Source: Acheta domesticus (Eukaryota > Arthropoda > Insecta > Orthoptera > Gryllidae). Taken from it: a DNA stretch of 64,000 nt. The stretch covers positions 104,683,271 through 104,747,270 of the forward strand of contig JAHLJT010008756.1 of the NCBI GenBank assembly GCA_031308135.1, written 5' to 3'. Every line of letters starts with the position of its first letter. Within the stretch, counting starts at the first letter, position 1. The notes below the pieces were generated by a model. That model was not told the DNA's origin. It ran no database searches and saw nothing but the letters and a program-made list of their open reading frames with translations. A program made the position numbers and the translations under genes. Of the stretch, positions 1-64,000 are shown one piece after another.

Positions 1-369
1 TCTCGAAGGATACTGCTTTCATTTCTTCCCCTGGGTGTTTATCCTTAACCCATACATGCGGGTTTTATTGGCACAATTTACCCCGATGCATCGTGGAAGC
101 TTTACAGACGTTGAAGTTGAAAAAGTACATAAACCTCAAAAGAATCTCATTTAAAATTAAAGGCCAACATTCACACTTCCCGTTGCATGATTCTTTTTTA
201 ACATACATCAGACTACTGTTTCGCAATGTAGGATTTGGCTTATTTGTACCTTCCTAATAGTGATTTAAACTATTTTCTAACATGGAAGATGTCAATTCGT
301 ATCCAGAACATTTAATTCTGAATGGAAACTAAATATTGTATTAAATATCTTTCGTTTCTGTCTATATTA

Positions 370-371
<2 letters not shown>

Positions 372-419
<48 letters not shown>
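372..419. repeat. (TA)n microsatellite
   Basis: About 24 uninterrupted TA dinucleotides. Confidence 0.95.
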
Positions 420-422
<3 letters not shown>

Positions 423-485
423 AAATGGTCCATCATTGATAAGACAGAAATCTTTTAAATAACAGCTTTATATACAAATTTTCCA

Positions 486-520
486 CAACGTTTCGGAAAC
501 ATTTGGTTTCCATCATCAGG
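486..520 (-). repeat. Retroelement-tail-like motif between two (TA)n tracts
   Basis: The complement contains CCTGATGATGG, a short spacer, then CCGAAACGTTG. This pair of words is often seen near the ends of insect retroelements, notably Penelope-like ones. With (TA)n tracts at 372-419 and 682-736 it suggests a relic, but no reverse transcriptase is present. Confidence 0.3.
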
Positions 521-681
521 TAACAAATAATTATAATATATAAAAAAAACTTTCTCTAATTTCTTTCATACTGTTTGTAATATGTCTTAAAATTTTCTAA
601 AGATTTTAACAAGGTGCATTCTGTTGACTCGTGTATATTAATATTTTTGTAATTCTTCTGTTTGGCACTTTTCCACTTTGT

Positions 682-685
682 TTAT

Positions 686-736
<51 letters not shown>
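682..736. repeat. (TA)n microsatellite
   Basis: TA dinucleotides with one AA interruption near 695. It gives rise to a spurious Ile-Tyr repeat frame on the minus strand. Confidence 0.95.
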
Positions 737-738
<2 letters not shown>

Positions 739-839
739 TGGAAATTAAATATCCCTAATTTAAGGCTTGCATTATTGCTTACTTTTTTATTCACAAACGT
801 TTGACGTTGAACTTTTCTTCTTCTTCTTCTTAACTTACC

Positions 840-969
840 ATATTGCGGTGTTCTGTTCCATGTGAAGGCCCACTGTGAAGGCTCTGCCCGCGCATCCTCC
901 CCGAGCGGAGGGAAATGGTCCGCGATTAACCGCCGTCAGCCGCCGCCAGAAAAAGGGAGAGAGATCGAA

Positions 970-1000
<31 letters not shown>

Positions 1001-1070
1001 AGCTGACAGAAGCGGGATTGGAAGCGTCGATCGCCTGAATGCGAAAATTCGCTCAGAGCCAAAAACCTCC
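840..1070. promoter_or_regulatory. GC-rich island with (CGG)n run
   Basis: CpG-rich sequence in an AT-rich flank, with a perfect CGG triplet run at 971-1000. The minus-strand frame here encodes a poly-Arg artefact. It is the outermost of the islands upstream of the T-box gene; function unknown. Confidence 0.35.
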
Positions 1071-1309
1071 CACTGACGTTTCCGGGAAAACCACTGCGTT
1101 CTAGAAGGGAGAGGGTGCTGGTTGAGGCCTTTCGATAGTCGTTTTTGTTGAAAACCTGTTCACATTAAAAATATTGGTTGTAAGGACGGATTTTAACCGT
1201 TGGAATGTTCAGATTTTTCCTTCGAGTTGATGCATAAAAGGGTTTCGAAGTAATTCCTTTGTAAGAAGATACCTTAAGCATATTGTGCATTACTGATCAC
1301 ATTGTTTTT

Positions 1310-1720
1310 AAAAAACAAAACAAACTTTATTATGAATTACAAAATTAAATAAGCTCCATAAAAAAAATAAAAATTTGTAAACAGATATAACAGATTGTAG
1401 GTTAATATTGGTATCTGAACTGTATTGTCTGAACGGTTTAGGGGCTAGCGATAACCATAGACGGACAGGTAGACGTTTTGCTGTCAACCAATTTTTCGAT
1501 AACAATGACTCACAAAATGTGGATTCTAACAACATAAAGTGTTAAAAACTAACTATAGGAATAAAACGTATCCACTTTTTTCAAAAGCTGGTCCCACAAT
1601 ATTGAGTTTTCTGCCGAAAAATTGCCTATTTTTGCCGCAGCATTACAATACTTTCTCTTTACTATGCAAGTATATAGGACGGCGAGAAAGTAAAAATATA
1701 ACTGTCAAAATGTGTGATTT
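1310..1720 (+). mobile_element. Repeat family A, 3'-end fragment
   Basis: Contains GAACGGTTTAGGGGCTAGCG, then ATAGACGGACAGGTAGACG, CAACCAATTTTTCGATAAC, CCGAAAAATTGCC and GCAGCATTACA, and ends near GAGAAAGTAAAAATA (about 1684-1698). This is the same order as the 3' third of the copy at 9640-12020. Confidence 0.5.
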
Positions 1721-1745
1721 TCTAAAACCTTGTAATATATACACT

Positions 1746-4132
1746 CCTCCAACTTAGTAAAATCTTTTGTCTCAAATTCAATTAATAACTTCTTAGATAT
1801 GTAGTATGAGTTCAACCTAGAGCATCTTCCTTGCTTTAAACTTCAGAATGATTGGTTTGTGGCTGAGGTAATTTAGTTTATTGATATACTGGACATAACA
1901 TAGGGGATATGTCACTTGTTTTTAATTTCACTTCTTATAAGGTTTACGTTCAGAATTGATTGCCAGTATAGTGAATGACTACTGTGTGCGGTTGACATAA
2001 TTGCTTTAAAATATCTAAAAACATTGGTCTTTGGTATTATTTTCTACATCAATCATATTTTCAGATATCATTTACAGGTAAATGACAAAATTTGAGTATT
2101 TGTCATGAAGGTTTGATATAGAGTGTTTTTGTCACTTTTCAATACCTTTCATGTTAACGTGTGCATTAAAAAGTGCCACCCACGTCCAATTGGCCGGAAA
2201 ATCGCGATTTATGTTGGTTCAGTAGTTTAAAATAAATAGTTAACGATATTATGGGAGTGAAATATGCAAGTGCAATAGAAAGGGTCATTGAGGATTAAAA
2301 CGCACGTTTACGTCATGGAAGGTTCCATAGGGAATTTGATTAATGTGATCGAACATGACAATTCAATAATAATTGCAGCCCCCAAATCATGTATTGCAAT
2401 ACTAACCGATAGTTTGAGCATTACGAGGGTGCAAAGTTTAGAAATAACAAAATATTCATTATTTATATTTCTAAAATAAATAATGTTAGTGCACAAAATT
2501 GCAGTTTTCTCGGAGTAGGATCTACATGTAACTGCAGGATAAAATAATTTTAAAATCAAAAACTTCAAAACGGCATACCCTACAGATATGATTTTACCTA
2601 CCACTTCAAATAATCTTCATTCGTGTTACCTGAAAGCTTGGATTCTTCAGTCCCAGCTATTATAAATTAATTTTCCCCACAAACAGTAAAACCTAAACCG
2701 GAATCGTTTGGGTCCAATATTTTCTTTCGTCTTGTGTAGGTTTTCGGCTTATTTAGGTTTACAATAAAAACAGTCAATTCAGAATATGCAGTCGTTCAAT
2801 GACAGAATGGGTTGTATCAGTAGGCAAGATACAATATCACATAAACAGAGCGGAGCAAATATTGTTTATCTCAGCTAAAAACTATATTTCAAAAACGTAA
2901 GACGTTCCTGGAGAGACGAAGCAAATGAGATACGGAAGTGCAACACGAAGTCAAATGAAATAAAGGACTCCATAAAAAGTAAAAGAAATATTATTTCCTT
3001 CAATATTTAACAGGAGAATTCATCTGACGATTTAGGCTTCGGCTATTCGTCTAGATCCACGTGAATATTGTAACAACCACATCAGCAAAGTAAATGATGG
3101 CGAACAAATGTCTCCTTTATCTTTTAAATTTGAATGAACCAATAATAAGAAAACAAGCATTTTACAGTTATCTCATGTTTTAATTTATACTGATATAAAG
3201 AAATCTTCAATGCGCCTCTGCCGGAAAGATTTTAGGATTGCGTTAAAGATAACATGAAGATTTTATTCAGAAGATCAGGGCAACCGTTTTGTGTGGAAAA
3301 TGCCTCCAAGTCATTCAGTGCAACGTTTTCAATTTCCCGCCCTACATAATTAACACAACATCTGCAACTCGTCCAACTAAACAACAATTAACAGTTAACC
3401 ACTGAACGCAAAGCATGCATTATAATACAAGAACTGTGGAAGGGTCACTCTTCGTGTCCCTCAGTCTTTCAGGAGAGCTTGTGAAGGTCAGTGCTATTAC
3501 AAATAAACAGTGGCTTTCGCACGAGTAGAGTGGGTAATACGATGTTCGGTCGAGGGTGGCTGAAAAAGCGAATGGACGAGAACAGCTCTGAGTGTCTCGT
3601 GGTACGATATAGCCACACTTACAAGTCATTGTTTAATTTTAAAACAATAGTTGTATTCCATCAAAGCCAATATTTCCAATAAAATCGTTGTACTAAAAAT
3701 TATTTTCCGTCTCCGCGGCAGGTTTCCGGCTTATCCAGTATACGTGGCTTTGAAAAATAGCTCATTCTTAGATTTTTCCGGCGAAGACGAAGATGGCGAG
3801 TACGAAGGTTTTCGTACTCATGTTTCGCCTTGGACAGGTTTTACTGTACCTCGAGCACTCCTTTTTTTGTTTTAGAACCTAGAGTTTAAATATTTCCAAC
3901 TTGCAGCTCGAAAACATTACTAATTTTGGAAGCATTTTCAGAAAGATTGTCTTCTAGATTTGCTAACAGGTGTGTGAATCTGAGAATAGACACAAGCTTT
4001 TGGAAGAATGACAAAAAGAAAGAAGAAAAAGAAAACAAAATGATACATGCACCCTTCGATACTAAGAACTTCCCAAAATAAAATTTCCATCAAGTATTGG
4101 CATCAAATTTTAATAAGTTCTATTACAATACA

Positions 4133-4184
<52 letters not shown>

Positions 4185-7050
4185 GTACTGGAGAACGTAA
4201 AATAAACATTAATTATCAACAGAATGAAAGCATAGATAAATGTAATTTAAATGTGCGTTTCCTTTTAAGAAAATTTTATTTTCATTGCATCGGTAAAAAT
4301 CTTAAAATATAATTAATATTTTTTGGCGCATGAATGAGTTAGATTTAATCTCGAAATAATGAATTTAGTCAGTGTCGCTTTTTAAACTACCAATAAATGT
4401 AATGCAAGTTAGAGATAAAATTCGTTCTTATGAAATGTTTGTGATCAAACTTGTGCGTGATGCTCGAATATTACGTTAAAAAAACTTTAAATTCGAGGAG
4501 ATATGCATCTTTTACCTGGGTGGTCTTTACCAAATGAATTTTTGATGAAAGTTTTTCAGAAACTGAGCCCTGTAATCATGATTGAAGAGAATAAACACTT
4601 TGTTTCTCGTCCTTCCGGACGAAAAAAATGTATGTTCACCCCGCTTCCAAATACTGCTAGTGTTGCTTTTTTCTCCGTAATTTTGAGATAATAGTTTAAT
4701 TTTCGTAATTTTATCAGATACATCTAGTTCACACTAACAGATTTGAGTAGAGATGTTTTTTGTCTGTCGATATGAATTGTATTTAGACGAGGATTGTAAT
4801 ACAAAGAACTCTTTCCTTGTTTGATGACGGACATGATAATTTTCATACAGGAAATCATGTTTTCCTTCGTATGTAATCGTATATGATCAATGAGTTTGTT
4901 CGCAATATTTACGTTTACACACTAGTAGTAATCTTCGACATGGAGCAATTCATATAGTCCGTCAGCAATTTTGTAAATCGTCCACTTTGAAATAAATAAT
5001 AATCGTCAATCGTATTTTGTAATTTATGTTGGAAACAAATACATCATCTTCCCCAACTTAATTATCATATTGTAACATTATAGACGATGGATTTACTGAA
5101 ATAAATTTACGGGGAAAAATAATAAAATTGTTTAATGACAAATATAATTATGTTACCCTAACGCTGGATCCCAATATTAAATTTACGCACGGTTCATTTG
5201 CACCACTCCTAGACGCGAAACACAATGTCTGACACATTAATCTTTTTACTCCATTTTATAGTTTTATATTAATATTGACTGTTCATAATTAATGTCAAAA
5301 TCTAAAAATGAAATTATCCGATAAATACTACCTTATGTGAGTCAATGCAATGTGTCCATTCACCTTAATTCGACTTTTATTGATATTATGAACAATTTGC
5401 GCTTGAGTGCATTCTTCGAGCTTAAAAATAATCCTAGAGCAAAAGGATATACAAACTGACAATAAAAGTAAATAGTTTAGTAGATGTGTTTAGTGTTAAT
5501 CAACTATTAGCTTAGAACTTAAGAGCTCTGGAATATCTTATAAAATTGGTAGTGTAATTTATAAAAAAGAAACATCATTACTTACATGACTTGAGAAACA
5601 TCACACACAAAATTCTTAAGCAGCGGATTGCGAAAAACGAAGGATGCAGAGTAGGAGAGGAGCATTGAAAGCACCAGAGGCTTAGCTAGATTGATGCAAC
5701 CTGTCCACCGCCCACGGGTACCAAAGTGAGAGGCCTAGAATGTAGGCCCCTACAGTTGGGGTCCAGCAATTAATATAACAAATTGCATTCCATATTTACG
5801 TACTACATTTCCACACTCTACTACATTGCCCCTTACCTCCAGAAAGATTCTGGAGCCGCCTATCACAATTCCTAGAAACGGTTGAAAACGTCTATAGCTT
5901 TCTTGGATTTAGGCTTGTAGAGAGGGAACAATTGAGAACTTGTTCGAGATCAAAAATAGGATTTTGACTTTCTTCAGCGAAGCTTCTGAAAACCTAACTT
6001 AGCCAAAGGGTACGTACAGAAAGATCACTCGAAAGTCATCCCTATTTTCCTTTTTTATGAAGTAATCTCGAGTAATGACTGTTATCATAGACCTATGCTA
6101 CTTAAAACGAGGGGGGCAACTGCGTTTCTGGGCCCCTCTGAGCCACGTATTTTCCATTAAACTTTCTTGTTTACGTATTCCACATTATACTAGAAAATCC
6201 ATTAAACGAGATTGAAAGAACAACTTTAATGATACAATGAATTAATAGAAGCTTATTTTTATGTTAAACAATTAATATGATTGCCAGATAGTTTGGAGAG
6301 CCTCTTCCCCAATTAATGTGTATCATTTCTCAAAATTATCAGCTTAAAAAAGGGAAATTAAGGAATTGAATATATTTTGTGTAATAAAATGTTTTATTAC
6401 GTAGGAATAAGGGGCTCTTTTACAAATTTTCAGAGGAGCTACGCCTCCAGGTGAGCACGCCTATGATTGTTATACGAGAGAAGTATATGTAATACCACTC
6501 ACAACTCCATTATAATTCACATGTCATTTAAATGTAGGATTTATTAAATCAGTTTTATGATGACTTTTCCTTGAATTTAACATTTTTAATGACACAGCAT
6601 CATTAATCATCTGTTACTGACTGCACTAACAGACGCCTGAGTATTCGCCCAGTAACATTGAAAATTGATTTGTTTCTTTTCAAGTATTTGTCTTTATTTA
6701 ACCGTTTTAGAAAACCTCTGTTGGAGAGTTTTCCTATCAAGTGTACGTGTAAATAGAAAACAATGAACAGCTAAGGAAACAACAAATAAATAAATTTCTC
6801 ACAATTGACTCTTGATGAAAAACTGCAAGTTAAAATGGGAGACCGACATCTCTAATAAATATAATATAGTGCACTAAATGTACGTAAAGACACTTTCGTA
6901 CATTTACTGCAGGAAAAACGGGGTAATAGGTAGTAATAGCCTGTAGATGTTGCAGGCAATACTTTACTTCAGGGATTGCACGCTATTTTAAAGATTAAAC
7001 ACATAATCTTCAAAAATATTTAATATTTAAAAAAACTGAATTATATTCAC
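1746..7050. other. Intergenic AT-rich sequence, no gene recognised
   Basis: Only short frames without family signatures. It contains an (ATT)n tract at 4133-4182 and low-copy decayed repeats, such as GGAGCTACGCCTCC near 6433, which resembles degraded transposon sequence. No RNA gene or conserved domain is seen. Confidence 0.6.
4133..4182. repeat. (ATT)n microsatellite
   Basis: About 16 uninterrupted ATT triplets. Confidence 0.95.
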
Positions 7051-7059
7051 AGTCGACTC

Positions 7060-8570
7060 GGGAGAACGCCAGCGTGTCTCGACAGTTTAGATTTCACCAG
7101 GCGAGTGATAGCGTGATGCCCTGCCCCCGATAGCCCTGCCCGGGCTCGTGATGGCTCGCGGCCACTTGTTCGCACATACGAAAGTTCCGCACAGGTTTCG
7201 GCCCGACAGAGTCACCTGCCGTTGTTACCGTCCATCTCCACCATTTGGATTGGTCCGTGGCTTTTATTTAAATGTGAAGATGGTATGTTTTAGATTAAGT
7301 GAATATTGTTTCCAGACGCGTCAAGTATTTTGGTCGATAGTCCTATAAGTGTTGTACATGTTATTTCGCGAGAGGTAGCTGTGTTACCCCCTCCCCCCCT
7401 CGCTGGAACATGAGGACTGGACCTACATGTCAGCTTCCCCTTCCAGTCTCCTCCCAGCAGGGCACCGCGGCAGCCAGGGCAAACGCTAAGCTCCCAACTT
7501 CCCCGTCGTCGTGGATAGTAGGATAGTAGTAAATGTGTGTTAGTTTGTGGCTGTGTGTGTGTAAAAGGGCATAGGAGGGAACGAAGTTGAAAAAGTAAAG
7601 ATAGCGCGCGCTCTGTGGTCCAGTTGTTAAAACACTGCTCTGAACATTCGTCTGGAACTAATCGGAGAAAAACCTGTATCTACCTGCGTAGCCGGCCCCA
7701 GGGATTCTTCTCCAAATTGTTTGCATTCGTAGTTGAATTAGCTATTGTCAAAAATCCGCCATCGTCCGGACACGAGCCCTAGGTCCTCGATCAGCGCTGC
7801 TGCAGTGGCAACGGTGTTATCACAGCGTGTCACGTTATTTGGAAATCCATAAACGGGAGACGCCGAGAGCGAGCGGGAGGTCTGGAGCCGCTGAGGCAGG
7901 ACCGAGCGCGGGCGACGCGGCGCGGCGCGACTCGCCCAACGCGTCCGGCTGGCGAGCGTAATCAGTGGCCGCGTCCTCGTTTGTACAACCAAGTTACACT
8001 CGGAATTACAGCAGCAACGGCGCGGCGCGGCGCCGCGCAACGTGCGTTTAACTTAGAAAATAACAGGCGGCGGGCGCGGGCGCAGCCGGCGCGCACGCGA
8101 TTCGTTCCGGTGGCACATTAATGAGCGCTGATGGAGGATTTCGTTGAGTCGTTTAGATAGCGAGGATGACCAGCCCACGTTGCCTGCTGTGTGCGCGCGC
8201 GCGCGCGCGTGTGTGTGGACGTGTGTGTGTGTGTTTTGTGTGCGAGGGTATGTATGTGCCGTGCGCGCTGTATAAATGGATGACCCACCAGGAATTTAAC
8301 GCAGTTATGCTCGAAAGCGACGCTTCTCGTAGATAAATTATTCATGACGAACTATTTATCTCATTATCCCCCGTGGTATTTGTCTGAAATATGCACCGAC
8401 GGCCGCATTTATCACTCCAGGCAAGTCGTGCGTGGGACAGTGACGACTTGATGTGCGGTTGAAAAGTCTTCAATAGCCGCGCGCCCAGGTGCACGGAACG
8501 TGTGATAGATCGAATCTGTTTGAGAATCAGAAGTTGTTCATGTAAAAACGAGTTCATAATGCAAGAGTTT
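7060..8570. promoter_or_regulatory. Candidate enhancer region far upstream of the T-box gene
   Basis: This 1.5-kb stretch has mixed composition, few repeats and islands of GC-rich sequence (7060-7260, 7840-8110, 8390-8500). Homeodomain-type words are present (CATTAATGAG at 8115, GTAGATAAATTATTCATGAC near 8330, GCATTTATCACT near 8405), and a CCAAT-type ATTGG at 7248. Longest frames (up to 100 codons) have no recognisable domain. A GC/GT dinucleotide tract lies at 8191-8235. Enhancer status, or a non-coding RNA promoter, is inference from composition alone. Confidence 0.35.
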
Positions 8571-9640
8571 TCTTCTGGATTCTGTTTATGTTGTTTGCGA
8601 GTAGTTAAAGATGATTTGAGCAGTTCTTTTAATGCTTAATTTTGATCTGATGTTTATTAATTCAAGCTGACATTTCATTTGTTACTTCAAACAAATGTTT
8701 TGCTACTGCATTTAATCGTTCGTTTTAGATTTTTCATTCTAAACTAGAACTCTTGAGGAAATCTTATTATAAAATATCATCAAAGTTTCCAATTCTATCT
8801 TCATCTTAAACTCTTTAAGCTAAAACTATTGTTAAAAATAAGTAAAATTAAGTCATCCTAATATTTAATTTTTCAGTCCGTTGACAACAGGACTGCAAAC
8901 GAAATTTCATTAGTTACATGATCACAAAACGTACAAATAAAACACTGAGTGCCTGTTGATCAAGTCTCGTTGATGCGATGTCCCTTCACAGGACACAGAA
9001 AATACCTTCCCATAAAAAATTCACTTACATCATATTGATAATTGAAACTAGCAGAACTAGTAGTAATAAAGATAAATAGTTCTGCAGGATTTTTTCTTGA
9101 AGTTATATTATTTTATTGAAGGAAGATGATCTCTTGGACTTTGTTTCAAGGTTTGCGTATATTCTTAGTGACCTATGTAATTTTGTTCCAATCAAATATT
9201 TACATTTATTGAAATTAAGCATATATTCTTAGTGTCCTACGTAATATTGTTGCAATAAAATATTTACATTGATTGAAATCAAGTATTTGTGCCTCATCTT
9301 CGCCCTCTTACGCCTCATGTTAGCCATTAATTCACACGCCTCCTCTTAGCCCTCTTTTTTTCACACAATAATAAGTAAAAAACAATAACAAAACAAAACA
9401 ACAATAGGGAATAAATAGTAATTAGAAAGCTCATACTGCTGAAATTACAAACGTTGAAATCATTTGATTAAGAATTCACACAGATAATATTTTTATTCAT
9501 AAAATTGATTTACCGCTGTTCATAAATATCTTTTCGCTTCAACCATCTTCTTAAGAGTATTTTAAGCATAGGCACTGGGGGTGAGAATGGAATAAAAATT
9601 TATGTTTAATTATTATATGTGGAATGACGCTCGATACCGG
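8571..9640. other. AT-rich intergenic sequence
   Basis: No gene seen. A short local duplication is visible: CATATATTCTTAGTG...TTTACATT-type sequence at about 9219-9270 repeats 9157-9210. Confidence 0.5.
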
Positions 9641-12020
9641 TATCAATTATTATAAAACTAGTGGTGCTACAACAGCACTTACTTTCCCGTATTAGAGGAA
9701 ACAGCTAAGTAGTACTGTAATATTGCACTTTATGCGCTACTAACATCTTCGCTTGGAACTCACTATTTCCATTGCAGTGTTGTCAGAACTATGTGAATTC
9801 TACAACTTCACAAAATAGAATGCAAAAGTTTTGTAACCCTGTATTGGAAAAAGAAGCCTGATACCCTGGAAATATAGAAATGCCTTCCATTGGGCCATGA
9901 TTAGGGAAGAGTATTTTAAAACCATGCAACAAATTCTCTACTCACCACAAATGGTACAGCATTTGGTGCAAAACTAAATATTTGCCTGCAAATATCAACA
10001 TAAATTAGACAATTATAACTCCTTTTCATACAGCTCCATTAGCTCACAACAATGACACTAATTCACAGATATTCGCGAGCGCAAAGTGAATTCCATTGTT
10101 GCAGACCCTGCATTGTCGCTATTCTGAGAACTATTAATTCTTTTTACTTATTTCAAATATTTCAAAATAAACAATTTCTAAAATATTAATGTGTAAATCT
10201 ATAACAAAGTTCGAATGTAAGAAACGAAGAAAGAAATAATATACAAAATTGCACATTCTAATTTACGACGCATCCAGCTGTCCGAAGCGCAGTAAATTTA
10301 CAGCGGCCTATTACGTTTGTCACAAAATTAAAGAAAAACTACTCGTATTTTGAAAAAATTAAGCATGACCGTATTTATTTTATTTATTTATTTGTCAAAA
10401 ACAGAAACAGAATGGCACAGACTTTCCCGTATTAGTTTTCTATTTTCCTGCTTCTTCGCTAGCTATTCGGAATTGCCACATACTCTTTCTTGCCAGCTAC
10501 CATCTATCATCGCCAAAAGTACATTTTTTGTCATTTTCTTAATTTTTCGGTTTCCTATTGGTAGAACAGAAACATTAATTTTAGAATATTAAAGAACACA
10601 AAAACCTAGCCGTAAATGGCAATTTTCTTTTAAAAATTATGTGCCGTTTAAGAGAAAATGGCGTTTTAGCACTACTAAAAATGCGAAATTTGAAGCTCAT
10701 TTTCACAGAAAATTTTTGAGCTTTTCAAAATACTTTATTTGAAGTTATTTGAAGCACTTACACTCACAAATATAATCATCTTTACAAATTGCGCATAATG
10801 TGCATATTAAAGATGTGAGAGATCTTTCAAAAAATTTATATTTATATAATTTTTGAAAAAAATCGAAAAAAAACTCAAGATAAACTTCACGCTATACTAA
10901 TGAGTGTAATTAGCACTATCCGTTACAAAAGTTTCAAGAAAAAAATTGCAGCCATATACGAGAAAATGACGTTTGAGCATTTCTGAAAATGCCGAAATTA
11001 GAGCTACTTTTCACAGAAAACGGTAGTGTTTTCGAGAAACTTTACTTGACATTATTTAAAGCATATATACTCGTAAATATAATAATGTAAAAAAATCGCC
11101 GATAATGTAAATATTAACGACGTGAGAGACAAGTAAAAAAAATTACATTTAGGTAATTTTTGAAAAAACCGAACCGATAGACCAAAATGGCTTTTATGTC
11201 ATTGATAGAGTACATTTACCACTATCCCTACCAAAAGTTTAAAGAAAAAATTGGGAGCCGTTTTTGAGAAAATCTTGTTTTTGTAATTTTTTAAAATTGC
11301 ACATATTGCACTCAATATTGCACGAAAACTACCAAAATTGTGAAAAACATTTACATGACCTTTATTAAAGAACTCCAATATGCAGAACAAATTTTATTTG
11401 AAGAAAAAATCTCTATCTTCAATTTTGTAGTTGGAGAAAGACGCCGAAAAAAATTCAACTTTCACAATTTTCGAAAATTCAGAGCTGTACGTGAAAATCG
11501 GACCTATGCCATGTTAATTAATTAAAAGTGCGTATTTCCTCTATTCATACAAGAATTTGAAAGACAAAATTTGGAGCCGTTTTTGAGAAAATGTTGAAAA
11601 TCCCCGGGGGCCTTCATATAAAGTACCCCCAAATTTTAAAGAATCTTTTTCAAAATCACAAAGCTTCGACTGGAATCAGATCGACTGGGGAATATCAATT
11701 TTGAAGAAAATCGACCGAACGGTTTAGGCGCTAGCGTTGACCACAGACGGACAGACGGACAGACGGACGGAATGCCGTCAATCGATTTTTAAGTATAAAG
11801 AAGCAACAAATCATGGATTTTGACCACACCACGAGATAGAGGATTTTTTTTTCTTAATTTAGCAACTGGTTTTATCCACTTATTCGTTTTCACGACCCGG
11901 CAATTAATTTTTTTCCGCCGAAAATTGGCCATTTTTTCGCGCAGCATTACATAACTTTCCCTATACTACGTATATCACTCCGTGTATACGTACGTATACG
12001 GGAAAAGTAAAAACACTTTA
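9640..12020 (+). mobile_element. Repeat family A ('GGACAGACGG' family), near-full copy
   Basis: This block matches 17811-19650 in reverse complement and 41020-41990 in the same orientation. Landmarks in order: ACTAGTGGTGCTACA start (9658), a second start-like block AGACTTTCCCGTATTAG (about 10420), repeated GAGAAAATGGCG-type units, ATCGACCGAACGGTTTAGGC, the CCACAGACGGACAGACGG run (about 11742-11770), CCGAAAATTGGCCATTTTTTCGC, and an end near ACGGGAAAAGTAAAAAC. CTTACTTTCCCGTAT near the start and the complement of the end (TTTTTACTTTTCCCGTAT) look like short inverted repeats, suggesting a class II element. It has no coding capacity. About 690 bases after the first start (9710-10400) are not shared and may be a separate insert. 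Confidence 0.6.
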
Positions 12021-12189
12021 GTTATTACTCATTGAAATATATGAGAGAATTCACTCAGTTGAAAGTCCGAATAATAACTATAAAATGTGAGGTTACCACG
12101 ACGTTTTTCTACCTCTGATCCCTTTAGAAACCTCAATAATGTTCATCACAATCATAAAAATCTCAACCGCGAACACATTTAATCGCGTG

Positions 12190-12560
12190 GTTCAATGCAA
12201 AGACATATGGGCGGCGTAGGAAGTGTCATTACCTACGGCCAAGAGCGTGTCTTTATCGGCCGCGCGGCGCTGCGCGGGGCGGCGCGGGGCGGCATGGACG
12301 ACCTTGGCGGAGGGGAAGACGCCGGGCCGCGTCGCGTCGCGTCGCGCCCGCAATCGCGCGGTCGCCGCACCCACTGGCGCAGGAATGGGCGCGAGCCACA
12401 CCCTGCGCTGGGGCGTGGCCCCGCGCCACGCAGCCACGCAGCCACGCCGCCACGCGCGCTGGCGCACCCCGCGCCGCACGCCACAGCACGGCCACGCGTG
12501 CCCACGGGGCGAGCACGCGCGGGCTCCAGACAGCTGCGTTTCAGAGGGAGTTTTAGTTTA
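12190..12560. promoter_or_regulatory. GC island
   Basis: Strongly CpG-rich, with a GTCGCGTCGCGTCGCG run near 12330 and CCACGCAGCCACGC repeats near 12425. Overlapping frames on both strands (up to 139 codons) are Arg/Ala/Gly-rich and mutually exclusive. Borders with AT-rich sequence are abrupt. Confidence 0.4.
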
Positions 12561-12679
12561 TCAAGCGTCTGGATGAGCAGTGTTAGCCCACTGGCTTACG
12601 AAACACCTTGTTGAGAATTCAAACACGCATGGGGGAACGGAGGGTGATGTTAGAAGGGCAGAAGAAAAGGCTCTGTGCT

Positions 12680-13150
12680 GTCTCTGTTGCTACTGCAGCG
12701 TTTCTGATTGGGAAGTCCTGGGGTTCGATTCCCAGCGGAGGCATATTTTCGACACCAGATATATAGGTCGAATTCAGTCGCTGTCCGATGGAGGATTCTA
12801 GCGTCCGGCTGCTCTGATCGGTACTTTTCTACGGTTACTCCGATCAACACCAAGCGAATGCCAGAGCAGTACCCTAAGGAACTGGACACGGACCGGACGC
12901 GATCTTTCCTTCCTCGTCCCTTGTCCTATCCTAATCCCAGACACACCCACTTGCTCTTACATGTACTGCACTGACACACATTGGAAGACAAGTCGGGATC
13001 TCAGAGCTTGTCCCGGGTGATCAAGGGACACGCACCAGCGCGATCTTTCCTTTCTATTCCGTGTCACCTTATCGCCCTTCTGATACTAAACCACCACACA
13101 TTTCGGGACACCAGTCGAGAGCTTTGTGCTTATCTCGGCTAGGGCGATGC
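12680..13150 (+). mobile_element. tRNA-derived SINE with duplicated body
   Basis: A B-box-like GGGTTCGATTCCCAG (about 12721-12735) follows a weak tRNA-like head. The body holds two diverged units, each starting CGCGATCTTTCCTT (about 12898 and 13039) and containing a CACAC...AAGTCG / CCAGTCG...GAGCTT sequence. RNA polymerase III promoter remnant plus unrelated body is the SINE pattern; this is not a functional tRNA gene. The A box is poorly preserved. Confidence 0.5.
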
Positions 13151-13540
13151 CTCTCTAAAAGATATAACTGAAGTTGGGACATCCCTTGAACCAGCATGTA
13201 GGCCGAGACCGATCCTCTCGTCCAAGAACACCGTCACCTCCCGACTGCACATGCACTACACGCCTGAGTGTTGATGAAAGTAGTTGGCATGCCCGGAAAC
13301 ACGAAATACTTATACTCTCTCACTCACTCGAAGGTCACTCTCTCCCAAAATCTTCGGTGTACAATGCCATGCTTGTGGCATTGACAAGCATAGTGGTTGT
13401 GTAAGTGTATTTGCCACGTTAGGGTCGGATTAACTCGACATTGCCAGCTAGCGGTGTTCCCAGGCTTGGGCCCTGCTTTAATTTATTATCCGTGCCAGTG
13501 GGTAAGGGAGACAAGTGGCGAGCATGACGAATCCCCTACG
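13150..13540. other. Repeat-like spacer between SINEs
   Basis: Base composition is more balanced than the AT-rich flanks, in line with the surrounding SINEs, but I could not match it to another block in the window. It is probably the remainder of one of the neighbouring elements. Confidence 0.3.
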
Positions 13541-13720
13541 CATCTAACATGCGTGAATGCTTGTTTGAGATTTCTCTTTCGTCAAACAGCTATAAAAACT
13601 GGGACGATTGTAATGGGAAGCTTCAGCTCTACTTTTCCCCGACCGGGAATCGAACCCGAGAACTGCACACGAGGAAGCTAGCACGCTCTACACGAGCTAT
13701 CCGAGGAGCACCTTGGGTAA
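13540..13720 (-). mobile_element. tRNA-derived SINE, minus strand
   Basis: The complement has an A-box-like GGATAGCTCGTGTAGAGC (13703-13686) and a B-box CTCGGGTTCGATTCCCGGTC (13660-13641). Its body reads GAAGCTTCCCATTACAATCG then TCCCAGTTTTTATAG. The body is shared with the diverged copy at 29370-29490. The head does not complete a cloverleaf with a matching acceptor stem, so it is a SINE rather than a tRNA gene. Confidence 0.6.
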
Positions 13721-13839
13721 ATGTATGGCCAAAAATTAAATCCTCGCACTTTTCTAAACAAATTAGAGTCCGATTCGCTCAGCCGGGGAGCGACGAAAGG
13801 AGCGGACAGAATTATTAAAGTCGCTGTTGTGCTGGATCC

Positions 13840-14310
13840 TGGCGGCGTATAGTGGAGTCCAAAAATTATCGGTAGCTCCCCGAACCCAGGTGATACTAAA
13901 TTGGAAAATGACTGACTTTCGTTAGTCGAGACCCATGTCGAGACCTCATGATCCACGACAGCGGTCAAGCTTCCAGTGCTCGAGCGTTGGAGAACAACAA
14001 TGATCATAGCTTGGGTGGTGTAACGGGTGGTGTATCGGACTGTTACACCCAAGTTCGCGGGCTTAAACCCGATAGAAGCTGTGGATTTTTAAGAGGTAAA
14101 AGGTCCTTCGGTACACCTTCCTTCGAAGGGGAAGTAAGGCCAGCAGCCTTTGAGCAAAATTCAAATCGCCAGTTTCGTCGGCCGAGTGATACCTTCTTTC
14201 TCTGCCAGAAAGGGAAACGAGCGTAGCTGAATTTGCATGGTCAGGCGGAAGAGCAGACCTCATGGCCTGATCCTAGCCTCGGAAAATAAAGCATCGTTGA
14301 TTGATTGATT
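13840..14310 (+). mobile_element. SINE-like element with TTGA repeat tail
   Basis: A tRNA-like segment GGTGTATCGGACTGTTACAC then GCGGGCTTAAACCCGATAG (about 14029-14075) is followed by a body with CTTCCTTCGAAGGGGAAG (about 14119-14137). It ends with a (TTGA) microsatellite tail at 14297-14310. Such tails are typical of SINEs mobilised by a LINE. The 5' limit is uncertain. Confidence 0.5.
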
Positions 14311-16700
14311 ATCTAGATCAGGGGTCCCAAACGGGTCGGTATCGAACTCCTGAAAAATCCATGAAATTTTGAAGTGCGTCAATGATAACCAAGGGGTCGA
14401 TGGGGGATCTATAGCCGAATATGAACCTTCAATTGATAGGTAAAATCATGATCTCATTGATTAATAATTATTTGTTTACTGATATAGAGTAACAAAACAT
14501 AATAATAAATGACAAAATTCCTGCTATTCCTTCGTATCCGTTGTTCATCAGGATCAGGGGCGTAGCTAAGTTGTTACCACTGGGGCACCGCACCGATCCG
14601 CAAGGGCTCTTAATAAGGATTTTGCTTACGGATGTCAGCAAAGAGTAAAAGAAGCAGCAATTCGTGCTTATTTTTTTCACTCTCTCCTTTTATTTATATC
14701 AGTTTTGAAACTTAATTTCACCTTTATTGCAGATAGGATCCCTATTTTGATATTCTGCACCGAGGTATCCGTAAACATAGCCACGCCAAAGCTTAGAATG
14801 TTCAGAAAACTCAGCGAATTATAACTATGTAATGTCAACAATATTCTATCTCTGAAGAAAATACTCCCCGCAACTTACCTCCTACAATCTGTTGGAAAAT
14901 CACAAGATACGCCGAAGAAAATTGCACTTCAGTGCAGAGCTACAAAATCTTTTCACAGCACAACTAACTGACAATGTTCACCTCGGGAACTTTAAAGACT
15001 GAAGTGACCTACCGTTGAGGGAATGCTATGATGTTGATAGACTACGTTAGTTTTTCAATCACTCGACAAATGTCAACACTATACAGAGGCGAAAATCTTG
15101 ATATCTCATTTTTCTACCGTATCTCATGATCCTACTTCTTCCTCTATTTCCTCACGTGCTTCCGTTTTCACGTGCCTCACTCAGCCTGCTATCAAATGAG
15201 TTTTGGAATTTTTAGGGAGGATCGCCTAGTGCCCATTACGTGCTTTTCGTGCTCAGTCCGATAAATCGTGCATCTTTACGTTCACAGGAGATTCTTCATG
15301 AGCATCTTTAGTGCCTATTGCAGACACCTTAACTGCAAAATACTAACATAGAAAAGCAAAGAAGCTCGCAACTGGCGAGTCATTTTAGTAGATTTACGGC
15401 AGTAATGGCCATTCTCGTTCAGGTTTGTCAACTGCTTTGCAAAGTGCAGCAACGACTTGGGGAGATCTTTGAGAGAAGAGGCGATGTTCTCGCGGATTGC
15501 AAAGGAGTATGGAAAAGTAAGAAGATCTCATTGACTGCCTTAAGCACACGTTGAAAATTTGCACAGAATCACCACGGAACAAGAGGGAGCCTTATTGCTT
15601 GGTATGCCCACTACTTCAGGGCGCATTTAGCGTTAGATGTGCACATTCAAGGAAAGGTGAGGGTCCCGTTGTGCTCTTTACACAACCTCAAAATTAGTAC
15701 CAAAGGAGTCGTTTAGTTAACACTCCGCAATTAGCAGACAATCATAACCATGTTTTAAGTTTGGCTTGTTAAAGAACTTGCAGCGAACAATTCGAAATGT
15801 TCATACAAGACTTTCTCACAATCGTCGTGGTTGTATGTCTACAACTTGATTATCGGAAACGAGTGCTAATTATGTCATAACGTATAACACCTGGTGATGT
15901 AATGCAGAGATGTTGAAGAGTGGTTGAGATTTGGCAATTTCTATGTTTGCAAGAAACGTGAGCTTACAGAAACATTCTACGACTTGAAATTTCTTCTGTA
16001 CGTATGATTTTCTGCAATAAAGTTTTTTCAACGCATTCCCTCATAAAAAGTAATTTACTTTGATGCTTTCTGCATTAGGACGAATATTAATAAATTCAAA
16101 TGTTAATGATGTTCTGTAATTCATTGATTTTGGAATAAATGCAGAATTATTAAACAAAACATTTTGTATGTGATTCCTGAGTGTCTTGCGAAAGAGTTCT
16201 CGAGTTAAGGGAAAACATTTGTAGGCAATGTAATGCATAAATGTTTTGAATTTTTTCAATATTTTAGCCAAGTAGTCAAAGGCAAAGGTACACCTTCTTT
16301 AGGTATCTTTCACTGTTGCTAGAATGTTTATTTATAATACGAGAGTATTTATTGAAGAAATTATGAAAAGTTCTAAGAGCTTTTAAGTTTTCTTTTTGCC
16401 ACAAAATATTTCACAATTTTCGTGCCTTGAAGGGTATAGGAATCTGTGCACAGAAAAATATTGATATTAGAAGAAAATATTATATTCCCATGTGGGCGAC
16501 ATTGGCGAAAATACAGCATGTAATCTTGTATAATGTACGGATTTTTTTTTTCGGAATTACTTGATGTGGATGTTGGTGAGTTAGAAAATATTCGATCGAT
16601 TTGAAACCCCATCAGGAAAACTTCTTGCGAAGCGACTTATCTCATTTCAAACGATAATAACAAGTTCAACATCATGTTGTCAATGAGAGTGAAATAGTGA
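14311..16700. other. Intergenic sequence, no gene recognised
   Basis: AT-rich with scattered repeat-like words (GGGGCGTAGCTAAG at 14548, typical of degraded transposon ends). No coding signature. Confidence 0.5.
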
Positions 16701-17805
16701 GACGTGATGTAATTCGTACTTTGTTGAGTTTGACGTTGGCATTGTCTTTTGTGGGGAATGTTAATATATTTTGTTAGTAATTGGCATTAGAACTCTCGAA
16801 AAATCGACTTTACATCAAAACTAGAGTTGGTACTCAATATTGGCGTTGGATGTTGATGCTGAAGTTGACGTTGGTATTTGAAGTTTGTGTAGCTTTAGCT
16901 AGAATTGACATTGAGTTCTTTTTTCCTTTTCTTCATATGACAATAGAATTATGTAACCGCTGTAAGTGATACTAGTAGTTTGCTCAGCTTTCTCTATAAT
17001 GCAATGTTGACACCAAACCGACATGATGAAGATGACTGTGGTATTAATGTTGAATACTGGTGTTGGAGTTGATTACAGCTGTTTAGTTGATGGTGGAAGT
17101 TATATTGTTTCCCTTATTGATGTTCTTTTTGCTTGTTTAGGAAACAGTAACGATCTTCTGTTAGTATTCGAGTTATCTTTGTCAACGAATCATCGTTAAC
17201 TCTGAGATTGACTTAAGAGGCGGGGGTGACGGGGTGATACAACGGATATGGTACTGGAGTTCGACATAGCTTTCTGGTGTTGTAATCGATGGATTCGATT
17301 TTAGAGACAGCATTGACATTTTTGAATAATAATGAACAAGATTTAGTAAATAACACTCGTGTTCACATTTATATGAACAATCGTTACCACTGAATATAAC
17401 AATGATGTCCATGGAGTATTTATAGTGTGATCCTGGGCCAAGAAATGAGAGATGACGTTGATGATAATGTCTTTTCCTGGATACCCATATTCACTTTAGC
17501 ATTCTCAACCAATGGACGTCAATACTGAAACCGCCATTGGCGCTTATTGTTCCGTGATATTGGTGTAGACTATCAGCATTGGGAAATCCAACTTGGATGT
17601 TCTCGTGGATACTGTTGGCGTTAGAGCCCGCATTGACGACTTTCAAGTGGTAATTTTCCTGTGTTATTGACACACGTATTAACGATAGCATTGTCGATGA
17701 ATGGACGTTGAAAACGAAAGCACAACTGGCGCTTATATGGCATTGTCGCGAGGTATTGCCGTTGACAACGGGCATTGGGAGTTGACCTCCATGGCGCCAA
17801 CATTG
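16700..17805 (+). repeat. Decayed GTTG-rich tandem array, left part
   Basis: Imperfect units of roughly 190 bp are recognisable: AATGGACGT...CTGGCGCTTAT recurs at about 17510-17550 and 17699-17735, together with repeated GTTGGCGTT / CATTGACG words. Older units towards 16700 have decayed. The array resumes at 19665 beyond the inserted family A copy. No coding sequence is recognised. Unit length is a by-eye estimate. Confidence 0.45.
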
Positions 17806-17810
17806 GCGTT

Positions 17811-19650
17811 TTTACTTTCTCCGTATATAATACGTATATACGGAGTAATATGCATAGTATAGGGAAAGTTATGTAATGCAGCGCGAAAAAATGGCGAATT
17901 TTCGGCAGAAAAAATTCCGTTGTCGGGCCGTGATAACGGAAATGTGGATAAATCCAGTTGCTAAATTAAGAAAAAGAATCCTCTAACATGTGATGTAACC
18001 AGACAATCTCTTTTGTGGCTCCTTGATACCGAAAAACTAATTGAAAGCAAAACGTCCGTCTGTCTGCCGGTGTATATGAAGAGCACTATAGTGTGATTTT
18101 TCTAACTGTGCCCCTCAAGCCCTTATGTCCACGATGGAATATCACACGGCATTTCGCGTTTCTCCGTTGTGCCGCTAGAAGTCGCATTATCGCAAACACT
18201 GCTTGATACGGTCGCGATTATGCGATACCTGGCGTTACGACTGAGAACGTCGCGAAATACCGTGACGTATTCCATCCTGAAGACGGGTCTTCAGGGGCAA
18301 AGTTAGAAAAATTGCAGCATAATGCCTAAACTATGGGTATGATTTTTTCCAAATTGAAGTACCTTGTCTATCTGACCTGAGTCGAAGTTGTGAGTCTAAG
18401 TTTTTTAAAAACATAATTAATATTTGGGGGTTCTTTACATGAAGCCCCCTCGGACATTTTCAAACTTTTCTGAAAAACGGCTCCTAATTTTTTCTTTAAA
18501 TTTCTTGTGAAAATAGAGTAAAATACACTTGTAAAGGCGGCATTGGTCCGATTTTCATGGTTAACTCCAAATTTTTGATAATTGCGAAAGTTTGAATTTA
18601 CAACGGCGTCTTCCTACAACTACAAAATTCAAAATAGAGATTTTCCCTTCAAATGAAATTTATTGTCCATAATTATTTCTTTCATTAAATTTTTGTATAT
18701 TTTTTGAAAATGTTAGTAGTTTTCGCGGAATGTTGCGTGCAATATGTGCTATTTCAAAAAGTTACAAAATCAAGATTTTCTCAAAAACGGCTCCAAATTT
18801 TTTCTTTAAACTTTTGGTAGGGATAGTGCCTTATGTACTCTTTGAGATGTCATAAACGCACAATTACACTATTATTTCTTTTTTTCAAAAATTACAAAAA
18901 TTTAATTTTTTGACTTGTCTTTCACATCGTTAATACTTACATTAGCATCAAATAGTTCCGTTATTATATTTATGAGATGTGTTTTAAACAATGTCATATA
19001 AAGTTTCTCGAAAACACTATGATCTGAAGTTTTCTGTGAAAACTAACTAAAAGTTCCGCATTTTCAGAAATGCCCAAACGCCATTTTCTCATATATTGCT
19101 CCAAATATTTTCTTCCAACTTTGTGGTAATTGTACTCTTTAATACGACGTAAGATAATATTGGGGTATTGTTTTTTTTTTCACTTTTTTTTCAAAAATTG
19201 CACAAATTATTTTTTTGAAAGATCTGTCACGCTGTTAATATGCACATTTCCAGCAATTCGTAAACACTATTGTATTTGTGAGTAAAAGTCAGTAAAATGA
19301 CTTCTAATGAAGTGTTTCGAAAACTCAAAACTTTTGTGTGAAAAGAGCTTGAAATTTCGAATTTACAGGTTGCGCATAAACGCCATTTTCTTAAAAACCG
19401 CTTCAAATGTTCCAAAGAAAATTGCCAGTTAGGACGAAGTTTCACTGTTTTTTAATATTCTTAAAATAATATTTCCGTTCTACTATTAGGAAACCGAAAA
19501 ATTAAGAAAATGTCAAAAAAATGTACTTTCCGAGGCGATGGATGGCAGCTGACAAGAGTATGTGGCAAGACCGAATAGGTAGCCGCGACCAAAGAAATAG
19601 ACAACTAATACGGAAAAGTCTGTGCCATTCTGTAGCACCACTAGTTAATA
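17811..19650 (-). mobile_element. Repeat family A, reverse-orientation copy inserted in a tandem array
   Basis: The reverse complement of this block follows the copy at 9640-12020 almost end to end, from ACTAGTGGTGCTACAGAATGG (complement of about 19650-19630) to the TTTTTACTTTCTCCG end at 17811. It carries a 243-bp MITE (18083-18325) near the GGACAGACGG-type segment. The decayed GTTGGCGTTG-type array resumes on both sides (up to about 17805 and from about 19665), so the element inserted into that array. Confidence 0.6.
18083..18325. mobile_element. MITE with long terminal inverted repeats, nested in repeat family A
   Basis: The two halves are near reverse complements: GCACTATAG...ATTTTTCTAACTGTGCCCCT on the left pairs with the complement of AGGGGCAAAGTTAGAAAAAT...CATAATGC on the right. 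Pairing continues inward through GATGGAAT and CGGCATTTCGCG-type blocks to a centre near 18200. The right junction is sharp because CCTAAAC of the family A consensus resumes at 18325. There is no ORF. TIR length suggests a foldback or MITE-type non-autonomous DNA element; the target duplication is not clear. Confidence 0.6.
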
Positions 19651-19664
19651 TTAGCATGCTTTAA

Positions 19665-19880
19665 CGTAACTTGTTAAATCACACGTATTAATGTTATCAT
19701 TGTCGACGCACGAACGATAATACTGAAAGTGACATTAGTACTAATAGTGAAATGTCCCGTGGTGTCGGCGTTGGAAATTGTCGTGGATGGTGTTGGCGTT
19801 GACGGCGCCGGCGGCGTCCACCGGGGCGGTTGCGGCTGCGGCGTCGGCGTCGGCGTCGGCGCCGCGGGCGCTCGCGTGAC
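19665..19880 (+). repeat. Decayed GTTG-rich tandem array, right part, grading into a GC island
   Basis: CACACGTATTAATGTTATCA then TTGTCGACG at 19680-19710 matches CACACGTATTAACGATAGCA then TTGTCGATG at 17670-17700, so this is the continuation of the array interrupted by the family A insertion. It ends in GGCGTTGACGGCGCC and a run of GGCGTC units (about 19839-19860). Confidence 0.45.
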
Positions 19881-20135
19881 GGCGCGTCCACGCATGCGGG
19901 TCGCGCCTCTCGCGTGCCTCGCCTCGCCTCGCCTGGGCCGGCGCGCCTGCCTGCCTGCCCGCCCGCCCGCTCTCCCGCGCTCTATCGCCTCGCGCGCCAC
20001 GCTCCCGCCCCGCCCCGCCCCCCGCAGCCTCCGCCCCCGCCGCGCCCGCGCACGCACCCGCTGCTCGAGCACGGCGCCAGACACCCTCCGCCGAGCGGGG
20101 CAGGGCGCCGCTGGCGGGGGCGGAACGCAAAGATA
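19880..20135. promoter_or_regulatory. GC island
   Basis: CpG-rich and Arg/Ala/Pro-coding in every frame, with CTGCCTGCCTGCCCGCCCGCCC-type short runs. Continuous with the GC-rich end of the tandem array at 19790. No domain is recognisable in any frame. Confidence 0.35.
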
Positions 20136-20609
20136 TGGCGTATGCGCGGCAGTTCGGTAGCTTGATAGCGTTGACGATTCTGTACATTTCAAGCATTTTT
20201 TTCAGTTCGTTACATGAGAATTTAATTGACTACTAATTATACTGAAATACAGAGTATTAGATTATGTCGATAGAATTTTCTCGTGTGTATTTTACTAGTG
20301 CTGTTAATTTGATATTTATCATGTACTTTCAGGAAAGTGTGTGGTACTACAGGTTTCGTCACAACACAGTATTTAAAATGAAACCTGCCTAAGAAATTTT
20401 TTCATAACATATTGAACTCTTTATTAACCTGTGCGAGGTACAACTCAAAATGTATTTTCGACTGTTCTCTTTGTGTTTATGCTAAACACAATCATTTTAG
20501 AATTCATTTATCTACTTGTTTGGTCGTCATATCATTTCTAGAGCATCTCTTTTGTTTTGATTTTTTCTTCTAAACTGTTCCTCACTAACTAACCACATCC
20601 TCTCTGACC

Positions 20610-20660
20610 GTTGTCTCTCTCTCTCTCTCTTTCTTCTTTCTTTCTTTCTCTCTTTCAAAC
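20610..20660. repeat. (CT)n / (TTTC)n tract
   Basis: CTCTCTCTCTCTCT followed by TTCT repeats, just upstream of a GC island. Confidence 0.85.
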
Positions 20661-20809
20661 TCTCTTTTAGGCATGGGATGCGTAAGTGTCCTTTTCTTTT
20701 TGGCTGTTGATTTTCTTTCCATTCTTTACTACTTGCCTTTGTCTTGAGTCTGATTCTTCCTCCGTTCATTTACTCGTTCACACCTTCTCCAGTTTGTTTC
20801 CGCAACCCT

Positions 20810-21340
20810 TCTCCACTGCGCCGCTGTCGATTCCCCACCTCCCACCTTCCCCACCAGCGGCGTCGGCCACCATCATCGCGGCCGCCGCCTCCTCCGCCGC
20901 GCCGCGTCCGCAGCCGGGGCGTCCAGTGCCGGCGCCGCAGCCGCCTCCACCGCACCTCCGCGCCCCGCCCACCGCCGCCCGCCGCCCGCCAAGGCTTCGT
21001 GTGTGTTCTCGGCGGCGGCGGCGGTGGCGAGCGGAGCACCGCCTCCGCGCCCGGGCCCCTCCCCCCCCCGCGCCCCACGCCGCGCAGCACGCACGCGGGA
21101 AATTATTGGCGTCTACGTGGAGATTAAATACAGAACGCGCTGTGCACCGGCTATTTTCGGGGCGGCGCAGATGGTATCGCGAGCCTGACACGGCGACGCG
21201 CGCCTCCCGGCCCGCCCGCCCGCCCCACCGCCCAACCGCCCGCACCGCTTGCCCCGACGGGAGAGTCGCGGCGTTTCCCCAAATATTTTTAGTTCGTTGG
21301 AGCGTCTTCTTCCCCCGCCCCCTATTTTCGTGGGGACGAG
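20810..21340. promoter_or_regulatory. GC island
   Basis: CpG-rich, Pro/Arg/Ala-coding in several frames, the longest 265-273 codons on opposite strands. Without stops because of base composition, and with no family motif, these are not called as genes. The 21090-21190 part is less biased and more likely to be selected sequence (ATTATTGGCGTCTACGTGG near 21102). Confidence 0.4.
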
Positions 21341-21349
21341 GATCGTCGG

Positions 21350-22670
21350 ACGAAGCGGATCTTCTGCATCGACTATGCAGTTCGCTTGAGATCTTCTCCG
21401 CTTTGCGAGAGCTCCAAGTACTATCATTAGCAGAGATTCGCCTTTTTTGTGGCCCGGAGATGGGTTGCTGCGCGCGTACGTAAATTATAGTTATGAAAGC
21501 GCATAGAATATTCGTTTCACTACGGGAGTTCAACTTCCGGTCTGATGGTGGTCCAGTAAACGAGAAAATTGATTGTGAGTCGGGATCTATGCTACGCACT
21601 ACGTTTTCTTTTCTAACTGCAACAATATTTCATTCGATTGCGTTTAAACAAATCACATTTTTGCTTTTTTGGCACCAAATTAAGTGTTGAAAAAATGTTG
21701 AAAAAGTCAACATAATCTTATAGTTTGTGAACAATATCCAAAAATACATGCACATGTATAAATGCCATTGATGTGCAAAAGTGGTGATAGCAAAAGTTCA
21801 TGTGCTCAAAGGTTTCTGATAACATTAAGTTTTCAATTTAAATTCGAGTATTGTTACAATGTAATTGTTTTTAAACACGTCACATCGAGCTGTAAACATC
21901 ATGCTACTTATTATTCACAGGATTACGAAGAACGTTTAGAAATCATTTTGATGAGTTCAAGATCATTTCTGATTCAAAATTTTATTTCGAAACGATGGAG
22001 CAAGTAATCAGATTTTGGCGGAAAACATAAAAATTACACCAGTGAAAGAAATAAAAAAATTGTCTGCTGTCAGTGTCGATCGTATCAATGCTGATCGTTT
22101 AGGAATCAAGAACGAAATAACGTTCCATAAATATTGGTTTACCTGTACCGAACCCCGATGGACCCCGATGGAGTAAACATGCGGTATCTGTGCCTCGTTG
22201 CCCTACCGCACCTAGGAAAAAGGGAGAAAGGATTCCAGGAATTCGAATTCAGGAATTCAGCCCCGTTCATCATATATGATTATTATATAAATGATAGATT
22301 TCTATCAGCATGTATAGTGGAATGTGTTTGTAATGTCAACGAAAGATCATGTATATTCAAGGGGGACCATTCTTCCGAGATTTGACGATGATATGCCTTT
22401 AACTAAGAAACTCTGTAAACTGATGGGACTAATGGTTGTGCTTAGGTCGATAAAATCTTGATATTTATAACCTGTCAATGTTTCCTTGAATTAGAAACTA
22501 ATCACACTAGATAATACTGAGTCTGGTGAATTCCAACTGTAACTAAATTCACACACTCAATAGTGTAATTAAAATTCATTTGTGGAATTAATCTGGAAGG
22601 TTAAAGCAAAATGGCATCGGGCACATCCCAGCAAATAGAGTGGGAATTGGCCTCCTTTGACACTGGCACC
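21350..22670. other. Intergenic sequence
   Basis: No gene recognised. Short frames only. CCCCGATGGACCCCGATGG is a local tandem duplication near 22155. Confidence 0.5.
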
Positions 22671-22674
22671 TCTT

Positions 22675-23240
22675 GAATTCCGGCGCCCGTGGCGCGTTGC
22701 TCGCCCTGGTCCCAACGCCGCCCCCGCCGCGCTCGCCGGCGCCCCAGCCTTTGTGCTCGCGCCGCGCTGCCCCGCTCCTCCCCGCCCCGCCTGCCCCCGC
22801 CCCGCGGCCGGGCCGGGCTGCGCCGGCGTTGAGCGGAAGGGCAGCCGCGGCAGCGGGGCGAGAGACGAGCCGGGCGGGCGAGGCGCGCCGGGAAGGGCGG
22901 GAAGATGTGAAACGCGCAACGCGGGGTGAATCGAACGGCGGCGGCGGCGAAGGGCGGCGGCGGCGGCGGCGGCGGCGGCGGAGGCGGAGGCGGGGCGGCG
23001 GCCGTAGTAGTAATGGTAATGGTGGGCGTGGGGACGGCGGACCACGTAGGGCGCCTCACATACGGGGGCGGGGGTGGAGGCGGTGGAGACGGCCGGTTGT
23101 TCGAGACTGACGCGGCGCAGCCGGCTGAGTGGAGACGGAGGTGTGGAGCGGGGCGGAGGCGGCGGCCGTGACGGCTCTGAGATATCGATTGTGCGCGGAT
23201 GGAGGCGGAGGAGGAGGAGGAGGCGGCGGCTGCTGGAGAC
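22675..23240. promoter_or_regulatory. GC island with (CGG)n
   Basis: CpG-rich with a CGG run at about 22957-22984 and GAGG repeats near 23205-23225. Long frames on both strands are low-complexity (poly-Gly, poly-Arg). G-runs make quadruplex formation likely on the + strand. Confidence 0.4.
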
Positions 23241-24780
23241 GTCCGAGAAGGTCGGAGTCTCAGCTCTCGCAGTTTGGAAAGGCAGGTTTTGTTCCCTGCT
23301 AAAGCCACTCGAGCCCTCTTTAATCGAATCGCTTTACAGTCTTAATCACAGATCATATACTTTTGAACTCGAGTATTTCCGAGTAGAAGAGACGTTGTTG
23401 AAAGCTTCACCACTAATTAAAAATGATGTACTACAATTTACACCAAGAACACTGATAATCTTTAGAAACACTCCCAATGAATACCTAGGACCCATGCATA
23501 CGAATATCTTTATTTTTGAAACGTCTCACATCCAGAATTAGAAAAATAACTTTAGATTAGGAGCTTTTGAAATCTGAGAACCAACAATTGCTAATGATAT
23601 AAAAATCTCAATAATTCTAAAGTGTTAATGTTATAATTGCAATCGATTTTAAACAGACTGTGGTTTTTATATTTTTCATGTTTTATTTATATATTTTCTA
23701 CATTACACATGGGCTCACAAACTTCAAAATAATTTTCTTTGTGCATGTATCAGTATAATACGTGTGAGCTTAGAAAGTGTATTTAATAAAAAATAAATAA
23801 ATGGAGCACAAATTTGAAGGTTTTCATATGATATAAGATAATTAAAAAATTATACTAAATGTGAAGTAAAATAACTAATGGTTATTCATTAATTTAACTT
23901 AAAGTTAGAAATAAACTGAGCGAGGTAAAAGGAACGACGAGTTACGTAGCACTGATAATATCAGGAGAAGAGGAAGCGACTGCCATAGAGCACAGGATGC
24001 TCGCAAAGTACGTCGTAAAGAAGGGCTATTTGGCACACCTGTCAGAACTATCTACGGAAAAACACACAAAAAATGAAAAAAATAATCACGTCGTAGGTTA
24101 TGTCACCTCTGATTCTGTTGAAAAACCAAGGCATGTAAAATGAGAAATGAGCAGAAAGCTAGTAATCTACAATGTTTCTGTCACTACACAGCTACATTAC
24201 TGTCAGTAAAAATAGTCCGAAGGAGAGGTTATAGTACTTATGTGAGTGATAATAAGGTTTAACGTTTGTGTAGAAGGTAATAACAGAATGTTTATAAACG
24301 GGTACATAAGCGACCAGAATAGTCTCTCAAATGAGTTGATGTCTATAAAAAAATTCGTATTCTATTATTTGCGAAATTTCTTTTTTGCACTTTTCGAAGA
24401 TAAGAGGAAGGCATTCATAACCTTACAAAGGGACGCAGTTCAATTGCAGTTTATTCCCATCTAAAACGAGCATATATCGTTCTCATCAAACCACATGTCT
24501 TGAGAATATATTTGTCGTGTAAAACTGCCGCAAATTGAATGAGCTGGTTTTGGTAGCGAACTACTGAAATGTAGTAGTACAATTTTCTCAAGAGATTTAC
24601 ACTCATTTTTAAGTCATGTCCTACATTTTCTTTTAATGAAACTTTCTTTAACAACTCCATGGTTTTCTGAGTCATAAACGTTCAGTCAGAAAAACGAAAC
24701 TGATTGAGTAAACATCATATTCAATATCCCACCATGTCCAAGACTCTTTACATTTCTTCATATATACATCACACAGTTGA
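23240..24780. other. AT-rich intergenic sequence
   Basis: No gene recognised. A plus-strand frame running out of the GC island to 23541 has no domain signature. Confidence 0.5.
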
Positions 24781-24784
24781 TGTG

Positions 24785-25065
24785 TGTGTGATGGGTGTGA
24801 GAGGGCTTCGGAGGCTCAACCTGCCTGTAGAGGAGGCGGCGTCGCGAGGTCGATTCGAGGGGCGGCCGGTGGCGGGGGCGGGGGCGGAAGCGCGTATTGC
24901 GAATGTGCAGTCGCGCTTCAGCGCTGACACCTCGCGCGGCGCCGCGCCGCTAATCTGCCTTTGAGCCGCTGCGCGCCGCGCCGCCTCTCCGCGCCCACAG
25001 AGCTCGCCCTCGACGCCCTCTCCGCCACCGCCTCCCACATCGCCGGCTCTGCCTAGTTCTACATG
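24785..25065. promoter_or_regulatory. GC island
   Basis: CpG-rich block, ending just before the hairpin at 25102-25150. No coding signature on either strand. Confidence 0.35.
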
Positions 25066-25101
25066 GCGATGGAATCGACGATCTGGGCACTCGATACATT
25101 A

Positions 25102-25150
25102 TTGATATATTTAGTGACACACCCAGGGAGTGTATCACTAAATATATCAA
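25102..25150. repeat. Perfect-arm hairpin
   Basis: TTGATATATTTAGTGA (25102-25117) is perfectly complementary to TCACTAAATATATCAA (25135-25150). CACAC/GTGTA extends the stem with one mismatch around a short CCAGGGA-type loop. It lies directly at the edge of the GC island ending near 25060. It could be a foldback relic or a structured RNA; nothing else identifies it. Confidence 0.6.
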
Positions 25151-25395
25151 CAGTCACCCCAGGGAGTGTATGTAATTTTGTTGCTACTTGCTCGGCATTG
25201 CTGCCTTTCAAGGTTGTTTATAGATGACTACTTCACTTTAGGGATAATCATCCTTATGGCTAGAGCAGTCCTCGTTCATTTGGTGACGTTTAGTTCAGGA
25301 GGTACTTAGATTACAAATTGATTCGAAGTGTTTTATTGGTATAATAGTTTAGTAGGATTTGCGTAGTTGAGTTTTACGGGGAGGGGTGAAGGGTG
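25150..25395 (+). repeat. Direct duplication, first unit
   Basis: From TTTGTTGCTACTTGCTCGGC (about 25175) to GTAGTTGAGTTTTACGGGGA (about 25385) this matches 25990-26210 with scattered substitutions and small indels. No coding capacity is seen. It may be a local segmental duplication or two copies of a dispersed repeat. Confidence 0.6.
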
Positions 25396-25984
25396 ATTAA
25401 ACACCCTTATATTCCCCAAAATAGTTTATACTACTTTTTCTATTTCTATAGTAACGAAATTCACTCAATGTCTTAGTTAAATACGAGATAAATAACACTA
25501 CATCAACAAATAAAAACAAATTTTAATTCATCATAAATGACAAAGTCTTGATAAGAAAACATCAAGACTGCTTGACACTACATATATAGCCTCACCCGAC
25601 ACCCAGAAAAATCAGTGTTGCATCTCTGGATATATGCAGGTACTCGTATTTATTCTTGAAATTCGAAATACTGACATTAAAACCCTGATATTTTTTTAAA
25701 ATAATGTTAGTTTAGATGATAGATTATGCTCTGTTTCGTTCAGGTTCCATTATCGTGATAATGATCTATTAAGGTACACTAAGTAGAAACTTGATCACAG
25801 TTCTCGTGACATTTTGATAAATCTATTTACTTTAGTGCTTTGTTATTATTTACATTAAACTGAAAAATAAGACCCCTAAACATCGTTCACCATTTGATGC
25901 GAATAGGATAAATGAAGGTTTAGAAAAAAACACTAATATAATTTAATTTAATTTTGCTTTTGATGCTTCTTTTTAAATTTGTTT

Positions 25985-26215
25985 TGGAAATTTGTTGCTA
26001 CTTGCTCGGCATTGCTGGATTTCAAGGTTGTTTCTAGATGATTACTTCACTTTAGGGATAATTATCCTTGTGGCTTAACGCAGTCCACTTTCATCTGGTG
26101 ATGTTTAGTTCAGGTAGATACATAGATTACAATTTGATTCGAAGTGTTTTATGGTAGAAATAGTTTAATAGGATTTGAGTAGTTGAGTTTTACGGAGATG
26201 GGTGAACATTTTTTT
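25985..26215 (+). repeat. Direct duplication, second unit
   Basis: Second copy of the block at 25150-25395, about 820 bases downstream: TTTGTTGCTACTTGCTCGGC, then TTTCAAGGTTGTTT, ACTTCACTTTAGGGATAAT and GAGTAGTTGAGTTTTACGGA. Confidence 0.6.
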
Positions 26216-28140
26216 CGGGTATTTTGAAATTATTCTGCGGTGATGTTTGTGTGTTTTGCCTGGTTGGTATTTTTGGTAGCAGCTGCGTCAGATAGTGTTT
26301 CGTACACGTTGTTGGATGTTTTAAGTATGATGTCGTGGTGGAGTTCGATTTTTAACTCTCTGTACTTTTATATATTATCCTTGGCCAATATCTAAAAACA
26401 TTTATTTTATTTTCTTATGAAATTTTTATTACAAAAAGTTTTTGTAATAAAAGATCTCTGTGTAATTGTTGGTTACTAATCAGCAATGGAGTTTCGGTAA
26501 TTTTACTTAGACATTTATTTTGGATTATTTGTAATTTGATAATGTGCAGATTTTTGATAATGTCGGAAAATGTCTATAGATATATTGAGAAAAATCGTTT
26601 TCAAAACAATCTCCATCTACGATTTCTCCGTGCATTGGCTCCTCTCTTACATGTCTCCAGTAATGGCCTTTATTCCAATCGCACTCTTCGTCCTATTATT
26701 GTTTCAATCTTTCGTCTTATTGTCGGCTTCTTTATGCATGCACCTGTTTGTACGAACATTCATCTTCGCGTATTCATTTATCAAAACAGAAGAAACAAGT
26801 TCAACTGTCAGTGTCTATACTTGTGCGGCTGCGGCAGTCACCACTACACTACTACAAGAACAGAGAGCGACGCTATGATTACCACCATCGCCACTCCTGT
26901 TCAAAAGCATTGCCACTAACAGTAGCTATTGCCTGAATTTCAAATCCACTCTGTCCTTTAAATGAATCAGCTCTGTCACATTCTCGATATCTCTCATCAC
27001 CAAGATCAGCATTCCAGAGCCAACTAGACTCCTTCGGTCTTTGGCCATTTCCCAGTTTCCACCATCACCACAACATCAAAGCCTTTGTTAAAGCGTAATC
27101 TTTTGTTACCTTAGTATCCTAGAGATCATTATCTCTAAATTCATTGTAGCGCCACTAAATGTACTTGGGACCATGGTATTTCTATCATCATAATTATCAT
27201 CACTAGACTCAGGATCTCCATGCAAATGCATGTTTTTTTATAAGTTTGCTACAGCATTCAAACTTGGTAAATATGTTTCGTGGCAAATTTATCATTTAAA
27301 AATGTATACTTTTTCCGTGTATGTTTGCATGTTTCGATGATTTTTGCAGAAATTCTTGAATGACACTTGTTTACAAGTTTATTCGAATACTATTACAATT
27401 TTAGAATATTTGTACCACATGAAGTAATTTTATTACAAGTTTGCATAAATTAAAGTACATTAAAATCAATGCACATTATGCCACGCTTTAGCTTTTTTAT
27501 TGTCAAGATACATGTTTTAAAATTCGCGAATGATTGGAAGAAAAGCAATTAAGAACTGATCCCTTTTTCGGAAAGGTAAATACATTCTCATAACACTTCC
27601 TTCGTAGCCCGTGGCTACTAAACAATATGCAATCGCATTACTGCATAAAGCAAAAAAGCCTCCGGCAGCTGCGGAGCGTCTGCGAAGTGCTCGGACATTT
27701 CTCCGTGCTATGGAACAGGGGAGATCGACGGGATATTCCAATGGCAGTGGCAGACATCATCCTATTGGTCGAAGGGAAACCAAACCACATAGAAGCAATA
27801 TGGTTCTGCCTTTTGAAGTCTGGGGTTGCTAGAAAGACAAATTTCGATAATTTAAGGATGTTCTTATTACAGTTTGTAACGCCATTTGCTGCATTTGAAA
27901 ACATGTTTCAGTCAAACGGATGAACCTGTCCGAAGGAAATTTTGAAAATTTGTTAATTGTTCACCGTAATAAAAGGGTATAAAAACAGGAGTTTAGCAAA
28001 ATACTAACATTTTATTATTCGCATTTCTTTTATATTTGTCCTTGATGTTTTTTTTTGCACGTTTGATGTTTTTTCTAGGATTTGATAGTGCATGAAAATT
28101 CTGTCTTAGTTATCGGTTTCAACACCACCATCACCGTCAC
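26216..28140. other. Intergenic sequence, no gene recognised
   Basis: A 127-codon frame at 26536-26919 overlaps a second frame of 102 codons. Neither has a recognisable domain or a convincing start. Frames at 27611-27923 overlap each other likewise and match nothing I know. Confidence 0.45.
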
Positions 28141-28149
28141 CCCCGTGAT

Positions 28150-28310
28150 TTGTTCTTTTTGACTCTCACACCACCACCCCCACCGTCCCACCACCACCAC
28201 CATCATCATTACCATTATCAGCATCATTATGACCTCTACCATCATCATCACTATTACCACCGCCTTTACCATCACTATTACCATCAATGCCACCACCACC
28301 ACCACCACAA
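28150..28310. repeat. CAC/ATC-rich compound microsatellite
   Basis: Runs of CACCAC, ATCATC and ATTACC triplets. It produces poly-His and poly-Thr artefact frames on the + strand. Confidence 0.85.
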
Positions 28311-28680
28311 AGCGGCGCAGCCGGCCGCGCCGCCCTTGGCACGCGCGCAAGGTCCCGTGTGGCGCGCCGGGCGTGCGCGCGTCGCTTGGCGTCGCGTCGC
28401 GTCGCGTCGCGCTGGGCTGGCTATCGCTCTCGCGCGATCTGCGACACTCGCGCAGCCGCACAGCGCGCCTTCTCCGCTCTTCGCGCTCCGCTGGCGCCGC
28501 TCCGCGCCTCTTTAGCCCTCGCGGCCTGATATTCTTAGCGCTTCTCTGACGGCGTTTTGAGCGCGAGCCACGGCCGCCGCCGCCGCCGCCGCCGCGACGC
28601 CCCACTTGGGCGGCTCTCCTCCGCGCGCGCGCTCCGCGGCGCCTCTGGCTCCGGCTTATCGCCCGCATCGCGCGGCTAAT
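28311..28680. promoter_or_regulatory. GC island with GTCGC repeats
   Basis: CpG-rich block containing GCGTCGCTTGGCGTCGCG (28379-28396), followed by further GTCGC pentamers, and a CCG run at about 28573-28593. The 18-mer recurs exactly in the island at 50896-50913. Confidence 0.4.
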
Positions 28681-29119
28681 GTTGGACTACCTTCTCAGAA
28701 ACTGTTCAATGACTCGGGTTACTTCGTTGGAAATAAACCACACCCTCGTTTAGGGCATTTGCTCGCGCTCCACGTGGCACATTCTCAGACATTTGCAACA
28801 TCAATCTGATTGGTGTATATAATCTTGTACCGTTGTGACTTCATCTCTTTTATAAATACAATTTTAGTACGTTTCCAATATGCAACACTCTACAGAGCAG
28901 TAAATCAAGAGGTTCGTATTAGGAACCTGGCCTGGGTTTGGGTACTTTTCTCTACTGAATTCATTGGCAGAAAGCTCTTTTCATTTAAACGTTTGAATAA
29001 AAAATCTGTGTATTTTACACGCTTCGTTTAAGAATTTTTTAAATAGTAACTGAAGTGAATGACAGAAATTATCACAATATACATATATCATTACATAACC
29101 ATTAGCAATATTGTGAGAA

Positions 29120-29152
29120 AGTAAGTGCTGTTCAAGCACCACTAGTTTATTT
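29120..29152 (-). repeat. Terminal fragment of repeat family A
   Basis: The complement reads AAACTAGTGGTGCTTGAACA then GCACTTACTTTC, nearly identical to the start of the copy at 9655. It is only about 33 bp long, so it is a solo end or a relic. Confidence 0.4.
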
Positions 29153-29369
29153 ACAGAATTAAATATTGGCTTACAAGAAACTCATAAAAAAATTAATGAT
29201 TACATTTTGAATATCTATACCACAGAACTGGACACTCGCGATTAAAAGCCACACAGACAAATTTTGCAACTATCGTAAAAAAAATGAAAAATATGAACGT
29301 ATTTATTTTGATGTATTTCCTTCATCGTAACTATCAAGATACGCCTGTCTGAGCTTTTATTCGTCACAC

Positions 29370-29490
29370 AGGAACAGAAGCTGGGACGATTTTAATGGAA
29401 AGCAACACAATTTTTGCCTGAACCTGGAATTGAATCCGGGACCACACGATAAACTGTTATGCCGCCCCTGAGTCATCCTAGCTAATGAAA
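29370..29490 (-). mobile_element. Diverged tRNA-derived SINE fragment, minus strand
   Basis: The complement has a decayed B box (GTCCCGGATTCAATTCCAGG) and TTTCCATTAAAATCG then TCCCAGCTTC, matching the body of the SINE at 13540-13720. It is older than that copy, judging from its mismatches. Confidence 0.5.
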
Positions 29491-30945
29491 AATAATTTTC
29501 AAATTTTTTTTGTACCCGACCACTAGTTGAAACATTCAATTCTTCAATGTTTATTACGTACATAAAATACATGGTAATGTAAAACGGACTCTTCGTTCAC
29601 GGCAGTACATGCCCGGTTGTAGATTCCATCTTGCATTCCATCTCTCTGCCTCGGGGCGATCAGCAGGAAATATGCAGGTGGTCACTCTTCCGGTTGCTGT
29701 CGCACGTTATCTTAAGTTGGTGAAACGGACGTCGACAAGATGGAGTTGAATCGAATCTTGAATTGAAATACTTCTAGGCAACTGATACAACGAAGTCTGG
29801 AAGGAATATTCTACTAAATTTTTATGAATTTTGGTTTCAGAGTATTCCTTTTCCTCTTCACCCATTGAATTTATTTCTCGCTTTTGTTTCACGATTTACA
29901 AATAAAAGTCAATCGGTACATTCTTCCTTTCGTAAATATTTATGTTCATTTACAATAAACGATCTGTATACGTTACTACAAGTCGAACTAAAATTTTTCG
30001 TTTGATTGGAAACAACGAGAATAAATGGAATTAATTTAATGTTTCAATATATTTTCTTGTTTCTCTCTCTTAAATAACATTATTTAAATAATTACTTAAG
30101 ACCGCTCAGTGTCTGATTACAGTTTATATAAGTATTCTCAGGGGAACTTTATTAATCCCACGGAATTTCACTTCGACATTAAGTATTAAATATTTACTGA
30201 GTCCACAAAAACTTTTCAAAGCGGTCGTCTATAAAGCACGTAACGCTAAAGAGGAGAAGGGAGGCAAAGTTACTCTTTGTTAGATAGGATAGCAGGTGTT
30301 AGTTTAGTGTTACGTAATACTGTTTTTTTTAACATTTGTTGAAATAATTCATTGTATTTAGTCCTTTACTAAAACGTTAAAATATATAATGTAAATATTT
30401 TTTCATCAATGATCTTTATTGTTTACCAGATAACGAAGAAAATATTCGAAACGGATCACTAGTTTTTTCTAGAACTCATTTAAATTGGTGCACTATACTC
30501 TCGCCCATGCGTCATCCACAACAGCGTGTGCGCGGGTTGTTATCAGAAATTTTCTTGGGTTTGCGTCCTTCCTTCTCTCAAAAATTGTTTTTAATCCTAT
30601 TATTAGATTCAGATCCGCAACTAATTTTGACTTAAATTATAATTAATTTTAATATATAACATGAATAAATTTAATACATTTTACTGTTATGTATTTTATT
30701 TTTACTTAATTTAAATTTCGGGTGTTGTTGAAGAGTAATGTAATTATTTAGAGGGATTGAAGCCTGTGTTACAGGGGAGAAGAATGGCTATCCAAAATAC
30801 TCGAAATTTGACTTATGGACGACCCGCAATCATTTGTATCCCAAAGTCGATTCAGTAAGGGACCTGCTGTAATTCACTTTTCATTAAAGAAGCAAAAAAG
30901 TAGTAACAGTTAAATACATATATTGAAATTTTTAAATGCAGTAAT
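29490..30945. other. AT-rich intergenic sequence
   Basis: No gene, RNA or recognisable element seen between the SINE fragment at 29.4 kb and the SINE at 30.95 kb. Confidence 0.5.
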
Positions 30946-31300
30946 CCGTCCTCAGTGGCTCGTTGGTTAGCGAGATCGCTTTTGATCGTTTTCCATGGCG
31001 CACCCCGGGTTCGATTCCCCGCCAGGGGAAAATTATATCTGCGCCCTTTCCTTACAAATGTCCCAGTGTCTATTGCTGTGTGACGACGAGAAATCCCACC
31101 ATAAGGTTATGAAGACTTAAAAAATTACTTGAAAATTGATATACTGACATACGGTAGAGGCATGTCTTCGTGCTAACGAGGCGAACCCCTTATCCCATGA
31201 ACGAGAGGCATGCCCGTAGCGAGCTCTCGAGCCAAAGGACATAATGAAGTTATCATCATTCTCACTCATTAATCTGTCCAGAGACAGGTCTTATTATTGA
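30945..31300 (+). mobile_element. tRNA-derived SINE (family B), intact-looking head
   Basis: The head has an A-box-like TGGCTCGTTGGTTAGCGAGA (30957-30976) and a B-box CCCGGGTTCGATTCCCCGCC (31004-31023). The body has CTTTCCTTACAAATG, CCACCATAAGGTTATGAAG and ATGTCTTCGTGCTAACGAGG, then GCGAACCCCTTATCCCATGA. A second copy lies in reverse orientation at 34025-34450. This copy shows the uninterrupted site that the other copy lost to a MITE. Confidence 0.65.
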
Positions 31301-31479
31301 ACGTTTTCCTTCACTTTCTTATGTCATATAAATCTCCTTTTACAGCCTCTTTGAGTTCCGATTTTATTTACTAGCATATACATATATCATTATTTACCAC
31401 CATAGTACACCATACGTTCAATGAACTTTACCGATCTGAATGCGTCATACTATTTATAGAGTGTGGTTGAGGGAGGGAG

Positions 31480-32110
31480 TGGTAAATGCGGCGGCCGAGG
31501 ATTTCCAAGGCGACGCGTCGCGCGCCCTGTCGCCGGGCGCGGGCCGTGGGCGGCGCATGGTGTTTTCCTTCGGCGGCGGCCTTGCGCAAGGAGCGCGGCC
31601 GCGTGTTCGTCCCCAGCTGAGCCAACGCGCGCTGGCCTTCGCCCCGCGCCGCCCCGACCGACGCTCCGCGCCCCGCGCCCCGCGCCCCGCGCCCCGCGCC
31701 CCGCGCCCCGCGCCCCGCGCCACCGCGTCGTCGTCGTCGGCGGCGGCGGCGGCTTCGTCTGTTCTACTTCCGAGGTAAACATGCTCCACAAACAGACACA
31801 TCCCCCGCCTCGATTCATACAGCAGGCCCCCGCCGCAGACGATGGGGTCGACGACGGCGAGCTTCCCCGCCGCCGCGGGGCGTGCGCGCTGGGGAGACCT
31901 CGACGAAGGCGGACCGGGCTGCAGGTGGGAGAGCGCGGCTAGAGAGGCTCGTTGCGATGTGGTGATGGATACACCGGGCTTGACTAATGGAATGGGACGT
32001 AGTGCGAGTCGGGATGCTACAGGACCTGGCGAGGGGGCTGGAGCAAAGTGGGCGAACCGAGATGGGGTGGGTGTGAAGCGAGGCTGGGAAAGGGGACCTT
32101 CAAGAGGGCA
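31480..32110. promoter_or_regulatory. GC island with CCCCGCG heptamer array
   Basis: CpG-rich. About seven CCCCGCG heptamers run at 31668-31721, giving an Ala-Pro-Arg artefact frame. The 31900-32110 part is G-rich. No domain is seen in the several 110-160-codon frames. Confidence 0.4.
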
Positions 32111-32161
32111 GGGTATTCTCTTAATTTATTCGAATGAAAAAATAAATTTAAAACCGAGTCA

Positions 32162-32162
<1 letters not shown>

Positions 32163-32212
<50 letters not shown>
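32163..32212. repeat. (CTA)n microsatellite
   Basis: About 16 triplets of CTA, next to the T-box-like motifs at 32215. Confidence 0.95.
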
Positions 32213-32213
<1 letters not shown>

Positions 32214-32214
32214 C

Positions 32215-32263
32215 TTTCACGCTCATTCGTGTGAAATCAGCCATTGTTTCACTCTACGTGAAA
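32215..32263. promoter_or_regulatory. Pair of inverted T-box-like half-site motifs
   Basis: TTTCACGC (32215-32222) faces GTGTGAAA (32229-32236), and TTTCAC (32247-32252) faces GTGAAA (32258-32263). T-box proteins recognise GGTGTGAA-type half sites, singly or inverted. Further GTGAAA / TTTCAC words follow at about 32287 and 32335. About 16 kb upstream of the T-box start, it could serve autoregulation. This is motif matching only. Confidence 0.3.
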
Positions 32264-34020
32264 TAAAATACTCCTTCCGTTTTAGTGAAAAATTACACTC
32301 CTAGCTGACGGGTTATGCAGTCCTGAGGGGGAAATTTCACTTATATTTCGAGCCAGTTCAGCGCCCTCACGGCAGTGGTAACAGGTCGCTAATCAGGTAC
32401 GAATGCCGCGAATGCCCTCACGCACAATTAAAGATATTGCGAGCGAAAGATATTCATTGCACACGTGAATGTGATGTTCGAATTATGTGACGAATAACTC
32501 AATATTTGCAATTTGCGTGTACTTGATTACATGTGCTATAATCGTCCTCCTCCGTTAAGTACATGCGAGGTGTATGATCTCAATTTTGGGGAGATATTTG
32601 AGTCGTTGAGGGTGAAAGTGGTGTGAGTAAAATAACATATTTTCCGAAAAATGATGTGTAAACAAAAAACGCTGTAAAACAATAATGCTTGGAAACAAAT
32701 GATCTAAAGTGTAATGAACGTGTTAAGGATATATTCTTTTAATGTACTAGAAATATTTTTGACTAAAACATTGCTTATTAATTAAGTAATTAACAATTTT
32801 GTTGAATTACACCAGTTTTGCACACACTGTTTCTGAAAACTATGACTTACATTCAAATAATTGGCATGCATAATTTTCGTCTGCGATATTAATGTGACTT
32901 AATGAAACTTAAGGAAATCGAGTTAAATAAATGCAGAACATAAAGAACAATGTACACAATGGGTTGTGACGATTCTCACCCTCCCCCTCAACTTCTTTTA
33001 GTCCTAATTTCCTTATTTTATTACTGTTTAATTTGTCTCAATTTTGTTGCAATGATTGGGCGTTACGATACTTACTCTCAGGGCTGCATCTACTCAGTCG
33101 TTGTAGGCTGAAAATTGACCGCTCACATGAGGCCACGGCTGGTGATAACATTCACTTATGATGGGAATAAATTGATATTGATCTTTTATCCTAATGAGAA
33201 TTTTTTTCTTTAAATAACAACACTCAATTTAAGTAATCAATATTACAGCAGCAAGAAGAGCCGGCTGCAATTTCTTTTATTTCTGAATTTACTTTCTTGT
33301 CTGAAGCGACATAAAAATCTCATCTTATTTTGTTAATTTCCTTCCCTAAGATGGCCATCAATACTTTATTGGAATAATTTTAGAAAACTTGCCTAATTTA
33401 ACGTAATTACTACTGACATTTTTGGCCTTGAACGCTGATTCATTTTTCAAAGTCTTTGTAAAAATTCTTAAGTTCTACACTTCCCTTTTTATAGACAAAT
33501 TGCCCTTTTGGGTTTAGACGAGAAGAATTCTATTCCTGTTCATCGACTTTCCATAACAATGTTTTTGGGTCGACTTTTCACCATTTCGTGTGACATTCCA
33601 TACTTACATTTTTATTACAGCATCTTTTAAAATTGTCCGCCCTTTACTCGACTTATTTAACTTGCCAGCCAATGTCAAACGCCTTGCGACCAATATTGGT
33701 GTCTACTTAACACGTTCAGACTTTTAAACAAAACTTCTACAAGTTTTTCGTTGCCCTCGGCATCATCCGCCTCTGATCGAGTCACATCACAACATACGTT
33801 CTCCCTCTTAGGCTTTCGTACCATCTAATCTGTAACAATTCATCCTCGCACTGCTTCTCTTGTTTTTTCATTGTTATCTAACTCATTTCGATGCTGTTTT
33901 ATCATCTCTATTGCACATCTAAGATCACTTTTCTGCATTACAAAGTCTTACGTAAAATACTTTCGTGAATAGAATTATTTTCTAATATTCACAATATCTA
34001 ACCCTGTTCCTGTTCTTTGG
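32264..34020. other. Intergenic sequence
   Basis: No gene recognised. The first 200 bases (to about 32480) are less AT-rich and may belong to the regulatory region with the T-box-like motifs. Confidence 0.45.
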
Positions 34021-34024
34021 CTCG

Positions 34025-34450
34025 ACAGTCCGCTACGGGCCTTGGCCGACCAGCGGTGACAGCCTCTCGGCCATGGGATAAGGGGTTCGCGTGGTTAGCA
34101 CGAAGACATCCCTTCATCGTATATACTGGCCTTCATAACCTTAGGGTGGGCTTTCTCATCGTCACATAGCAATATGTACTAGGGCATTTGTAAGGCCCGG
34201 CACACACGTTCCGCTATACCGGTGAGGTTTTCCTGTACAGGTGGCGCTTATGCCAGCCAAACGGCCTGCAGCGGCTGGCACACACGCTCAGGTTTACCTG
34301 AGGTAAACCTCACCGGTATACCGGAACGTGTGTGTCGGGCCTAAGGAAAGCGCATAAGTATAATTTGACTCGGCCGAGAATTGAAACCGGAGTTGCGGCG
34401 TGGAAAGCGAGCGCGAGCTTTCGAGCTGAAAGAATGGTATTATACCAGTG
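34025..34450 (-). mobile_element. tRNA-derived SINE (family B), reverse copy split by a MITE
   Basis: The complement of 34025-34193 matches the body of the SINE at 30945-31300 (GCGAACCCCTTATCCCATGG, ATGTCTTCGTGCTAACCACG, CCTAAGGTTATGAAG). The complement of 34345-34450 carries its head, with a decayed B box (CGGTTTCAATTCTCGG). The two halves join exactly at CTTTCC-TTA-CAAATG once the MITE at 34194-34341 is taken out. Confidence 0.65.
34194..34341. mobile_element. Harbinger-like MITE, 148 bp, with TAA target duplication
   Basis: Near-palindromic ends: GGCCCGGCACACACGTTCCG on the left pairs with the complement of CGGAACGTGTGTGTCGGGCC on the right. A further inner pair GTATACCGGTGAGGTTTACC-type / CTATACCGGTGAGG continues the stem. 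TAA flanks both sides (34191-34193, 34342-34344). A 3-bp T-A target duplication with GGSCC-type ends fits PIF/Harbinger. The related SINE at 31045 has the empty site with a single TTA on the same strand. Confidence 0.75.
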
Positions 34451-36690
34451 AAAGGGGGCATATTCAAAGTGAATATTAGAACCTCTAATTTCCATAGTAT
34501 ATGTATTTATCTTCTTGAGGTTTATTAGGTATCTTATGATAATTTATTGAAGATACGAGTACCATTTTTTTCTTCATATTTTACAATGTCAGTTGAAATT
34601 CACAATTGTTCCAAAATGTTATAGTTTCTGCTTCTAAATTAATGTACATTACCCAAACCCGGAAATATCATTTTGATAATTTAAATTATGGGTTAGAAAC
34701 TATTTCACTCTAAACGGTTGCTGGGAATACTCGATACTGAGTGAAAATCCGCTTACTAGGAGCGGTCGTCTAAGTCACTCGAATCGTGGGAGCGGTCCGT
34801 CTAACGCCGAGTGAATTATTTCATTCGAAAAAAAAATCCAATGGATTTCACTCGTTTCGCGAGGTTCAATTCTGCGTCGAAGAATGAGTACAAATCTCCT
34901 CAAATCGAGCTGAATTTCGCTCCAAGAAATTAAGAGAGTAGAGCGGTGTTGTCCAACTGGCATGCCGTTTATTGTAGCTCGTGAAAGATTATTAGTCAAA
35001 GGTGAATATCCCTTACATCTTTGTCGGGAGGGAACATTGTGGGGCCAGCGCTTGCGCTCTGACGGGGTCATTACACCCTTTACGTGAAAATAGGTTGTCT
35101 AGATTTAAATTTTTTTTTAGTAAATTCAGAGATTCAAAATCATCCCCACTCAGAGGGGGGATTAAACCTTCCGTTTGAGCATCCGGGCAAACTTCAGAGA
35201 TCAACAGTACGGGGAAGTCAGGTATGAATCGTCCAAGTAATAAAAATATGGCCCGCAACTTTATTAAAGATGTTATTTGTGGCGTTTGAAGCCTGATAAG
35301 TTGGACACCCCAGGATTAGAGTGAATAAACTTTGAACTGGAGGAAGAGTTAGTTGTTCCGAAATGAGGAAGCAGTTGAGTCGAATTCGATGAGAATAAAA
35401 GTGGTGTGGGAACAAAAAGAACGGACAAAGACGAATTAGCCAGAAATTTGAAAAGAAAAACGGATTGACGCAAGTTACGGCAAGGTTAGGCGAGAGATAA
35501 GGGAGTATAGGTGGTGGAAGAAACCAGAAACGGTTACAGCCTTTGGGATACGCAGGGACATGAGTAACACGGTAAAGACATAGAGGACAAATGGTATGGG
35601 GAGATGCAAAGCGACAAGAATAGTTGCAGGACGAAGAAGCTTGGAGACTGTTTTAAAAATAAACCCTTTATTCACAAAGTTTTATAAATTCAACGTTTAA
35701 TAAATAGTTTCAGGAATAAAATTGCAGGTGAAGAGTTCTTCTGTGAGAGAATTCAATTCCAGTTATTTAATTTTCTTGTAATAGACTTTCAGGTAATGTC
35801 TTATTAATTTTGAATAGATGAAGTGTAAACGATTATGTCCAATTTTTTTCTCGTATAGAGTTTTACCTTACAAATCGTTTAAATGCATTGAAGCTTCTCA
35901 GCAAATTTTCGTGTGTATGGTTTGGTAGGCACTTGAATTTGCTTACCAGAAATCGAGATCAGTTCAGAGCACTTTAGAAAGATATCGTACAACTTTGACA
36001 TTCGACCGCTGAAAATGACAAGCTCCTGATGATACATCGTTGTTTTCCCGGAATACTTTAGCAAAAGAAAAAAAACTATTTTTTTTCCAAAGAGAGAGAA
36101 ATTTAATTTTCCCAAAACTACATTTACTTCCCATTAATCGTGGATCAATACTATCACTTGGCAAATAACATCAAAAAATTACTTATTTCTCTATCGTTTA
36201 ATATATTAAAAATAAAAGTTTTAAACTCAGAACTTTTGGGTTATTTTCTAATGTATTAAGAATTTTTGGCCTGCAACACCATTCTAAAAAATTCTCCTAG
36301 TAAATTGAGTGCAATAGTCATTTCAAGAACTCAACTAGAAATACAACATTATTCACAAATGTAACGCAAAACTCCAATTACAGAGCTACAGAAAAAGTTG
36401 TTGATGACTTTGTAGTTGCAAAATTAATCCATAAGAAAATGCAGATATCGGCCCATAAAATAACGATGAATCTGCTCAGTAATGTCGATTGGTATAGTGT
36501 CAAAGATACAGACTTTTTCCACACAAAAATTGATTTTTTTCACTTTCATATACTAATTTTAATTTTTTGAGTTACAAGAGTATTCCAGAAACGCTACGAT
36601 ATGTTGAATGACAAGCTGTTCCCCGCAGTTAAAGGCCAAATATCCACCGATGTTGGCAACACTTCGTCCACCTCCTCGAATGTGGCCCGA
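34450..36690. other. Intergenic sequence
   Basis: No gene recognised. Clustered short minus-strand frames between 34775 and 35675 have no family signature and do not join into one protein. Confidence 0.45.
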
Positions 36691-36930
36691 GAGGCGATGA
36701 GAGCGCGCGAGGGAAAGACGCGCAGTGCGGGTTCGCGTGGGTGGACGGGGGCGTGGGTGGGGCGGGGGCGGGGCGGGGCGGGGTCTCCCACGACGCCATG
36801 TGTCCGCGCCTTTGGCGGTGAGCGCCCGGAGCTAAATGCCAGCACCGGCAGCTGCGGCGATGACGTCTGCGGGCGTCTGAAGTGTGCGAAGCTCCGTTCG
36901 CCCGGTTTGTCTCCCCAGAACTTGAGCAAA
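36690..36930. promoter_or_regulatory. GC island with G-rich run
   Basis: CpG-rich, with repeated GGGGCGGGG units at about 36747-36784, which contain at least four G-tracts and are quadruplex-prone on the + strand. No coding signature. Confidence 0.4.
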
Positions 36931-38865
36931 ACAGGGCAATGCGGTGGGGAAACTCAAGTGGGAGAATTTGAAATACTTCCTCACAGGAAGTCACATAAGT
37001 ATATGAAATGTTGAACGTATATTGGTATTTTGATGAATAGAATTTTAGACGGTTGGTGGCCAACACCTTTGTAATTACAATAAATTATTGACCGAACATA
37101 TTAACACAATTCTAACCTAGTTCTTAATCCACTTTAGAATTTGGATAAACCAATGGCATCATTAGAAACGCACCGGGTATTCACATATCGCGAATTCCCA
37201 ATACAATAAAAGCCAAGGGTTCCAAAAGTTCCAAAGTTCCAAAACATTAAAGAAGAATGAACCGTATAAATGCAATTTATATACGGTTATATGGAATGTC
37301 TTCTGTTGACCTTTGAAATTAATGTTGTCACAACTACCCGTCGGTAACGGTCTTCTATAAGTGTTCTGAGCGTTGCGTACCAATTATTTGCAACGTTTCG
37401 CACACTCATTTTACAAGTAGATACAATATAGTAAATACAATTAAGAAGCCATATGCTTATGTCGTGTAACGTTATAGTGTAATGATGCGCTTATCTAAGC
37501 ACTTTTGAAGTGATACTAGAAGACCCTCGTTTTCTTGTCACGCCATTCGTTTGAACACTTCGCAATTAGCTTGTACACAATGTATTTATTAATGTATATT
37601 TTGAGTAAAATCTCTCTCGTTCAATTGACACTCTATGCAAATATCGTTTTCCGATCAATAATACCATTCTAAGGCGATACTACAGGTTTTTACAAGTGAT
37701 TCGTCGTTTCTTAAAAAATTATATTCCAAATACTCTTACTCATAACATAATGAGTGACACATCTATAGAACTACAAACTCCCCAAGTTTTTGTCATTTTG
37801 TCATAAATGTTCAATATATCTTCATTTCGTCACACGAATCATGCGATAGTAATATAATTCCACCCAAACTGGCTGTAGCATTTTCTTCAGAAATGGTCAA
37901 AATAGCATCATCAGTTTCCTTATTGTTGTTGGGAATGGAAACACGTAAACAAGGTATTTGACATACCCGCAAAGGAAAAATTCAGGAACTCTAAGATCGA
38001 AATAACTAGGGAGCCATTCGAACAGCGGTCAAGCCGTCATCAACATGTCGCCCGATCTATCGATGTGGAAGATGTCCATTAAGCAAACGACGTACATCGG
38101 TATACCAGTACGGAGGAGCACCATCTTGCTGGAGTACGAAATTATTTGAATAGTCTTTCATTTGTGTCAATAACCACAACTTTCGTAGTATTCCAAAACC
38201 CAGTACGATTTTTGCTGCATACTCGCCATTTCCAAAAGTGGCATAGTGCTGCTATCTGGCGATTCACAATGAAGCCAGCATGATTCGACGAAACGTTGGA
38301 GAGTTTGCAGTTCTATTGATGTATTACTCACTACGCTATGTGTCATAGATTCTGAAATATAAATTTTTAAAATCTGATGAATCATTTGTAATAACCCTGT
38401 ATATTGGTGAAGCATAAAAGCAGAGTAAAAATAAAAGAGAGACGTATTTGGAATATCACAGTTTCATTTGATTTGTATTTTCTTCCAAACCTACTATTTA
38501 CGAAGATTACTATTTACGAAATTAAATGCAGCTTAGCCCTTCTGTCAAGCATGTTTCTCAATTTTGTAGAAGACTTGCACAATTTTCAGATTTGTAATTG
38601 CTTATATACAAGGATATATTTGTAATTGCTTATATACTTCATATTTATTTTTTGCCATTCGAAAAAGAATTTATGGATTGTATTCCCTTCGTGCAATATA
38701 TGATTGAAACAAATTCTACCATGTGAGATATTGGCGAGAAATTGGTAAAAGAAGACAAAAACATAATTTTGCAAGCTCCTTTCCAAGGCATGTACAGATG
38801 TTTAGGAATGTAATATGTATTTCGTGTTTACATTCGATGTGATCTCCATATCTTATAATTAGACT
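36931..38865. other. AT-rich intergenic sequence
   Basis: No gene or element recognised. Confidence 0.5.
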
Positions 38866-39234
38866 TCGGATCTTTAGGTCCTTAAAAACGTTGTTTTACG
38901 CGCCCAAAAAGGTCCTAAAAAGTAGGGAAATAGGTTTTTAATAGGCGCAATAAATAATCAAATTTTATGCATTACGCCATACAAAACACAGTGATTTATT
39001 AAACACAATGCTTTATTTCAAAACATACTTAAATACAATACAAAAATAAGATAATGTTGAAATAGAACAGTCATTGTAAAGGGGAAATATTTGCTTTTAT
39101 TCTATGAAAACTCTGTGTCACTGTCAGTTAATTAAAATATAAAGGACAAAATTAGGTCTTACAAGAATTTAAAGAATTAATGCAACATTCTTATTTTTTA
39201 AATAACAGATTCTTCAATCTCACTTTTTGCTGTA

Positions 39235-40080
39235 ATTTTGTTCACGATAAATAATGAGACGCATTTTCAGACGATGTGGGATAAGTTAATGTCTTTTATT
39301 GGTCAGAATTATCGTAAAAGCTGTAAATGATCTCTCAATGTCTGTGATGGTGACTGGAAGATATTTAAAAAGAGAATCCTTGTGTGGTTTAAATCCTGTA
39401 GGGAGAACTGCCTCACGTCCGCCTAAAGTGCCTGATACTTCTGTCAGAACCCTGTATCCAGGAGCACCATTTGTAGTTTTTTTTTGGAAACAATTTTCCC
39501 TACCTCACCAACAGCTTTCTTTAACTGACTTTCTGCTCTTGTAAATAATATGATAGATTCAGTTAGACTGAGCTTTGATGATTGTAATTGCTCTACAGTA
39601 CCTGCTAGAAAGTGAAATTAGCGCGAATATATGACAGATCCTGTGTCAAACCTTTCTCTCGTGGGACAGTCGGGGCATTCTTCTTCTGCGATTCTTCTTC
39701 CGAAAAACTATTTACTTCTTCAACACTGTCGATGTTGTCACTGTAATACTTCACAGCCTGCGGCCACGTACCCGATTTTGTCAAAATAGGCGCTGATGGC
39801 AAAGACAGATTGGCACATCTTTTTTGTAAGCTGCAATTCTAAAACTTTACTTTAAAATACTTTCTTTATGGAGGATATTAAATCATTTATTTTGGGAACT
39901 AATTTCAAACCTCCTCTGCCACTCGGTGAAGTTCATGAGCCAGACAAGTACCGTGCGTTAACGCCCAAGACTGGAAAAATACTTTCAACCAGGCGTGGGC
40001 CAATTGTTATTTGCAATTGTAATTTCTTGAAATTGTGTTCCATTGCCGAAGTTCCGATTTCGCATGCGGAACTTTAAGAT
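39235..40080 (-). pseudogene. Decayed hAT-superfamily transposase
   Basis: Read on the minus strand, fragments in different frames follow the order of hAT transposases common in insects. A CLAHELHRVAEE block (about 39960-39910) comes first. LPSAPILTKSGTWPQAVKYY follows (about 39805-39745), then an acidic stretch and LTQDLSYIRANFTF (about 39645-39605). Near the C-terminus is PVTITDIERSFTAF followed by a LTNKR block (39358-39290), which resembles the hAT dimerisation motif with its conserved ER-F. Stops and frame changes separate the blocks, so it cannot encode a working protein. AT-rich flanks at about 38870-39235 and 40080-40330 contain repeated AGGC words (AATAGGC, AAAAGGC) and probably belong to the same element, but I could not fix its ends. 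Confidence 0.65.
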
Positions 40081-40334
40081 TTTACTAATTGCTTTATTTA
40101 TTGTTGCGCTAAGCCTACATGACACCACGCCGCATTTTATCAAACAGAAATCAAATAAGTATCTAGGCGATGAAAGATTTGTTGTTGAATAAATAATTAT
40201 TTATTGAATACAACAGTGTAGTGAATAAATTTATTGGAAATTTATAAAAAGGCATTTATAGGCACCAAAAGGCAGAAATAGGCATTTATGTTGAAATAGG
40301 AGCTTGTATTCACTATCAAAGTTGGTTAATACCT

Positions 40335-41015
40335 TTGTAGGTCAATTATATATGTAATTATCTATGTTAGGCTCAATAGGCTGTATGTTTGAAAATCATC
40401 GATAAGGTTGCATTGAGTTAAGTTGAGCAAGCCATTCAATTGGAACTTTTCAAAGAATTAATTGTCCATTAATGTTTCATAAAACAGAAAAACTCATGAA
40501 AGAGATCAAACTGGATATTTACAATGTTCATTAACAAGTATGCATATTACCATAGATATCAAATTTAGAGATGACGTTCACTAGTCTTCTTGCTTTATTA
40601 ATGCAAATATTGTCAATTCTGAAAATATTGAATGGTTTCAGTATTCTTTGTATTGAATCTACTCTTGTAATGAAGATGATTTAAATATTAATGGTACTTA
40701 TGTTGATTAAAATCTAAATAAAACCATTCTGTCCGCGTAGAACTTCATTATATGGCCAGTTGACAAGGAAAAACGTGTAATGAATGTAATAGTTGTATTT
40801 TTAGTATTTTATTCTTAGCTTGCAGTTTCCAAAAAATGATGTGCCTATTTATTAAACCTAATTTATGGTCAATTTTCAAGATCTCTTATTTCTTCCTCCT
40901 AAAAATGTATATACTGTATTCTCGTTTTGTTTTACATTATTTTTGATATCTTTTATTTTTCGAACATGAACTAGCTAAATTAGAGGTTTCCAAAAGCACA
41001 CACTTCCTTGAATTA
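40335..41015. other. AT-rich intergenic sequence
   Basis: No gene or element recognised between the hAT relic and the family A copy. Confidence 0.45.
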
Positions 41016-41019
41016 CCTG

Positions 41020-41990
41020 TAACTTTTGCAATTTTCGAAAATTAAAAAACTACAACGAAAATTAGATCTGCTTCATTTTTACGTGCCCTTCGCTCTATCA
41101 GATGAAAACAGTAAAAAAAAATAGGAGCCGATTTTTGAGAAAAAAATATAAATTACCTTTACTTCAAGCAAAATTTATGCGAAAACTAGACACTTGAGTA
41201 TTAAACAAAATGTCCATGACCTTAATTAAAACCTTTTTTAGACAGATTTGATGAACGAAAAGAATATATATCATTAATATTATAATTTTGCAATGTTAAA
41301 TTTTTTGCAATTTTTTTTAGTATTGAAATTTTACCGAATATTGGACTTGCGACATTTTATAAACGCACTTTGCTCTAATTGAGAAAAAATAGTAGAAAAA
41401 AATTGAAGCCATATTTGAGAAAATAATTGTTTAAATATTGCCTATATTTCACTCAAAATTACGAAAAACTACAGATTTTGATAAACTTGCATGTGATCCT
41501 ATTTAAAGAAGAACATTTTTCACTGCGGAAAAATCATTATCTTCAATATATAGTTGTAGGAAGGTGCCGAAAAAAATTGAACTTTCGCAATTTATAAAAG
41601 AATTTAGAGAAGAGAATCCTCAGAATAGAGAGTTCAACGAAAATGAGACCTGCTCAAGTTTTTAAAATGTCCTTCGCTCTATCCGAGGTAAGAATTTGGG
41701 GCTTTTTAGCGAATATTTTGAAAATATTCTTTAGGCTTCATGTAAGGTGTCTCCCAAAATACAAATATCCTTTACAAATCCGTAGGGATTCAAGTTTGGC
41801 CACAGTAATCGAGGAATATCAATTTTGGAGATTAATCATCTAAACGGCTTAGGCTCTAACATTGACCACATACGAACGGACAGACAGACGTTTAGCCGTG
41901 AACCAATTTTTCGATATCAAAGACCCACAAAATAACTACACATGGCAGGGGAAATAATTACTATATGTAGTAACAAGATTTATACATTTT
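41020..41990 (+). mobile_element. Repeat family A, 5'-truncated or diverged copy
   Basis: Shares with the copy at 9640-12020 the order of GAGAAAA-type units, the CCGAAAAAAATTGAAC block (about 41565), TCTAAACGGCTTAGGCTC (41847), and a run with GACGGACAGACAGACG-type sequence (about 41875-41892) followed by AACCAATTTTTCGATATC. It is strongly diverged and has no coding sequence. Confidence 0.5.
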
Positions 41991-42319
41991 GACAACATTT
42001 TCGTAATGAGGACCCCATGAAATGTGTTTCCTTACGAAAAATTGTCAGGACAAGATCTTCAAATTGACTTGAAGGAACTTTTAACATTAACGAAATTATT
42101 CTGCATTTATTACGATTGGGATTCACGTTTAAGTACTTTTAGTCAATTTAATACACAATTGCTATGTATTTGAAAATATATTATTCTACAATTAGATTTT
42201 TCATTATTTGGCTCTAGGAAGAAAGGTTTGGATGTGTTGATTCCAAAGCAATGTTGTTCTAATTTGCTTTCGTATTTACGCAAAATGCATTCCTGAAGGA
42301 GATATTCCCGCTATTCTCA

Positions 42320-42710
42320 CGACGTGGCATATCACTTGTTCTTCACCCTTTCCCTCCTCGAAGTGCCCCTCTGCGCTCTTCCCCTCCCCTTTCCCCTCGC
42401 TCAATGCTTCGCTCCTTGGCCTTAGCGCCTTTTCTATCACCCACCCGTCACCCCTCCTTCGTCGCCCATCGTTCGTGGCTTCTGATGCGTCGTCCACCTG
42501 TCGCCCCGTGGCGCGTGCGATCCGATCCGATCCGATCCGAAGCGATGCTCCGCGTCGGCGGGCCAGCTGCAGCGGTCGGGCGGCGGGCGCGGGGCCAGCT
42601 TCTGCGCCAGGAACCCGCTTCGCGCGCACTGCGGCTGGCAGACGCGCGCACTTTAGATGGCTATCCCTTCGCCGCGCGGACGTGCGCAGGGATGCTTCTG
42701 GGCGCAGGCG
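42320..42710. promoter_or_regulatory. GC island with (GATCC)n run
   Basis: CT-rich at first, then CpG-rich, with four to five GATCC pentamers at about 42519-42540. Frames on both strands are low-complexity and overlap. Confidence 0.35.
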
Positions 42711-45700
42711 GTGGCGCATATCGAAATCAAACTGTACTTCAAAGTTCTTGAGGTCTTAGGAAATATCGCCGCTATCGTATAAAGCCTGTTATTTTTTAGC
42801 TGAAGCCCTTTCTCAACAACATGGTATAATGGAATAAATGATCCAAAGCTGCGTAACACAACGCGGTTGATTTTTTCGTTATTTAATTTATTAATATAAT
42901 AATTTTATTTAATATTTAATAATTTAATTAATATTTTTTATTCTTTAACTGAAGGTACGATGATGAACGATAATTAATTATTGATTAATCATTCTTGCTG
43001 CACTCTATTCAATGAATAATTAATTATAAGTGTTTAATACATCCAAATGACAATACGCTCAAAAGTCTTAAACGAATAATATTTTTCAATCCTATATTTT
43101 TTAATAAAGAAATGACATGTGTTATGGGAATTTTGTTTGAACGAAATCTACTTTTATCGTTCTTGTAATTTTTGCCTCCGAGGATGAATTGAGTTATAGA
43201 TTCATTACGTTAGGAGGAATTGTTTTAAGTTATTTACCTTGTACTTTCTGTTGCCTGAAAAACTCATTCGAGACTCAAAATTTTTACAGATAATAAAGGA
43301 ACATTTTATTGATTCTTAGTGTCTTACTCTATCTTTTCTTGAGATAATCATGTCTGATCTACTACTACGTTCCGCCTTGAAAACGTGGTTTCCTCATCCA
43401 GACATATTAATTTGGAATTTTTTGTATTTTAATTACATTGTTGTTGAATTTACAAAGCGGTCGTATGGAAAGTTGCTGAAACCCCGTGCTTTTTACAGTT
43501 GTTCTACGAGTAATGTTCTGATGCATAGCCATAGCTAAAAAAGACGTTTGCATAATCAATCTTCGATGGCAATGCTACAATGATCACAGACAGCCATCTG
43601 CAAAATCAGGAAAGAATATAATATTATTATTCCCTTTTCTCTCTCCTCATCCCTCTTCCTGCAACGTCTCAGAGACCTTTAGCCTTCTCATTTTTTCGGC
43701 TCTCTTCCCCTTTTTATGTTTATTTGTTTGCAGCAGTTACTTGTGTTGAGATTATGAACAAGATTGAAATCGATCTTGTTTGCTCTTGTTGCTCTCTCTT
43801 TTAATTCCATGAAATATTGTGGATTCTATCGTTTAATGAGAACAATGATGATAACGCAAAGTTTTTTGCTGCATCGAAATAATCACATATTTTTTTATAT
43901 TCCTATAAAAGTGGAGAAAACTTCAAAGTGCAGCTTAGTAGGTTTACTTATTCAAATTAGTATTTGTTATATCTTATGAGAAGTATTACACTTTCTTTCA
44001 GATAGTGCTCATGACAACAAACATTTTGAATCAATTATTGTAAACAATTCGCTCATCACAGTTCATTATAGTATGAGTGGTAGGTCGGGAATATCTGCTT
44101 TGGAGGCAACTGATTATATGCAGAACATTCCAGCGATATCTAAATACTGACGCATGTGCAGTGCAGGAGTTCTCTTTTGTCTCTTTCTTTCTCTGTCCCC
44201 CCCTCTCTCTCTCAGTTCTGTGTTGCTATACATAAGAATGTTCTGTGGTTCTGTGTTCTGTACGGTTGTGGTAGTAAATACGTAAAGAACCCCCTAAATA
44301 TAGGACAACTATGCTAATGAGAGTTGTTTTCTTTTGTAGGTGGAAAATATTCTCTATTAGCAGTTTTTTGCAAATTATTGTGTTGAAAATTGTACTAATG
44401 AAGTAACTCATATCTAATAAGGTTAAATTAAGCAATATTTTCCAAATTGGAGGTATTGCAGTTTCTTGTGTAAGTTGGCATTTGCAAAATTTTGTAACTT
44501 GATATGGTATGAAGACGCAGTACTAGTTAGGCATTTTTATTAATAAATGTGTCATTTTTATTAAACTCGGTTTCAGAATATTCGAGGTTCTCTTCCATTA
44601 CTTCGCATACAATAGACATTCTTGTGTTTTGTATTCTTTTTCAATTTGCCGACGATTCAATTCGGATTTGGATCTTGTTCGGGAATATATACCTCATTAT
44701 TTGGTGAATAACTCTGACAAAGTTCCAAATTTGGGCAGAAACGTTGGCGAATTTAAATAGAAAAAAACTTGAATGTCAAAAATGCAAAAGTTGTCTTTTA
44801 TTTCAACTCGTTTTTTAAAGTAATTGTTACTATGTTTCATTTTAAAGACTATTTTTACCATCACATTGTTTATTTTTTCTGTGTTCGATTTCTAAAGGAA
44901 AAATGAGTATAATTTAGCTCGAGTATATCCGAAAAAAATACTGCAATTCATTATTTTTTGTCCCCCTCATCAGAGGTGAAATGTTTATAATTTTATGGAT
45001 ATTTATCTCTCTTCGTATACCCTCTGAGATAGAATTTATGTGAGTAATATTGAATACAGGGTTAGATCTAAACTGGGCATCAAATGCATATAAAAATATG
45101 GATTCCTCAAAATCTTTCAAATTTAGAATCAGATTTTTTTAGGAAAGTTTTGAATATTAATTTTGTATTTACGCCATTTCGCCATCCTATGTGGTAGTTT
45201 GTGGATGCCGGCAGCTCAGCCAATTACCTGCCTCAAAGGGCCGCGGATCTGAAGCGGACCACAATAGGATTTCCACATGTGGACAAACGAACGTACAAAG
45301 TCGCGCCAGTGCTTCACAGGACTACCGTCGCGTAATGGAAACATACAATTGGAGACATGGCCCCTGCATTAGAAAAAGGAGTAATAAGTAAAAGTATTGA
45401 AGAAAGGAATTATAAAATTGGCTATTTGCTTTCTATAGAGAAAACCTTTATTAATAACATATTTTCATGAATTTTTAAAGTATAAATGACATCACCATAA
45501 AGTACATCCAGGCGTTGTGTATGTTGTATTGACTCTGACTGTGCAAAGATTTCTCTTTCCTAAATATTCTTTATGTTATTCATATTTTCACTATAGAAAG
45601 CATGGTGTAACTTTGGAGCTTAATATTACAGTTCTGAGAATTCCAGTCTTCAGTTCCATTTCTCCCGGTGCTGACCCTCCCCTGTCGCAGGGGTGAGCCG

Positions 45701-46185
45701 CAACCAGCGCAGGATTAATATCTTCAGAAACCCCAAGCATGACCAAACTATGAGACCACAATAGTAATATTGAAATATTGAACGTGTAATTAAAATCGCT
45801 GATATATGAAATAAAATTGTGACCTTCCATTTACAAGTTAAATATTCAAATATAAACACTATATGAATATGCATTTAAAAAATACTTTTTCGTTTACATT
45901 TTTGTATGCTGTTTTTTCTCTAAAATGATTATCTATTTTTAAAAGTCTGAATGAAATTAATTGTTTTTGAGTATCGTTAGCAAAGTTACCTTCATTAATG
46001 AACCTAATTATTATCTAGCATTTATGAAGTAATATGAACTAACATTTATGAACTAACTTCATTTTCCTGAAAAAATAAGTCTCCTATGTAACGGGGCCTT
46101 CTGCACTTGGCTATTATTGGGCCTCCTTGGCTATTATTGCACTTCTTGCAGGAAGAGCTTTACTCTGCAGAGATCTCTGTCAGAG
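42711..46185. other. AT-rich intergenic sequence upstream of the T-box promoter
   Basis: No gene recognised. Two patches have balanced composition, 45190-45380 and 45650-45750 (GCAACCAGCGCAGGATTAAT), and may be old repeat or regulatory sequence. I cannot tell which. Confidence 0.45.
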
Positions 46186-46189
46186 CTGG

Positions 46190-46555
46190 TGGGTCAAAGG
46201 CGTCGACTGACCTCCTCCAGAGGCGGCGTTGGGCCGCAACGCGCGCCGATCGAGCGCCGCTATCACACGACGTCACTTCCATCCGCGCACCGCACCGCAC
46301 CACCCCGCGCCGCGCCGCTCCCCCGCCAGCGCTATCAAATTATCGAAATCTACCCTCTGCGCGCGCCCTCCGCCGCTGCGCGCGCGCGAGGGCCGAGGGC
46401 GGCGAAGGGCGGCAAAGGGCGTGCGGGAGCGGAATCTGGCGCTGACACCCCGACCCACCGCGCGCCTCGCCCCGCGCGCTTCACTTGTCTGTCGGCCGCG
46501 TCCCGTCGCGTCGTTTCGCCCGCGGTCGCGCTTGTCAACGACACGCCGCACAGTG
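46190..46555. promoter_or_regulatory. GC island near the T-box promoter
   Basis: CpG-rich block about 2 kb upstream of the coding start, separated from the main promoter island by 400 AT-rich bases. It could be an alternative promoter or a non-coding first exon. No motif decides it. Confidence 0.4.
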
Positions 46556-48179
46556 AGGAATGCTGACTTCTAGCTGGACGAAAAGTTACAATCGCAGTTG
46601 TGGTTTTCGAAAGTCACTTTGTTTCGTATCTGGGACAAATATTTCAAAGTGTTCATAATTGCATAAATACTTCCAGACAATTTTTTTAAAAAATTACTTT
46701 GCCACTAAAAACTCGTCTCCAGTTAGGTTTTTTGGCGAGAAAACATAGGAAAATGTTATGGCAGAATTTTCGAATGTTACACTATCTATCTGAGATTGCA
46801 CACGAACTATATAATTCCATGAGTTTTGAAATCATATTGTATTTATTCGTTTCACGATCACAATAATGTATATTTTCACTCGAATTTTGGAAAGTTGGTT
46901 TCTGTTTGAATCTTACACTCATAAAATGTAAAATTGTTGTTTCGTCCATCCAGAAATTGGAATTCCTCACTGTGCGCTGGCGAGCGCATTCCGCGATCCC
47001 GCGAGATGCATGCCCCTCCTCTGCGCAGTTGCGATCCGGCGAGAAGGCGACGTTTCTACGGCCGATTCCTTTGTTCGGCAGGGAACGCGCGAGCGGCGCC
47101 CGGCGCAGAGCGGAGCGAAGAGGGCGGAGAGGGCGGCGCGGGGCGGGCAGGGCGGGGAGGCGGCGGGTCCAGCGCGGCGCCGCTCCGCCACATTTTAAAA
47201 ATACGCCGCGGGGATGTTGAAGGCGCGTCCGGTCGGCGCCGCGCCGCCGAGCTGAGCAGTCGGCCGCCCTCGCCCCCTCGCCCCGCGCCCTCCGCGCCGC
47301 GCACCCTGCTCCGCCCCGCGTCGCTCCCTCTCTCTCGCACCCCCTCCGTCCCGCCTCCCCGCCCCTCCGCCCCCTCCCTCCGCCCGCTCCGCGCCCGACA
47401 CCCGGCGGCCGACGCTAAGCCGCAGCCAAACACCTCCCCCTTTGACGCGCCCGACACTCCTCCGGCGGCCGGCCCCTCCACTTCTGTCGCCCGGGCGCGT
47501 CGCGGCGGCGTCGCGGGCGCGTCGCGGGCGCGGGTGTGAAGCGCGGCGCGCGTCGCGCCTCGCCATTGGCCCGCGCGCCGCGGGAGGGGGCGGCCAGGCG
47601 CCGCCCAATCACCGGAGCGTAGCGCGCGCCGTCTCGCTCGCACCCACGGCCGGCGCCGCTGTCTGCGCCGTGCGCTCGCGCCCCTCCACCGGCCGTCATT
47701 AACACGGCGGGCGCGGCGGCGGAGGCGGCGGCGGCGGCGGTGGTGGTGGCGGCGGCTTCTCTCCTCGGCCCGCGAAGGCAAGGGTGTCAAAGTCTACAGC
47801 TTTGCTCTTCGCTTTTAGTGTGTGTCGGCGAGGTGCTGCATCTAACACGTAAGGCATCGCCGGCGCCCCACGGCCGCGCGGCGGGTCACCTCAGCAGCGG
47901 CGGCGGGGGACGCGCGTCCGGCCGGAGAGAGTGCGTGCCAGCGGCGGCGCGACGCCCCGCGACCCGCAGCGACGCGCGGCGCCCGGACTGCAGCGAGCGA
48001 CGGCAGCGGCGGCGGCGGCGACAGCGACCGGCGCGAGCAGCGCGCAAAAACGCCCGGCGGCGGCGGCGGCGGAGGAGGCGGCGCGCGGCGGAGGCGCCTC
48101 GTGGCAGCGCCCGGTGCAGCGCGCAGGCAGACGGTTAGGCCTAAACGGCAGCGCGGCGCAGCGAGTGCAGTGGTGCGCG

Positions 48180-48221
48180 ATGAGCAGGCGCGCGGCGCCG
48201 CGGCGGCGCGCGCGGCGGTAG
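48180..48221 (+). other. Candidate upstream ORF in the T-box leader (13 codons)
   Basis: ATG at 48180 opens 13 sense codons rich in Arg and Ala and closes at TAG 48219-48221, about 260 bases before the first in-frame coding ATG. If transcription starts upstream of it, it would be scanned before the main ORF. It is a short, GC-driven frame, and its use is inferred only. Confidence 0.3.
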
Positions 48222-48297
48222 GCGGCGGCCGCTCCGCTCCTCTCCGCCCAGTGACGGTGGTGGCAGTGCGTGCGAGTGCAGTGAGAGTGATCGCGGC

Positions 48298-48345
48298 ATG
48301 GGGCCCGCGCGCGCCCCGCGCTCCGGGACTGCGCGGCGCGCGTAG
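48298..48345 (+). other. Candidate upstream ORF in the T-box leader (15 codons)
   Basis: ATG at 48298 has G at +4 (GGCATGG) but G at -3. It opens 15 sense codons beginning MGPARAP and ends at TAG 48343-48345, 135 bases before the first main ATG. With the uORF at 48180 it could reduce or shape translation of the T-box protein. No conservation evidence is available from one sequence. Confidence 0.3.
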
Positions 48346-48480
48346 CTGAGGCAGCGGCCCGGCTCGGCCCCGCTCGGCCCAGTGCGCCCCCAGGCCCAGG
48401 CCCAGGCCCCTCGCGCCCACGCGCACGGACAGCGACGGAAGCTCTTAAACTCTTAACAAACACTGACCAACGTTTCCTCC

Positions 48481-49187
48481 ATGAGATTCGATCGGTTGGA
48501 AACGCTCGCCTGTACGCCGTCTCCTACAGCACTGGACTCTAAAGCGACCAGCATGGCTTATCACCCGTTCCTCCTGCAGCGGCCCACAGACTTCAGCGTG
48601 AGCTCGCTGCTCACCGCGGCCGGCGGGGGCGGTGCAGGTGGCGGCGGGAGCGGCGCGGTCGGAGCCGGCAACGGAGGCGGCGGCGGCGCCGGCGGGGGCG
48701 GCGGCGCGACGCCGAGCGGGGGCGGCCCCGGGGGCGGCGTGACGCCCTCGGCCGCCAGCCCCACGGGCCCCGGCGCGGGCGGCGGCGGCGCCGCAGTGCC
48801 CGGCGCGCCCGACCCCGGCCCGCCGCACCAGTACTTCCCGGCGGCGGCGCTGGCCGCCCTGGGCGCCGCGCCGGCCGCCTGCTACCCGGGCACGCTCATC
48901 CCCAAGCTGCCCCATCACCCGCACCACCCGCCGCCCCCGCCGCACCACCACCCGGGCGCGCTGCCGCCCGCCGCGCACCCCTACACCACGGCGGAGGACG
49001 TGGTGCTGGCGGCGGCGGCCGCCGCGGCCGCGCACCACCACCACCCCGCCATGGTGCGGCCCCTGCGCGCCATCCAGCCCGAGGACGACGGCGTCGTCGA
49101 CGACCCCAAGGTCACGCTCGAGGGCAAGGACCTATGGGAGAAGTTCCATAAGTTGGGCACCGAGATGGTCATCACCAAGTCAGGCAG
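48481..49187 (+). CDS. bi: T-box transcription factor of the Tbx2/3 - optomotor-blind (bifid) subfamily, first coding exon
   Basis: Tbx2/3/Omb proteins are nuclear T-box DNA-binding factors, mostly repressors, that pattern limbs or wings and the optic lobe. The frame shows the subfamily N-terminal signature [20 protein letters not shown] at residues 25-44. A Gly-rich low-complexity tract follows (about 47-95), then Pro/His-rich (about 141-160) and Ala-His (about 174-190) tracts. After an acidic PEDD linker comes the start of the T-box, [16 protein letters not shown] then [13 protein letters not shown] (about 207-235). The exon stops after AG of the Arg codon, at a perfect donor AG|GTGAGT (49186-49193), as at the first coding exon boundary of vertebrate TBX2/3. 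Two in-frame ATGs exist. 48481 gives a short MR... extension like that of vertebrate TBX2 but has a poor Kozak context (T at -3). 48553, the MAYHPF methionine, has A at -3 and G at +4, so leaky scanning could make both forms. The rest of the T-box is beyond the window. Subfamily assignment is firm; fly versus vertebrate naming is by orthology inference. Confidence 0.94.
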
Positions 49188-49199
49188 GTGAGTGCAGCC

Positions 49200-49440
49200 T
49201 GAATGCGCGGCGACGCGCGTGCGAATTCCGTCAAGTGCGCGAGTTGTTGGGCTGCGTGGCCCGCCCCGTCCCGCCCCGCCCGCTCCGCTCCGCCCTGCCC
49301 TGCCCCGCCCACCGCCCTTCGCCCGCCCTCGCAGCCCACGTACCGTCCGCCCCGCCCCGCCCCTCCCACCCGCCCGTCCCCGCTGCGTTGTTTACATGCG
49401 CGCATGCCTCCGCTCGTGAGCCCTGGCTGGCAGCGTGTGG
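49200..49440. promoter_or_regulatory. GC-rich start of intron 1
   Basis: C-rich continuation of the promoter/exon island just after the splice donor, with repeated CCCGCCC / CCGCCCTGCCC words. Minus-strand frames here are G/R-rich artefacts. Confidence 0.4.
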
Positions 49441-49889
49441 CATATTTCGGCGCCCCCGCGTGGCCCTTCGGGAGGACCCTTTCACGGGCGCCGCTCTTTG
49501 ACAGTGTTATGGTTATGTCTCCCTGAGTGCCGCGCTTGTTGAATAATAGACGTGATAAGCGCTGACATGTCTTACAGCATCCATTTCCCAAGAATGAGAT
49601 TTTTGAGTTCCCCTGAACAAGAAACTTTCATGATATAGAGCATTTAATGTTTTCCTTGCTCTCTTGAATGAAATTTCAGTTTTTGTGCACTTCATTCATT
49701 TAACCTCACTCATGCACCAATTAAATTATATTTTCTAAGATCTTTCCAACATGTTTATCAACAGTGAATATTTTCTAAATATAATTCACGAAGTCTACAA
49801 TATTGGTTTCTACAAAAAGCATGATACTTTAACTCGATCAAACTGAGAATGATCCAAGAAAAAAGTCGCGAGTGCGTGTTATTAAACGT

Positions 49890-50220
49890 CCGAAGTGCGG
49901 TGCGAGGAGTGAAGCCGGGCGGCGGTTGGGCGCCGGGGGTCCGTGCCCCCGTTGGGGGGCGCCGTGGCCGCGCGGGGGACGCGCCAGTGGCCGTGTGTGC
50001 TGTGAGCGATAGCGGCGGCGCGCCGGTTTGATGTTGGACTTGGGCCCGGGGCGATACGCGGCGCCGGCGCCAGCGGCGGCGTCCGCAAAGGCGGCGGCCG
50101 TCGCGGCGTCTCTGCACCCGCGCCGCGCGCGCGTCGCGTCACCCTCCGAACAAAGCCACCGGCGGCCCCACTCGCCTCTCGGGCGGCCCGTGTTTCTTTT
50201 CCCAACCCCCGACAACGCAG
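49890..50220. promoter_or_regulatory. GC island in intron 1
   Basis: CpG-rich block 700 bases after the exon. Four overlapping frames on both strands, none with a domain. May belong to the promoter-proximal regulatory region. Confidence 0.4.
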
Positions 50221-50759
50221 CTTGCAAAACGAGTGAAAGTTCTAGTGATTTGGAAAATATGTGCAGATTGATGACAACACTAAAAGGAGGAAATGTATTT
50301 CCATGAGTGTTTGCCTTTCAAAACATTTTCCGTTTTAAAAATAGTTGAATGTTTATTTTGTAAAAATTATTTATTAGTCAACAGTTAAGTTTGTACTGTT
50401 GTTTCTGGTCTGTAACTTGCACATCTTTCTCAGAACAAATGTAAGAAAATGTGCGTAAGAAATATTGTAATATTCGAAAATGAGATGAATTTTGTTCTTG
50501 GAATATTAATAATTCACTGGCCAAAATTTTAATAAAAATCTCAGAGTCGTTCTTGGTATTTCGAAAGAATAGTCTTTTGGAATCTGTGGAATAATTTCTG
50601 GGAAAACATCGGTGATTCCTTTTATTGGTTAAGGATATTCATAACCATAAAATATATTACATGTGACAAACTATAGTTAATAAGAGTAGCATCAATAATA
50701 ATCGCTTGAAACCCTGTCGCTTCAGCTGAAATGCAACTCCTTTCGTTGTGAACGCCCAA

Positions 50760-50995
50760 TGTGAGTGTGCTGTGATTCGTACCAATCCTTATTCGCCTCG
50801 ACAGCGTGTCGTCAAGACTCCAAAAAGCGTCTTCCCCCGCAGACGGCCCCGCTTCGAGCCCGAGCGCGATTAGGCCTAAGGCGACGCGTCGCCAGGCGTC
50901 GCTTGGCGTCGCGACGCGACCCACCTCCCCGAAAACCTCTCTGCGGGGCCCTGCGCCAGCCTCACAAAGCCCGCGGTGTTGGAACTTGGGATAAA
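50760..50995. promoter_or_regulatory. GC island in intron 1
   Basis: Contains TTAGGCCTAA (50870-50879), also present in the T-box leader at 48135-48144, and GCGTCGCTTGGCGTCGCG (50896-50913), also present at 28379-28396. Confidence 0.4.
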
Positions 50996-53735
50996 TGAAC
51001 GCAGTGACAGAGATCATGGTCCGTAACGCAGGAGTTGAGAGCTAGACTTCGACTATCTGTTTCCTCTGACATTCAGTTTTTAATTGAGCGTGTAGGGTAC
51101 CTTGGTGGGCTAAAAAAGAATAAAATCTATCTTCTTTCAAACAGTCTTAATGGAAATCCTTTTTGTAAGGTTTTCTTCTGGTGGCTGAAGTGTTTCGCTG
51201 TTGTTTTAATTCGGAACCTACAATATCTTACCTTAAACGTAATCTGTTCTTAATGCTAGTTAACATATAGGCCAAAAGTTTCCACAAACACTCTTATTTC
51301 ACTTTCAACATATTAGTACTACCCCACGTTATGTTCTTTTCTTGCATTTCGATTTAGTGTGGTGTTATTTCAGAAATGACACTGAAGTAATATAATACTG
51401 AAGTAAAATAATATTTCATTCGAACCACTTGTTCTAATCTATCAAAACATTTTTTTATAAAGATCATGCCATTTATTTAATTCCATATTTCTAATTTGCG
51501 TGTTCAAGTGAGATGCTTTGAAGGCGTTTCAGGCGTAACTGGCTTAACCTTTTCTTTCACATCGCGTTTCTGTGAAGAAAATCTGCCCGGGAAATCAGAT
51601 GCAAAATTTTTCATACCTCATGTCTCAAGAAACAAAGCATACGCAGAACGTATCAGGTTCAATTACCACGACGGTTATGAGTCGTTTGATGTCTTTGTTA
51701 GCTCGATAAGAGAAGACAAATGACCATACTCCATTTTACTAGACGTTACAAATTGTTAATTCTGCCCGGCGAGTCATTAAAATGTAACGTTCAATGTATT
51801 TTTAAATATAAATTTTTGTCTCCTATTCCCCGTAAATTTATTGTTTCCATTCGCACAATTTTTATGCGTGAATATAATCTGCTTCTGTATCAGGCCGTAT
51901 TACATTGAAAGTAGTGAATTTCTAAAAGTAGCTATTTAATATAACGAGTATATTTCGTCTCTTAATATCACAAATTTTTTTCTCGCTGAGTGAGTAATTT
52001 GCTTGTGCAAAATAATTTAATGCTCTGAAACAATTATAATTACATTATTTGATTCTGTCACTTCATTTCCATGATGTTCTAAACCAAAATATTTAGACGT
52101 TTCTTTCCCATCAGTGAAATTTTTTCCGAGAAAAACTATGGGACTAGTGAATTTTATGGAGTTTTTTTGCACGAGTTAAACAATTATCAAACTGATATTT
52201 ATCCACGACGAATATCTGTCATATTTTTATTGTGGTACATTTACCATTCATACATTTTTTTCTTAAGGAAGTAGTATTGTAAAAAATGGAAGAGTATGTT
52301 CAAAGTCCCAAGTACTGTATTTACAAGTTCGTTTCTTGATTTGGTTTTCTGTGTTTAGTTTTGTGATTCTGGATTTAGTTTTCTGTTAATTGTGCTGAAA
52401 GGAAAAATTATTCTAAATTATTCCTGATTCTGATTTTCAATTTATGAAAGAGCTATCCTCAGGGGAAGTCCATTTTTTGGGCATATGCTATTCAGAATAA
52501 GAAATGTTTGCACGAATAGTAGAGACATTGAAAATATGCGTCTAACACTCTAGTTTGCTCAGCCTTGGCGGAAACTTTTTCATATGTATTCATCTCCATT
52601 CGCAATTCCTAACAGAACACAATTATAAAATTTTAATCTTCATAGGGATTAGAAATATCTTGCTGCACATGTATTGTAGTTGTATGTGTGAAGTAAAATC
52701 TTTGTGTTGATAAACTTGATTCGAAATGAACACAGGTGTTTTTATAGATCAGTTATTAAAATAGATGTACTACCTTCTAAATCTTATATACCATAATTTT
52801 TATATTGCAAATATGCACATTCACTCAAAGAGTTTTCAATACAATCTATAGTTCCCGCAGAAATATTGTAGAAATGCACATATATGTTCAAAACTTGTTA
52901 CTTCAGAGAAAATTAATAAATTTGCTGGTAAATTATGATTAACTATTTTTTGAGAATTTAGCAAATTTTTCGTTTAAAGTTAATAATTTATTATGCTTTC
53001 TCATTTACTCTTATATGATCGACAAGCAAAAATTGCTAAAAAATGTTTAATTTATTCCGAAGACAAATGCACATTCATAAAAATTCTAAAATCTTCCAAA
53101 AAATTGTTGTCAAGCAAAAATAAATTCTCAAACACTTCAACAAAATAACTTTGCTAAAAGGGAATATATTATACTTAAGAAGTATTGACTCGTTTGGGCA
53201 ATACATTAACTTTGCACTTCACCTAGAATTTTCCTCTGCGTATTATTTTGAGAAATTCTGTATTTATCATTTAAGATATTAACTGAGATTTTATTTCAAA
53301 CGTCCGGAATTATTATTTTCAAATATTTTCAAATTTTAATTCATAATATTACCCTTAATAATTATAATGTTATTACAACATTGAAAATAATAATTGATGT
53401 ATTTTTAAATTAAGGAATAGGCATTTTTATAAGAAATATCTGGGCTCTGAAAAAGTTTCAAGTAGAGCGTTATACATTTCCTTAAAAAAAGATCAACTTG
53501 TTTTGTTCAGATGCAGAAAACGCAGGAACAAATCCTTACCTCTTGATAATTTCTGGTCTGTTAGAGCAGATGTTCATAAATTTGCCCCGGGGAAAAAAAC
53601 TAAACAAAAATTGAGTGCGAATAAATTTCTGGATCGAATAGTATAAATTTGGATTGTAAACTCTAAACTCGTTTGTCTCGAAGGCACTACGTTCTGAATA
53701 TATTGCTCGTGACTGCTACATTCCGATCTCTCGTC
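50996..53735. other. AT-rich intron sequence
   Basis: No exon or element recognised. A 75-codon frame at 51496-51723 has no domain signature. Confidence 0.5.
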
Positions 53736-53739
53736 TCGA

Positions 53740-54400
53740 TTCGCAACCAACAGATTGCCACCGATCGCAATTGTTTCTCGAGCGCCCTGCGAATGACCCG
53801 GCGCGGCCGTCGGCCGGTCTCATTGCCCGCGAGACGAGCTGTTGACTAGCGAGGGCCGGACGGGCGGCGCCGTCCCCATCGGCCCCGGCGCCGCGAAACA
53901 GCGTTAACAATCCTCGTCCGGCGCCCGTCACTTCATTAGGCGGCTGGGACACGTCGCCTGCCCTGGCGCGGCCAACCCTGCGCACCGCCCTAAGCGGATT
54001 CTTTTCCGATCAGCGCGGCGCTGCCTCCGCCGCCCCGGCGCCACCGCCCGCCTCGCGCCGCGTCGCCCCGCGTTGCCCCGCGTCGCCCCGCGTCGCCCCG
54101 GCGCCTGCACCCGCGCCCACAACCGCGCGCGCGCGCGCCCGCGCCCGGCCGCACGCATAAAAACCGGGCCCGCGCCGTAATGAGTATTGACTTTTACGGG
54201 CTGCGGCTACTGTTCGCTTTGGCTAATCAGGCAGTCGGGCGAGAGGCGAGAGGCGCGAGGCGGCGAGCGCAGACGAGGGCCTGCAATAAAATCGCCGCGA
54301 TCTCGCGCCCGAGCTCTCCACCGTGCGGCGCGGGCGCAGGGGCTGCCAGCAGACATTGAGTCCGCCGACGGAGCGAGTGCTGCGATGACACGGAACGGGC
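53740..54400. promoter_or_regulatory. Candidate intronic enhancer
   Basis: A 650-base GC-rich but not simple-repeat stretch, with embedded AT-rich words typical of homeodomain and other factor sites: CACTTCATTAGGCGG (53930), GCATAAAAACCGG (54154), CGTAATGAGTATTGAC (54176), GGCTAATCAGG (54221) and TGCAATAAAATCGCC (54281; posterior-Hox type). CCCCGCG/CGTCG repeats lie at 54060-54105. Its function and conservation are inferred. Confidence 0.4.
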
Positions 54401-54554
54401 AGAGAATTATTGGTATTCTTTTTTTGTTTTCGTGCAAAATGTAATGCGAATAAGTTCTAAAAATTCTACTCTAAAAAATATCTTAATTTGTTTTCTTAAA
54501 ATTCCTTGAAATTTAGAAGCACATGAAATAAAGAACTATAGTCAGGCTACTGAA

Positions 54555-54605
54555 ATCAACAACTATAGTAGTAAGGTACTATAGTACAACTACTATAGTA
54601 AGAGA
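54555..54605. repeat. ACTATAGTA palindrome cluster
   Basis: GTACTATAGTAC (54576-54587) is a perfect 12-bp palindrome, flanked by ACTATAGTAGT (54562-54572) and TACTATAGTA (54591-54600), so three ACTATAGTA units lie within 40 bases. Confidence 0.6.
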
Positions 54606-57529
54606 AAACCTAGGTTGGTTTCTGGAAGTACTTCACCACATCAAAGTTCATCTTTACAAAAACACAGAAAAATAACAAGCTTTGTTATGAAAATATTCGC
54701 CATGAAATACGACACATCAACAGGCAGGATTTTAAGAAAGCTTTTTCGGATTTCTCATCCCCAAAGCGTGCGTTTCCGTATGTTCAGGATGTGAAAATTT
54801 TTCATGATTTCTGATTTTTCCTCGCCACCTGTGTTTGGAGTGCCAATTACAATGAACGTCGTATTGAGAGAAAACAACATGGTCGTGGAATCGATTTGTA
54901 CAACAATAAACTCAATTATAGAAGAAACAATTCCATATATTGCAGTAAGTTCTCTTACATTTTGCTTTCTGCTTTATTGTAAGAATTCTGTTGTTCCATT
55001 AAGTTGCGTGAATTCTGGTAGTTAAGGGCCTTTGCAGACGTTCTCTCTTGCTTCCAAGTCTGCCATTTATTTGAATTTATTCTGTCATTCCACTTCTTAA
55101 CCGCGTTGCGTTAATATTATGGAACTCTGTGATGTCCTTTTAGTTACAATTTGAACGCGGGCGACTGCGATAGATCTCATGTATGATGAAGGCGATAAAA
55201 ACGCATTTGATTCGCCGCGTTTTATGAATTACCCTCATTTGCAATTTATTAGCTATTTCCAACGATTGTGATTTGGTGCAATATTGCGAACATTATTTTG
55301 TTTGTTTTGTGTTAACATGGCCAACTAGAATTTTGGTTCTCATTGGATGGGATGTGCAAGTCTAGTTTGCACGTATTGCAAGAACAAGCAGTTAGAATAA
55401 TTTTAATGTGTATAAAACTGAAATGTAATTGAGAGTTGAAGTCGTCGAGCAGTAAATATCACAGCAGAATTTGAAACGAAAATCAAGAATAACAAAACAG
55501 AACTTGCAGCTAATATTTGATGAACTGTCAAAACGAAAATCTCATTACCCGATAATATTAACTTTCAAATGAAATATTTATAGAAATTGTATACTATACT
55601 GCTGTTCCATATTGCTTTACCTTAAAAAATTTGACGAAAAACAAAAAGCTAGAAATCTTTATTTGAAGCTATTTTTTTCAATCCATGTACGAGGCGTTCC
55701 CTCAAGTTTCACGGAAATTCTTGTTCTCGGCAGGTTATTTCAGATATTGATATTACAATCAATTACTTCAGTAATACATACAGTAATAATTCAGTGCTAT
55801 TGCTAAGTTACGAAAGCTGTTTAGTCCATTCTATTTATTATTAATTTTATTGTAGCAATTTTCCCTTCATCTGTTGCACAATCGCTTGGATCGTGACTGA
55901 TACCTCTCGCATATGGACCTTTGGAATATTTATTCTTTCACGATGAGAACGTGCGACCGATGTCACGTACGGTACATGCATCTTTCACGGACTTTCATGC
56001 GTTCGTCGTTTAGAAACCAGTCTTGGGCACTTTGCAGGGACTTCGTTGCATTAAACGTATCTTCCAAAGCCACTTGCCGAGAACGAATTTCGCCGTTATA
56101 AGGCATTCGTTGCATTATTTATCCTCTTGCGTCCCATTCGCACTCTTCGTGTTTTCCGCTTAAAGATAAGATGCACGTAACGGTCGCAACACACTCGTCA
56201 GTGTACAGGGTCTACAGCGCAGTCTTCTAGCCAACGTCTCTATGCATTTCCACATGAAAGGTGTTTTCGTTCAGCAAAGAATCATACGTGTGACTGAATT
56301 AACAACTGTGCGGTGTAATTCTCGTGATATGAAATAAAGTCTGAAAAAGGACATTGTAAATCTTAATATTTCAATTTATGTTATCCGTTCATAACTATAA
56401 TTACGATAGAATAACAGTCAATTACCCATATGTTATTAGACAAATTAATGCAATATTTTTTTCATGAAGAACATATTCTACATGAACTACATATTAGGAA
56501 ATAAACAATTTCTAAACTGAGTTCTTTCAGGCCAGTGTAATTATCTTGAATGACAATACCGCTAATTGAAACTATTACATATTATTTGGTTAATGAGCTG
56601 AAGTGCCCAAAACACTGTACTTTTTCATATCATTAAAAAATCCCGAAAATATAACTTTGTTATTGATAACCCACTAAACACTATTTGTACTAAACACTTT
56701 TTGTACTTTCTTTAAATAGCAGAAAACGAACGAACGAATTCACTATTCACAAAAGAAAGTCGCGGGGAAAAAGAACAAAGAATATACTCGTTGGGAAAAA
56801 GAACATTTACAAACGCGTAAAAAAATGGATTACAGATCTGGGATTAAAAAATGAGCTGAAATACGGATAGTCGGTGATACTTATTTCCATTCTCTCTTTG
56901 AATCAAATTTTGTGCGTAGCGTGTGAAGTGCAACGGTACAGTTGTTATTATTGCTTTACAGATAATTATTAGTGCAATGTGGAAAAAAATATTAATTATG
57001 TCATATTTACATTTGAAAGAAAATAGTAAACATTGAATAGACGGTGAAAGAATTTTCGAAAAAATTACTGAACTTGGCACAAAATATTTCTCCCTCTAAA
57101 TGCATCAGTCATTTTCAACAATAAGGAAAAGGGAGATAATTTTATGAAAATAATTTTGTGATGTCTTGAAGGTACTTCACATTCAACATGTCAAAAATTT
57201 CAAAAGTAGTAAGATCCAAAGAGGTTACTCTCACCTGGAAACTAGAAATGTTTCAAGAAGAATTCGTCGTCCATTTTAAATTAATCATACAATACTTCAT
57301 TTGAATTAATCAAACAATACTTAATCAATAGATTAAGATGCGATTTATTTAATTTTTTATACAATAATATATTATTTAAAGTTTGTTGAGGCATAATTTA
57401 CGATAATCGCAATTCATCTTTTTCATCAAAAGCTTTGTTTTTGTTGAGGGGCTCTCCCCTTAGGATCTTTCTGGATCCTTGAAAGGTAGAGTAAGTAGTA
57501 CAAAAAAAAAATAATTTGAGGAACAAGGC
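54606..57529. other. AT-rich intron sequence
   Basis: No exon of the T-box gene. A patch at 55900-56280 has balanced composition and short frames on both strands, possibly an old element. A GTACGAGGCGTTCCCTCAAG word near 55687 resembles mariner-type ends, without a partner. Confidence 0.4.
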
Positions 57530-57729
57530 GCGCTCTCAGTGCTGTGCGTCTGCGTCCGCCGTTCTTCGCCCGGCGAGCGCGCGCTGGGCGCTGAGCGAGG
57601 CGTTTTTCTGCCAGCGCCGGCCGCGCCTTCGCCTTCCTCGAGCGAAGCGCCATCCGCGGCCGGCGCGTTCCGCCATCAGCGGCCGCATCTCTGCCTCGCG
57701 GGCGCGCGCAGGCGGCGCCGCTGGCGGCG
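57530..57729. promoter_or_regulatory. GC island of the T-box intron, left part (split by Transib)
   Basis: CpG-rich sequence with many CGC/GCG words begins abruptly after AT-rich sequence and runs up to the Transib left end. It resumes directly at the right end (59919), so the two parts were probably one island before insertion. Apparent ORFs on both strands are Arg/Ala-rich artefacts. Function is inferred. Confidence 0.45.
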
Positions 57730-57770
57730 CACAGTGTTCTTTTTTACGCATCTAGGACGACAAAAATCAA
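57730..57770 (+). repeat. Left terminal inverted repeat of the Transib element (23-RSS-like)
   Basis: Heptamer CACAGTG at 57730-57736 is identical to the consensus V(D)J heptamer. A 23-bp spacer follows, then ACAAAAATC at 57760-57768, one base from the consensus RSS nonamer. It pairs with the right end over 41 positions with 7 mismatches. Confidence 0.9.
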
Positions 57771-58134
57771 TTTCTCAAAAACTACTCGTCCAATCTCGAT
57801 GAAACTTAACATACAGCATACACTAAGAACACTTATTATACTGTCAGTGTTCCATAATTATATCTTTAATATTTCAATGGGTATTGTTATACATGGCTTT
57901 TAATTAATGAATATATCAATTAAATACCTCTCAATTTCTTCAGTTCAAAATAATGCAGCTAATTTTCTCCTCTCTATTTGTCACGATTTGCTATCTGAAC
58001 ATAACAGGAGTAAAATTATAAATTTCTATGAATTATTACGATATCGTTCCTAGTAAAAATGGCAAAAATTCACTTACCTAAAATCAAAGGCAACAGACTG
58101 TTCACGAAGGGTCCTCATCCCTCGCCTCTGATAC
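57771..58134 (-). other. Non-coding interior of the Transib element between transposase remnant and left end
   Basis: AT-rich, without an open frame of note. On the minus strand, a pyrimidine-rich tract ending TTTTAG is directly followed by GTAAGTG (near 58070-58080), an abutted acceptor and donor. The missing C-terminal half of the transposase should lie here but does not, which points to an internal deletion. Confidence 0.5.
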
Positions 58135-59287
58135 TCACTGAGTAGATTTATTTCCAGTTAAAATGTTGCATATTTTTCCATCAACCATCGTCATTTGCAA
58201 ACTGAAGGTTACTGAAATTTCTTTCCCAGCTACATGGATAATTATAGGTTCCAGCTTTTTGATTTGCTTCTTCACATTACAATACTCTTCTTTTACAACC
58301 TGTGCAGACTCTTTCACATATCGCACTTTAAGAGAGCAACAAAACCGTGTTGATGATGTTCTGGGGGTTTGCCACAATAATCGGCATTCACTTTTGTTGA
58401 TTTCCAGTCTCAGAGGTACAACAGAAACGATAAAATTATTTCCATCAGATGCAGAATCCAAAAACTTGTGTTTGTAAGTACTGTGACCCGAACTGCCATC
58501 ACAACCCCATTTGCTAAGTAGTGTATACGACTCAAATGCTCTCATATCCATCACCTGCTCGGCCACTTCCTTTTGTGCCTCGAAAAGGGGCTCAGTTGTT
58601 GGCTTTAGAAGTGCTTGTAATCGTACTTCTGCAAATGTCACCTACACGGACATGCTCACTTGCGGGATAGCAATCCTGCTTGGCTTCGAGAACTGCGGAA
58701 TATGGTGGAAACATGTTAAAATGTCTCTGTTTTGATTCCTTGTACGAAAATTTGTATTGATGTACCGTTGATTTGCTATCTATAAAATATGCTAGAGCTT
58801 CTTCTTTGGTATACGGTATACCTTCATTCTTCTCAGCAACAGCACGAGATCTTTTTGAATTAGTTTCTCGTTGAGGAGAAGCCTCACTCAATTCTCTAAC
58901 AATGTCCGCAGCATCTCGCTTTCCTGACTGTATAAGAGAACTTTGAGTAGCAAAAGATAATTCTTTCGGTGATCTATTTTTTAATAAATCGTCAACTTTC
59001 CTTCTGTTGCTTCTCTCAGTACAATCGTGGAAAAGTTTCATTGGTCGGCCTTTTTTTGTTGTTTCTTCACTTCTTGTTTTCTGTGGTGTAATAAGACATT
59101 CAGTGAATATGCTTTCTGGAAAACAAATGCTTCCAGCGAGCCACGCCTTGTTTTGTAGCACAAATCTTTCTAGATGTCTTCCACATTTCCCCCATTTTGT
59201 CTTCATTCTTGCTACGAATGAATGTAAAACATTCTTAATATTACGCTCGGAACCCTTTGAACACTGTTGGATGTTCAATATCTGCAC
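58135..59287 (-). pseudogene. RAG1/Transib-type transposase, disrupted and C-terminally incomplete
   Basis: Two overlapping minus-strand frames make one protein-like stretch. The first (59287 to 58592) has a WGKCGRHLERFVLQNKAWL block, KGRPMKLFHDCTERSNRRK, then FNMFPPYSAVLEAKQDCYP. The second (58641 to 58135) continues with AEVRLQALLKPTTEPLF, SKWGCDGSSGHSTYKHKF and VTFSLQMTMVDGKICNIL. The CDG block is where I place the first catalytic Asp of the RAG1/Transib DDE nuclease, from memory of the family. The frames switch by one base near 58640-58655, so there is a small indel or an assembly error. The upstream frame has no ATG: it opens just after an in-frame TAG, in an acceptor-like ...ATTAG context. 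The second frame ends ACTCA|GTGAGTAT, a strong donor-like site that includes the stop. Nothing downstream supplies the other catalytic residues. The TIRs and target duplication support the family call independently. Confidence 0.7.
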
Positions 59288-59289
59288 AG

Positions 59290-59877
59290 TCTAATTGTAA
59301 AGTTCAATACACTCGCTCTTTCTGTCGCCCCGCTACCACTGCTCGAACAGCTCGCGCCGGCAGACAGAACGCTCAGCCACTGAAAATGATAAATATTTCT
59401 TAAACGCGCAAGAATGCGCACAAGATAAAAACGAATACTTGTTACCAGATGTCTACGGGTCTACACAACGAAATATCTCCGTGTCTTCACGTGCATTCAT
59501 TAACTTATGTCTCGATAAAAAGTGAATTGAGAATTTTTTTATTCCTTTTCTAGTGTCATTTTAAAGCCTTATAGAAGGAAGCCCGTACAACACATCGCAA
59601 AGTCCCATATTCCATTTGAAAGTACATACAATGATCTTGAGAATCCATAGCACAAAATGCATATAAGACGCTAAAGAACGCAGGAATCTAACGCACGAGT
59701 CGAACTTTTAAACGCCACTGCGGCCGGGCTTGGACACCGTCAGCGGAAGTCTATATTTAGCTCAGTGTCTTATCAGTACAGTCCGGTCAGAAATGATACA
59801 GCCATCGATTCCGTATGATTTGAAGCTTTTGCAGTGCGGTGAGCAATGAATGGAAGCCCATACGTGAAATTAAAAAT
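59290..59877 (-). other. Upstream interior of the Transib element (no coding sequence seen)
   Basis: About 590 bases between the transposase remnant and the right terminus. No frame resembling a transposase N-terminus is visible, so it is either promoter or 5' leader of the element or a decayed first exon. A stretch at about 59320-59370 is more GC-rich than the rest. Confidence 0.45.
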
Positions 59878-59918
59878 TTGATTTTTGTCGCCCTAGAATG
59901 GGAAAATAGAACACAGTG
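59878..59918 (-). repeat. Right terminal inverted repeat of the Transib element (23-RSS-like)
   Basis: Read on the minus strand from 59918: heptamer CACTGTG, 23-bp spacer, then ACAAAAATC (59888-59880), identical to the 9-mer at the other end. The outermost CAC is conserved. The fourth heptamer base differs (T for A). Confidence 0.9.
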
Positions 59919-60190
59919 CGGCGGCGGCGGCGCGGGCACATCCGCCGCCGGCGTGTAAATTCACTTGCACCTTCCGCACGGCGATAAACTCAGGCGGCGG
60001 CGGCGGCTGCGGAGGCGAAATTTCGCGCCGCGCGGCGTCGCGACGCCAACATGCGAACTTGGCTTTAATTACGGCGGCGTCCGGCGACGCGAGGCAGCCG
60101 CCGCGCGCCCCCTCCGCCCCCGCCGCCGTCCACGCAGCCCTCGCCGGCAGACCTGCGTCGCCTCAGCTCCCCCTGCGCGCCCGTAGTCTC
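59919..60190. promoter_or_regulatory. GC island of the T-box intron, right part (split by Transib)
   Basis: Starts with CGGCG (the target duplication) inside a CGG run, followed by CpG-rich sequence with CGGCGG runs and a central stretch near 60045-60080 containing TTTAATTAC. It continues the island that ends at 57729. Confidence 0.45.
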
Positions 60191-61795
60191 TTGTGGTTCT
60201 GGGAAAACGAGAACTGTCAGGAGGCGGAGTGAAGGACTTATTTTCTGGATATTTTTCTTCTTTGTTTTACTCTGCGGAAGGTCTCTTTTTGTTGCGGGAA
60301 AAGCTTTGCCGTAGTTCTTTCGTGTCTTCTAGATCGTTTGCCGATAGAGTCCCCGTTTTGCAGATCTGGGAATAACGATCTTGTGAACTAGCTATGTTGA
60401 CCTTTCTCACTATTCACTATTAATCGTAGTTTTCTTCTCATAACTATTGGATAGAGCGAATTTCAGTTTAATATTTAACATCTACGAAGGTGAAGTTTCA
60501 TATTGCATCTAGAATTCAAAGAGAACAAAAGTTTAGGGGAAATATCTCTAAAACAATCCTTTTCTACATATTGTTTCAGCTTAGGTAATGAAAGAGGCGT
60601 CTTAAAATAAGCTTTTAATTAGATATTTGAGTATATTAATGAAGTAATATCCTTGAACACACAGTCGACTCATCGCATGGATCTGTTGCTTCGGTTACAG
60701 TAGTGCTAAGTGTTCAAAGAAAATGTATATGCTAAGCATGATAGTTGTTCTGTGTTGACACATTATATTGCAACACTACTACTCTTCAGATATCCAAGTG
60801 CATTGTAATGATTAATGGTTTTACGTAATATTTAACGAGTCGATAACTCCATATCGAATAAGTACTTGTTTGGTTCTGCATAAAATTGCGTGCACGGTAT
60901 TATCTTCCCTGGAATTGAAAATGTATCTTCACTACTTTGAAAATTGAATTGCTGAATGCCTCTAGCAGATATTTATATCTACTGTTTAGTTACAGCTTTC
61001 AAAGCGTCTAATAGTTGCAAACAAAAAGCCCATGGAAAATATTTTGACGGCAAATAATAAAGTGAAACACGCGTTTATGGTTCACTTCCATAGAGCGTGC
61101 TTAATATGTTTATGCAGAACACAAAGATTGATCCTAATAAATAAAAAGTCTTAGAACTAGAAATCAAATTATACATTTTATCGATGGTTCTCCACTTCTT
61201 GCACAGGCTACATAGCTTCTCGTGGAATGTCTAAAATTTCTGTCACGAATTCTTAGTAATTGCTTCGAAAAGTAAAAAAAACAATATAAGTTCAGATCAC
61301 TTATTTTGTGAGTTTGTAATGAAAGTCAGTGGTAGGTGTTACGCAGCTTGTTATTGCCAGTAAAAGTGTATATAAACTACAATTGATTAGTGCATCATGA
61401 AATTAAAAAATTCAATTAAAAATGTCATGATTTTTTTCCGTGGTACCTTTAGCTTTTCTAACTTCGAAGCCTATTACAAAACTTATTTGCCTTTTGATTG
61501 ACGAATTAGTCAGAAGCTCATTCCTACTAATTCATAATTCTTTACTATTGATCCAAAGAGTATGCAATATATGATTATTTTACATTCATGAGAAAAATAA
61601 ATATCTTCTATTTGACATTGAGTTCATTATGATTCAGATGCATTGTTTTACTTATTCTCAACGGGTGTTCGATAAATTGAGAAGTTAATTTTTACTGTAT
61701 CATTTAGTTTATGTGTATAATTGGCGTTGGTCTATATAATTTCTAGGTGAAAATTTGTGAAACAATTCTATTGACGGAAAGTGCGTTTTTTTATT
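60191..61795. other. AT-rich intron sequence
   Basis: No exon or element recognised. Confidence 0.5.
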
Positions 61796-61799
61796 AGTG

Positions 61800-62330
61800 C
61801 ACTCTACAACTGGGCGACGATAACAACAAGCCCTGTCGCTGGCGTGGTTGCCGTGTCGGTCGGGACTTATCTTTGGGCGGGCTATCTCTCTTTTAAACGC
61901 TCAGAATCGCCCGCGGCACGATGGCTTCACTCGGGTTGGTGTTGTAATTGAGTTTTCCGCAGCGCCTCGTTCAAAATTGCCGCAGGCCATGGAAACTTCG
62001 AGAAAGATGTTTTTATTACGCGCGTCCGGGTTCACTATAAAGGAGAAATAAATTCCAGACGCCCCGCGCGGCACCGACAGCGCCCGCCGCGATTACTTTG
62101 ACGCTAAGCCGCTCTTGCTAATTGTTGATCGATGGCAGGCCCCGAGAGACCTGTCGAATCGCCCCAGAAATGCGTCGGCCGGCGGCAGATTTCATCTCTG
62201 TGTGAATGTATTCCCTCGCCATCGGCACACACGTGGGCATTTTGCGTTATCGGCGCAGTTTTAATCAGTGCAGATGTTTGCGCGTAGACCGAGGTCGTTG
62301 TTATGGTAAAATATTCATTCATATGTTACA
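61800..62330. promoter_or_regulatory. Candidate intronic enhancer
   Basis: A non-repetitive stretch of mixed composition standing out from AT-rich flanks. It has many factor-type words such as TTGCTAATTGTTGATCGATGG (near 62116), GCGTTATCGGCGC (62243) and TTTTAATCAG (62259). Frames are short and unlike any protein. Typical of conserved non-coding elements around developmental genes, but conservation cannot be tested here. Confidence 0.4.
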
Positions 62331-62739
62331 ATCAGGGAAGTGGGAAGTCGTGTTCACAAAGTGAACGTTATTAGAGGTGGCTCGTAAATGTGATACGCGA
62401 TGCGAAAATTAAATGTTTATTTTTTACATAGTCTGGAGGAAATTCTATGAAACAGAGCGTAGAGGAAAACTGGAAGTGACACGTATTTTTCTCATGTAAC
62501 TTATTTCAGCAATCAAAAACTTTTAATTTCCATTCGTGTGGTAGCCCTTTGAAAATTCCATCTAATGTCGTCGGTGCTCCTGCAATCCAGGTTGACAAAT
62601 AGGGTGGAGAAAACACCGAAAACAATAACATGCAAAATTCAATTCTCAAGGAGCTGTTAAAAAAATGGAAGCGTGTCTGCGCGACACAGTCCGACAATCA
62701 AATGGCGTAATTAGGCTCAGTCATAACACATCAAGTTAA

Positions 62740-62930
62740 TGAGGGCGCTATCGGCGCGAAACTCGACGATGCATGTGGACACGAGGCAGTGTTTAGAAAA
62801 CATCAATTAGAGCCTGCAGCGTCGCATCTGTGTGCAGCGTGGGCGGCGCGGGCGGCGAGTGGACGCGGGCACGTCCGCTTTCTCTTAATGACGCGGATGA
62901 TTTATGGCCGTTTTAGAGTTCAGTTACGGG
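62740..62930. promoter_or_regulatory. Candidate intronic enhancer
   Basis: A short GC-richer stretch containing AACATCAATTAGAGCCTGC (near 62799), CTTAATGACGCGG (62883) and GATGATTTATGGCC (62895; TTTATGG is an Abd-B/Cdx-type site). Non-repetitive and without coding signature. Confidence 0.35.
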
Positions 62931-63825
62931 ATTAATATTTTCTTGTTCCGGAGGTTCTACCGTTCCACACTTTGGGGTGGAAACTTTGTGTGGAAAAGCA
63001 CGTTGTATCAGAGATTAATTTTCTGAAATTCGTTAAAAGGTTTTGTGTGATTTTTACGTCCTTTATTTTTCCCCATTTATACAAGCTCCAGGTTAAACAC
63101 ACTTTTCGAGCAGAATAAATCAGGTAAAATATATTTATAAAATTGAGGTAAAAAGTTATCATCGGCAAAATATATTGTGTAATGCTAAAAGTTTATGACA
63201 CGAATTCTGATGAAAATATATCTAGTGGTGAAATGAGTTTTATTAAATTATGAATAAATATTTTTTTCGAACCTTATGAAACCTGTGGCATTTTACAGCA
63301 TACTTAACACATTGACAGGAAGTTTTTGTATTTTCTTAGCTCCGAAAACAAAAACATAAATTAACTCATCCCAATTACATGCGAAAATTTAGTTGGAAAC
63401 GAAAGCAGACATAGACAACATAAATATACGAGAAAGTGAAACACATTCTCTATTTCATTAATAATATTTATTCAATACTAATTATATTAGATGATTATAT
63501 AATGATAATATTAATGCAATAGAAATGACGAGTGCAGGACATAAAGTAAGTTGTACTTGCCGTTCGGAATCCTTTGCAATTGTATAAAAGGTCTCTCAAG
63601 GTTTCATTTTCGAGCCAATTCTTTTCCTTCTGTACATAAATGTACTCACCGTATAATGCTCTCTTCAGTCAGAATCGGTAATACAAAACTCTTCAGAGAT
63701 TACGCTTATATTTCAGGAGGGGGGAGATGGTTAAGAATAATATACACGATGTTCCCAAATTACCAACAAGTAGACAACGTCACACATTCCCGAAAGCAGC
63801 CACCTTTCACGTGTGAGGCTACCGG
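62931..63825. other. AT-rich intron sequence
   Basis: No exon or element recognised. Confidence 0.5.
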
Positions 63826-64000
63826 ATGTCAGCGCGCGCTCGCGAAAAGTCCCCCGCCCGCGGACAGTTCTTCCTCTCGCAGAGGCCTCGCCGCGTTTCA
63901 ATTGCTGTCCCGTGTTCTCCTCGCGGCGGCTCCTGTGGGCGCCGCCGCCGCCGCCGCCGCGGCGCACAGAAGCCGACCGAGGCCGCTGCCGGGCGCGCCT
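63826..64000. promoter_or_regulatory. GC island running off the window end
   Basis: CpG-rich, with a CCG run at about 63940-63960. The minus-strand frame (Gly/Arg-rich) is an artefact of composition. Confidence 0.35.

Follow-up and report, generated by a model that had tools for sequence, protein, structure and literature searches.

Could a transposon whose two ends both resemble 23-bp-spaced V(D)J recombination signals (23-RSSs) also encode the means of reading them? The question is raised by a 2189-bp element at 57730-59918 of the 64-kb stretch of DNA that was analysed as a whole (the window), which the original prediction described as an insect Transib with RSS-like ends. We find that this element is a complete transposon insertion (Table 1) and, more precisely, a dead, internally deleted, non-autonomous Transib copy. 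Transibs are known to be related to the recombinase that rearranges vertebrate antibody genes.

The element, its ends and its family

The predicted arrangement of a heptamer, exactly 23 bp and ACAAAAATC is confirmed by the coordinates of both ends. Measured against the RSS consensus, in which CACAGTG and ACAAAAACC lie 12 or 23 bp apart (PMC8289069), the left end matches at 7/7 heptamer and 8/9 nonamer positions and the right end at 6/7 and 8/9, with exact spacing. A near-consensus nonamer is indeed present at both ends, whereas the exact consensus heptamer that had been claimed for both is found at the left one only, since CACTGTG at the right differs at position 4. Because both ends have the 23-bp spacer, no 12/23 rule is implied. 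When the two ends are compared with each other part by part, they agree at 6/7 positions of the heptamer, 17/23 of the spacer and 9/9 of the nonamer, and the inverted repeat stops about 5 bp past the nonamer. CACWGTG occurs six times in the 64 kb, and a nonamer with at most two mismatches at a spacing of 10-26 bp accompanies it only at the two ends of the element. In 200 simulated sequences with the dinucleotide content of the window, 0.01 sites per 64 kb would be expected (spacing of exactly 23 bp, nonamer with at most one mismatch), against the two observed.

Table 1. Positions of the element's features within the window
Feature	Positions	Strand	Remarks
Left target site duplication copy, CGGCG	57725..57729	.	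5 bp
Left heptamer, CACAGTG	57730..57736	+	exact RSS consensus; in 40/40 fetched copies, a count biased by the left-end query
Left terminal inverted repeat	57730..57773	+	44 bp; 82% identity to right repeat
Left spacer	57737..57759	+	23 bp
Left nonamer, ACAAAAATC	57760..57768	+	8/9 to ACAAAAACC; at exactly 23 bp in 37/40 copies, a count biased by the left-end query
Breakpoint of 787-bp internal deletion	58131..58136	.	relative to L043 element positions 402-1190; common to 38/40 copies
Transposase fragment with first two catalytic Asp (KWGCDG, MTMVDG)	58135..58641	-	168 aa; catalytic Glu region deleted; positions by HzTransib D126/D225/E436
N-terminal transposase frame: GRP nonamer-binding-like domain and DDBD-like region	58592..59290	-	232 aa
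RAG1 nonamer-binding domain (NBD)-like domain	58835..59059	-	GRP motif, four predicted helices
Right terminal inverted repeat	59875..59918	-	
Right nonamer, ACAAAAATC	59880..59888	-	8/9 to ACAAAAACC; at exactly 23 bp in 34/40 copies
Right spacer	59889..59911	-	23 bp
Right heptamer, CACTGTG	59912..59918	-	position 4 off RSS consensus; in 36/40 copies
Right target site duplication copy, CGGCG	59919..59923	.	5 bp

The assembly (2.33 Gb, 6511 contigs) was searched with the left 101 bp of the element, which gave 40 scored matches in scattered positions, 9 of them at 100% identity, the window's own included. All 40 scored matches, out of 55 first-look candidates and again counting the window's own (L011), were analysed as copies; because the query was the left end, left-end conservation is biased upward, and the count gives a minimum copy number, in which duplicates are possible. 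Conservation of the 9-mer at 23 bp, which had been put forward as the test of the layout, was found on both sides (Table 1). The three copies without a left nonamer at this distance have it displaced or altered by small indels, and one copy scored as a right-nonamer miss (L039) has its right end outside the fetched region. The CGGCG duplication at the window's copy lies within GC-rich repeat-like DNA and is weak evidence alone, but an exact 5-bp duplication (85% GC) flanks 33/40 copies, the seven others being L012, L014, L023, L030, L039, L045 and L046. A single insertion may account for both L012 and L014, whose right flanks are 99% identical over 451 bp. The flanks of L027 resemble those of L037 on either side (83% and 88%), but the duplications of these two copies differ. 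The RSS-like ends for which this copy had been singled out are real, but the element exists in some 40 or more non-autonomous copies, of which this is one.

Two side observations concern these copies. Over the 33 with exact duplications, base counts judged by eye give the target consensus CGNCG inside a wider palindrome that extends about 8 bp from its centre. The L045 element, 4584 bp in length, is a deleted-form copy with a 2.4-kb insertion at element position ~1835.

Elsewhere in the window, a frame resembling the first exon of an optomotor-blind (Tbx2/3-type) T-box gene occupies 48457-49191 on the plus strand, in a stretch of 78% GC. Its matches carry PF11078 and PF00907, and among the 120 listed of 183, all those with a named taxon are insects, which supports the insect host that the original prediction had assumed. 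The Transib lies ~8.5 kb downstream of this frame, presumably within an intron. The window also contains a ~1.3-kb inverted repeat pair (10407-11712 and 18341-19633, 76% identical), to which further sequences near 41.4 kb and 1.4 kb are related; it is probably another repeat family, and no terminal inverted repeats were identified on the pair. A MITE-like stretch of ~243 bp with nested imperfect inverted arms is found at 18083-18325. Rfam and tRNA scans of the window gave no match.

The transposase remnant and the mode of spread

The 232-aa and 168-aa minus-strand frames overlap and are in different reading frames. The shorter fragment matches the HzTransib transposase (PDB 6PQN, E=4e-18) with both catalytic Asp motifs aligned, while no PDB sequence was matched by the 232-aa fragment alone. 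The transposase frame of L043, a longer relative of 2976 bp that is also broken (one stop and one frameshift), reaches E=9e-93 against the same chain. With a query joined from both fragments, 64 of 2542 candidates qualified as homologues at E<=1e-3, and those records that name a taxon are from insects, except for one hookworm and one spider. A profile made of the 168-aa fragment and 17 homologues (A1) matches 17 PDB sequences, with HzTransib, the only Transib among them, at 1.5e-178 and then RAG1L/RAG1 at 1.4e-12 to 5.2e-9; the best-matching stretch is the C-terminal part, absent from the window copy, for most of these sequences, and the part retained in the window for three. The Asp, Asp and Glu of L043 and of the homologues align to the catalytic D126/D225/E436 of HzTransib. 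Both Asp are kept in the window copy, and the Glu falls within the deleted 787 bp.

Neither a RAG1 nor a Transib model was returned by Pfam searches of the two window fragments, which gave a single CD4 match at E 0.094. The Pfam RAG1 model scored below its curated cut-off for the L043 frame and above it for homologue P0001, and did not match P0013; PF26100 is precomputed for many homologues, including these last two, and is absent from the Pfam search of both. No relatives were confirmed among the 27 pattern matches in viral contigs or the 30 in genome contigs. Judged by the sequence alignments, the element belongs to the Transib superfamily; the RAG1/Transib-type remnant that had been predicted between the ends is present, and profile searches place its protein within RAG1/Transib, not outside.

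The 787 bp lost from most copies encode the C-terminal part of the transposase with the catalytic Glu, which is present in L043. The consensus of 35 aligned copies (L021, L033, L043, L045 and L048 were left out by length) already has the frameshift of the window copy, and copies differ from this consensus by 2.0% on average; the frameshift predates the element's spread. Given the frameshift in the consensus and the common deletion, the amplified template was unable to encode a full transposase, and it would have been moved in trans. No intact transposase gene was seen among the 40 copies. A separate observation concerns L048 (1732 bp), an independent deletion derivative that lacks L043 positions 654-1893 and is 95-96% identical to L043; with its separate deletion, the family made non-autonomous forms more than once.

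Two other explanations of the broken frames were considered and rejected. The second fragment ends at a good splice donor (CA/GTGAGT), which could suggest an intron; L043 reads across this point and the 787-bp breakpoint lies there, which makes it a deletion edge. The idea that selection preserved the reading frame of a truncated transposase acting as a repressor is not compatible with the frameshift in the 35-copy consensus.

In the mechanism that we propose, a non-autonomous, deleted insect Transib copy would be cut and pasted in trans by the transposase of other family copies, which, by analogy with HzTransib and RAG, would nick at the 5' edge of CAC and convert the flank into a hairpin. 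We are highly confident of this identity and mode of spread, a judgement from which the reading of the nonamer is set apart; its direct basis is formed by the paired 23-RSS-like ends, the 5-bp GC-rich duplications, the homology of the transposase, the common deletion and frameshift, and the existence of a longer, Glu-bearing relative.

Possible recognition of the nonamer and alternative explanations

A model of the GRP domain resembles the nonamer-binding domain of RAG1, with weak scores and consistent ranking and register. The NBD profile comprised the window sequence and 19/26 GRP-bearing homologues (P0019, P0021, P0024, P0026, P0033, P0039 and P0045 were left out). GRP and an Arg align at the register of R391-P392 and R402 of RAG1 (residue naming as in PMC6941560). 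The family has both halves of a putative nonamer-reading pair, namely the nonamer-binding-like GRP domain and the nonamer, and we infer that the two interact. It is possible, and we put it forward only tentatively, that a RAG2-free insect Transib reads a bipartite 23/23 signal, its catalytic body recognising the heptamer and its RAG1-type NBD the nonamer.

A strong contender, if still short of probable, differs from this proposal in recognition only: the element would be an ordinary Transib read at its heptamer, with the A-rich 9-mer inherited or compositional and unread by any domain. It draws on HzTransib, whose ends have been described as having little or no nonamer similarity (PMC8289069) and yet are reportedly cut by their own enzyme (PMC6941560), and on the ease with which A-runs arise. 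The pattern of substitution among the 35 copies also speaks for it in part. The right end has fewer substitutions than the interior (1.0%, 14/1338, vs 2.1%, 1436/69428; p=0.006), and within it the heptamer and nonamer (6/551, p=0.13 vs interior) are no better kept than the spacer (8/787, p=0.04), so that in recent copies the end is kept as a whole and the nonamer is not singled out. Against heptamer-only reading stand the better agreement of the nonamer than of the spacer between the two ends, the termination of the inverted repeat just past the 9-mer, and the comparison of L043 with the deleted form, in which both 39-bp ends are identical despite ~8% divergence of the interior and five changes are found in each next 81 bp inward. 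At the left end the heptamer and nonamer have 2/560 substitutions and the spacer 13/803, which also argues against it, though this end was the query and is biased accordingly.

We regard it as very unlikely that the element is a RAGL transposon with RAG1L and RAG2L genes, even though such elements have in common with it a RAG1-type catalytic domain, CAC ends and 5-bp duplications (PMC7204232). HzTransib is by far the closest solved relative, and on the coding strand of L043 all three frames of at least 80 aa carry transposase motifs. On its opposite strand the longest stop-to-stop frame, judged by length alone, has 112 aa, which is too short for a RAG2-like gene. No RAG2L-sized frame was found besides the transposase in L043 (the one copy examined) or in the window element, and the RAGL assignment was rejected for want of an L043 frame that could hold a second gene. 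In protostome RAGL elements, moreover, end similarity is described as confined to the outer 13-15 bp (PMC7204232).

That the ends are true recombination signals of an antigen-receptor-like locus, whose layout of heptamer, 23-bp spacer and nonamer they do fit, is extremely improbable given the 40 dispersed matches, 33 of them with their own 5-bp duplications, the transposase remnants, the insect host and the lack of a 12-bp-spaced partner within the window. A chance motif match in repeat-rich DNA, where GC-rich flanks could give a 5-bp duplication by accident, has a negligible probability in view of the two facing sites where the simulation expects 0.01 and of the same left heptamer in 40 copies and the same right heptamer in 36.

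Relation to known systems and significance

Kapitonov and Jurka 2005 is credited with the recognition that Transib ends resemble RSSs (PMC7204232). In some Transibs the consensus heptamers and nonamers are reportedly identical but the spacers vary in length (PMC6941560), and Transib spacers are described as symmetric and 20-22 bp long, with 12/23 asymmetry in some families (PMC8355894). The present family differs from the RSS-like Transibs of these accounts in having exactly 23 bp at both ends together with CACAGTG/CACTGTG and ACAAAAATC. An NBD equivalent with a conserved GRP was reported for Transib subgroups I and II in 2022 (PMC9435367) and is most likely the domain found here; in the accessible text of that paper it is not tied to a fixed 23-bp nonamer in one family. 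The accessible text of a 2025 preprint on RAG evolution (PMC11844651) does not contain the word 'nonamer'. A Transib with both the GRP domain and a 23/23 near-consensus nonamer was not found stated in the accessible text of the literature searched, which covered papers rather than Repbase and is no proof of novelty. RSS-like Transib ends being already known, the added point is the co-occurrence of the N-terminal GRP domain and the nonamer in one family.

HzTransib, from Helicoverpa zea and represented by PDB 6PQN and five other entries, is a biochemically active Transib, and the present family shares with it the superfamily, a colinear catalytic region, the D-D-E residues (for HzTransib, as given in PMC6941560), a CAC-type heptamer and a 5-bp GC-rich target duplication, which is GCTCG in HzTransib, whose deduced protein has 489 aa (PMC1852546). 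The deposited HzTransib chain does not include the GRP region and begins after it, residue 6 of the chain being matched by profile position 158, whereas the present family has the domain. The order of NBD-like domain, DDBD-like region and RNase H domain and the succession of heptamer, 23 bp and nonamer are shared with vertebrate RAG1 and the 23-RSS, but here no RAG2 gene is seen, the ends are symmetric (23/23), the whole is a transposon, and sequence identity to RAG1 is low. ProtoRAG/RAGL elements likewise have CAC ends, 5-bp duplications and a RAG1-type enzyme with an NBD* (PMC7204232); unlike the present family, they carry RAG2L, and the second ProtoRAG end element is reported not to be an A-rich nonamer (PMC8289069).

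The suggestion that this copy would be useful for tracing RSS origins holds only in amended form: RSS likeness had already been established for the superfamily, and the usefulness depends on the added nonamer-binding-like domain. As an annotation the element is an otherwise ordinary non-autonomous DNA transposon, and its value lies in offering a system in which to test how nonamer recognition originated. HzTransib cannot show this, because its deposited chain is without an NBD-like domain and its ends are reportedly without a clear nonamer. If the tentative reading proposed here is true, nonamer reading and the 23-bp spacing would predate RAG2 and the 12/23 rule, and HzTransib would be derived, with both members of the nonamer-reading pair lost. 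With the domain, the nonamer, the RAG spacing and many copies in one family, whether recognition of the nonamer by the NBD is older than RAG2 may become a matter for direct experiment.
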